Assembly (NCBI GenBank): GCA_031280965.1
Contig: JAITFZ010000023.1
Coordinates: 1 to 41,376 of the forward strand
Length of the DNA stretch: 41,376 nt
Source: Oscillospiraceae bacterium
GTDB lineage: Bacteria; Bacillota; Clostridia; Oscillospirales; Ruminococcaceae
Direction of reading: 5' to 3'
The number at the start of each line of letters is the position of its first letter. Within the stretch, counting starts at the first letter, position 1. Of this stretch, positions 1 through 41,376 are shown one piece after another. The notes under the pieces are model-generated. The model was not told the DNA's origin, made no database searches, and was given only the letters and a program-made list of their open reading frames with translations. Position numbers and translations under genes: made by a program.

Positions 1-43
1 AGTGTCAATTTGGGGAACGAAAGGCATGTTTTGGGGAACGAAA
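1..43. repeat. 43-bp direct repeat, left copy
   Basis: This copy is identical over 43 bases to 2799-2841 and in the same orientation. Inside it the 13-base unit TTGGGGAACGAAA occurs twice, at 10-22 and 31-43, a period of 21. The complement carries TTGACA pointing out of the repeat towards lower coordinates. Paired short internal repeats and an outward -35 box resemble the end of an insertion sequence such as the IS21 family, but no transposase is present. The copy starts at the window edge, so it may be longer. Confidence 0.85.
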
Positions 44-50
44 GACATAA

Positions 51-791
51 TTAACTATTTAATGCCTTAATTACTTCCGATGATTCCGCGCCTATAAACT
101 CCGCAAGTTTTTTTCCGAAAGCTTCGGCGGCTTCCGGGGTAAAATAAAACTCACTGAACAATTCAAGCCGTTCCTCAACCATTTCGGGGGTTATGCCGAC
201 AACTTCGTAATCTTTAATAGAGTTCCAATAAATCCATTGAGGGCTGAAAATCATACCGTCAACATAAATAGAAAAATCAGATACGAAATACTCCATTATC
301 ATTGATTCGTTAAGAGATAAGATTATATCTATTTCTTCAAGCGTATAATGGTCAATATTTTCTGTTAAAGCCAACTCAGCAAACTGCTCCATTATTCCTC
401 TTAATTCATCAACAGGCACATCAAATGTCTTAACGAATGAGTACATATTTGGGTATCCCATAAGGTTTGTTTGAGGTTCATTTGTAAGGGTGCTTGCTTG
501 AAGGTGGTTAAACCAATCATAAAACTTACTCAATTCAACGAACGGTTCAACAAAACTTAAATCGATGAAATCTAACTTTGCGTCATCAAGGTCGTTAAAT
601 GTTGGTGAAAGAAAACGCATTAAATGTAGATTGCCTCCGCCGTTTTGAGTCAAAGTAAAAGGTTCTGGCATTTCATTGGGGTCATATATAACAGGTTCTC
701 TTTCCTGCTCTTGCGGTGAAGTCGTGCCTGAACATGCGCTAATCGCAATCAATATAATTATTGATAAGAACGTTATAATTATTTTTTTCAT
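51..791 (-). CDS. putative lipoprotein, paralogue of the next gene
   Basis: The 246-residue product has a lipoprotein signal peptide: two Lys, a hydrophobic core and the lipobox ISAC with Cys at residue 20. It should therefore be anchored to the outer face of the membrane. I do not recognise the mature domain. It is acidic and probably helical. The last 50 or so residues contain VGITPEMVEERLELF and FYFTPEAAEAFGKKL, shared almost unchanged with the product of 859-1749. The start is supported by GGAGG seven bases before the ATG. The gene sits in a three-gene set bounded by 43-bp direct repeats, upstream of which lies the M23 peptidase on the same strand. A cell-envelope role is inferred from location only. 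Confidence 0.8.
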   Translation of the reverse strand: MKKIIITFLSIIILIAISACSGTTSPQEQEREPVIYDPNEMPEPFTLTQNGGGNLHLMRFLSPTFNDLDDAKLDFIDLSFVEPFVELSKFYDWFNHLQASTLTNEPQTNLMGYPNMYSFVKTFDVPVDELRGIMEQFAELALTENIDHYTLEEIDIILSLNESMIMEYFVSDFSIYVDGMIFSPQWIYWNSIKDYEVVGITPEMVEERLELFSEFYFTPEAAEAFGKKLAEFIGAESSEVIKALNS

Positions 792-821
792 ATCAATTCC
801 TCCTTTTATTTAATGATTTTT

Positions 822-854
822 ATTCCGGCGAGAGTAAAAAACTCGCGCCGGAAT
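822..854 (-). terminator. hairpin between the two lipoprotein genes
   Basis: ATTCCGGCG (822-830) pairs with CGCCGGAAT (846-854); an inner GAGT/ACTC pairing leaves a five-base A loop. There is no long T run after the stem on either strand, so it may be a weak terminator or a processing or stability hairpin between the two genes. Confidence 0.45.
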
Positions 855-858
855 AAAT

Positions 859-1749
859 CTATGATACTGCGTTAAACACTACATCTCTCCCCGTGAAATC
901 TGATAACTTGCTTCCAAATGCTCGGGCTTCTTCCGGGGTAAAATAAAACTCATTGAACAATTCAAGCCGTTCCTCTATCATTTCGGGGGTTATGCCGACG
1001 GTCAAATAATCTTCAACCGAGTGTTCTATCAACCACGCCAAACTGTATACTCTATTATTATCACCAATAACAGAATAATCGTTAATCGCGCTTTTTATTA
1101 TTTTTTCAATATCACTGGAAAATAATAAGTTAATTTCTTCGTCAGCAAAAATGTAGAATGACGTTGAACAGTCTATACCATGAGTTTCTTCACATCTGAC
1201 AAGCGCGGCTTTTTCTCTGTTATTCTGCCGTATTAATTCTTCTTCGCTGACGGAAAAATAAGAAAGAGCATCGAGAAACCAAGGAACGTGATACCAGTCT
1301 TCGCGTGGAATCGAGTCATAAAACTCTTGCAATCTATCTTCGGATTCAAGTTGTAGTCTTCGGAGTATTCTTAAACTCTCACTTGTTACACTGCGGTCAG
1401 TTTGACCCCATTGAAACCGCTCTGACATTAACTCCTCAAAAGTCATTCCGAATTGTTGCTCATAGTTTTTTATCCATTCGCGTTCTTGTAATATGTACAT
1501 ACATTGCACTGAAGCATTAATCCATAAGTAATCAAAGACTTCATTGAAATCAATATATCCGCCTAACGCGCTATCGCCGGATTGTTCATCAATTGGCGAA
1601 TCATTTTCAAAAGACGATGTCTCTGTTGCTTCTTTTTTTGTTGTTATTTCCGATACGTTGTCTAACGGTTGATTTACTATTTGTCCACCGCAAGCTGTTA
1701 ATGCTAAGAAAAGCACACATAGCATAGGAAGTATGATTAATTTTTTCAT
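859..1749 (-). CDS. putative lipoprotein with duplicated C-terminal segment
   Basis: The product has 296 residues and a lipoprotein signal peptide with lipobox LTAC and Cys at residue 20, followed by a Ser/Thr/Glu-rich linker to about residue 60. The mature domain is not recognised. The C-terminal segment VGITPEMIEERLELF... matches the neighbour at 51-791, and the DNA agrees there at 67 of 70 positions (930-999 against 131-200), while the rest of the two proteins shows little likeness. This points to a recent duplication or conversion of the 3' end only. The start is supported by GAGG nine bases before the ATG. It is probably co-transcribed with the M23 peptidase gene 40 bases upstream. Confidence 0.8.
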   Translation of the reverse strand: MKKLIILPMLCVLFLALTACGGQIVNQPLDNVSEITTKKEATETSSFENDSPIDEQSGDSALGGYIDFNEVFDYLWINASVQCMYILQEREWIKNYEQQFGMTFEELMSERFQWGQTDRSVTSESLRILRRLQLESEDRLQEFYDSIPREDWYHVPWFLDALSYFSVSEEELIRQNNREKAALVRCEETHGIDCSTSFYIFADEEINLLFSSDIEKIIKSAINDYSVIGDNNRVYSLAWLIEHSVEDYLTVGITPEMIEERLELFNEFYFTPEEARAFGSKLSDFTGRDVVFNAVS

Positions 1750-1789
1750 AAAACGACCTCATTTCTTAAAGATTAATAGATTTTTTGAT

Positions 1790-2647
1790 TTAAGCAGGAA
1801 CAAAATCAATTGTTCCGTTTGAATTTAATACCCGTCTCGTAGTTTTCCAATTATCTCCCGTAAATGGTATCGGTGGGAAAAAGCGCAACGGATTTGTAAT
1901 GTTTGTGTAAGCGACAGCATCGTTTGTACCGTTTGTTATGGCAACAAAGTGTAAATGGGGAGGAAATGTAGTGCTACCGCCAGTACCGCCTACTCTGCCG
2001 ACTATACTTTGTGTATTCACGATATCGTCTTTATTGAAACTTGAAGCACTTTGCATATGTGCATACCCTACACGAAGTTTTGTTCCCTCGTGAGTAAAAT
2101 CTAATTCAATTACAACGTAATGCCCAAGGCTACTGTTATTGGGTCTTTTTTCTGTTACTATTCCCGTGCCTACGCTATAAAGGTTTACACCGGCAACATT
2201 TCCAATATCAACACCGGTGTGTTGAGGATAGCTTGGCATATGGTCACCACGGTAGCCGTAACCTCCACCATTAGAGGCAACATGGATAGGTGCTGTACTA
2301 CCTCTAAACATATAATTCAAACTACCTCCGTTAACTTTTCCGCATTTAAGAATAGTACAAATATTATTTGTATATGAATGAACATTTGTTGGCGCAGTTT
2401 GATAAAATGTATGTCCGCAACCCAAGGTTATACAAGACCCAATCCCTCCTCCGGGGTCTACGCAATTTGCGGTTGCTGAACCAACACCCATTATTGTATG
2501 ATTTACACAATGGGTACACCCTGTTTTCTTGTGCATTAAACACCACGATGATGGATTTGCACTACTCGGCATGGTGAGCAGTGATAGCACGAACACTATC
2601 GACAGCACCAAACTGATGATTTTCTTAAACTTTGCTTTTTTTAACAT
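1790..2647 (-). CDS. secreted M23 (LytM-type) metallopeptidase with Cys-rich N-terminus
   Basis: The 285-residue product starts with a signal peptide (hydrophobic to about residue 28, likely cut after SSA). Residues 36-102 hold eight Cys, including TGCTHC and GSCITLGC, before the peptidase domain. The M23 zinc motifs are intact: HTGVD (His143, Asp147) and PHLHF (His231, His233), with a further His in GYAHM (197). M23 enzymes cut peptide bridges in peptidoglycan or glycine-rich peptides. This domain arrangement suggests a secreted cell-wall hydrolase, with the Cys segment perhaps binding metal or forming disulfides (inference). The start has GGGGAGG seven bases before the ATG. The -35 box of its promoter lies inside the right 43-bp repeat. 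Confidence 0.9.
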   Translation of the reverse strand: MLKKAKFKKIISLVLSIVFVLSLLTMPSSANPSSWCLMHKKTGCTHCVNHTIMGVGSATANCVDPGGGIGSCITLGCGHTFYQTAPTNVHSYTNNICTILKCGKVNGGSLNYMFRGSTAPIHVASNGGGYGYRGDHMPSYPQHTGVDIGNVAGVNLYSVGTGIVTEKRPNNSSLGHYVVIELDFTHEGTKLRVGYAHMQSASSFNKDDIVNTQSIVGRVGGTGGSTTFPPHLHFVAITNGTNDAVAYTNITNPLRFFPPIPFTGDNWKTTRRVLNSNGTIDFVPA

Positions 2648-2673
2648 GTTTTTTCCTCCCCAAATTAATTTTC

Positions 2674-2736
2674 GGTGATTTTTGTTGCTTTGCGTGGCTG
2701 TGTGTGCGAATGTTTCAATAAACCATCAGAATCACC
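2674..2736 (-). promoter_or_regulatory. structured 5' leader of the M23 peptidase gene
   Basis: On the minus strand GGTGATT (2736-2730) pairs perfectly with AATCACC (2680-2674), enclosing 49 bases, just before the ribosome site. The leader from the predicted start near 2769 to the ATG is about 120 bases, long enough for a regulatory element. The enclosed part does not match a riboswitch class I can recognise, so only the closing stem is claimed. Confidence 0.35.
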
Positions 2737-2775
2737 CCTTGTTTTTATGGAAAAGTTTCTCCTATATTTTCTTAA

Positions 2776-2806
2776 ATTATAGCAGAATTTTTCGATAAAG
2801 TGTCAA
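2776..2806 (-). promoter_or_regulatory. predicted sigma-A promoter of the M23 peptidase gene
   Basis: Minus strand TTGACA (2806-2801), a 19-base spacer and TATAAT (2781-2776). Both hexamers are consensus, but the spacer is longer than the usual 17. The -35 box belongs to the right 43-bp repeat, so that repeat contributes to expression of the gene. Confidence 0.55.
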
Positions 2807-2841
2807 TTTGGGGAACGAAAGGCATGTTTTGGGGAACGAAA
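2799..2841. repeat. 43-bp direct repeat, right copy
   Basis: It is identical to 1-43, with the same two internal TTGGGGAACGAAA units. Together the copies bracket the lipoprotein-lipoprotein-M23 module (2.8 kb) next to the end of the pilus cluster. Its outward TTGACA supplies the -35 box of the M23 promoter. Confidence 0.9.
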
Positions 2842-2859
2842 TATAAAAACATGGTGTCA

Positions 2860-2888
2860 AAAGCCGGAAACTCAACATTTCCGGCTTT
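2860..2888 (-). terminator. terminator-like hairpin after pilB
   Basis: AAAGCCGGAAA (2860-2870) and TTTCCGGCTTT (2878-2888) form an 11-bp perfect stem with a seven-base loop, just past the pilB stop codon. The T run after the stem on the minus strand is short (CTTTTG). It also separates the pilus cluster from the repeat-bounded module. Confidence 0.7.
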
Positions 2889-2893
2889 GATTT

Positions 2894-4591
2894 TTATACT
2901 GAATATGTCGCTTTAACTAACTCGTCCATCGTTGTTTTTCCCGCTCGAACCATCTCCGCTACGTTGTGCCGCAACAGCCGCGTTCCCTCCTCGATGGCTT
3001 TGCGTTCGATTTGCTCGGCTGTGCCGTTGTTGGAGATAATTTCGCGCAGTGCCGAAGTCGGAACAATTACTTCATGAATCGCTGTTCTCCCCGCGAAGCC
3101 GGTGTTTCCGCAGTCGCGGCAACCGCCAATCTTTTGCTGATATATAGATATGGGTGCTTTAACGCCGACAAGCCGTAAATCTGCGGGGTCGTTCAGCACA
3201 ATCTGCTCTTTGCATTGCTCGCAGAGCTTTTTGACAAGACGCTGTGCTATAACGCCGACTAATGAACTTGCCACCATGTACGGCGCGACACCCATATCAA
3301 CAAGGCGCAGAATTGTGCTTGACGCATCGTTGGTGTGCAGGGTTGATAGTACAAGGTGTCCCGTGATTGCGGCGCGGATTGCTATATCTGCCGTCTCGTT
3401 GTCACGCATTTCACCTACCATTACGATGTCCGGGTCCTGACGCAGAATTGAACGGAGCGCGGCAGAGAAGGTCATGCCTGCTTTTGCATTGATTTGCACC
3501 TGGTTTACGCCGTCGATTTTCTTTTCCACCGGGTCTTCAACCGTAACTATGTTTACGTTGGGTCGCGAAAGTTCGCCGAGCGTCGCGTAAAGCGTGGTAG
3601 ATTTACCCGAACCGGTCGGACCTGTTACAAGCATAACGCCGTGAGGACAGCGTATAATCATTTTAAACATCTCGTAATTATGCTCGGTCATGCCCAGTTC
3701 CGTAACTCGCATGGTCTTTGATTCGCCGGAAGCAAGAAGACGTATAACCACCTTTTCGCCGAATACGGTCGGGATGCTCGAAACACGCACGTCAAGGTTT
3801 ATGCCGTCTATAATCATGCCGAAGCGTCCGTCAAGCGGTATGCGCCTTTCGGCAATGTTCATGCCGCCGAGAATTTTAAGGCGGGTAACAAGCGAATTAT
3901 GCACCGCGGGCTTTACCGCCATCTGCTCTATGAGGTCGCCGTCAATACGGATTCTCACGCGGGTTCTGTCCCTGAACGGCTCTATGTGTATATCCGAAGC
4001 CTTGCGCCTGAACGCAGTTTCAACAAGCGAGTTACAAAGCTTTACTATCGGTGCGTTATCTACGCGGTCCTGCGATTCCATCGCCGCCTGCGCTTCTTCC
4101 TCGGTGCTGTATTCCTTGTCCAGGTCGTCAATAACGCTTGTAGTCGCGGACTGCGAATACATGCGGTTGATTGTGTCCATGATTGAGGACTTAGTCGCAA
4201 GCATAGGGTGAATTTCCATGCCTGTAGTGACTTTAAGCTCATCAAATATAAAAAAGTTAATCGGGTCGTTGGTCGCGACATAAAGCCTGCCCGCGCCTAC
4301 TCTGTAGGCAACGCAGACGTGCTTTTTCGCGATTGATTCCGGAATTTTCTTAACGGCGTCAATATCAATTTTCGTCGTGGTAAGGTCTACGAACGGTACT
4401 TTCAGGCGCGTAGAAAGCGCGTGAACAAGTTGGGTTTCTGAAACATAGCCAAGCTTCAGCACCATATCGCCGAGCTTTAAGCCGTCCGGGTTCTCCTTGG
4501 GGTCTTTCTGCTTTTTTAGTGCGGCGTCAAGCTGTTGTTCAGTAATAAACCCGCTTTCAACTAATAGTTGCCCAATCGGAATGTTTTTCAT
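2894..4591 (-). CDS. pilB: type IV pilus assembly ATPase PilB (GspE family)
   Basis: This is the hexameric cytoplasmic motor that powers pilus extension. The 565-residue product begins with a GspE/MshE N-terminal domain (to about 145, with LLVESGFITEQQLDAAL), then the secretion ATPase core with Walker A GPTGSGKSTT, the Asp-box stretch around VTVEDPVE and the Walker B region DIVMVGEMRD. Near the C-terminus CEQC and CRDC make the tetracysteine zinc site typical of PilB/GspE and absent from PilT. Full length for the family. It is the last gene of the cluster and is split from the pseudopilin genes by pilD on the other strand. A weak TTGCCA-18-TATATA promoter may lie near 4687. Confidence 0.95.
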   Translation of the reverse strand: MKNIPIGQLLVESGFITEQQLDAALKKQKDPKENPDGLKLGDMVLKLGYVSETQLVHALSTRLKVPFVDLTTTKIDIDAVKKIPESIAKKHVCVAYRVGAGRLYVATNDPINFFIFDELKVTTGMEIHPMLATKSSIMDTINRMYSQSATTSVIDDLDKEYSTEEEAQAAMESQDRVDNAPIVKLCNSLVETAFRRKASDIHIEPFRDRTRVRIRIDGDLIEQMAVKPAVHNSLVTRLKILGGMNIAERRIPLDGRFGMIIDGINLDVRVSSIPTVFGEKVVIRLLASGESKTMRVTELGMTEHNYEMFKMIIRCPHGVMLVTGPTGSGKSTTLYATLGELSRPNVNIVTVEDPVEKKIDGVNQVQINAKAGMTFSAALRSILRQDPDIVMVGEMRDNETADIAIRAAITGHLVLSTLHTNDASSTILRLVDMGVAPYMVASSLVGVIAQRLVKKLCEQCKEQIVLNDPADLRLVGVKAPISIYQQKIGGCRDCGNTGFAGRTAIHEVIVPTSALREIISNNGTAEQIERKAIEEGTRLLRHNVAEMVRAGKTTMDELVKATYSV

Positions 4592-4609
4592 ATAATCGTA
4601 ACCTGCCTT

Positions 4610-4638
4610 TTGTCAATTGGCAATTTTACAATTGACAA
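4610..4638. repeat. perfect inverted repeat in the pilB-pilD intergenic region
   Basis: TTGTCAATTG (4610-4619) and CAATTGACAA (4629-4638) are a 10-bp perfect inverted repeat with a nine-base gap. It lies between the divergent pilB and pilD starts and overlaps the -35 box of the predicted pilD promoter, so it could be an operator. A simple hairpin or repeat remnant is equally possible. Confidence 0.5.
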
Positions 4639-4660
4639 TTAACAGTTTTTAATTTATTAT
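4632..4660 (+). promoter_or_regulatory. predicted sigma-A promoter of pilD
   Basis: TTGACA (4632-4637), a 17-base spacer and TATTAT (4655-4660), about 50 bases before the pilD ATG. The -35 box is within the 10-bp inverted repeat. Confidence 0.55.
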
Positions 4661-4713
4661 ATATATATGCCGCGCGGACGATGGCAATCGCCCGGGCATT
4701 AACGGGAGGTTTT

Positions 4714-5487
4714 ATGGAATTTATTATTTACGTATTAATCTGTTTTATGATTTTTATGCTGGGGGGGTGCTTCGGGAGCTTCTTTAACGTCGTTCTTTAT
4801 CGTCTGCCCAAGAAAGAAGAGTTTATAAAAACCCGCTCTCACTGCCCCGAATGCGGGCACGTCCTGAAATGGTACGAGCTTATTCCTGTGTTCAGCTACA
4901 TAATTCAGCGCGGTCGTTGCCGAAAGTGTATGACACATATAAAGGCGCAATATTTAATTATGGAGCTTTTGTGCGGCGGCGGAAACCTTTGGGCTTTTCT
5001 CGCGCTCGGCGGCTTGCAAAGCCGCCCTTACGAAGCTATAATTGCGTTTATCCTGTTTCCTGTCCTGGTTTCTCTCAGTGCGGAGGATATTAAGAAAACC
5101 GAGATACCTTACTGGTGTACGGGAACAATCGCCGTACTCGGCATAATCGCCACGGTGCTGTCAATCTTTCTGCCGTCTGACGCTTTATGGTACGAGCATT
5201 TAATCGGCATGTTCATTATATCGGTGCCTTTCACGGTTTTCACCCTGCTCGGCGCGATGGGCGGCGGCGATGTTCAGCTTGTCGCGGCGGCGGGTTTGCT
5301 GCTCGGTTTTGCAATTGTGCCGTCGGTGCTGATTGCGCTTGTTGTGGGTTCGGTTTTCGGTATAACCGTAAAACTCACAAAGAAACGCGCCACGATTTGT
5401 TTCGGCCCGTTTCTTGCGCTTGGAATCGCCGCAGGTTATCTTTACGGCTATAAATTAATTCAGGTTTATTCCGGTTTTCTCGGCTGA
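4714..5487 (+). CDS. pilD: prepilin peptidase PilD (A24 family)
   Basis: This integral membrane aspartic protease cuts prepilins after the Gly of their leader and methylates the new N-terminus. The 257-residue product has the N-terminal methylase-type domain with two CxxC pairs (CPECGH and CRKC) that bind zinc, several membrane helices, and the two catalytic Asp regions: EDIKKTEIPYW (Asp-x-Lys...Ile-Pro) and GGGD. I place the start at 4714, where GGGAGG stands six bases upstream, rather than at an ATG 33 bases earlier that has no ribosome site. The gene lies antisense inside the pilus cluster, and its stop codon directly abuts the stop of the pseudopilin gene. Confidence 0.95.
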   Translation: MEFIIYVLICFMIFMLGGCFGSFFNVVLYRLPKKEEFIKTRSHCPECGHVLKWYELIPVFSYIIQRGRCRKCMTHIKAQYLIMELLCGGGNLWAFLALGGLQSRPYEAIIAFILFPVLVSLSAEDIKKTEIPYWCTGTIAVLGIIATVLSIFLPSDALWYEHLIGMFIISVPFTVFTLLGAMGGGDVQLVAAAGLLLGFAIVPSVLIALVVGSVFGITVKLTKKRATICFGPFLALGIAAGYLYGYKLIQVYSGFLG

Positions 5488-6375
5488 TTACGGAGTAGGC
5501 TCTACATATTTAGTGTAGAATATCAAAATGCCGTTGTCTTGGTCTATGCTCATACCTATTCCCGAAATGTCCCCGTCCAGACCGTAGTTCAAGCCGACCT
5601 CGCGAAGCAGAGGGTTCATGAAATTAAACGTTGTAACTCTTCTTTGTGTTACCCGGTTGCCGTCACGGAAGGCGTTCATAGATATTCTAAGCCCGCCGGA
5701 CTTTAAAACCTCTAATGTAAATTCGATGCCGCACTCGCATGTTCTTGCACATGTGTTGTTCGGAAACGCCGGACACACAAGAGTATCACATTCCGAAAGA
5801 CCCGCACATGCGCCGCCGCATGGCGGAGACGGGTTTCCGCATCTCCTGTACGGCAATCCGCAATCTAAAACCTTATCGCAGTCGCCGCACACATTACCGC
5901 CGCACCTCAAATTATAATACTTAGGCGGAAAAACAATTGCCGGAGCGTTTCCGCTCAACATTGTTGCCATATGCGTGAGCAGTTCGATAAGAGTATCTGT
6001 TTCGCTTATGTCGCCGAAGTCAAAAAGAACGCCCTGCCCGTTAAGGTATAACAAATGAGCTTTCATGTCGCCTTCGCTGAAATTTGCTAAAAAATCGTCT
6101 GCCTCTGTAATGAAGAGCGGTTTATGAAATGTAGCCCAGTCCATTATTTCAATCCGTGAGGTTGTATCGGTATTTACTTTTATATAACTGCCAATCGTTT
6201 CGAGAACGCCGTCCACACGCGCATTACGGCGCGTACTTTGTATAATCGCGTTCACAGGGTTAAACAGCATCGCCATAGCCGCAATAAGTATTGCGAAAAT
6301 ACCGATACATATCATCAGTTCTACCATGGTGAAGCCTTTTTTGCTTTTAAGCCTTTGCAGATACTTTATAATCAT
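5488..6375 (-). CDS. type IV pseudopilin with Cys-rich insert
   Basis: The 295-residue product has a class III prepilin leader KSKKG followed by FTMVELMICIGIFAILI, the PilD cleavage site with Glu at mature position 5 and the hydrophobic assembly helix. Residues 158-215 hold twelve Cys in short CxxC-like groups (CGGNVCGDC, CARTCEC). It is larger than a typical major pilin (about 150), so I call it a minor or tip pilin. The ATG at 6375 is chosen; an upstream TTG in the same frame would add nine residues, VKKGLYEN, that are encoded by a dispersed leader cassette. That ATG overlaps the TGA of a mini-ORF as ATGA, which suggests coupled translation. Confidence 0.85.
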   Translation of the reverse strand: MIIKYLQRLKSKKGFTMVELMICIGIFAILIAAMAMLFNPVNAIIQSTRRNARVDGVLETIGSYIKVNTDTTSRIEIMDWATFHKPLFITEADDFLANFSEGDMKAHLLYLNGQGVLFDFGDISETDTLIELLTHMATMLSGNAPAIVFPPKYYNLRCGGNVCGDCDKVLDCGLPYRRCGNPSPPCGGACAGLSECDTLVCPAFPNNTCARTCECGIEFTLEVLKSGGLRISMNAFRDGNRVTQRRVTTFNFMNPLLREVGLNYGLDGDISGIGMSIDQDNGILIFYTKYVEPTP

Positions 6376-6445
6376 ATTTTCATAAAGTCCTTTCTTCACC
6401 AACGGAGGATGGCTTCGTTTTAAAACGAAGCGAAAACGACATTTC
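6372..6445 (-). repeat. dispersed leader cassette, copy A (before the pseudopilin)
   Basis: Read on the minus strand: AAATGTCGTTTTCGC, a 20-base perfect palindrome (6431-6412, GCTTCGTTTT and AAAACGAAGC), eight variable bases, then TTGGTGAAGAAAGGAC and TTTATGAAAATATGA. Copy B (36141-36213) has the same order and the same eight-base variable gap; copy C (39176-39203) is the last 28 bases only. The 28 bases from TTGGTG to AAAATA are identical in A and C, with two changes in B. The element ends at the ATGA start of the downstream gene. Confidence 0.85.
6380..6442 (-). CDS. 20-residue leader ORF inside the cassette
   Basis: An ATG at 6442, two bases after GGAGG, opens a 20-codon frame that begins MSFSLRFK and ends VGEERTL. 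Its TGA (6382-6380) overlaps the ATG of a mini-ORF ATG-AAA-ATA-TGA (6383-6372), whose own TGA overlaps the pseudopilin ATG. The same first eight codons open copy B, and the last six codons (GEERTL) are the C-terminus of PhoP at copy C. Conservation at unlinked genes argues for a function or for copying of a mobile leader; translation is not proven, and the ribosome site is closer than ideal. Confidence 0.4.
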   Translation of the reverse strand: MSFSLRFKTKPSSVGEERTL

Positions 6446-6501
6446 CTCCATTTAAGTTGTATTTTGCTTCAGAATTAAACTCCCCTGCGCGGTTGCAAGA
6501 G

Positions 6502-7623
6502 TTAATCCCAACCGGGTCTGCTCGGAAGCGTACCGACGGCTTCCGCAAACATGAAATTCATGCCGTCACCGACGTCAAACGGGTTGGCGGGGTTGCCGAG
6601 AAATAACCTTATAGGGTTAGCTTGGGAAAAAAAGTTTACTGCGGAGCAGAAGTGTTCAAGCAAACTGCCCCCTCCCATAGTCGCCCAGTCCTCCGGCGGC
6701 GCGAACAAAACATCTACCCGCGCCCAATGAATACAGTTAAGAGGGTTGTCATGAATACAAGCATCGGCAATGCAGTTGGTTTCGTCGCTTTCCACGTTCA
6801 TAATCCTTACTGCGGTTCCGTGCGCGGCTGAACTCATGACGTGTGCCGTGCAGTGCCTCATTCCCGCGCCGACTCTTATGTTTTCCGAGTCGTCCGGCAG
6901 AATCATGTATATGATATAATTTCCTTTCGGCGGCGAATACTCAATGTCAACCGTCCACCTTATAATGCCGGTATTGTTATGCGCCATATCCTGACAGGCG
7001 GAGTTAAAGCAGCCTTCCGATTCACACACGTACTGCCTTATATGCGGGATTGCGTCTTTGTCTAAATTCGAGAAGAATTTCATGGCAGGCGCGCCGTTAT
7101 GCGTTACGATGGTTCCGAATTCGTCCCATGCCGCGCCGAACTGCGGCTTTGTAATCTGAAGCGGTGAACCCTCGTTAAAGAAGCCGCCGATTTGCCCCGC
7201 TATTTCAACAGGAAGGTCAATCGTAGTTTCAATCACGCAGGAAGGGTCGGGAGGGAGTCCGCACATGCCGCAGGGCGAGGTAACGGAACATTCTAATATT
7301 ACGTTAATTGTAAACGGGTTTCCGTCAGCGTCGACAAAAATGATGTCACCATCTCCGGCCGGCGCAAACAGTATGTGCGAATTTGCTCCGATGTCATCGA
7401 AAGAGAACGACCCGCCGGCGGCTATGTCCTCAACCTGACTGTCTATGCCTTCTGCAGCTTTTACGTTTTTTGTCCTTAATTGTATGCTGAACATCAAAAG
7501 CTGCATAAGCATAAGCGTCATAATAGTAAACAGTGTCAGCGCAATCATGCACTCGGTAAGAGTGAAGCCGCTGTTATTTTTTATGCGCTGAAATAAAGTT
7601 TTTACGATTTTTATGGTTTTCAT
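6502..7623 (-). CDS. type IV pseudopilin (minor pilin)
   Basis: The 373-residue product has a prepilin leader ending KNNSG followed by FTLTECMIALTLFTIM, so PilD would cut before Phe and leave Glu at position 5. The rest is a large periplasm-side or surface domain with paired Cys groups (CGMCG, CESEGCFNSAC, NCIADAC). Its size fits a tip or minor pilin rather than the main subunit. AAGGAG lies nine bases before the ATG. It lies between the PilX-like gene (gap 39) and the second pseudopilin. Minor pilins of this kind prime pilus assembly and can carry the adhesive surface; that role is inferred. Confidence 0.85.
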   Translation of the reverse strand: MKTIKIVKTLFQRIKNNSGFTLTECMIALTLFTIMTLMLMQLLMFSIQLRTKNVKAAEGIDSQVEDIAAGGSFSFDDIGANSHILFAPAGDGDIIFVDADGNPFTINVILECSVTSPCGMCGLPPDPSCVIETTIDLPVEIAGQIGGFFNEGSPLQITKPQFGAAWDEFGTIVTHNGAPAMKFFSNLDKDAIPHIRQYVCESEGCFNSACQDMAHNNTGIIRWTVDIEYSPPKGNYIIYMILPDDSENIRVGAGMRHCTAHVMSSAAHGTAVRIMNVESDETNCIADACIHDNPLNCIHWARVDVLFAPPEDWATMGGGSLLEHFCSAVNFFSQANPIRLFLGNPANPFDVGDGMNFMFAEAVGTLPSRPGWD

Positions 7624-7662
7624 GGCGTTTCACTCCTTTTCTTAGTTAAAGTAGGTTAGGCG

Positions 7663-10600
7663 TTATCGGTAGCCCGCAGTTTTGAACATTCCGGGCTTGA
7701 ACGACCAGCCCTCCGCTTTGTTTATACATACACACAGGCAGTCGAGGTTACCGGGACCGGGGGGGCCGTTCGGGCAGCCGGGGCAACCGCCGCACTTGAC
7801 GCAGGGACAGTAGCAGTTAGATGCCCTCTCGTAACATAACAGGCAGTAGTCCTCGCCGTGGGTACAAAACTCCCCGCAGAAGTCACACCTGCATTCAATT
7901 CCGCAATCCTGCCACCACAGCGCCCCGCAACGGGGACAGGTACAGTCACATTCATTGAAGTCGGGCATTTCCCCTTCTGCGCCTTTCTTTTTGCCGCAGT
8001 CGGGACAAACTTCACAGTCGGTACAATTCGCTTCGCCGCAGAAGCTGCACACTGTACAGCGTCCGCCGTCAGCTTCGCAGTCTTCCACCTGTTTTTCGCA
8101 TATGGCGCATTTCAGGCATATGCAGGGTCTTTGCGAGCAATCAGGACAGACGCATATGCAGGGGTTGCTTTCGCAACCATGACCGCATTTAAGCGGCGTA
8201 GGCGGTCTGAACTGCATACCTCTGAACGATTCGCCGACAAGTTCGCTTACTACGCCTCTGTCGGTGCGTCCTTCGGGATTACGGTAATAATCCACGGGCA
8301 TTATGTGCGTCATGGCTATTCTGCTTCTAAGCTGGCTTGAGCCGCGGAAGTCGCCGATTATATATCCGCCGAACCCGAAAGAGTTATCGTTGTTATTATT
8401 TATAAAGTTGCCTACAGGAACACCCGCGCCGGGGGCGTAGATAAAGCCCATTATTACATTTCTTCTGCCGTAGATGACCGGCCCCGTGGAGTTGCTTTCG
8501 CTGTCCATGTCGGTAACGAAGAATATGTTATTATGGATATAGAGCTGTGTGCCGCTTGCGCCGTGCTTTTCAATCAGGTTAGAACCATTGTCCTGTCTTA
8601 AAATATACCGCCCGAAGTATTCGGTATAAGCGTATTCTAACTTATTGCTCGGATTACAATACTTGCACGACATCTGGAAGTTTAAGCCGTTCTCGGTTCC
8701 GCAGTCATAAAGCGGGTGAAGGGCGTTTCTTACGGTGTTCATCATTAAGTTATGGTTGGCAATGTTTATAGTGCCGTTAACCCCGCCGGTTCCGTTGGTG
8801 CCTATGAAAAGACCGGCTAAATCCGAGGTGTGCGTGATGTTAAAGGACGATGCGGCGTTAAATTCCTGAACCCACGCCAAATGCCCTACGAACATATGCT
8901 GCATGGGGGCGTAGTCCTTATTATCCAACGCGAAAATTACGCTCCCTGCGCCTTTTACGAGGATATTAAGGTAACTGTCGGTGTTTGTGCTGTTCTGCCA
9001 CGCAAACTGATTACCCTGCGAAGCTCCGTGCAGTACAAGATAGATGTCCTTGTGTTGCGTCGGGTCGTCGGGGAAGCCGTTCGTGGTGTCGATTATTATG
9101 GTTCTTATAGGGCTCGCGCCGGTGGTCGGCACCTGCCCCGAAGCTATTCTTCCGCTGTCGCTTATTACAACAGTGTTCGCGCCGTAGTTGACCCAGCTTC
9201 CTCCTCCGGGCGGCGGTTGGTCTCCGCGGCGCCGTCTTGTTGTAGAGGCGGTCGAAGCGGTTAAATTGATTGCATTATTCGCGTTGTTGGTCAGCTTGCT
9301 TCTCGTTGTCGGGTCTAAGCGGTCTGTCTGCGGGTTGGTCTGCGGTCTCCACTGCGGCGCCCAAAACTGCTTAAATGCGGTGTCCGTAACGGAGGGGTCG
9401 TGTCCTTCCGTGCCGGGCGTGGTTACGCGGCTCTGTATAATCTGACCGTTGCTATTAAACTCTGTTCTCATTATAACGCCGTCTAAATAATATCCCACGT
9501 TATCCTGAAGCTCTAAGAACTGGAATATCGCGCCGTTATTAATGCCGGTAGTGATTTCGGTTACTCCGGGAAGAGTCATGCCTTCGGGAATATGCATGAA
9601 CAGGGGCCAACCCATACCGTTCCATGCAGCGGGAAGGCTTCTGACATTCCCTGTCACAAGGTTTCTGTTACTGCCGGTAATGCTGTTTGCTCCCCCTCTT
9701 GTATAGATGTTAAGGTTCGCGCCTATTTGTCCGGCGTTGTTCGGGTTATTAAACGCAACGCCCGTGTTGGTGTGAATAGTTACGTTGTTGCCTACCTGCG
9801 AGGTGTTAATCGTTACCCTGCCGGTAGCGTAAATTGTCATATTATTCGGAATACGCGCACCGTCGAAGCTTGCGTCGCCGAATATATACATAACCGTTCC
9901 GTTCATAAGGTGGTGCGCGGACGATGTGCTGAAAGAACGCGCACGAATCACACTGCTCGGGGTTATATTCGACTGCTGTGTTTCGCCCTGACTTCTGCGG
10001 AACTCAAAATCTCCCCATATATTTATATTAATGACTTCGTTCTGGGGTATAAACTGCGCTTCCTGCGCGTTGATACAGCCGAAAGAGTTGAAGCCCGCGC
10101 TGATTAACGGGTGCGAAAGAGTGACTATCTTATTTCCCTGTCTCGGGAAATAGCCGCCGAAATATGAGCGGGCGTTTAAGTTAATCTGGTCGAAAGACAT
10201 CTGGTTGTCGGCTATCGTCGGTCTGCCGCGATAAGACGCGGGAACCTCAAAGAAGCCGTCATCTTCATTACGACCGCCGGGAGAGGTGCCGGGGTCGCCC
10301 GGAGGCTCCCATACGCCCTCTACAGCTTCCGGAATATCACGCGGCTGAGCCGCCCAAGCAGGAAGCTCCCATATGAAAACATCGCCGTGGTCGAAATCGT
10401 CATGCTGCTGAAAAGACCCTATCTGCGCGGGTATATGGTCGAGTTCATACTCAATCAGCCTGATAAAGCTCTGCTCATCGTTGTCGTTTCTGATAATGGT
10501 TTCAAACTCGAACCTTGCTATAGTTCTGCCTTCAGACGGTATGAATAAATCCTCTAAGCGTCTTATGATGATTTCATACTCGCCCATCGACCCGCCGACA

Positions 10601-10965
10601 GAAAGAGGAATCCGCGCACCTGTCCTCATAACGCTGGCATCGGGGTCCAACGGGTCAAACGGCGGCAACTCTAAAAACGCCCTGATAAACCCGTCATCGA
10701 TTTCATCAGTCCTCGCACCACTCGGCAAAGTGGTGATGTATCGGTCAAGGTAATCGAAAACCCAGTCGTTTACCGAGGTCGCTGTTTGATAAAGCTGTTC
10801 GCTTTTAGCGTCCTCGAAAACCTCCCCTCTCTCGGCGGCTATTGTAAGAAACAGCGCCATAGCGAGCATAAGCAACAGCGTCATGGTCGCAAGAACGGTA
10901 ATCAAAATCGCGCCGTCCTTCCTTATTAAGCTGTTGGTTTTCTTTCCTGTTATTTTCTGTAACAT
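7663..10965 (-). CDS. very large PilX/GspK-like minor pilin with Cys-dense C-terminus
   Basis: The 1100-residue product starts with a short positive leader, then KDG-AILITVLATMTLLLML, a PilX/GspK-type prepilin site and assembly helix. The middle (about 260-800) is rich in Asn, Thr and Gly with short repeating strands such as NNMTIYATGRVTI and NNVTIHTNTGVAF, suggesting a beta-helix. Residues about 927-1077 hold roughly 38 Cys in CxC and CxxC groups, like a chain of zinc ribbons. Known PilX proteins are about 150-200 residues, so this is strongly enlarged; C. difficile PilK is a possible functional counterpart. The ATG at 10965 has AGGAGG seven bases upstream and is preferred to the one 27 bases earlier. 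Confidence 0.8.
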   Translation of the reverse strand: MLQKITGKKTNSLIRKDGAILITVLATMTLLLMLAMALFLTIAAERGEVFEDAKSEQLYQTATSVNDWVFDYLDRYITTLPSGARTDEIDDGFIRAFLELPPFDPLDPDASVMRTGARIPLSVGGSMGEYEIIIRRLEDLFIPSEGRTIARFEFETIIRNDNDEQSFIRLIEYELDHIPAQIGSFQQHDDFDHGDVFIWELPAWAAQPRDIPEAVEGVWEPPGDPGTSPGGRNEDDGFFEVPASYRGRPTIADNQMSFDQINLNARSYFGGYFPRQGNKIVTLSHPLISAGFNSFGCINAQEAQFIPQNEVININIWGDFEFRRSQGETQQSNITPSSVIRARSFSTSSAHHLMNGTVMYIFGDASFDGARIPNNMTIYATGRVTINTSQVGNNVTIHTNTGVAFNNPNNAGQIGANLNIYTRGGANSITGSNRNLVTGNVRSLPAAWNGMGWPLFMHIPEGMTLPGVTEITTGINNGAIFQFLELQDNVGYYLDGVIMRTEFNSNGQIIQSRVTTPGTEGHDPSVTDTAFKQFWAPQWRPQTNPQTDRLDPTTRSKLTNNANNAINLTASTASTTRRRRGDQPPPGGGSWVNYGANTVVISDSGRIASGQVPTTGASPIRTIIIDTTNGFPDDPTQHKDIYLVLHGASQGNQFAWQNSTNTDSYLNILVKGAGSVIFALDNKDYAPMQHMFVGHLAWVQEFNAASSFNITHTSDLAGLFIGTNGTGGVNGTINIANHNLMMNTVRNALHPLYDCGTENGLNFQMSCKYCNPSNKLEYAYTEYFGRYILRQDNGSNLIEKHGASGTQLYIHNNIFFVTDMDSESNSTGPVIYGRRNVIMGFIYAPGAGVPVGNFINNNNDNSFGFGGYIIGDFRGSSQLRSRIAMTHIMPVDYYRNPEGRTDRGVVSELVGESFRGMQFRPPTPLKCGHGCESNPCICVCPDCSQRPCICLKCAICEKQVEDCEADGGRCTVCSFCGEANCTDCEVCPDCGKKKGAEGEMPDFNECDCTCPRCGALWWQDCGIECRCDFCGEFCTHGEDYCLLCYERASNCYCPCVKCGGCPGCPNGPPGPGNLDCLCVCINKAEGWSFKPGMFKTAGYR

Positions 10966-11053
10966 AGCTGTACCTCCTGTCTGTACATGCAAAGCGGCTG
11001 TCGGGTGGATGGATTGGTGTGGTTGCCGTGACTTATACTATACTATATATATT

Positions 11054-12055
11054 CTATTCTTCTTCGGCTTTTTCTGATTCTTCGGATTCATCTTCCGATT
11101 GTTCATCCGACGGGGAGAACCTTGATTCCGGTATTTCCATAGGTCTTACTACATAAAGACTGAGGTTGAACGAATAAAGGATTAAACCTCCGTCATCTTC
11201 ATCGCCGAAAGCTTCGGCTTGCGATTCTACGCTCTGGAACAGCGTAGCGGTGTTTATGCCCATACGCAGCGGGTATTCATGCAGATAGTCTAAAAAGTCT
11301 AAGTACTGCGCGTAGGTCATCTCCAGTACAAAGGTTGCTGTTATAAGCCCCGCGCCGATACTTTCCGTTGCAAGACCTATGCGGAGAATGTCGAGGAACA
11401 TTGACCTGCTTTCATCGGAAATACCGCTGTCCCTGTCCTTGAGTATTTCTGAAACAACCCTCATGAAAGTTGTGGTTGATTCCGTAAGCTCGGCTATTTT
11501 TTCCGCAAATTCATCCGAGTCCTCGCTTGAGTCGAGAATGTACCTGACTATTTCAAAAATCGGGTCCCATACCTCCTCCTCGTCAACAGCGGCGGCGTCA
11601 ACCTCTTCCTGGCTGACGAAAAGGAAAGCGTACTCCCTGAGCGAATATCTTACGTCTCTTCCGCCCCTGAACAGTTGCAGTGAAAGCGACGCTTCACCTA
11701 TATCAGTTATGAATATTCCTGCGTGGTCGGTAAAACCGTTGCCGTTATTGGCGCCGTTCAGGATTTCCTGTACCATTGTAACAGCTTCGGTGTTTGTCAT
11801 TTCCTCGAAAAACCCTTCGTGTACAACTAAGGCTTTTTCGCGGGCTTCAACATAGGTAGCGCTCAGCTCAATGTCCCGTCTTCTGAGTTCGTGGGCAGAT
11901 ACAATCTGACTTTCTTTTTGCTCGATTTTGGTTTCAACCTCGCCTATTCCCTGATATGCGGGATAAGCGATGAAATAACCGCCTAAGCCGAGAACTATAC
12001 CTGATATAACGATTAAGATTATGATTTTTTCAATCCCGCTTATATTACGGCTCAA
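11054..12055 (-). CDS. pilO: PilO-like pilus alignment protein
   Basis: The 333-residue product has one N-terminal membrane helix (about 9-30), a coiled-coil segment (EVETKIEQKESQIVSAHELRRRD) and an extracytoplasmic domain, the layout of PilO/GspM. PilO joins PilN and links the cytoplasmic PilM platform to the growing pilus. The C-terminal 25 residues are highly acidic. It is longer than usual PilO (about 200). The start is TTG, with GGGGGG seven bases upstream, and overlaps the end of the pilMN gene by 11 bases, which implies coupled translation. Sequence likeness to PilO is weak; position after pilMN and topology carry the call. Confidence 0.7.
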   Translation of the reverse strand: MSRNISGIEKIIILIVISGIVLGLGGYFIAYPAYQGIGEVETKIEQKESQIVSAHELRRRDIELSATYVEAREKALVVHEGFFEEMTNTEAVTMVQEILNGANNGNGFTDHAGIFITDIGEASLSLQLFRGGRDVRYSLREYAFLFVSQEEVDAAAVDEEEVWDPIFEIVRYILDSSEDSDEFAEKIAELTESTTTFMRVVSEILKDRDSGISDESRSMFLDILRIGLATESIGAGLITATFVLEMTYAQYLDFLDYLHEYPLRMGINTATLFQSVESQAEAFGDEDDGGLILYSFNLSLYVVRPMEIPESRFSPSDEQSEDESEESEKAEEE

Positions 12056-13541
12056 GGATGTTCCCCCCTTTCACTCTCATTCCTAAGGTGAACAATAAGA
12101 ATTCGTCTTCTGTTTCCTCAATAGATACCCTCGTGTATCCGTAGAAAGTTATATTCTGGAAGTATCCGTTCTCAATAAGCGCTTCGGTAAACGCCGCAGG
12201 GTGTGCATCGTCAGTACAGATAAAGTTTACAGTTGTTGTATAGCCGGTGACTGTAAACGGCCCGAATATCTCTAATCCGTCGAACGGTTCCATTACCGCT
12301 ACAAGCCGCTCCGCTATATTGCGTGTCATCTTAGGCTGAAAATCAAATAATACTTTAGCGGTGTCTACGGCATCCGAGTAATTACCGAATTTTTGAATTG
12401 CGTCCTCTTTCTCGTTGACGCTCGCCAATGTTTCCGAGTAGCGCAGTGTGAGGAATTCCGATTCAAGGTTTTCAAGCGTTCTTTCCTTACCGCCCGTTAT
12501 GAAGGTTAAAGTAGCCCAAACACCCAAAACAATTACGGCGCACACCGCCGCAAAAAGCAGTGCGACAAGGCTGAACCTCATGTTCAGCGTCTTGATTCTC
12601 TTTTCCTTAGTATTGAGGAGGTTTATGTTCTCGGTTTTAACATCAACTTTAATTAACGAGCCGATAACGTTCGCGAATTCAATGAAGTTATAATTCCGCT
12701 TCGATTTTACAATATCGCTCGGATACTCAAACTCACGCGCTTCAAGATTAAGCTGTTTGATTGTCGCGTGGAGCGCCTTTTCGTCTTTGATTGCGCCGAA
12801 GTACTGGATTTCCTTTATTTCCCCCGACAGCTCGTTTTGGTCGAGCAGGTGCATGGTTCTGAAAAGGTTGTCGAAAACCGCGAGGTTTATATAATCGGGG
12901 CTGTTCTCGTAGTCCGATGCGTCGATTTTGGTGTGACGCGAGAAGACCACGGCGCCCTTGTTATAAAGGTTTATACTGATAAAGTTTTTATCAATCTGAA
13001 GCAACAGAAGCGGCGAAAAGTTTTTATAAACCGACGACTTTCTGACAAGCCTTGTAATACAGGTGTTACTGACCATGACAAGCTTGGTTTTCAACCCAAT
13101 CTGTCGCGACAGTTCAAGATAAATGTCTATCATGTTCTGCGGACAGGCGGCGGCGATAACCTTGAGCTTCGGACCCTCGTCGGTGACTATTTCCTCCGAT
13201 ATGCTGTATGTAATATTATATTCATCGCCGAGCGACATTTCGTTTTGAATTATGGATTCAACCACGAAGTTTTCGCTGCCGGATTTCGGCTTAGGGATTT
13301 CAATTTCCTTATAAAGAATCATACCGGAGTTGATACACATAATCGCTTCTCTGTCCGAGATTTTCTCGGTGACGAGAATGTCGGTGATTTCACCCGCGAC
13401 TATATGCATGTCTAAGATTCTTCCGTTTTCAATACAGCCAACGGGTAAATCCCGCATTATGGCTTTCTTTACGGAAATTTTCGCGGCAACGGTTGCTTCC
13501 AACAGCTTTATTTGGGTATCGGTAATATCGATTGATATCAT
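12045..13541 (-). CDS. pilMN: PilM-PilN fusion protein
   Basis: Residues 1 to about 290 have the actin-like PilM fold (MISIDITDTQIKLLEA at the start, LLLLQIDKNFISINLY as the second phosphate-loop region). Then comes a linker with the PilN motif INLLNTKEKRIK, which in separate PilN binds PilM, a membrane helix at about 323-346 and a PilN-type outer domain. The fusion joins the cytoplasmic ring and the membrane partner in one chain; C. difficile is known to have a fused PilMN, so this is a recognised clostridial arrangement. The gene follows pilC by 38 bases and overlaps the pilO-like gene. Confidence 0.85.
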   Translation of the reverse strand: MISIDITDTQIKLLEATVAAKISVKKAIMRDLPVGCIENGRILDMHIVAGEITDILVTEKISDREAIMCINSGMILYKEIEIPKPKSGSENFVVESIIQNEMSLGDEYNITYSISEEIVTDEGPKLKVIAAACPQNMIDIYLELSRQIGLKTKLVMVSNTCITRLVRKSSVYKNFSPLLLLQIDKNFISINLYNKGAVVFSRHTKIDASDYENSPDYINLAVFDNLFRTMHLLDQNELSGEIKEIQYFGAIKDEKALHATIKQLNLEAREFEYPSDIVKSKRNYNFIEFANVIGSLIKVDVKTENINLLNTKEKRIKTLNMRFSLVALLFAAVCAVIVLGVWATLTFITGGKERTLENLESEFLTLRYSETLASVNEKEDAIQKFGNYSDAVDTAKVLFDFQPKMTRNIAERLVAVMEPFDGLEIFGPFTVTGYTTTVNFICTDDAHPAAFTEALIENGYFQNITFYGYTRVSIEETEDEFLLFTLGMRVKGGNILEP

Positions 13542-13579
13542 TAATCGCCCACCTGCCTTTATAATTTTATTTGAATAAG

Positions 13580-14773
13580 TTACGCAACATTCTCGAACGA
13601 ACCGTACATCAGCGGGAAAATTGTCGCCAGCACTAACGCCACTATGCCGCCCATGAAGATAATCATTATCGGCTCTATCATGGTCGTCAGCTTTTGCAGT
13701 GCCGTATCGGCTTCCTCATCGTAAAAGTCGGCAGACTTAGACAAGATTTCATCAAGTCTTCCGGATTCCTCGCCTATGTAAATAGTGGATGTAAACATAC
13801 CGTCGAAAATGTTGATTTTAGCGATTGCGGCCGAAAGCGGCTCGCCGCGTTTAATGTCATTCAGCACATCTTCAAACAACACCAGCAGATACCTGTTATT
13901 AAGTGTGCCTACCGACTTTTCAATACACTCAACCATCTGCATACCCGACGCAAAGAGGTTCGCCATTGTTCTGCCGAAACGCGCCGTGTATATTATTTTA
14001 ACTAACTTGCCTACCTTAGGCATGGAAACTTTAAATTTGTCAAGCGCCAACCTGACACCCGACACTCTCATAACCGCTCTGATTATAAGCGCCAACACGA
14101 GAATTATAACTAAGATTATATACCACCGACTGGTCAGAAAATCACTGAAAGCCATCATCTGACCCGACAGCCCCGGAAGCTCTTCGCCTTCGGGATACAT
14201 GGTTATAAACATCGGAAGTATAAAAGTGAACAGCGCAATAACAATAATTACCATCAGTACGCCGAGGATAATCGGATATGTAAGCGATTTTTTAACAACG
14301 TTCTTGAGTTTGTTTTCTTTGGCGTAGTGGTCGGCAACCCTGTCAACAATCATGTCTAAGTTGCCCGAACTCTCTCCCGCCGCCATCATTCCCACAAATA
14401 ATTCGGGGAAGACGCCTTCCTTCATTTCAAGTGTTTCGGTAAAGGAGCGCCCTCTTTGAAGCTCTTCATAAATATCGCGAAGAACTTCTCTGGCTTTTTT
14501 GTTTTCTTCCTGCGTCATGAGAATGTGTAATGCGCGCACTAAGTTTATGCCCGAATAAAGCATTGCGCTGAGCTGACGGCAGAAAATCGAAAGCTTGGCT
14601 GTCTTGAACTTGTATTTCAAGGTTTGTTCTTTTTCCTTGACTACCTCGCTTCGAGTTACGAAAAGGTCGCGGCCGCGCAGAATTTCAACCAACTGCTGAT
14701 TGCTTTCGGCAACTTCGGTGCCTTTTCTGACTTTTCCTGTAAGGTCGGTCGCCTGATAAGAAAATAAAGCCAT
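13580..14773 (-). CDS. pilC: type IV pilus inner-membrane platform protein PilC
   Basis: The 397-residue product has the two T2SSF domains of the PilC/GspF family, opening with MALFSYQATDLTGKVRKG and ending with the family-typical EPIMIIFMGGIVALVLATIFPLMYG. There are three membrane regions (about 170-195, 215-235 and 370-390). PilC sits under the pilus and couples the PilB motor to subunit insertion. It is the first gene of the cluster, with GGAGG seven bases before the ATG and a strong sigma-A promoter about 90 bases upstream. Confidence 0.95.
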   Translation of the reverse strand: MALFSYQATDLTGKVRKGTEVAESNQQLVEILRGRDLFVTRSEVVKEKEQTLKYKFKTAKLSIFCRQLSAMLYSGINLVRALHILMTQEENKKAREVLRDIYEELQRGRSFTETLEMKEGVFPELFVGMMAAGESSGNLDMIVDRVADHYAKENKLKNVVKKSLTYPIILGVLMVIIVIALFTFILPMFITMYPEGEELPGLSGQMMAFSDFLTSRWYIILVIILVLALIIRAVMRVSGVRLALDKFKVSMPKVGKLVKIIYTARFGRTMANLFASGMQMVECIEKSVGTLNNRYLLVLFEDVLNDIKRGEPLSAAIAKINIFDGMFTSTIYIGEESGRLDEILSKSADFYDEEADTALQKLTTMIEPIMIIFMGGIVALVLATIFPLMYGSFENVA

Positions 14774-14792
14774 ATAACCTCCACACGTTTAT

Positions 14793-14845
14793 CGGCGGTA
14801 ATAAATCGCCGCTTTTTAACAGACGGACATACGTTCGGGTCTGTT
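14793..14845 (-). promoter_or_regulatory. two hairpins in the pilC 5' leader
   Basis: On the minus strand the leader first forms AACAGAC/GTCTGTT (14845-14839 with 14824-14818) and then CGGCG/CGCCG (14811-14807 with 14797-14793). Both lie between the predicted transcription start and the pilC ribosome site. I see no match to the c-di-GMP riboswitch consensus that controls pili in some clostridia. Confidence 0.4.
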
Positions 14846-14862
14846 TATGTTTCTGCACAATA

Positions 14863-14891
14863 ATTATATCACAAAATTAACGAGTTTTCAA
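14863..14891 (-). promoter_or_regulatory. sigma-A promoter of the pilus operon
   Basis: Minus strand TTGAAA (14891-14886), 17 bases, TATAAT (14868-14863). It would give an 80-base leader before pilC. Confidence 0.75.
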
Positions 14892-14965
14892 GGTTAAATT
14901 TATAGAATTTTTACAAAGATTTTTATTGATAATGTACAATATGTTAATATAATTTATATATAGAA

Positions 14966-16513
14966 CTAAAATTCCTCCGGTAATTTATCTAAAGTAACGG
15001 TCAGTTCGTGGTTATACGCCCGCTCAAGTCTTTCCTGCGGATTAAACACGTAATTCAATTGCCCGCTCTGGTCTGTTAAATAATCGCCTCTGTATAACGC
15101 AGTCCACAGCCACATAGCCCTGTCTCTGTTAAGCAGGTCAGGGGAGGGAAGAAGCCCGCACTCGGTCATAGCCGCCATTTTTCGCCGTCCGGAATAATCC
15201 GCTGTGCCGATAAAGCGCGGCAGATTCGATGTTTCATCCGTGTTATAAATATCCTCGCCGATAATATCTACATATCTGTCACCGGGATAATACTCGGCGT
15301 CCTGCCCCGACCACACCCAAATCAGATTATTAAGTCCGTGATAGTCGCTGAAACGCGTGAACATAAGCCGCCAGAGCCATCTGTACGCTTCCGGTTCGCA
15401 GTCGCCCCACCAAAACCATCTTGTACCCGCCTGATGAAGCGGCCGCCAGAGTACAACTACATTTTCGTCACGCAGCCGTGTTAAAACCTCCGCCATGTGG
15501 TCAATATCAAGCACAAGCTCATAGCAGGTTTGCGAAACCGCGCCGGCTTCATACAGCGATTTTACTCTTTCTGCGTCAAGGTCGGCTATTTGCGAGGTTG
15601 TGAACGCATCATTTAGGTTCAGGTCGGCGGCTTCCGCGCTAAAATGGCTTCTCCCCCCGTTCACGGGAGGCGAGTACCAAGTCCAGTCGTAGCTTACAAT
15701 TCCGCCGCTTTCCGCCCATTCGAGCGCAAGTTCAATATCATCATTTTCCAGCACCGCCCCCGTAAAAGAACGCGAATAATGCATAAGGTCGGATACTCTG
15801 ATTGCGGGAAATCTGCCGGTTGCTTCAAAAATCGCGCCTATTTCTGTGTTGGTGCCGGGAGTTACATGTTGTGCAAGCAGTACTCTGTTCCCGAATGTTT
15901 CGCCGAAATAATCCATCAGCCACCTGACCGGGTTCGATGCATTATCGTTGGCGGGAAGTCTTGAAACGCTGAACCGCGATTCAGGAAGCTCAAAGTCATT
16001 CACCGTAATGTAATCTATATACGCAGTGCCGCGAAGCACAATAAGCGACATTCGGTTCACGCCCGCTTCAAGGTAAATGCCGTAAAGCACATGCATCGCA
16101 AATTCATCGCTGCTAATATAATACGCACCCTGCCGCACACCGTCCGCCGTTAAAACCGCAACGGCGCCTTCCGACAACGCCTTGATTCCGATTGTGTAGT
16201 GCTGGGTTGAGGGCACATTAAGCTCAAAGTCTGCGCGTCGGTTTTCCTCAAGCATGATATAACCCCGCCCGTCAAAGCCTTCGAGCGCGTCATAAATCTC
16301 CTGTGATGTAATATCCTCCATCTGATGCTTTTCAGAAAAAGACCGCCTTGACATAGGAAAGAAGAGGCTCTGATGGTCGTTGTATTCGGGGCGCTCCCTT
16401 ATCGGGCCGGGACGGGAATTTTCCGTTTCCTCGTCGCCGCTCTGCTTAATCGCCGAACAGCCCGCAAGCATAAACAGCGCCATAAGCAATACGATTATAT
16501 TTTTCCGCCGCAT
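14966..16513 (-). CDS. GH26-like lipoprotein with altered catalytic site
   Basis: The 515-residue product has a lipoprotein signal (lipobox LAGC), an N-terminal beta-rich region (about 80-185) resembling a CBM35-like carbohydrate-binding module, and a GH26 domain (about 190-490). GH26 enzymes cut beta-mannan and related glycans. The motif WRPLHQAGTRWFWWG aligns with the family pattern WRPLHExxGxWFWWG, but the acid/base Glu is Gln361 (codon CAG). The probable nucleophile Glu451 in MTECGLLP is kept. Activity may be lost or changed. I choose the ATG at 16513, two bases after the preceding gene's stop with AGGAAG upstream, rather than a TTG inside that gene. Confidence 0.85.
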   Translation of the reverse strand: MRRKNIIVLLMALFMLAGCSAIKQSGDEETENSRPGPIRERPEYNDHQSLFFPMSRRSFSEKHQMEDITSQEIYDALEGFDGRGYIMLEENRRADFELNVPSTQHYTIGIKALSEGAVAVLTADGVRQGAYYISSDEFAMHVLYGIYLEAGVNRMSLIVLRGTAYIDYITVNDFELPESRFSVSRLPANDNASNPVRWLMDYFGETFGNRVLLAQHVTPGTNTEIGAIFEATGRFPAIRVSDLMHYSRSFTGAVLENDDIELALEWAESGGIVSYDWTWYSPPVNGGRSHFSAEAADLNLNDAFTTSQIADLDAERVKSLYEAGAVSQTCYELVLDIDHMAEVLTRLRDENVVVLWRPLHQAGTRWFWWGDCEPEAYRWLWRLMFTRFSDYHGLNNLIWVWSGQDAEYYPGDRYVDIIGEDIYNTDETSNLPRFIGTADYSGRRKMAAMTECGLLPSPDLLNRDRAMWLWTALYRGDYLTDQSGQLNYVFNPQERLERAYNHELTVTLDKLPEEF

Positions 16514-16514
16514 A

Positions 16515-18431
16515 TTAAACCGCTTCCTGCTCAATTATTTCAATCACAGCTTCATCACCGTCTTTAATCGGGTCGTTGAAGCTGGCTTCTTTGCCGTTCA
16601 AAAGCAATGTGTACCCACCGACAGAGCTGCTCATGTCTAACTGCGTAAAATTCAAAAGCTCCAAAAACTTATGGGGAGAACGGTCGGCAGTCGGTTCAAG
16701 CCTAATCTGCCCGCCGTTCAGCGTCACGATGATTTCGCCGTATTCTTCGGGCTTGGTATCGGTGTAAATATCGTCGGGGTGAACCTCTTCGTATGATTCC
16801 TCTGAAGAATCCGAAGCGGTGATTTCGATTTTATCAAAAGGTGCTATTTCATAGCTTGATTTTTGCACTTCGCCGTTGACATGAACCGCTATTCTCCCGT
16901 CAAACTCTCCGAATTCGCTGACAATTTCACCAAGAACAGCCTTAGCGTTTTCACCGCTTACAGCCGGCGTGAACTGCACACGGTCGCCCTGCGTAACGTT
17001 GGTGTTGACAGACGCCGGCTTGTCATTAACCATAATTACCGCTATAGTCTGAATACCGCCTTTAAGGATTCTGCGCTTGCCGTTGACCGTGAAGTTGAGC
17101 GCCCGTCCCGAACGTCCCATAATATCGGTGGTTTTATACCCCGCAATAGTCAGCAGTTCAAACACCGACAGCTTCTTAGTGTCGAATACGCGGATTTTCT
17201 CGTTGTTCAGCGTTATAACCGAGAAGTCGTAGCCGCGGTTCAGAATCGCGGTCAGCGCAATTCCGACAGGCGTGACGAATTCCGCGCCGAGTTCTCTTCC
17301 TCCCGTATCTACCGAGCGGAGAGTTTTGTGGTTGCCTATTGCCACACGATTCTCGTCAAGTCCGAGTTTCGCCGCGACTTTTTTGTTAAGCCCGCTAATC
17401 AGCGAACCGCCGCCGACAAGGAACACCGCCGCCGGTGATGCCTTGTTCGCCGATAAAATATGCTCGCAAACCGCGTTTGACAAATTTTCGACTGCCGAGT
17501 CAAGCTTTTTGTTAAAGTCTTTGGTTTCGGCTTTTTGTGTGATTCCGAAGATGTCGCGGTATTCTATTTCTTTCTTGCCCGAAGTGCTGATAAGCTTCAT
17601 TTGCTCGGCTGTCGCAAAATCAACAAAGTATGCCTTGATAATTTCCTCGGTGATTTCATCGCCGGCCGTCGTCGCCATTGAATATGCCACAACACTGCCG
17701 TCTTTTGAAACCGCGATGTCCGACGTGCCCGCGCCTATGTCCACAAGCGCAATATTAATCGCCCTGATTTCGGGCGGGACAATCACGTTCATAGCGGCAA
17801 TCGGCTCCAGCGTCATACCCGCGACTTCTAAGCCGTTCAATGCCATAACCGAATACAAGCCGTCCACAACCACGCTCGGCAGAAACGTCGCAATAAGCTC
17901 AAGCGACGCCTTCTTTCCCTTATGGGTTTCAAGGCTGAGCATTTTATAATCATCAAGCATGTAATTAATAACCGAGTACCCGACGCAGTAAAACGCGGTA
18001 TTATCTCCGCCCGCCGCGTCAAGCTCGCTCTGCGCTTTTTGAATAGTTTCGATTTCCATTGATTTAATCATGTCAGCAGTAACATAATCACGGTCGGAAA
18101 TGTCAAATTCCATTTTAGTCAGCGCGGTTTTAAGGGCGCGCCCCGCCGCCGCAATCGAAACTTTCGTGAGCTTTATGCCGGTCAGTTCTTCAAGCTGAAG
18201 CTTAACCTTGGCGACAACCTTGGCGACCTGCTTCACGTCTTCAATCTGCCCGTCGCTCATGGCGCGCTTATTATGCGGCTCAACGACATACTCGCTCAGC
18301 GTGAATTCTTCGTCGTTCTGTTCGCCTACGATTCCGACAACTGTGCGGGTTCCGATGTCAAGCGCGAATATTCTGTCGCCCTGTTCTTCGGGCGACCTGT
18401 CAGTATTCTGCTTTTTTGCATTTTTTTGCAT
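16515..18431 (-). CDS. FtsA-like actin-fold protein with extended C-terminus
   Basis: The 638-residue product has the FtsA/PilM-type ATPase fold: phosphate-1 IFALDIGTRTVVGIVG, an SHS2-like insert (about 80-190), phosphate-2 ALVDIGAGTSDIAV and adenosine motif FLVGGGSLISGL. After about 420 there are some 200 extra residues, ending in small beta-grasp-like stretches (VTLNGGQIRLEP..., YTLLLNGKEASFNDPIKDGDE). It is not classic FtsA, which is about 420 residues with a membrane-binding C-terminal helix; I see no such helix. A role in envelope assembly or as a PilM-like platform is inferred. It lies between the Rrf2 gene (gap 17) and the GH26-like gene. Confidence 0.75.
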   Translation of the reverse strand: MQKNAKKQNTDRSPEEQGDRIFALDIGTRTVVGIVGEQNDEEFTLSEYVVEPHNKRAMSDGQIEDVKQVAKVVAKVKLQLEELTGIKLTKVSIAAAGRALKTALTKMEFDISDRDYVTADMIKSMEIETIQKAQSELDAAGGDNTAFYCVGYSVINYMLDDYKMLSLETHKGKKASLELIATFLPSVVVDGLYSVMALNGLEVAGMTLEPIAAMNVIVPPEIRAINIALVDIGAGTSDIAVSKDGSVVAYSMATTAGDEITEEIIKAYFVDFATAEQMKLISTSGKKEIEYRDIFGITQKAETKDFNKKLDSAVENLSNAVCEHILSANKASPAAVFLVGGGSLISGLNKKVAAKLGLDENRVAIGNHKTLRSVDTGGRELGAEFVTPVGIALTAILNRGYDFSVITLNNEKIRVFDTKKLSVFELLTIAGYKTTDIMGRSGRALNFTVNGKRRILKGGIQTIAVIMVNDKPASVNTNVTQGDRVQFTPAVSGENAKAVLGEIVSEFGEFDGRIAVHVNGEVQKSSYEIAPFDKIEITASDSSEESYEEVHPDDIYTDTKPEEYGEIIVTLNGGQIRLEPTADRSPHKFLELLNFTQLDMSSSVGGYTLLLNGKEASFNDPIKDGDEAVIEIIEQEAV

Positions 18432-18448
18432 GATTACCTCTCGCTGTG

Positions 18449-18847
18449 TTAACCAAATTTATATTGTTTTAATTTATCAATTACCTGTTCGGTTATTTCG
18501 CCGAAAACATTCTGATACTCGCAGGGCAAACCATCATTACAAGAGCAATCGTAGCCTTTATCAAGGCAACGGCTGAATTTATAACCGCCCTCCATGATTT
18601 CAACCACGTCATAAAGCGAGATTTCCTCCGGCTTTTTGAGCAGTCTGTACCCGCCGTAGACGCCGCGGTGGCTTCCGGCAATTTCTCCGGCGACTAACTT
18701 TCGCAGGATTTTCAGTGCGTAGCGGTGCGAAACCCCCGTCTGCTCCGAAATGGACTTAGCGTCCAAAAGGGGTTCGCTGCGCCCGGCTTTCCTTGCTAAT
18801 AAATCCACAATTCTTATGGCGTAGTCGGTTTCGAGTGTGATGTGCAT
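18449..18847 (-). CDS. Rrf2-family transcription regulator, probably Fe-S binding
   Basis: The 132-residue product has the Rrf2 winged helix: MHITLETDYAIRIVDLLA, the recognition region SISEQTGVSHRYALKILRKL and wing GVYGGYRLLKKPEEISLYDV. After it, SRCLDKGYDCSCNDGLPC gives four Cys (C-x6-C-x-C-x5-C), at the place where IscR and NsrR hold an Fe-S cluster. It may therefore sense iron-sulfur status, oxygen or nitric oxide (family inference). It follows rpoD by 56 bases and precedes the FtsA-like gene; its targets are not evident. Confidence 0.85.
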   Translation of the reverse strand: MHITLETDYAIRIVDLLARKAGRSEPLLDAKSISEQTGVSHRYALKILRKLVAGEIAGSHRGVYGGYRLLKKPEEISLYDVVEIMEGGYKFSRCLDKGYDCSCNDGLPCEYQNVFGEITEQVIDKLKQYKFG

Positions 18848-18903
18848 AGTTCAGCCTTTCGCTTTTTGAGCTTTTTCTGCCTTATAAGCCATCGTAACCG
18901 CAA

Positions 18904-19986
18904 TCAATCTAAGAAATCCTTCAGCTTCTTGCTTCTTGACGGGTGGCGCAGTTTACGCAGTGCCTTGGCTTCTATCTGCCTTATACGTTCGCGGGTTACG
19001 TTGAATTCCCTGCCGACTTCTTCCAACGTCCGCTGTCTGCCGTCAGTCAGCCCGAAGCGCAGACGCAGAACCTTTTCTTCGCGGTCGGTCAGCGTTGCAA
19101 GCACGTCCGAAAGCTGTTCTTTTAAGAGCGTCAGCGAGGCGGCTTCGGCGGGTGCGGGCGCGTCTTCATCGGGGATAAAATCGCCGAGGTGCGAGTCTTC
19201 TTCCTCGCCAATCGGCGTTTCAAGCGAAACGGGGTCTTGTGCAATACGTATAATCTCCCGCACTCTGTCAACCGGCAGGTTTATTTCCCTGGCAATCTCG
19301 TCCGCAGTCGGCTCGTGACCGTTTCTGTGGAGAAGCTGGCTTGATATTTTCTTGACTTTGGTTATTGTTTCAACCATGTGTACAGGTATACGAATTGTGC
19401 GCGCCTGATCGGCAATGGCGCGTGTAATCGCCTGCCGAATCCACCACGTCGCGTATGTCGAGAACTTGTAACCCTTGGTATAATCGAACTTTTCAACCGC
19501 CTTGATTAAACCGAGGTTGCCTTCCTGAATCAGGTCAAGGAACTGCATACCGCGCCCCACGTACTTTTTCGCAATGCTGACAACAAGGCGCAGATTGGCT
19601 TCCGAAAGTCGCCTTCTCGCATTATTATCACCCTGCGCCATACGTGTGGCAAGGTCGATTTCCTCCTCCGCCGAAAGAAGCGGAAAACGACCTATTTCTT
19701 TCAGGTAGATTTTTACGGGGTCGCTTGACATACCTTCCGATGTTATGTTTATGTCGAAGTCGTCTTCGGCCTGGAATTCAAGCACCGTGTCCAAATCCTC
19801 GTCCATCGTGTAATCATCCACGATTTCTATGTTGAAGCTCTCGAAATCCTCGTAAAGCTTGTCTATTTGCTCTACGTTAAAATCAAGGTCTTCAAGCACA
19901 TCGGTTATTTCTTTGGTTGTGAGCTTGCCCTGGCTTTTGCCGTGGTCAAGCAGTTCGTTAAGCACGCTTTTTGTGTTTTCCGCCAT
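18904..19986 (-). CDS. rpoD: primary sigma factor SigA/RpoD
   Basis: The 360-residue product has region 1.1 ([20 protein letters not shown]), region 1.2 ([21 protein letters not shown]), region 2 with the -10 recognition helix ([17 protein letters not shown]), region 3 and region 4 with the -35 helix-turn-helix ([19 protein letters not shown]). The length is normal for Gram-positive SigA. It follows dnaG by 19 bases in the conserved dnaG-rpoD order. The TTGACA/TATAAT promoters seen across the window fit this factor. Confidence 0.97.
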
Positions 19987-20005
19987 TTTAGTTATCCCCT
20001 CAGTT

Positions 20006-21757
20006 TTATTTGTTTCTTAATGTTTGACTGTATTCCATAAGCTCCTCTGCCGTCATATCGGCGGGACTTTTTTTATTTCCGGTTTTCTTGAAGTCTTCTA
20101 TGATTTTTATGTACTCCCGCAACCGCTCTATTGTGAAGGGCAGAGCCGAATTTTCGCGCTTAATCGCTTCTATTCTGCCCACTTCACGCGGGGAAAATTC
20201 GCTTCCGAGTACCGATATATCCACAGAAAGTCCCTTGTTGAGCCTTAAAACGAGCATTTCCAACACTTTTGCATTAAAAACAGTCGGAAAATCGTCCGGC
20301 GACAGCCTTGAAAGCACGTGAGAAAGCTTGTCAGGCGAGTGAAAAAGGTATGCGATTATGCCGCGTTCGGCTTTGGCTTGAAGCGGGAACTTAGCTTCAT
20401 CGGGGTTGATTTCGTCTCTTTTAAACTCGCCCCGGATTAACTTACGTTTGTCTTCGCTCGTTTCGCGCCGCTGATTACTTTTTCGGCGGCTGTTCACGCT
20501 GTCTTCCACAGCCTGCACGGGAACACCGCATACTCTTGCGGTTTCACTGATATAAACCGCACGTTCGGCGGGACTGTCGATTCCCGCAAGCACAACAATT
20601 GCTTTTTTCAGGTATTCGGTGCGCCCTTCCGGTGATTCGGTTTCAATGCCGTCCGAGGCTTTCTTCAACTCGAACGATATAACCGAGCGCGACTTCTCCG
20701 CAAGCCCCGCGAACGCTTCCGCGCCGTATTTTCTTATGTAGTCGTCGGGGTCTTTGGCGTCGCCGGGGAGTTCAAGCACCTTTGCGGCAAGCCCGGCTTG
20801 TCCGAGCAGATTAACCGCTTTTTCGGCGGCTTTCTGACCCGCCTTGTCCGCGTCGTAGGCAATAATAACCTGCTCGCAGTATTGCCGCATTAGCCGCGCC
20901 TGCTCTGCCGTAATCGCAGTACCGAGCGTCGCCACGGTGTTTGCGAAGCCCGCCTGATTGAGCATTAACACGTCCATATTCCCCTCGCATAAAAACATAT
21001 GCTTATCGGGAGCGTTCTTGGCGAAGTTGATTGAAAACAGATTCGAGCGTTTTTGAAACACCGGCGTTTCCGACGAGTTCAGGTATTTCGGTTCTTCCGC
21101 CGGGTCAACCGCCCGTCCGCCGAAAGCAATCACGTTACCTCTGCGGTCAATAATCGGAAACATAACGCGGTTCCGGAATTTATCGTAAGTATTCCCCCTG
21201 CTCCCTCTAACCAAAAGCGATGCTTCCGTTAAATCATCTTCGCCGTAATTCTTCCTGTGCATATGGTCTTTGAGGGCGTTCCAGCCCGGCGGCGCAAAGC
21301 CGAGCCCGTACTTGCGTATGGTGTTCGGGTTTAATCCTCTTGAATAAAGATAATCAAGACCCGCCGCACCCTGCGGTGAGTTCAGCACATCGCGGTAAAA
21401 CCGCGCCGATTCACGGTTCATCTCAAGAATAAGCGTTTTTTTGCTTGCCGCTTCATTACTTTGTCCGTCCTCGGGAACAGCAAGCCCGGCTTTGTCGGCG
21501 AGAAACCGCACCGCTTCGGGGTAATCAATATTTTCAACTAACCTTATGAACGTAATCGCATCGCCGCCCGCCCCGCAACCGAAGCAATAGAAACTCTGCG
21601 ATTCGGTGTAGATGTGGCAGGAAGGCGTCTTCTCCGAATGAAACGGACACAAACAGACATGGTCGCGCCCCGCTCGCTTCAAAACGGCATAGGGCGTTAT
21701 TATGCTTTCTATGTCTAAGGTTAATTTAAGGCGTTCGATAAAATCTTCGGGAATCAT
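20006..21757 (-). CDS. dnaG: DNA primase DnaG
   Basis: It makes RNA primers for replication. The 583-residue product has the N-terminal CHC2 zinc finger ([11 protein letters not shown] ... CFGCG, about 37-62), the DnaG core, and a TOPRIM domain with [15 protein letters not shown] and the acidic pair [12 protein letters not shown]-terminal DnaB-binding-type helical region follows. The first residues [20 protein letters not shown] are typical. It lies between the dgtP-like gene and rpoD on the same strand. Confidence 0.97.
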
Positions 21758-21815
21758 TTTTTAGATTTCCACTCCCGTCCCACCAAATAATCCGCAATTG
21801 TTTACGGTCAACTGT

Positions 21816-22820
21816 TCAAAACGCTTTCGGCACACACAGTTCCATAAAAACATCAATCGCATAATCATCTGTCATGCCCGATATAAAATCCGCCGCCGCC
21901 CTTTTCTCCCCGTGTCCGAGCGTAAGCTCCCGATATAACTGCGGCATTTCTCCGGGGTTTTTTACGTAATAATTAAACAAAACCTCAATTACAAACCCCG
22001 CCTTGTCCTTCTCGGTGTTGATTTCCTGCTTGAAATACACCTTCTCAAACATAAACGCCCGCAGTTCGTCATGCGCCTTTTTGGTTTCGTTGTCATAGCG
22101 GATTTCCGCTCCGGAACGTGAGTTTTCGAGAACCGAGTTAATCAGCGCGGTTATACGTTTGGTTTTACTGTCGCCCAAAACGCGCACCGGAAATTCCGGC
22201 AGTTCCCGCTCGGTCAAAACCCCCGCACGTATGGCGTCCTCTATGTCGTGATTAATATAAGCGATTTTGTCCGCAAAGCGCACAGCCTGCCCTTCCAGCG
22301 TCTTTGGTCTGCCCCCCGAGGTGTGGTTAAGGATGCCGTCGCGGACTTCTGCGGTCAGATTTAAGCCCCCGCCGTTCTTCTCAATGATTTCAACAACCCT
22401 CAAGCTCTGCTCGTTATGGTGAAAACCGCCGAAAACCGCATTTAACGCCCGTTCGCCGTCATGCCCGAAAGGCGTGTGTCCGAGGTCATGCCCTAAGGCA
22501 ATCGCTTCCGCCAAGTCCTCGTTAAGGTGCAAAGCCCTTGCGATTGTCCGCGCTATTTGCGAAACTTCAAGCGTGTGGGTCAGCCGCGTTCGGTAATGCT
22601 CCGACTTCGGCATAAGAAACACCTGCGTTTTATGCTTGAGTCTGCGGAATGAGTTGCAGTGAATGATTCTGTCACGGTCGCGCTGAAAGTCGGTTCGGAG
22701 CGGACACGGCGTTTCTTCGCGCTCGCGCCGCTTTTGACTCGGATGATTCCGGCTGTTATCGGAAAAACAGGCGCGCTCGGAAAACATCAGCTTTTCATTC
22801 TCAAAAGTAATTTCTCTCAT
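21816..22820 (-). CDS. dGTPase-like triphosphohydrolase (HD domain)
   Basis: The 334-residue product has the HD-domain pattern RLTHTLEVSQIARTIA, ALGHDLGHTPFGHDGE and a later Asp (YINHDIEDAI), the metal ligands of dGTP triphosphohydrolases. These remove triphosphate from dNTPs. The start of the protein, with the conserved DRDRIIHCNSFRRLKHKTQVF, fits the dGTPase-like group found just before dnaG in clostridia. It is first in the dgt-dnaG-rpoD set. No clear promoter was seen in the 180-base gap upstream. Confidence 0.93.
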   Translation of the reverse strand: MREITFENEKLMFSERACFSDNSRNHPSQKRREREETPCPLRTDFQRDRDRIIHCNSFRRLKHKTQVFLMPKSEHYRTRLTHTLEVSQIARTIARALHLNEDLAEAIALGHDLGHTPFGHDGERALNAVFGGFHHNEQSLRVVEIIEKNGGGLNLTAEVRDGILNHTSGGRPKTLEGQAVRFADKIAYINHDIEDAIRAGVLTERELPEFPVRVLGDSKTKRITALINSVLENSRSGAEIRYDNETKKAHDELRAFMFEKVYFKQEINTEKDKAGFVIEVLFNYYVKNPGEMPQLYRELTLGHGEKRAAADFISGMTDDYAIDVFMELCVPKAF

Positions 22821-22956
22821 ATTTATTACTACAATATTCTACGCGGTATACCTTTTTTTCTTATAAAAACCGTGAATTTAACCAAAACAAAGGCGCTCAA
22901 TTTGTGCAAGCATCACAACGACCGCGCCGCACGGCAGAGTTCCGCACGGCAAGAAA

Positions 22957-22974
22957 CCGCCCGTTTCAGGGCGG
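22957..22974 (-). terminator. terminator of the L31 gene
   Basis: CCGCCC (22957-22962) and GGGCGG (22969-22974) form a tight stem with a six-base loop; on the minus strand it is followed by TTTCTTG. It separates rpmE from the dgt operon. Confidence 0.7.
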
Positions 22975-23001
22975 CTAAAATTGAGAAAGTTAACCGGAGA
23001 A

Positions 23002-23208
23002 TTATTGTTTGTCAATATTATATTTCTTGTTGAACTTGGAAACGCGACCGCCGCTGTCTACTAATTTCTGCTTACCCGTGAAGAAAGGGTGGCATTTTGA
23101 GCAGATTTCCACCTTGATTTCCTTACGGGTGGATTTAGTGGGAATAAGTTCGCCGCACAGACACTTTATGGTTGTTTCCTCATAATTCGGATGTATATCC
23201 TGTTTCAT
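23002..23208 (-). CDS. rpmE: 50S ribosomal protein L31, zinc type
   Basis: The 68-residue product starts [12 protein letters not shown] and has the CxC...CxxC zinc set (CLCGE and [13 protein letters not shown]) that marks the zinc form RpmE rather than YtiA. Full length. AGGCGG precedes the ATG by about seven bases. It follows rpmB by 38 bases and probably shares its promoter. Confidence 0.97.
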
Positions 23209-23246
23209 TTTTTCACCGCCTTATTTTTTACGCCTTTGACCAAAGC

Positions 23247-23528
23247 CTAAAGCGTTGCGTTTTCCATAGAAACGCTTTCAACCGCGAGTTCCTGCAAGCC
23301 CGCCTGTGCTTCCGGCATCGGCTCCGCCTGACTGTACGTTCTTTGCGCTCTTGTTACTTTACCCGAACGCAGGCATCTTGTACAGGCGTGAACGCGGCAC
23401 GGTGTCCCGTTGACAACAGCTTTAACCTTTTGAACATTAGGTTTAAACGACCTGTTGGTACGTCTGTGCGAGTGCGAAAGTTTTATCCCGAAAGATACGC
23501 CTTTACCGCAGATTCCGCATTTTGCCAT
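23247..23528 (-). CDS. rpmB: 50S ribosomal protein L28 with C-terminal extension
   Basis: The 93-residue product opens MAKCGICGKGVSFGIKLSHS, with RTNRSFKPNVQKV and a second Cys pair (CTRCLRSGKV) that complete the zinc-binding form. L28 is usually about 62 residues; here some 30 extra residues follow TRAQ, rich in Ala, Glu and Met and without a recognised motif. AAGGAGGTG precedes the ATG. It lies directly behind a consensus promoter, divergent from pyrE. Confidence 0.96.
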   Translation of the reverse strand: MAKCGICGKGVSFGIKLSHSHRRTNRSFKPNVQKVKAVVNGTPCRVHACTRCLRSGKVTRAQRTYSQAEPMPEAQAGLQELAVESVSMENATL

Positions 23529-23584
23529 TGTCTTGCACCTCCTTTTTGCTAATTAATTATTCTTTGATAATGACACGCTTTAAC

Positions 23585-23613
23585 ATTATAGCAGATTTTA
23601 GAGGGCAAGTCAA
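23585..23613 (-). promoter_or_regulatory. sigma-A promoter of rpmB-rpmE
   Basis: Minus strand TTGACT (23613-23608), 17 bases, TATAAT (23590-23585), 57 bases before the rpmB ATG. Confidence 0.8.
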
Positions 23614-23665
23614 GGATTTTTTGAGAAAAATTTTAGAAATCCAAAAAACGAAATGAAAAAAACTA

Positions 23666-23694
23666 TTGCTTTTTCCCCCGTAATATGTTAAAAT
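23666..23694 (+). promoter_or_regulatory. sigma-A promoter of pyrE
   Basis: TTGCTT (23666-23671), 17 bases, TAAAAT (23689-23694), about 34 bases before the pyrE ATG. The short leader leaves no room for a PyrR-type attenuator. Confidence 0.7.
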
Positions 23695-23727
23695 ATAAAA
23701 GCGCATTTCAAAAAAGAGGACTTTAAC

Positions 23728-24387
23728 ATGACTTACAAAGAACAATTCATCAAATTTATGGCTGACTGCGGCGTTTTGACTTTCGGGGATTTCACCCTCA
23801 AAAGCGGCAGAAAATCCCCTTATTTCCTTAACGCCGGGAACTATAACACCGGTGCCGCCCTCGCAAAGCTCGGCGAATTTTACGCCGAGTGTTTTGCGGA
23901 AAATAAAGTGCAGGCGGAAACGCTGTTCGGGCCTGCGTACAAGGGTATACCGCTTGCCGTTGCGACAGCCGTGACGCTAAAAAACAAGTTTGATATTGAC
24001 ATAAACTACTGCTTCGACCGCAAGGAGGAAAAAGACCACGGCGAAGGCGGTTGGTTCGTTGGGAAACAGCCGGAAAACGGCGAGAAAATCGCCATTATTG
24101 ATGATGTTTCAACATCAGGCAAAGCTATACGCGAGGTAATGCCGAAACTCAAAAAAGCCGCCGATGTAAACGTGACTTCGTTCCTGATTACCGCCGACCG
24201 CATGGAAAAAACGATGAACGGCGAATTTTCGGCAGTGCAGGAAATCGGGCGGGAATTCGGGATTAAGGTATATTCGATTATAAATTTCAAGGATATAATA
24301 GCGGCTGTCGAAAAAGGCGTCGTCAGCGGCGCGGAGTATCTTCCCGCCATGAAAGCTTATATTGAGAAACACGGCGCAAAATATTGA
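23728..24387 (+). CDS. pyrE: orotate phosphoribosyltransferase
   Basis: It joins orotate and PRPP to make OMP in pyrimidine synthesis. The 219-residue product has the early substrate region FTLKSGRKSPYFLNAG, the flexible loop region RKEEKDHGEGG and the PRPP site IAIIDDVSTSGKAIRE. Full length. AGAGGA precedes the ATG by nine bases. It stands alone here, away from other pyr genes, with its own promoter, and is followed by tRNA-Pro on the same strand. Confidence 0.96.
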   Translation: MTYKEQFIKFMADCGVLTFGDFTLKSGRKSPYFLNAGNYNTGAALAKLGEFYAECFAENKVQAETLFGPAYKGIPLAVATAVTLKNKFDIDINYCFDRKEEKDHGEGGWFVGKQPENGEKIAIIDDVSTSGKAIREVMPKLKKAADVNVTSFLITADRMEKTMNGEFSAVQEIGREFGIKVYSIINFKDIIAAVEKGVVSGAEYLPAMKAYIEKHGAKY

Positions 24388-24490
24388 TATTCTGTAAAAA
24401 TGCATGGCTTAAATAAGCACAAATGAAAAAGCTTTGTGTCAAATAAACTTGTCTGTTGCGGCAAGTTTCGGACACACGCAGACGAAAAGA

Positions 24491-24564
24491 CGAGGTGTGG
24501 CTCAGCTTGGTAGAGCGCTGCGTTCGGGACGCAGAGGCCGCAGGTTCAAATCCTGTCACCTCGA
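24491..24564 (+). tRNA. tRNA-Pro (CGG)
   Basis: The 74-base gene has acceptor stem CGAGGTG/CACCTCG, anticodon stem CTGCG/CGCAG with loop TTCGGGA (anticodon CGG), and T arm CAGG-TTCAAAT-CCTG. CCA is not encoded. It lies about 100 bases after pyrE and may be co-transcribed with it. Confidence 0.95.
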
Positions 24565-24581
24565 TAACATTCTTATAAGCG

Positions 24582-24607
24582 AAAACCCGCCTTCTTATGC
24601 GGGTTTT
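24582..24607 (+). terminator. bidirectional terminator between tRNA-Pro and the hybrid kinase gene
   Basis: AAAACCCGC (24582-24590) and GCGGGTTTT (24599-24607) form a nine-base stem with an eight-base loop; T-rich sequence (CTTGTTTT) follows on the plus strand, and on the minus strand the stem itself ends in TTTT. It can end both the tRNA and the convergent kinase transcript. Confidence 0.85.
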
Positions 24608-24613
24608 CTTGTT

Positions 24614-27574
24614 TTATTCTTTTGTTTGTTTTTCCTTTAACCCGGTAAGCGTTACAGCCGCAGCTTCAAAATCATAATTCTCAATTTGCTGTACAAGTTC
24701 CTCTGCTCCGGGCACGGCGCGGATTTCATCTAACAGGTCTACGCATTGAGGGTTGATGTTTTCAAGCATAGGTTCTAATTTTTCAAACAACGCACGTATC
24801 TTTCCGGCATCCAAGGTCTGCACTGCAAGACCCTCCGCTTCCGACTTGTTAAGCAATGGCTTTAGCTCGGACAACGCCCGCTCTAACTCGGACTTCAGCA
24901 GACCCATTTTGCTTTCCCAAATTGAGGCGGTTCCGAATTTAAGCAGGAATTCAACCTCTGCGGCGGCTTTCTGCAATTCGGGCATGTTAATCAGCCCCGC
25001 ATTGCCTTTTAAGGTGTGCGCCAGCCTGTGGGCAAGCTTTGTATCCCCTGCGGCAAACGCTTCGGCGATTTCACTGTATACTTTCTGATTGTTTTTCACA
25101 AAATTGATGCGCAGATTCTTTTGCAGTTCTCCGTTGCCCTCATGCTCGTCTACGGGGACGATGCTTACGGGATTCAGGTATTTCAACAGGACTCGCCATA
25201 ATTCCTGCGATGTAAAAGGTTTGCCTAAGCAGTCCGGCATTCCGTGCTTTTTATACTTCTCCAGCTCGCTTTTCATTACATTGGCAGTCACAGCCACTAT
25301 AGGCGTTTTTATGCCCGTTGCTATTATTTTCGTTGCGGCTTCAATTCCGTCCATGACCGGCATAAACATATCCATGAAAATCATGTCAAAAGGCTTTTTA
25401 CCTTTTTCCATACGCTCCCGAACCATATCCACGCCCACTTTTCCGTTATCCGCTACCTCCGCACGGATTCCCACACGGGTAAGATGCTCGCAGATTACCT
25501 CCTGATTCATAGGGTTGTCGTCGCAAACCAAAACGAAAGCATCGAAATACGGTTTCTTGAGAAGGGCAAAATCCTCGCGGTTGAATAATCCGTCGTCGGA
25601 ATCAACAGTTTCAAACGTTATTTCAAAGTTGAACTTACTGCCGACGCCGAGCGAGCTTTCCACCGCTAATTTCCCGCCCATTAACTCTACTATATTTTTT
25701 GTGATTGCAAGCCCGAGCCCGCTGCCGCCATAATTGCGCGTTGTACTGGAATCAGCTTGAATGAAAGGTTCAAAGATTTTATCAATCTGTTCGCAACTCA
25801 TTCCTATTCCTTCATCTCTCACCTCAAAATACACAACCGTATTGCCGTTATCCGATTTTTTTACAGTCGATGAAAGCCTGACAGTTCCGGCTTCTGTGAA
25901 TTTTACGGCGTTGGATAAAAGGTTCATAAGCGCCTGATACAGCCGTACCTGGTCGCCCACTAATTTTTTGCCGGGCGCCTGCTCGGCATAAACACTAAGG
26001 TCTAAGCCTTTGTCTTTTACGGCAGGCAGTACAACCGACTGACAGCGTGCGAAAACATCATGTAAATTAAAGGGTACATTCTCCAGTTCCATTTTACCCG
26101 ATTCGATTTTTGAAATGTCAAGGATGTCGTTTATAATCCGCAACAGCCAACCGGTACTGCTTGTAATTTTTCCCAAATAATCTTTAATTTGAGGCATGGT
26201 TCCGCAGTCTAATGCAAGCTCCGCAAATCCCATAATACTATTCATGGGGGTGCGGATTTCGTGGCTCATAGTCGCCAAAAATTCGGATTTGGCACGGTTG
26301 GCAAGCTCGGCAGTGACCTGCGCTTCTTTCAGGTTCAGCGTCATATCAATAAGATGCGTCCATGCGTTTTGCGTCGTACGCGCCAATTCGCCGATTTCGT
26401 CGTTGCGGGTGATGCCGTAAATTTTATTTTCGTCACGGTCGGATATGGAAACACTGTGAGTAAGCTGAGCTAAAGGTTTGAAAACCAACAGCCGCATTAA
26501 TAGTGTGCTTGCCGCCACATAAATGAAAAACGCCAAAACCAAAACGATAACTAACGGCAGAATATTGCTGATATTAAACAGCGCACCTGAACCGTAGAAA
26601 GTGACCGTCATCCAGTTGGTGTTAGGAATAGGCGCAATCGAAAGATACCGATAATCGCCGCCGGAGAGCTTAATAACTTCCGGTTCTGTCCGCCCGTAAA
26701 AAATCTCGGGGTTTCGCTGATACCTGTTTATGGCAGAAATGAAGCCGCTGTCCGAGTTTATGGTCAGTATGTGTTTTTCTTCCCCTATGTGGTGGCTGTC
26801 GGCATTCACAAGGTTAGGCTCCGGCGTGGCGCTGTCCATTTGAATGATTCCCCTGTGGTCTATGACAAATCCGCGCGCTCTCTCACCATCGTACAAGCTG
26901 AACAAATCATTAAAGATTTCGTCATACTGCACCGCCGAACATAATACGCCCACGGTTCTTCCGTCTTGCTCTACCTTATGGTTTATCCACAAACGGCGGG
27001 TATTAGTAAATTTGCAAATTTCCGTATTCAGGGTAAAATCAAAAGCCGAGCCAATCGTATTAAAGAACCACTGGTCATAGGGGAGATTCCGGTCAAGTGT
27101 ATTAGGCGGGCTGTTCGGGTCGTTTTCGTCTTTAAGTATGGGTGAAAATTGCTCAAACGTGGTGTCGCCTGCAATCAAGTACTCGTGCATTGACTCCAGC
27201 ACAGCAAAATGCGAGCCGTTGATTTGAAGCATTTTGACATAAAGCATCATTTCCTGAAAAGCTGCGGCTTTTTTTTCGGGGTTTTTCTCATCGGCAAACC
27301 ATTCGATTGTTTTTTCGGAACGCGACATATGCTGAACTAACGAGATTTCTTTGCTTAAATGCGAGCTGAATGTATTTACCGTATCAAGAGTATAAAAACG
27401 CACATAATCAACAGAGGCGGCTTCAACTAAGTTATTAATCAGAAAACCGCACACCGCGACAGTAACAGTTATGATTAAAACAATAAAGAGTATATTAAAA
27501 TTTCTGAAGCGCGCCGCTATTCCTCTTTTGTTTTTTCTGCTCTCAGGGTTGTCCGCTTTTGCAGGTTGGTTCAT
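24614..27574 (-). CDS. hybrid sensor histidine kinase (Cache-like sensor, HAMP, HisKA, ATPase, REC, Hpt)
   Basis: The 986-residue product has a membrane helix at about 27-49, a large outside domain (about 55-330) of probable double-Cache type, a second helix, HAMP, HisKA with phospho-His438 (MSHEIRTPMNS), a HATPase_c domain with DEGIGMS and GGSGLGLAIT, a receiver with phospho-Asp735 (MDMFMPVMDG), and Hpt with His853 (AHTLKGNAGL). All relay residues are present. No separate response regulator is next to it, so the final target is elsewhere or reached through Hpt. It follows the substrate-binding lipoprotein gene by 27 bases, suggesting that the lipoprotein delivers its signal (inference). Confidence 0.92.
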   Translation of the reverse strand: MNQPAKADNPESRKNKRGIAARFRNFNILFIVLIITVTVAVCGFLINNLVEAASVDYVRFYTLDTVNTFSSHLSKEISLVQHMSRSEKTIEWFADEKNPEKKAAAFQEMMLYVKMLQINGSHFAVLESMHEYLIAGDTTFEQFSPILKDENDPNSPPNTLDRNLPYDQWFFNTIGSAFDFTLNTEICKFTNTRRLWINHKVEQDGRTVGVLCSAVQYDEIFNDLFSLYDGERARGFVIDHRGIIQMDSATPEPNLVNADSHHIGEEKHILTINSDSGFISAINRYQRNPEIFYGRTEPEVIKLSGGDYRYLSIAPIPNTNWMTVTFYGSGALFNISNILPLVIVLVLAFFIYVAASTLLMRLLVFKPLAQLTHSVSISDRDENKIYGITRNDEIGELARTTQNAWTHLIDMTLNLKEAQVTAELANRAKSEFLATMSHEIRTPMNSIMGFAELALDCGTMPQIKDYLGKITSSTGWLLRIINDILDISKIESGKMELENVPFNLHDVFARCQSVVLPAVKDKGLDLSVYAEQAPGKKLVGDQVRLYQALMNLLSNAVKFTEAGTVRLSSTVKKSDNGNTVVYFEVRDEGIGMSCEQIDKIFEPFIQADSSTTRNYGGSGLGLAITKNIVELMGGKLAVESSLGVGSKFNFEITFETVDSDDGLFNREDFALLKKPYFDAFVLVCDDNPMNQEVICEHLTRVGIRAEVADNGKVGVDMVRERMEKGKKPFDMIFMDMFMPVMDGIEAATKIIATGIKTPIVAVTANVMKSELEKYKKHGMPDCLGKPFTSQELWRVLLKYLNPVSIVPVDEHEGNGELQKNLRINFVKNNQKVYSEIAEAFAAGDTKLAHRLAHTLKGNAGLINMPELQKAAAEVEFLLKFGTASIWESKMGLLKSELERALSELKPLLNKSEAEGLAVQTLDAGKIRALFEKLEPMLENINPQCVDLLDEIRAVPGAEELVQQIENYDFEAAAVTLTGLKEKQTKE

Positions 27575-27601
27575 AAGACATCTTCGCCCCTCTCGTAAAT
27601 A

Positions 27602-28483
27602 CTATTTAATTAGATTGCTTGCCCTTAAAAAATCTTCCGCGACATCTTTCGGAGGTTCGCCCGCTACGTTGACCATATAATTTAGCTCCTGCATAACTTC
27701 ATCGGTCAGCAAACCTGCGAGCTTGCCGAGTATTTCTAACAGTTCGGGATGCTTTTCCGCTGTTTCGTCCCTGATTATGACCATCCCTTGATACGGCGGG
27801 AAAAATTGTTTGTCATCTTCCAATACTACGAGGTTAGATTCGTTTAACATTCCGTCGGTGGAAAAAACCTCAATCACCTGAATTTCATCATTGGCGATGG
27901 CGTCATAGCGCAAAACAGGGTCAACCACCCTTTCCTCCTTGAAAGTCATATTATATGTTATTTTCAGATTGGGAATACCGTCATATCTGTTAAGGATTTC
28001 AGCGTGACCGCCGAAAATAAAGTCCGCCGAAACTTCCGCCAAATCCGAAATGGTTTTGAGATTATACTCTTTGGCGGTGTCGGCTCTCACCGCCAAAGCG
28101 AAAGTGTTATTAAAGCCGAGCCGGTCAAGCATAAGCAGATTGTGCCTTTCCATAAGCTCTCTTGCGGAAATTTCATAAACCTCATCAGCACTTCTTTCAT
28201 CGGAAATTTTAAGATAACTGCCGTATACGGTTCCGGTATACTCCACATATAAATCAACGGCACCGGTTCTTGTGGCTGCAAAAAGAACATCGGACGCTAA
28301 GTCGCTCTTATACGTAACGTTTAAACTCGTATTATCTTCAATAAGCAATTTGAGCATATACCCTAAAATATACTGCTCCGTAAAATCCTTGGCGCCCACT
28401 ACAATAGCGGCATTTCTTCGCGAACAGCCCGCAAATGTTCCGCAAATGACCAGCAGAGCCATGATTAAGATTGATTTTTTCAT
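27602..28483 (-). CDS. OpuAC-type substrate-binding lipoprotein
   Basis: The 293-residue product has a lipoprotein signal with Cys20 (FAGC) and then an OpuAC/ProX-type binding domain: VVGAKDFTEQYILGYMLKLL, DLYVEYTGTVYG, FNNTFALAVRADTAKEY and the late VVLEDDKQFFPPYQGMVIIRD. The family binds quaternary amines such as glycine betaine or choline for an ABC importer; ligand cannot be read here. No permease or ATPase gene is near; the partner is a hybrid kinase. The ATG at 28483 is chosen because the signal peptide begins there, a purine-rich GGGGGG precedes it, and an upstream in-frame start would lie before the promoter. Confidence 0.88.
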   Translation of the reverse strand: MKKSILIMALLVICGTFAGCSRRNAAIVVGAKDFTEQYILGYMLKLLIEDNTSLNVTYKSDLASDVLFAATRTGAVDLYVEYTGTVYGSYLKISDERSADEVYEISARELMERHNLLMLDRLGFNNTFALAVRADTAKEYNLKTISDLAEVSADFIFGGHAEILNRYDGIPNLKITYNMTFKEERVVDPVLRYDAIANDEIQVIEVFSTDGMLNESNLVVLEDDKQFFPPYQGMVIIRDETAEKHPELLEILGKLAGLLTDEVMQELNYMVNVAGEPPKDVAEDFLRASNLIK

Positions 28484-28517
28484 AAACCCCCCTAAGTTTT
28501 TGTGTTTGTCTAATAAC

Positions 28518-28546
28518 ATTGTATACTTTTTTACGCGGAATTGCAA
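28518..28546 (-). promoter_or_regulatory. sigma-A promoter of the binding protein-kinase operon
   Basis: Minus strand TTGCAA (28546-28541), 17 bases, TACAAT (28523-28518), 34 bases before the ATG at 28483. Confidence 0.7.
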
Positions 28547-28720
28547 TAGTGTTTGAAAAATTTTGAGAATATTCAACTTGTAAATACAGCATAAGCATAA
28601 ATCGTCGAATTATTGCGGCTTGCGCCACAGCAACACAACTCTCCCTTTCGCCTGAAATTGAACGTTCTGCTATATACACAACTGACAAGAGCGATTTGTC
28701 ACATTTTTTTACAAAACGCA

Positions 28721-28741
28721 CGGGCGGTTGTCAGCCGCCCG
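28721..28741 (-). terminator. terminator of the glycosyltransferase operon
   Basis: CGGGCGG (28721-28727) and CCGCCCG (28735-28741) form a seven-base GC stem that overlaps the stop codon of the gene ending at 28731; on the minus strand it is followed by TGCGTTTTG. The rest of the gap to 28517 shows only the next operon's promoter. Confidence 0.65.
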
Positions 28742-30422
28742 TAAAATCCTCTAATAAAAACTCTGCCGCATATCTTATATGCTCTGACCTGCAAGAATCC
28801 GACACCTTTTTAAACTCGTCAATATAACCCTGCCTATTCCCGCTGTCAAGCGCTTTCCGCGCCGCGCCGGCATAAAATCCGAAGCGATGAATTTCAGAAA
28901 GTTCGCCTGAGTTGCGGTTATCGGCGGCGTAACGCGCCGCATATTTCGCGAAGCTCCCGTAAAACACCGCCCTTTCATGCCAGGGGATTCTGCCCGTGTA
29001 GCCCAGCGCCGCCTCGTAAAGCTTAATTCCGAAAGATAAGTTTTCGGGGCTTTCGGTGAAAAACCGCTCGTCTTTATAGCCCATCACCAAACGGGGCATA
29101 TTTAAGTTGTTTTGTGCGATTTTAGCTAAAATTGCGGTTAAATATTCGTCATTCATATTCAGGATTGTGTCTGTTATATCGGCGTTGTTTTTCAATGTAT
29201 TTAAAACCGTTTCATAATCCTGCTCCGAAACGCTGTCCTGCGCCGCATTGTCGTCGGGAACGTCGTCTGCGCCGCCTTTTGAAACCACCTGTATTTCCGC
29301 GTTCACGATGCTTGTATCAAACGCCACCTTCTTGCGGCCTGTTTTAAAGAGAAGGCTGTTGTATTCGGCTTTTGCCGCGTCATGCTTTTCGGGCTCAATG
29401 AACGTAATCGACATCATGCCTAAGCCGACGGCACTCAGGTTTCCGCGCATATAAGCTTCATACAGTCTGAAATAATCCTCGAAAGATTTTATAGCCTCTT
29501 CGTATTCCCCCTGCTTTTGTAAGGTTAAAGCTTTAGCCGCGTATACGTCAAGCCAAAGTACGCTTTTGCTTTTTGCCTGCCTTTTATAAATGCCGAGAAA
29601 TTCGTTGATACAGGCTTTTGCCTTATCGTATTCCTCCCTCTCGCAGCAAATTTGTATATTAAGGACTAAAAAACATGCCGCGTAATCGTCTTTGGGCTGT
29701 TTTCGCGCTACAACGAGCGACTCGCGCAAAAACGTTTCTGCTTCCTCCCCCGAAAGCTCCTTGTTAATATGGAAGCGGACGCGGCAGTCATCGGGGTTCT
29801 TTTTCAGTTCTTCGTATAACGGAACAAGGTTTCTCTGCTTTTTGGCTTCTTTTTGTTCTGCGGTTTCGTGCGCGTATCCCCAGTGATTAGCGAATGTACT
29901 AAGATACCGCGTGGGCGCAGGGAATGGCGACAGGTGTTCGTGTATGGCGCCTTTAAAGCACAGCCCCGGAACACGCTTCGCTATGCGGTGTACCGCGAAC
30001 TTTGACCACACGGAGCCGTCGGGCGTTGTGTAGTCTTTTGTCATATAAACGGCGCTTCTGTACTTATTAAGCATTTTCCCGTCGGTAAAAAAGGCGGTGA
30101 TTTCGCTTAAATCCTCATCGAGAATGTCATCCGCGTCAATGAACATAAACCACTCTCCGACGCATTTATTAAGCCCGAAGTTGCGGGCAGCGGAAAAATC
30201 ACCAATCCAGTCAAAGTGAAAAACCTTATCTGTATAACGCCGTGCAATTTCAACGGTTTTATCCGTTGAGCCGGTATCCGTTATTACCAACTCGCTCGGG
30301 ACCGCGTCTAAAAGCGGCTTTAATGCGTCAAGACATTGAGCAAGGTATTTTTCCTCATTTTTTACTATCATGCCGACAGATAAAACAATGCCGCTGTTAT
30401 TTCCGATAATTCGAGCTTTCAT
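28731..30422 (-). CDS. family 2 glycosyltransferase with TPR-like C-terminal part
   Basis: The 563-residue product has a GT-A domain (about 14-110): LSVGMIVKNEEKYLAQCLDAL, VITDTGSTDKTVEIARRY and the nucleotide-sugar/metal motif FMFIDADD. After about 200 come helical TPR-like repeats (EEYDKAKACINEFLGIY, GEYEEAIKSFEDYFRLY). No membrane helix is seen, so it should be cytoplasmic. The SunS-type GT-TPR layout is found in enzymes that modify peptides or proteins; acceptor unknown. It follows a paralogue by 16 bases, likely in one transcript. Confidence 0.85.
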   Translation of the reverse strand: MKARIIGNNSGIVLSVGMIVKNEEKYLAQCLDALKPLLDAVPSELVITDTGSTDKTVEIARRYTDKVFHFDWIGDFSAARNFGLNKCVGEWFMFIDADDILDEDLSEITAFFTDGKMLNKYRSAVYMTKDYTTPDGSVWSKFAVHRIAKRVPGLCFKGAIHEHLSPFPAPTRYLSTFANHWGYAHETAEQKEAKKQRNLVPLYEELKKNPDDCRVRFHINKELSGEEAETFLRESLVVARKQPKDDYAACFLVLNIQICCEREEYDKAKACINEFLGIYKRQAKSKSVLWLDVYAAKALTLQKQGEYEEAIKSFEDYFRLYEAYMRGNLSAVGLGMMSITFIEPEKHDAAKAEYNSLLFKTGRKKVAFDTSIVNAEIQVVSKGGADDVPDDNAAQDSVSEQDYETVLNTLKNNADITDTILNMNDEYLTAILAKIAQNNLNMPRLVMGYKDERFFTESPENLSFGIKLYEAALGYTGRIPWHERAVFYGSFAKYAARYAADNRNSGELSEIHRFGFYAGAARKALDSGNRQGYIDEFKKVSDSCRSEHIRYAAEFLLEDFTGG

Positions 30423-30438
30423 TGAAATTCTCCTTGTT

Positions 30439-32427
30439 TTACAGCGTCGCGCTGAATTCGTTTATGATGAATTTTATGATTTCCTGCTTAGAATTGCAGG
30501 AAGTTAAAGCTTTCTTGAGTTCCCTGACATAACTGAGCTTGTTTCCGGCGTCAAGCTCTTTTTGTGCCGCGCCCATATAATAACCGAATCTGTCCGACTC
30601 AGGAAGCGCGCCGACATCGGATTCATTAAGCAAATCGGCATTATAAACATTCGCAACGTAAAGCGAGCTGTAATTTAAATAAATCCTGTAGAGCGCGGAT
30701 TTCTGCACGTCATTCAAGGCGCCGGCTCTGCTGCACGCCGCCTCAAAAAGCAACGTCCCGAACAGCAGATTTTTAATGCTTGAAAAATAAAATTCATCGC
30801 TTTTGTAATTAAGCGCCAAAAGCGGCAGATTATCATTATAAAGTGCGATGGTTGTTAAATGCGCCATAATAAGCTCGAAGTTCATTTTCGAGATTGCGCC
30901 GCTTAAATCAATCTGTTTCATCAAAGCGAGATAAACAGCCTCGGAATAACCCGCGGGAAGCGCATCAAAGCTTTCTGTGAATTCTTCTAAACCTGCGTTA
31001 TCCCCGTTCGCGCAAATTCGCATAAATTCGGCAAACTTACCTTTAGGGGCGGCTTCTTCCCCCTCGGGTTCAAAGCTTTTTGCAAATTCCCGGTCGCGGT
31101 AATATAATTTTTCAAGCTCCTGTACAAAATAAGCCGTCTTGTCTTCCCCGCCTGTTCCGATGATTTTCTCATAAAACTTAACAAGCTCTTTACGGAAAGA
31201 ATCTGTTTCAAATGCGGCTTGGTTCCCCGCGATTTCAATGACGGTGCTTATGATTTTGCCGAAAGTTTCCGCGCTCACGGAACCGAAGTCGGTATCGGCA
31301 TAAACCGAGAACGCCTCTGCGGGGCGGTTCTGCCCGGAAATGCAAAGAGCAAGCGTGTTCTGCATGGAATCACGCTTTTCGGGCATCAGCCAGTTTGAAA
31401 CGACAAAACCCAGTACGCCTCTGTCAAGTTCGTTATTTTCGTATTTCTTATAGTATTCAAGGAAATTTCTTATGCTTTCTTCCGCTTCGGAAAACCTTCC
31501 GAGTTCATTAAGAAGCCCGCCCTTAAAGGCATAGGCTTCGGCGAGTACGGCGTTGTCCGGATTTGCTTTTGAGATTGCTCTGTCTATAACATCGAGCGCT
31601 TTCTCGTTTTGTTCTTCTTTTTTATACATTTCAAAAGCATTGAAATAAGCGGTGAACAAAACAGGTTCATCAGACTTGTCGGCGAGCGGAAGCGACCTTT
31701 CTATAAGCTCACGTTTCCTGTCGTCTAAAAAAAGCATAGATGAAACGGTATGATAGATGTTCCGCAGGTTATCGGGGTCTTTTTCGAGTTCTTTTTCGAG
31801 CAGCACAAGGTTGCGCTTAGATTTTTCGATGAGCTTTTCCTCTGTTTCAAAAGCGTAGCCGTAGTGCAGGGCGTAGGAATTTGAATAGTAAGCTGGAAGG
31901 TAAAAGTTATTGAAATACTCATGGATTGCGCCCTCGAACCGCAAATCGTCTGTTTTGCGGTTTATTCTGTGAGCGCAGAAGTTAAAGTACGTATCATACT
32001 GCATGGTAGTGTAGTTGCGGGTGATATAATAAGCGGTGTTGTAGTTCCTGTGAATGTTCTCATTACTGAAAAACTCAATCAAATCACTAATATCCTCGAA
32101 GTGGTCGTCTGCGTCAAGGAACATGAACCACTGCCCCCTGCATTTTTCAAGCCCGAAGTTGCGGGCTGCGGCAAAGTCATTGACCCAGTCAAAGTGTTCA
32201 ATCCTGTCGGTATAACGGCGCGCAATTTCGACAGTTTTGTCCGTTGAACCGGTATCAACGATAATAAGCTCGCTCGGAACGGCATCTAAAAGCGGCTTCA
32301 AGCCGTCAAGGCAGGTGCCGAGCATTTTTTCCTCGTTTTTGACTATCATGCTGACCGAAACGATTATTTTTTTGTCATAAGTATAAGACAGGGTTTTTGC
32401 AGTGCTTTGAGAGACACGGGCTTTCAT
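30439..32427 (-). CDS. family 2 glycosyltransferase with long TPR-like C-terminal part
   Basis: The 662-residue product is a paralogue of the downstream gene and shares the GT-A core almost word for word: VSVSMIVKNEEKMLGTCLDGL, IIVDTGSTDKTVEIARRYTD and WFMFLDADD. The C-terminal 400 residues are helical with TPR-like units (EEQNEKALDVIDRAISKANPD, GRFSEAEESIRNFLEYY). Both proteins start MKAR and end with a similar helical segment (SDRFGYYMGAAQKELDAGN against HRFGFYAGAARKALDSGN), pointing to a tandem duplication. AGGAGG stands eight bases before the ATG. Its substrate is not evident. Confidence 0.85.
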   Translation of the reverse strand: MKARVSQSTAKTLSYTYDKKIIVSVSMIVKNEEKMLGTCLDGLKPLLDAVPSELIIVDTGSTDKTVEIARRYTDRIEHFDWVNDFAAARNFGLEKCRGQWFMFLDADDHFEDISDLIEFFSNENIHRNYNTAYYITRNYTTMQYDTYFNFCAHRINRKTDDLRFEGAIHEYFNNFYLPAYYSNSYALHYGYAFETEEKLIEKSKRNLVLLEKELEKDPDNLRNIYHTVSSMLFLDDRKRELIERSLPLADKSDEPVLFTAYFNAFEMYKKEEQNEKALDVIDRAISKANPDNAVLAEAYAFKGGLLNELGRFSEAEESIRNFLEYYKKYENNELDRGVLGFVVSNWLMPEKRDSMQNTLALCISGQNRPAEAFSVYADTDFGSVSAETFGKIISTVIEIAGNQAAFETDSFRKELVKFYEKIIGTGGEDKTAYFVQELEKLYYRDREFAKSFEPEGEEAAPKGKFAEFMRICANGDNAGLEEFTESFDALPAGYSEAVYLALMKQIDLSGAISKMNFELIMAHLTTIALYNDNLPLLALNYKSDEFYFSSIKNLLFGTLLFEAACSRAGALNDVQKSALYRIYLNYSSLYVANVYNADLLNESDVGALPESDRFGYYMGAAQKELDAGNKLSYVRELKKALTSCNSKQEIIKFIINEFSATL

Positions 32428-32451
32428 ATGCTTATCCTCCTCGTGAGTTTT

Positions 32452-32487
32452 CAGCGTCAGGACGCTGTTCCCGCGGTTTTACCGCGG
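32452..32487 (-). promoter_or_regulatory. two hairpins in the glycosyltransferase leader
   Basis: CAGCGTC/GACGCTG (32452-32458 with 32461-32467) and CCGCGG/CCGCGG (32471-32476 with 32482-32487) lie in tandem just upstream of the ribosome site of the gene starting at 32427. With no T run they are more likely to protect or tune the 5' end of the mRNA than to terminate it. Confidence 0.45.
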
Positions 32488-32497
32488 CTCTTTAATA

Positions 32498-32526
32498 ATC
32501 ATACCATATTTTTTATAAAAGAGCAA
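32498..32526 (-). promoter_or_regulatory. sigma-A promoter of the glycosyltransferase operon
   Basis: Minus strand TTGCTC (32526-32521), 17 bases, TATGAT (32503-32498), divergent from the DUF3795 promoter 20 bases away. Confidence 0.7.
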
Positions 32527-32545
32527 TAAATATTTTGCCGGATTG

Positions 32546-32574
32546 TTGACAATTGTTTTATTATTTGTTACAAT
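32546..32574 (+). promoter_or_regulatory. sigma-A promoter of the DUF3795 gene
   Basis: TTGACA (32546-32551), 17 bases, TACAAT (32569-32574), about 50 bases before the gene start. Confidence 0.75.
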
Positions 32575-32625
32575 ATATAAGATGGTAAGAGAGAAAAATG
32601 TCAATATATTGTAAAAAAGGCAAGG

Positions 32626-32922
32626 ATGGGAGATATGCAGGAAAACATAAGCTGTTGCGGGCGCGACTGTTACGAGTGCAGACATTTCCCGCACGAATGT
32701 TTGGGGTGCAACGAGGAGGCGGGGCGCGTTTTTTGGCTTCAATACGTTGATGAAGTGATTTGCCCTATTTATAATTGCTGCCGTAACGACAGGCACAGCA
32801 TAGACTGCGGGCTTTGCGGCGACCACCCGTGCTGGCGGTATGAGGAAGATAAGGTTGTGCCGGATGACTATCCTATGCTGGAAACGATTGAACCTAAGTG
32901 GATAGAAGTAAAAGTGGGGTGA
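32626..32922 (+). CDS. DUF3795 family protein, Cys-rich
   Basis: The 98-residue product fits DUF3795: CCGRDCYECRHFP, CLGCNEEAG near Trp and the later CPIYNCC and CGLCGDHPCWRY. It has 12 Cys, probably binding zinc or an Fe-S cluster; the family has no settled function. Two ATGs nine bases apart are possible starts (32626 or 32635); AAAGG suits the first. It has its own promoter and no clear functional partner. Confidence 0.85.
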   Translation: MGDMQENISCCGRDCYECRHFPHECLGCNEEAGRVFWLQYVDEVICPIYNCCRNDRHSIDCGLCGDHPCWRYEEDKVVPDDYPMLETIEPKWIEVKVG

Positions 32923-32940
32923 CGGTTGTCTGATTATTTA

Positions 32941-32969
32941 TTGACTTGTCGGCATTTTCATGTTATACT
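32941..32969 (+). promoter_or_regulatory. sigma-A promoter of the secreted-protein gene
   Basis: TTGACT (32941-32946), 17 bases, TATACT (32964-32969). It overlaps the 5' end of the longest open frame, which argues for the later GTG start at 33006. Confidence 0.75.
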
Positions 32970-33005
32970 GATACCAAATCATATTTAATAAGGAGGATTA
33001 TTTTT

Positions 33006-33998
33006 GTGAAACTTAAAAGATTATTAACGGCAGTGATTGCCTTATCGCTGATTGCGGGAGGTGTGTTCGGCGTATCTGCGGAGGTTGACGCGGAAGAGGC
33101 GTTGGAAAGACTTCAGACTGAGCGCGATGCCGTTCTCGCTGACCCGAGTGCGTGGGAAAACGCCAAGTGGATTCAGCTTCAGGACAGAAGCGGCGACCAT
33201 ACAGGCATTGACTTTGTGCTTTCGGAGCTTCTTGAGGAGGTCGAAGAAAAATTCGGCAGAGCCGAAGAGGGCTATTATCGCTTTACGTATGTTGTTGATA
33301 CAAGCATAAGCCTGCTCGGTTATGAGTATATGAAGGTGCTGACATGGGGTTCGGAAACTCAGGACTTCAAGCGCCTGCGCTTCACCGACTTTGCGGCAGT
33401 TGAAGGCGATGCCGTGTTAATTACATACTGGGACGACCGCCTTTCAGACCATAACAATCAGCCGACGTCAGGTATGCTTCCCGCCGAATTTATTGTTGAA
33501 GCGGCTGACCACGACCACGCCATGAGGCTTCAAAGCCACGGCACCGAGCTTTGCTTCGTTGTTAAGGAAATCTACATCGAGCATTTCCCCGACGGACAAG
33601 ACGGCGAGGGTGTAGAAATATACCGTATGTCGCAGGACGAGAATATTCAGGAACTCAAATACGGGCAGGTGTTTGAAGGCAGTTCTATGGGAATGATGAG
33701 GTCGGGTGTGGCAAGCTTTAAGATTATCGACAAGGATAACTTAGACCCGCCGCTTTATATCCCTTCCGACGACGATGACAACGGCGACGAATCCGATGAA
33801 AACGATGAATCCGATGAAAACGGAAGCGAAGAACCCGACGAAACGACTCCGGAAGACTCTCTTCCGACAACCTCCACAGATACCGAGGACGATGATGATA
33901 ACATTTTAGGATTAGGAGTCATCGTGGCTGTCGCGGGTGGCGTAATAGCGGTTTTTGTCATTATATTTGCCGTTGTATCGGCTAAGAAGAAAAAGTAA
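33006..33998 (+). CDS. secreted protein with acidic stalk and C-terminal membrane anchor
   Basis: Starting at GTG 33006 (AAGGAGG nine bases upstream), the 330-residue product has a signal peptide likely cut after VSA, an unrecognised outside domain (about 25-245), a very acidic stalk (DDDDNGDESDENDESDEN, coded by an imperfect 18-base tandem repeat), then a membrane helix (ILGLGVIVAVAGGVIAVFVII) and a tail of four Lys. There is no LPXTG. It is thus a type I surface protein held by its C-terminus. It ends with a strong terminator just before the pst cluster; no functional link to phosphate is shown. Confidence 0.8.
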   Translation: MKLKRLLTAVIALSLIAGGVFGVSAEVDAEEALERLQTERDAVLADPSAWENAKWIQLQDRSGDHTGIDFVLSELLEEVEEKFGRAEEGYYRFTYVVDTSISLLGYEYMKVLTWGSETQDFKRLRFTDFAAVEGDAVLITYWDDRLSDHNNQPTSGMLPAEFIVEAADHDHAMRLQSHGTELCFVVKEIYIEHFPDGQDGEGVEIYRMSQDENIQELKYGQVFEGSSMGMMRSGVASFKIIDKDNLDPPLYIPSDDDDNGDESDENDESDENGSEEPDETTPEDSLPTTSTDTEDDDDNILGLGVIVAVAGGVIAVFVIIFAVVSAKKKK

Positions 33999-34015
33999 TT
34001 AAACAGATACAGATT

Positions 34016-34046
34016 AAATCCCCCGTTTTATGAAAACGGGGGATTT
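34016..34046 (+). terminator. terminator between the secreted-protein gene and pst
   Basis: AAATCCCCCGTTTT (34016-34029) and AAAACGGGGGATTT (34033-34046) form a 14-bp perfect stem with a three-base loop. The T run after it is short, but the stem is very stable. Confidence 0.85.
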
Positions 34047-34098
34047 GACGATAAGTTTTGTATTATTGCGCCTTCGTTTTACAGGTATGTCAAACCTT

Positions 34099-34128
34099 TT
34101 GAAAAGCTATGTTAAATATAAATATGAT
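34099..34128 (+). promoter_or_regulatory. possible second promoter upstream of pstS
   Basis: TTGAAA (34099-34104), 18 bases, TATGAT (34123-34128), upstream of the PhoP-box-like repeats. Could give basal pst expression. Confidence 0.4.
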
Positions 34129-34141
34129 TTATTTCAAATAA

Positions 34142-34183
34142 ATTTTACACAGATTTTACACTAATACCTATTGAGATTTTACA
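34142..34183 (+). promoter_or_regulatory. PhoP-box-like array upstream of pstS
   Basis: ATTTTACA occurs three times, at 34142-34149, 34153-34160 and 34176-34183. The first two are 11 bases apart and the third 23 further on, leaving room for one degenerate unit near 34165. TTTACA fits the Bacillus PhoP consensus TT(A/T/C)A(C/T)A with an 11-base period. A TATTAT -10 lies at 34193-34198 without a matching -35 box, as expected for activator-driven transcription. Confidence 0.7.
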
Positions 34184-34257
34184 TTCGCGGGTTATTATAG
34201 AATCTGCGGGAGTCCCCCGCAAGAAATAAAAAACAAAACAATTTTAAGGAGAAAACA

Positions 34258-35196
34258 ATGAAAACCAAACGCATTATATCTATAATAACAATACTCTTAG
34301 CTTTGTGCTTGTCTGCGGGTATGCTTACAGCCTGCAACGAAAGCAACGATAACGGCGATAACGGCAACGCTCCCGCCGGCAACGGCAACAACCCTGCACC
34401 TCCAGATAACAATCCGACGCCTTCCGATGATTTTGATTCAAGCCGCAGGATTAGCGTATTCACCCGCGAAGACGGCAGCGGAACAAGAGATGCCTTCATA
34501 AGCATTACCGGTGTAGGCGATGATATGTACGAAGAAGCCGTTGTACTTACCGCAACGTCTGAAATACGCACAAGCGTTGCCGGCAACCCTTACGCAATAG
34601 GCTATGTTTCCTTGGGTTCACTGAACGATACGGTTAAAGCGCTCACCATCGGCGGCGTAACACCCTCCGCCGAAACAATTATAGACGGCAGTTACGCTAT
34701 TCAGCGTCCGTTCCTTATCGTTACTAATGACGAAAAAGACGCCGACCCGTTAGTACAGGACTTCATAGCTTTCGCGCTCTCCGCTCAGGGTCAGGAACAC
34801 TCGTCAACCAACTGGACCAGCGCCGGTAACACAGGCGATTACACCCCCGCAGGACTGAGCGGCACACTCAAAATCGGCGGCTCTACTTCCGTTGACCCGC
34901 TTATGGCATTGCTAAGAGCGGCTTATATTGAACTAAACCCTAATGTTAATATCGAAATCTCCGGCGGCGGTTCCGGCACAGGAATCAACGAAGCCACAAG
35001 TAGCGTGATTGACATAGGAATGTCAAGCCGTAATCTTCGGGACACCGAAAAAGAAGCCCTGAACGAATACACTGTTGCGCTTGACGGTGTTGTGGTAATC
35101 GTTAACACAGATAATCCCGTAACTAACATGGAAATTGAAACTGTAAAAGACATTTTCACGGGTGAAAAAACTACATGGAGCCAAATTAATGGTTAG
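34258..35196 (+). CDS. pstS: phosphate-binding lipoprotein PstS, circularly permuted
   Basis: The 312-residue product has lipobox LTAC (Cys26), a Gly/Asn/Pro linker to about 60, and PBP-like phosphate-binding sequence in permuted order. Residues 63-180 (FTREDGSGTRDAF, GNPYAIGYVSLGSL, RPFLIVTND) are normally the second half of PstS; residues 202-312 (TLKIGGSTSVDPLM, EISGGGSGTGINEA, IDIGMSSR, ALDGVVVIVN, VKDIFTGEKTTW) are normally the first half and here end the protein. All phosphate-loop motifs remain. I recall similar permuted proteins in other clostridia but cannot verify this. The stop overlaps the pstC ATG by eight bases, so the 3' end is genuine. AAGGAG precedes the ATG. Confidence 0.9.
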   Translation: MKTKRIISIITILLALCLSAGMLTACNESNDNGDNGNAPAGNGNNPAPPDNNPTPSDDFDSSRRISVFTREDGSGTRDAFISITGVGDDMYEEAVVLTATSEIRTSVAGNPYAIGYVSLGSLNDTVKALTIGGVTPSAETIIDGSYAIQRPFLIVTNDEKDADPLVQDFIAFALSAQGQEHSSTNWTSAGNTGDYTPAGLSGTLKIGGSTSVDPLMALLRAAYIELNPNVNIEISGGGSGTGINEATSSVIDIGMSSRNLRDTEKEALNEYTVALDGVVVIVNTDNPVTNMEIETVKDIFTGEKTTWSQING

Positions 35197-36076
35197 AGCA
35201 AAAGAAAAAGTAATGCGCGGCGTGTTTTTCATAGCCGCGCTGGCTTCCGTTTTGGCGGTTGCGCTTATTTGCGTGTTTTTATTTGCACAGGGTCTGCCGC
35301 CTATGCTGCGAATCGGCGTTCTTGATTTTCTCACGGGCGACAGATGGCGCCCTACAGCGGCAGAGCCGAGTTTCGGGATTCTCCCGATGATACTCGGAAG
35401 CGTATACATAACAGGAGGCGCAATAATTTTAGGTGTTCCCGTTGGTATTTTAACAGCTATATTTATGGCGAAGATGTGCCCGAAACCGATTTACCGCTTT
35501 TTAAAACCCGCGATTAATTTAATGGCGGGGATTCCGTCGGTTATTTACGGCTTCTTCGGCATGATGGTATTGGTTCCGGCAATCTTCGAAATATTCGGCG
35601 AACGCTTTGACATGATGAGCGGCAACAGTATGCTGGCGGCGTCAATTCTTCTCGGCATTATGATTCTGCCTACTGTAATCAGTATCGCAGAAACTAATAT
35701 ACGCGCCGTACCGCGGGAACTGTACGAGGGCGCGGTCGCGCTCGGCGCAAGCCACGAACGCGCCGTCTTTAAAGTCATTCTCCCCGCCGCACGCTCGGGC
35801 GTATTGGCGGCTGTGGTGCTTGGCGTCGGACGGGCAATCGGCGAAACAATGGCAGTAAGAATGGTCGCGGGCAACCAAACGGTACTCAGAATGCCATATG
35901 AGTTTTTCAGCGGAGTTCGCACGCTGACGTCCAACATAATTCTCGAAATGGGCTACGTCGAACGCGAAAGTCTGCATTTCGGTGCAATAGTCGCTACGGG
36001 TGTTGTGCTTTTTGTTTTTATATTAATAATCAACCTGCTCTTTTCTGTCCTTAATCAGGACAAAGAAGCACGTTAA
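35189..36076 (+). CDS. pstC: phosphate ABC transporter permease PstC
   Basis: The 295-residue product has six membrane helices and the permease EAA-loop region (YEGAVALGASHERAVFKVILP, then GVGRAIGETMAV) that touches PstB. PstC with PstA forms the phosphate channel. The start ATGGTTAG overlaps the pstS stop, with GGAG eight bases upstream; a longer in-frame reading back into pstS is rejected. The early FLTGDRWRPTAAEPSFGILP is typical of PstC. Confidence 0.94.
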   Translation: MVRAKEKVMRGVFFIAALASVLAVALICVFLFAQGLPPMLRIGVLDFLTGDRWRPTAAEPSFGILPMILGSVYITGGAIILGVPVGILTAIFMAKMCPKPIYRFLKPAINLMAGIPSVIYGFFGMMVLVPAIFEIFGERFDMMSGNSMLAASILLGIMILPTVISIAETNIRAVPRELYEGAVALGASHERAVFKVILPAARSGVLAAVVLGVGRAIGETMAVRMVAGNQTVLRMPYEFFSGVRTLTSNIILEMGYVERESLHFGAIVATGVVLFVFILIINLLFSVLNQDKEAR

Positions 36077-36140
36077 AAAAACAACTGCGAAATCGAAAAA
36101 GCCGGGACAAAATTTGAAATAAATTAAAACTGAAACGGGG

Positions 36141-36213
36141 AAAATGTCGTTTTCGCTTCGTTTTAAACGAAGCTGTTCTCTGTTGGTGAAGAAAGGGTTT
36201 TATGAAAATATGA
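36141..36213 (+). repeat. dispersed leader cassette, copy B (at pstA)
   Basis: Same order as copy A: AAATGTCGTTTTCGC, palindrome (36155-36173, here 19 bases), eight different spacer bases, then TTGGTGAAGAAAGGG and ATGAAAATATGA. A one-base deletion in the palindrome puts the leader frame (ATG 36144, MSFSLRFK...) in frame with pstA, so 22 leader residues could be fused to PstA. The mini-ORF ATG-AAA-ATA-TGA (36202-36213) still ends in ATGA overlap with the pstA ATG. Confidence 0.85.
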
Positions 36214-37064
36214 ACAGTAAAATCTCAACGCTTATAAAACGCAAAAAGCCGGGAGACCGGGTTCGCTTTATCTTAGTTTGGGCGGCGGGTATTGTTACTA
36301 TTGCAGTACTGCTTTACCTTGTCGCGTTTATAATGCTCAAAGGTATACCGCATATTAAGCCGTCTTTATTTGCTCTTACATATACGCCCGAGAATCAGTC
36401 GCTGTTTCCCGCGCTTGTTACCACGGTGCTTATGGTGGGGGTTACTCTTGCCATTGCCGTGCCGCTCGGAGTTTTCACGGCGATTTATTTGGTGGAGTAT
36501 GCATCCCGCGGAAGCCGTTTGGTGAGCGTCATACGCACAACGACAGAAACTCTTGCGGGCATACCTTCAATTGTATACGGTTTATTCGGATACATATTTT
36601 TCTGCGGCTGGTTAGGCTGGGGTAAGTCAATACTTGCGGGGTGCTTCACCCTTGCGATTATGGTTTTGCCGCTCATCATACGGACAACGGAGGAAAGCCT
36701 TAAATCTATTCCGGACGCCTACCGCGAAGGTTCGTTCGGGCTGGGTGCGGGGCGGCTTCGCACAGTATTCCGCGTTATTCTGCCGTCTGCAACACCCGGC
36801 ATATTCGCCGGGGTAATTCTTGCAGTCGGGCGTATCATCGGAGAAACAGCTGCGTTGTTATATACAATCGGCAGTGTTATACAGCTTCCGAAGAACCTTT
36901 TTTCGCAAGGGCGGACGCTTGCCCTGCATGTGTATAATCTCGCCACCGAAGGACTTTATAACGACCAGGCCTACGCTACAGCCGTTGTCCTGCTTGTGGT
37001 TGTGTTCGGGATTAACCTGTTAGCGTCAAGGGTTGAGAAAAAGTTTATTGACAAGTTGAAATAA
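36210..37064 (+). CDS. pstA: phosphate ABC transporter permease PstA
   Basis: The 284-residue product has six membrane helices and PstA motifs: [39 protein letters not shown] and the loop [20 protein letters not shown] before [13 protein letters not shown]. It pairs with PstC. I choose the ATG at 36210, which starts the usual PstA N-terminus; translation from 36144 would add 22 residues coded by the leader cassette. The gap to pstC is 133 bases, unusually wide for a pst operon, and holds that cassette. Confidence 0.92.
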
Positions 37065-37074
37065 GGGGAAACTT

Positions 37075-37824
37075 ATGATAAAATATAAATTAGAAAACAT
37101 TGACCTCTGGTATCGCGATTTTCAGGCTTTAAAGAATGTGAGCATGGACATTGAAGCTAATCAGATTACAGCTTTCATCGGGCCGTCGGGTTGCGGCAAG
37201 TCAACCCTTATAAAAAGCCTGAACCGCATGAATGATTTAGTTGAGGGCTGTAAGATTACCGGTAAGTTTTTGCTTGACGGCGAGGACATCTACGCAGACA
37301 TAGATGTGAATCTGCTCCGTAAAAAGGTCGGTATGGTGTTTCAAAAACCGAATCCGTTCCCCATGAGCATATACGATAACATCGCCTTCGGCCCGCGCAC
37401 ACACGGGATTAAAAGCAGATATAAGCTTGACGGTCTTGTTGAAAAAGCCTTGCAGGACGCGGCAATTTGGGAAGAAACAAAGGACAGGCTGAAAAAATCA
37501 GCCCTCTCGCTTTCGGGAGGTCAGCAGCAACGGCTTTGTATTGCGCGGGCGCTTGCGGTTGAACCCGAGGTGCTTTTGATGGATGAACCCACAAGTGCGC
37601 TCGACCCTATTTCCACATCTAAAATCGAGGACTTGATGTCGGAGCTTAAAAAGCGCTATACTGTTATTATTGTTACACATAATATGCAGCAGGCGACACG
37701 CATTTCCGACTATACGGCATTTTTTCTTTTAGGCGAGATGGTTGAGTTCGGGGATACGAAAACAATCTTCTCCATGCCAAAAGACAAGAAAACCGAGGAT
37801 TACATTACAGGGAGGTTCGGTTAA
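37075..37824 (+). CDS. pstB: phosphate ABC transporter ATPase PstB
   Basis: The 249-residue product has Walker [10 protein letters not shown], the Q loop region [17 protein letters not shown] typical of PstB, signature LSGGQQQR, Walker [14 protein letters not shown] and the switch His ([11 protein letters not shown]). It powers phosphate import by PstCA. Full length. GGGG lies eight bases before the ATG and phoU follows two bases after the stop. Confidence 0.97.
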
Positions 37825-37826
37825 AT

Positions 37827-38486
37827 ATGCGGAGTAAATTCGATGAGCAGTTACAGGAACTCAGCAATAAACTCATAGAAATGGGCGCGCTCACAGAACA
37901 TTCCATTTCAAACGCGGTGGAGGTACTGCTTACACAGAACCTTGAGCTTGCGGCTGTGGTTGTTAAAGACGAGAGAGAAAGCGACAAGAAAGAAAGAGAA
38001 ATTGAAACGCTTTGCTATGACTTGCTTTTGCGTCAGCAACCTGTAGCAAGAGATTTGCGCGTGATTTCAGCCGCGCTCAAAATGGTTACGGATATGGAGA
38101 GAATCGCTGACCAGGCGGAAGATATTGCTGAAATTGCCAAGTATCTTGCCGGCAGAACGTTTATAAAACAGCCTGAAGATATAGCAAAAATGGCAAAGGA
38201 AACTAAAAAGATGCTGAAAGAAAGCATCGACTCCTTTGTGAGCAGGGATTTGGAATTGGCGAGGGCGGTGCTTGAACACGACGATGTGGTTGACGAGTTG
38301 TTTATTACAATCAGAAGTGACCTTATCGCGCTTATTCGGGAAAATCCGGGAAACGGGGAACAGGCGCTGGATTTACTTATGGTCGCGAAGTATTTGGAAA
38401 GAATCGGCGACCATGCCGCAAATATAGCCGAGTGGGTTATATTTATGCTGACGGGAATGCACAAAAGCGGAAATATACAGGAGTAA
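37827..38486 (+). CDS. phoU: phosphate signalling protein PhoU
   Basis: The 219-residue product has two PhoU three-helix repeats, with metal-binding patterns such as MVTDMERIADQAEDIAE and KYLERIGDHAANIAEW. PhoU links Pst activity to PhoR and damps import when phosphate is plentiful. Directly coupled to pstB. Confidence 0.95.
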   Translation: MRSKFDEQLQELSNKLIEMGALTEHSISNAVEVLLTQNLELAAVVVKDERESDKKEREIETLCYDLLLRQQPVARDLRVISAALKMVTDMERIADQAEDIAEIAKYLAGRTFIKQPEDIAKMAKETKKMLKESIDSFVSRDLELARAVLEHDDVVDELFITIRSDLIALIRENPGNGEQALDLLMVAKYLERIGDHAANIAEWVIFMLTGMHKSGNIQE

Positions 38487-38496
38487 TAATATAAAC

Positions 38497-39198
38497 ATGA
38501 CCGGAACGATTTACATTGTTGAAGATGACGCCAATATAAGAGAGCTTGTGGTTTATGCGCTGAATTCGGGCGGCTTTGAAGCGTACGGCTTTGAAACCGG
38601 CGGGGAATTCCATGCCAAAATGCAAAGCGCGGAGAAACCGGATTTAATTCTGCTTGATATAATGCTGCCCGGCGGGGACGGACTGAGTATGTTAAAAGAG
38701 CTTAGGAAAAACCTGTATACCTCACGAATTCCGATAATCATGCTGACCGCCAAAGCAAGCGAGTATGACAAGCTCGCCGGGTTTGAACTCGGCGCCGATG
38801 ATTATATGACAAAGCCTTTTTCGGTGCTTGAATTAATTTCGCGGGTCAAGGCGGTGTTGAGACGCGCACAAATGAGCGATGCCGACAATGTTCTGACCTG
38901 CAAAGGAATTACGCTTGATATTCCGAGGCACATTATAAAGTCGGACGGCGAAACAATCAGCCTGACTTTCAAGGAGTTTGAGCTTTTAAAGTACCTGATT
39001 CAAAACCGCGGCATAGTTTTATCGCGGAACAGAATCACCGAAAAAATCTGGGGCTTCGATTTCGAGGGAGAAAGCCGCACTGTAGATATGCATATAAAGA
39101 CGCTTCGTAAAAAGCTCGGCGAAAACGGCGCCTTAATTGAAACCGTTCGCGGCATAGGATACAAAATCAGCGAATTTGGTGAAGAAAGGACTTTATGA
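38497..39198 (+). CDS. phoP: phosphate response regulator PhoP/PhoB (OmpR family)
   Basis: The 233-residue product has a receiver with Asp10/Asp11, phospho-Asp54 (LLDIMLPGG), Thr84 and Lys106, and a winged-helix DNA-binding domain (about 130-228; LTFKEFELLKYLIQNRG, RTVDMHIKTLRKKLG, IETVRGIGYKI). It should bind the TTTACA repeats before pstS. The last six residues, GEERTL, and the stop lie in leader cassette copy C, so the cassette forms the protein's end. Confidence 0.95.
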   Translation: MTGTIYIVEDDANIRELVVYALNSGGFEAYGFETGGEFHAKMQSAEKPDLILLDIMLPGGDGLSMLKELRKNLYTSRIPIIMLTAKASEYDKLAGFELGADDYMTKPFSVLELISRVKAVLRRAQMSDADNVLTCKGITLDIPRHIIKSDGETISLTFKEFELLKYLIQNRGIVLSRNRITEKIWGFDFEGESRTVDMHIKTLRKKLGENGALIETVRGIGYKISEFGEERTL

Positions 39199-39203
39199 AA
39201 ATA
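39176..39203 (+). repeat. dispersed leader cassette, copy C (phoP/phoR junction)
   Basis: The 28 bases are identical to the 3' part of copy A. The palindromic part is absent. The phoP TGA (39196-39198) overlaps a mini-ORF ATG-AAA-ATA-AAA-TGA (39195-39209), whose TGA overlaps the phoR ATG at 39206. The extra AAA codon relative to copies A and B keeps both overlaps intact. Confidence 0.85.
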
Positions 39204-39205
39204 AA

Positions 39206-40867
39206 ATGAAAATGAAAATTATACTGAACATGTTTCTTCTGAATGTGATTTGCGTTTTTTTATCGGTGCTTTTTTTGATGCTTGTGCTGACCTTCATGTC
39301 CGATACGAGAGCGGAAGACGATTTGAGAAGCAGAACTTTGTCCCTTGGAAAAACACTGAACTATTTCGGGCAGGATTTAAACCATATTTCCGCACATGAA
39401 ACAACGCTCGGGAATATCAGAATCACAATTATCTCTCAAAGCGGAGATGTTCTGTACGACAGCCATGCCGAGAATCTTGAAAATCATGCCGACCGCCCCG
39501 AAATAATAGCCGCTTTCAATTACGGACAGGGCGGCAGCAAACGTTATTCATCGACACTGGCGCAGCAGACGTTTTATTATGCTTTAAGGCTTGAAAGCGG
39601 CGAAGTGCTGCGTCTTTCAAAAACCACGAGCAGCGCGGTTTTTACCGTCATGAGCATATTGCCTTTGTCGCTGTTGGTTATAGTGATTAACTTTATCGCC
39701 TGTCTTATACTTTCGGGGCGTTTGACAAGAAGAATAATAAAGCCTATTAACGACATTGATTTTAACAAAGACGCAGAAATTTACGAAGAATTATCCCCGT
39801 TCATGCGTAAAATCAAAAATCAGGAACAGCAAATACAGGAACAGTTCAGGGCTCTTGAAGATAAAGCCGACACCATTGACGCAATTATTACCAATATGCG
39901 GGAGGGTATTCTGCTTCTCGACAGGAATCAAATTGTCCTCGCGGCGAATAAAAGCGTTTCGGAGTTTATAAAAAACAACCTTGACTGCACGGGGAAAAAT
40001 ATCCTTGAAGTCGTCAGAGACCTCGACTTCCTTGATTGTGTGAAAAAAGCCCTTTCGGGCGAGCGGTGTAATCTTACAATAAGCGATGATGGGCGCGCAA
40101 CAGAGGTTTTTTTCAGCCCTGTTTTAAGCAACGAGAAAACCGACGGGCTGATTATACTTTTCCTTGATGTTACCGAGAAGAAAAATGCCGAGAAAATGCG
40201 GCGTGAATTCTCTGCGAACGTTTCTCATGAGCTTAGAACCCCGCTCACCTCAATTCTCGGAATGGCTGAAATGCTTGACGAAGGCATGGTAAAGAAAGAT
40301 GATACAGGCGGCTTCGTTACGGCGATAAGAAACGAGGCGTCAAGATTGCTTGAACTTATTGAGGATATAATCAGGCTTTCAGAGCTTGACGAGGGAAATT
40401 CAGGCAGCCGAATCAGCATGAAAGAAGAATTCGACGCAGGCTTAGCCGCAAGAGAAGCGGCAGAAAGACTTGCGGGGCTTGCCGCCGAAAAAGAAGTAAA
40501 GATTATAGTTGAAGCCGACGAAAACTGCGTTATCAAAGCCAATAAAAGCTTCATAGAAGAAATGCTTTATAACCTTACAGATAACGGCATTAAATATAAC
40601 AAGGCAGGCGGGGAAGTTAAAATAACTGTTTCGGTCAGGAAAAGCAGAGTGAAATTCATTGTTTCCGACACAGGCATAGGTATAGAGCCGGAGCATTTAA
40701 GCCGTATTTTCGAGAGGTTTTACCGTGTAGATAAATCGCGTTCAAAGAAAACGGGGGGGACGGGGCTGGGACTGTCAATAGTTAAGCATATAGCCGAGCA
40801 TCATGGTGGGAGCGTTGATATAACAAGCAGGGCGGGAAAAGGTACGAGTGTAACTGTGAGGATTTAA
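39206..40867 (+). CDS. phoR: phosphate sensor histidine kinase PhoR
   Basis: The 553-residue product has a first membrane helix (about 5-30), an outside domain of roughly 120 residues, a second helix (about 142-165), a HAMP-like linker, a PAS domain (about 225-330; ITNMREGILLLDRNQIVLAANKS), HisKA (ANVSHELRTPLTSILGMAEML) and HATPase_c with NLTDNGIKYN, DTGIGIE and GGTGLGLSIVKHI. Partner of the preceding regulator. ATGs at 39206 and 39212 are both possible; the first overlaps the mini-ORF stop. An upstream TTG would only add cassette residues VKKGLYENK. Confidence 0.95.
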   Translation: MKMKIILNMFLLNVICVFLSVLFLMLVLTFMSDTRAEDDLRSRTLSLGKTLNYFGQDLNHISAHETTLGNIRITIISQSGDVLYDSHAENLENHADRPEIIAAFNYGQGGSKRYSSTLAQQTFYYALRLESGEVLRLSKTTSSAVFTVMSILPLSLLVIVINFIACLILSGRLTRRIIKPINDIDFNKDAEIYEELSPFMRKIKNQEQQIQEQFRALEDKADTIDAIITNMREGILLLDRNQIVLAANKSVSEFIKNNLDCTGKNILEVVRDLDFLDCVKKALSGERCNLTISDDGRATEVFFSPVLSNEKTDGLIILFLDVTEKKNAEKMRREFSANVSHELRTPLTSILGMAEMLDEGMVKKDDTGGFVTAIRNEASRLLELIEDIIRLSELDEGNSGSRISMKEEFDAGLAAREAAERLAGLAAEKEVKIIVEADENCVIKANKSFIEEMLYNLTDNGIKYNKAGGEVKITVSVRKSRVKFIVSDTGIGIEPEHLSRIFERFYRVDKSRSKKTGGTGLGLSIVKHIAEHHGGSVDITSRAGKGTSVTVRI

Positions 40868-40874
40868 AAAATAG

Positions 40875-40903
40875 TTGACAAGCCGAAAGCTATGTGCTAT
40901 ACT
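40875..40903 (+). promoter_or_regulatory. sigma-A promoter of tRNA-Leu
   Basis: TTGACA (40875-40880), 17 bases, TATACT (40898-40903), ending 16 bases before the tRNA. Confidence 0.85.
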
Positions 40904-40919
40904 ATATTAGTCACTTTTC

Positions 40920-41004
40920 GCCGCTGTGGCGGAATTAGGCAGACGCAGTGGACTTAAAATCCACCGGTAGCAATACTGTACCGGTTCAAATCCGGTCAGC
41001 GGCA
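40920..41004 (+). tRNA. tRNA-Leu (UAA)
   Basis: The 85-base gene has acceptor stem GCCGCTG/CAGCGGC, anticodon stem GTGGA/TCCAC with loop CTTAAAA (anticodon TAA), a long variable arm as in Leu tRNAs, and T arm CCGG-TTCAAAT-CCGG. CCA is not encoded. Confidence 0.95.
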
Positions 41005-41013
41005 GATAAAGCT

Positions 41014-41059
41014 AATCCGAACCGCTCCGATGTTATAATCATCGTGAAACGTTCGGATT
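41014..41059 (+). terminator. nested hairpin after tRNA-Leu
   Basis: AATCCGAAC (41014-41022) pairs with GTTCGGATT (41051-41059), with an inner CGATG/CATCG. T-rich sequence (TGTGCTTTTCC) follows. Probably the tRNA terminator. 41060-41189 is AT-rich and shows nothing else I can name. Confidence 0.5.
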
Positions 41060-41189
41060 TGTGCTTTTCCTTTAGGGAAAACATTGTGTCCTTTCACATT
41101 TGTTTGCTTTTTTATATTTCCAAACCATAAGTTTGCAGAATTTCGATGTTTATTTTTTTTTGTGTTTTTAACTCTGCGAGAGCTTTTGT

Positions 41190-41376
41190 TTACAGTTTGG
41201 CGTTGTTATATATTTTATCTCGACGGGTCACTTGAAGCAGTCTATTTTCATTAAAATAATTATACATCTTTTCATTTGTTACACCTCCAGTTGTTATATC
41301 ATAGTTTCTTTTCATTTCTTTCACGAAATCTTCGTGATTATTTATCTTTATGTATAAAAGGCTTTCGTTATAAAAA
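41190..41376 (-). CDS. C-terminal fragment of an unidentified protein
   Basis: A minus-strand frame enters from the window edge and runs 61 codons to a TAA (41192-41190). It reads YNESLLYIKINNHEDFVKEM, then YDITTGGVTNEKMYNYF and ends KIYNNAKL. The composition is protein-like (Asn, Lys, Tyr rich) but matches nothing I know. The region is clearly more AT-rich than the rest of the window and lies just past a tRNA-Leu, a common integration site. An alternative short ORF with a good GGAGGTG site on the same strand (15 codons) is less convincing. Confidence 0.5.
   Translation of the reverse strand, partial: FYNESLLYIKINNHEDFVKEMKRNYDITTGGVTNEKMYNYFNENRLLQVTRRDKIYNNAKL

Follow-up and report, generated by a model that had tools for sequence, protein, structure and literature searches.

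What is a short block of sequence doing, in nearly identical form, in front of three genes as different as a prepilin-type gene, pstA and phoR? The question is raised by the window, the whole 41,376-nt stretch of DNA analyzed here, which comes from the genome of a termite-gut bacterium (referred to in the following as G000). A preliminary description had interpreted the block as a copied or mobile leader that perhaps takes ribosomes through a tiny ORF by way of overlapping ATGA sequences, a stop/start relay. The results presented below give good support to a real and unusual family of small mobile elements located directly before start codons.

The three copies in the window

The 28-mer TTGGTGAAGAAAGGACTTTATGAAAATA occurs in identical form at 6375–6402 on the minus strand and at 39176–39203 on the plus strand, and with two changes at 36183–36210 on the plus strand. 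The chance expectation for a 28-base pattern with up to three mismatches in the window was 0.00 (100 shuffles). All three blocks of the preliminary description were present, but the first had been given as 6372–6403, which is 32 bases rather than 28, and the one with two changes as 36182–36209, one base off. Each block is only the 3′ end of something longer, a dispersed element whose copies A, B and C are listed in Table 1.

The proteins encoded downstream matched N_methyl (PF07963) at copy A, BPD_transp_1 (PF00528) at copy B, and HisKA and HATPase_c at copy C. Copy C encodes the terminal residues ...FGEERTL* of phoB, which ends without this sequence in G023, G012 and G056. The ATGA overlap with an upstream frame, reported for copies A and C, involves a real gene only at C, where it is phoB; at A, the frame is the element's own.

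Table 1. Coordinates of the element copies, Shine–Dalgarno (SD) sequences and palindromic repeat
Feature	Position	Strand	Context or basis
Copy A, 101-nt form	6376–6476	−	directly 5′ of prepilin-type gene ATG (6375–6373)
Probable fossil native SD, AGGGGAG, upstream of copy A	6480–6486	−	from sequence
Element SD, AAAGGA, copy A	6388–6393	−	from sequence
Copy B, 100-nt form, hairpin GCTTCGTTTTAAACGAAGC	36110–36209	+	directly 5′ of pstA ATG (36210)
Element SD, AAAGGG, copy B	36192–36197	+	from sequence
Copy C, 5′-truncated remnant (last 28 nt)	39175–39202	+	3 nt before phoR ATG (39206)
Palindrome repeat	L277:1106–1148 (G000 C2:14005–14047); L014, L052, L001 (G000); L106, L110, L109, L387, L332 (G012)		

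A dispersed element of 80 or 101 nt

A 24-base core, allowing up to three mismatches, had 109 matches in G000, 56 forward and 53 reverse, while the reversed control had none. A model of the sequence alone (R1), derived from 45 copies, gave at least 127 matches at E ≤ 0.01 when 150 of 2242 candidates were scored. We examined 128 copies, 104 found by pattern in retrieved stretches and 24 more by the model, which make up 104 loci, 84 of them with one copy, 16 with two and 4 with three. The element has a short form of 80 nt (G000 consensus from 40 copies, AAGTTTGAAACAAAATACAACTGAAACGGGGAAAACGTTGTTTTCATTCCTTGTTGGTGAAGAAAGGACTTTATGAAAAT) and a long form of 101 nt, in which an extra hairpin lies around GCTTCGTTTTAAAACGAAGC; the long form is 101 nt at copy A and 100 nt at copy B. 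The core is strongly conserved among the copies, a value biased by their having been found with that core pattern, and 26 of the 104 pattern-found copies had no recognizable left end. No terminal inverted repeat was seen in the alignment, in which the ends AAGTTTGAAAC and ATGAAAAT are not mutually inverted.

Spacing within the G000 arrays was mostly 80 nt. Array neighbors differed by a mean of 2.9 mismatches (8 pairs), compared to 10.2 for all pairs (780), suggesting that the arrays arose by local duplication. A degenerate array of about five units with a 75-nt period was seen after coaD in G027 (L127:2013–2379). At two loci in G000, L230:1001–1038 (C16:126040) and L231 (C15:6861), mainly the left half of the element is kept; GAAACAGGGGAAATAAAC or GAAACGGGGAATATGAAAAT then stands right before the gene ATG, and GGGG from the element may now act as the SD sequence.

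Position at start codons

A sense ORF of at least 60 codons begins at the 3′ end of the element at 97 of the 104 G000 loci, including by rule a 62-aa ORF at C32:1944 that looks spurious. In the genome-wide search by which the preliminary description could have been refuted, copies stood in a fixed relation to starts and in one orientation, and they were not mostly inside genes. The other seven loci had no 60-aa ORF at the 3′ end. Three of these have no ATG directly after the element (C13:40925, C16:31024 and C2:30257). At C2:17235 and C20:187635 there is an ATG with a very short ORF, and a longer ORF ≈180 and ≈100 nt further on, respectively; at C5:8530 a 20-codon ORF faces a gene on the opposite strand, and at C13:21897 the ATG of a 7-codon ORF follows.

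In 76 of the loci with such an ORF, the copy had been found by the pattern, and the start could be placed relative to the element's own ATG: the offset was +8 at 54 loci, +11 at 11, and 0 at nine, where the gene start is the element's ATG itself, with one locus each at 7 and 19 nt. In G012, the metagenome-assembled genome Oscillospiraceae Pal332_bin19, an ORF that either reached 60 aa or continued past the end of the stretch followed the element at 19 of 21 loci, counting by rule one (L373) at which the ORF begins 31 nt away. In G027 (Lab288P3bin172) the figure was 20 of 23, with two of the three misses cut by the end of the stretch or contig. These samples consisted of 20 stretches each, from the better-scoring model matches among those listed, some overlapping earlier ones; the G012 and G027 copies of the first sampling were mostly retrieved by a pattern ending in ATG and are start-biased.

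That the genes served are unrelated, as the preliminary description had stated for its three, was borne out by a scan of 20 downstream proteins, which fell into unrelated families. With names assigned by eye from family and sequence, these are prepilin-like, pstA-like, a histidine kinase, coaD, dnaB, glmU, galU, pyrH, rplO, rsmG, parB, gpmI, rdgB, aroQ, dxr, a phosphoribosyltransferase, two large serine recombinases, pheT and pfkA.

The start codons themselves are not a random sample. ATGAA follows 39 of the 54 copies in the +8 class, and other sequences the remaining 15, compared to ATGAA at 23 of 77 element-free genes (p = 3 × 10−6). The shorter ATGA begins 47 of 54 genes in the +8 class, 4 of 11 in the +11 class and 34 of the 77 element-free genes, and sites with ATGG, ATGT or ATGC also occur. 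If copies inserted at any ATGAA and were then purged from coding sequence, ≈58% would be expected at starts, based on 34 of 59 non-coding ATGAA sites in 68 kb with crude gene calls. The probability of observing 97 of 104 under this expectation is roughly 3 × 10−16. Apparently, either recognition extends beyond ATGAA, or selection is stronger than in the simple purging model.

One G000 locus, C20:96494 (L055), combined an SD and an ATG in a place that was not a gene start: here the element precedes ATGGAGGCGTTATG, a 4-codon ORF whose ATG lies ahead of the GGAGG of an atpH-like gene (named by eye).

Empty sites and the native Shine–Dalgarno sequence

The pstA site could be compared base by base. 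The empty site reads GGGACA/ATG and the filled site GGGACA/element/ATG, with no target duplication and a single ambiguous base (A). In G027 the empty sequence is AAGGCGGGACA/ATGAAAAG, and the filled one in G000 is AAGCCGGGACA/AAATTTGAAA...GAAAAT/ATGAACAG; G012 and G023 are likewise empty. Target duplication was judged at pstA, the other empty sites being too diverged for reading at the base level. At a flavodoxin-like gene (C2:13422), G012 has a full long-type copy after GGAGGTATT and G000 a truncated copy, and the site is empty in G023, G017 and G027. The rsmG site is empty in five sister genomes and the parB site in all four in which the gene was found. Thirty genomes were inspected at rplO: an old, divergent copy lies between rpmD and rplO in G000, G012 and G027, and the remaining 27 have no element within the 45 nt preceding the rplO ATG. 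Read by eye, the rpmD TGA stop is provided by the left end of this copy in G000 (L279) and G012 (L298), and in G023 (L283) the rpmD stop overlaps the rplO ATG. We dropped coaD as an example of an empty site because its upstream regions were too diverged.

We then asked what lies to the left of the element. An SD match of at least 4 was scored within 22 nt left of the outermost full-length copy, with the region 40–62 nt upstream as a control; 30 of 127 full-length copies, either inner array members or with a flank shorter than 20 nt, were excluded. Matches were found at 37 of 56 copies in G000, compared to 7 of 56 in the control (Fisher p = 7 × 10−9), at 23 of 29 compared to 10 of 29 in G012 (p = 0.001), and at 11 of 12 compared to 3 of 12 in G027 (p = 0.003). 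Altogether, 71 of the 97 outermost full-length copies had a match, and 59 of the 71 matches were 3–9 nt from the element. By the same rule, no fossil SD was present at 19 of the 56 full-length G000 copies. Among truncated G000 copies, the left edge had a match in 6 of 25. The presence of an SD sequence at the left edge, and its rarity at truncated copies, suggest that copies enter between the native SD and the ATG, and that the 5′ part of the element may later be lost together with the fossil SD.

The element also carries an SD sequence near its 3′ end. In copy A, AAAGGA is separated from the ATG of the mini-ORF (6383–6381) by 4 nt and from the native one by 12 nt, the arrangement of the main class. 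By the rules of SD spacing, a start codon 12 nt after AAGGA is workable, and a distance of 4 nt is short. The element's SD is thus probably used for the native start.

The mini-ORF and RNA structure

Among the 65 gene-adjacent copies with an offset of 8 or 11, the mini-ORF ATG was absent in 13, and the complete relay, consisting of this ATG and an overlapping TGA, was present in 38. Divergent relatives end before the gene in sequences such as GGACATGGTGAAAA or GGACATAGGGGAA. Based on these observations and on the other offsets, we rejected the stop/start relay as a selected function. Of the preliminary description, the copied, mobile leader before unrelated genes is supported by the position at starts and the empty sites, but the purpose given to that leader is not supported. 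The excess of ATGA starts in the +8 class has no counterpart in the +11 class, which has the same phase. Although the latter class is small (n = 11), this fits a target preference better than selection for a relay, and we read the pattern as a target preference that differs by subfamily. In six G027 copies (L395, L398, L400, L402, L405 and L406), the element's ATG is in frame and 12 nt before that of the gene; a start there would make the protein four residues longer.

A conserved leader peptide was also rejected, as copies of 78, 79, 81, 82, 99, 100 and 102 nt break any common frame (by eye). In folding comparisons, both long copies in the window scored better than shuffled sequences (z = −1.9 and −2.7), while another long copy (L056) and two copies of the 80-nt form were like the shuffles (z = −0.03 to 0.22). 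With three of five folded copies no better than shuffles, a conserved RNA structure was discarded. A search of eight sources against Rfam at the gathering threshold returned two tRNAs and nothing else, and copy B had no match up to E = 1. A hit of CRISPR-DR56 to one G012 copy (27.5 bits, gathering threshold 35) included flanking letters and was judged to be due to chance.

Distribution and mobility

When the core pattern was run against 71 genomes of the genus, more than one match was found only in G000, G012 and G027. The model was applied to 10 genomes, scoring 150 of ≈1500–2900 candidates per genome, and yielded at least 127 matches in G012, at least 179 in G027, 29 in G020, 24 in G046, four in G056, two weak ones in G023, one in G042, and none in three others. 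We inspected 18 divergent matches from G020, G046, G056, G023 and G042, most of which lie directly before an ORF start; the weakest (L351, L361 and L345) look like chance. An order-wide model search of 394 genomes, using strict filters and ≈11 scored candidates per genome, found only G000. In a gyrB+gyrA+mnmG tree, G012 and G027 grouped together (support 91) and were joined by G023 (100), with G000 outside. G023 is nested among the carriers, yet nearly empty, a distribution that requires losses, transfers or late bursts.

Of 23 80-mers sampled in G012, mostly with the pattern ending in ATG, seven matched a single consensus exactly and 15 differed from it by at most one base, and near-identical copies precede differing genes. 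The G000 copies are older: 40 80-mers had 2–14 mismatches from their consensus. In addition, one full copy was found on a 22-kb IMG/VR contig, between GTGGAGGTAAAC (GGAGG) and ATG; the same contig encodes capsid, tail sheath and tape-measure families, making a phage a possible vehicle for the element. The near-identical G012 copies before unrelated genes and the copy on the phage contig suggest that the element is mobile, or recently was. A G012 copy used as the query had no match in collections of plasmids and of named phages, and two further patterns had none in viral_contigs.

Candidate movers and known systems

Three kinds of enzyme were considered as the mover. Y1_Tnp (PF01797) had no match in the drafts of G000, G012 and G027; across the genus, it occurs in 20 of 71 genomes. 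DEDD_Tnp_IS110 (PF01548) was found once in G000 and not in the G012 and G027 drafts, and RVT_1 (PF00078) once in G012, once weakly in G000, and not in the G027 draft. The G012 reverse transcriptase locus holds a group II intron domain as well, and nothing was seen there that would tie it to start codons. We rejected all three as movers, none being present in all three main carriers; these assemblies consist of 36, about 330 and about 100 contigs, and repeated IS elements can be lost from such drafts, which makes absence weak evidence.

IS900, a member of the IS110 family, is more than 1 kb long and sits between the RBS and the start of its target gene. The element described here has also inserted between SD and ATG, but it is 80 nt long and gene-free, while IS900 encodes its own transposase (PMC8141618). 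The target motif given for IS900 in the same source is CATGNNNNNNTCTCCTT, and we note that it reads as the complement of an SD plus start codon. Measured against such a target (CATG and a CTCCTT-like stretch), the position of our element agrees, but the base before the ATG varies and the SD match is limited to the 71 of 97 copies above. IS900 shows that SD–start-like targets can be chosen by an insertion sequence; the element resembles it in position, yet we do not file it as an IS900 type.

MITEs, REP, ERIC, Correia and RPE sequences are short, non-coding repeats, dispersed in high copy number and with a species-specific consensus. Our element is similarly short, non-coding, dispersed and present in many copies with a species-specific consensus, but it lacks terminal inverted repeats and, at pstA, any visible target duplication, and differs further in its fixed location before starts and its built-in SD. 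Palindromic elements derived from IS200/IS605 (PATE/REP) insert strand-specifically at a short motif and make no target duplication. These features are shared, including a preference for sites beside ATGAA/TTCAT, but here the motif is not strict, the copies are nearly restricted to starts, and no Y1 transposase was found in the drafts of the three main carriers. The element fits the definition of none of the families tested, and among the papers listed from the open-licence literature, no title or abstract start described such an element.

Discussion

Taken together, we think it probable that the copies constitute a family of non-autonomous mobile elements for which the translation start is the insertion site. 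A copy would enter as a unit, in one orientation and without visible target duplication, immediately 5′ of a start codon, preferably ATGAA, and between this codon and the native SD. The element brings its own SD at its end, which in the main class is an AAAGGA placed 12 nt before the native ATG, and the gene should therefore remain translatable. The native SD would become a fossil that can be deleted along with the 5′ part of the element, producing 5′-truncated copies, and arrays of mostly 80-nt period would grow by local duplication. The mover is presumably a trans-acting recombinase or transposase that recognizes a target made up of SD, spacer and ATG. Judging from the sequences, we infer that transposition occurs in trans at the DNA level, and that the element is selfish rather than regulatory. 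It is conceivable, if somewhat improbable, that the target of this mobility is the translation start itself: an enzyme or RNA-guided complex would recognize SD and start codon, perhaps in an open initiation region or in mRNA, and would put in place a portable RBS of 80 nt on which host genes, essential ones included, become dependent.

Other readings have to be weighed against this. A miniature element of the IS200/IS605 type, moved by a single-strand (Y1) mechanism with 5′-TTCAT on the antisense strand as its target, that is, 5′ of ATGAA, would account for the ATGAA excess, the fixed orientation and the pstA site without duplication. We nevertheless consider it unlikely: besides the lack of a Y1_Tnp match in the three drafts and the ATGG, ATGT and ATGC sites, targeting of TTCAT alone followed by purging predicts that ≈42% of copies should be at intergenic sites other than starts, far above what was observed. 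A retro-element, copied from RNA by reverse transcription at the target, should keep one 3′ end and be truncated to varying degrees at the 5′ end; the 3′ end is indeed fixed here, and some copies have no left end. However, the left-edge SD, much rarer at truncated than at full copies, points to later deletion, and G027, with its 179 or more model matches, had no RVT_1 match in its draft, leaving this reading very improbable.

The third alternative is a regulon, in which the repeats are leaders kept for control of translation, either in trans, by an RNA-binding protein, a small RNA or temperature, or through passage of ribosomes over the mini-ORF. The sense orientation, the SD-proximal site, the conserved core (with the bias mentioned above) and the folding of the two long window copies would all be in keeping with regulation. 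On the other hand, the genes served are unrelated, sister species differ in their sites and have clean empty ones, Rfam returned nothing beyond tRNAs, the remaining folded copies resembled shuffles, and a fifth of the gene-adjacent copies have lost the mini-ORF ATG. Regulation of this kind, in any of its variants, is in our opinion quite unlikely.

If the copies are mobile elements with the translation start as their site, as we prefer, they suggest that mobile DNA may spread through essential genes without inactivating them, by landing between SD and ATG and supplying a new SD in exchange. In one species the element stands at the start codon of about a hundred genes, which include dnaB, rplO, pyrH and dxr. 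The filled and empty orthologous sites are natural replicates for the effect of replacing an SD, and recognition of translation starts by an enzyme becomes testable. Gene callers should be warned that the element adds spurious starts, stops and short ORFs.

Other repeats

A 50-nt direct repeat, AGTGTCAATTTGGGGAACGAAAGGCATGTTTTGGGGAACGAAA..., is found at positions 1–50 and 2799–2848 of the window; the two copies are 94% identical, with 43 nt identical throughout, and no third copy was detected at E ≤ 10−4 among the retrieved sequences. G000 and G012 also have in common another dispersed repeat, a palindrome of the type AACCCTGTTATCCATTTCTTAAATGGATAACAGTATTAA with a terminator-like shape (Table 1). 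Finally, positions 30115–30380 and 32093–32358 of the window are 76% identical, the first of these reading as glycosyltransferase-like coding sequence (named by eye) on the minus strand.
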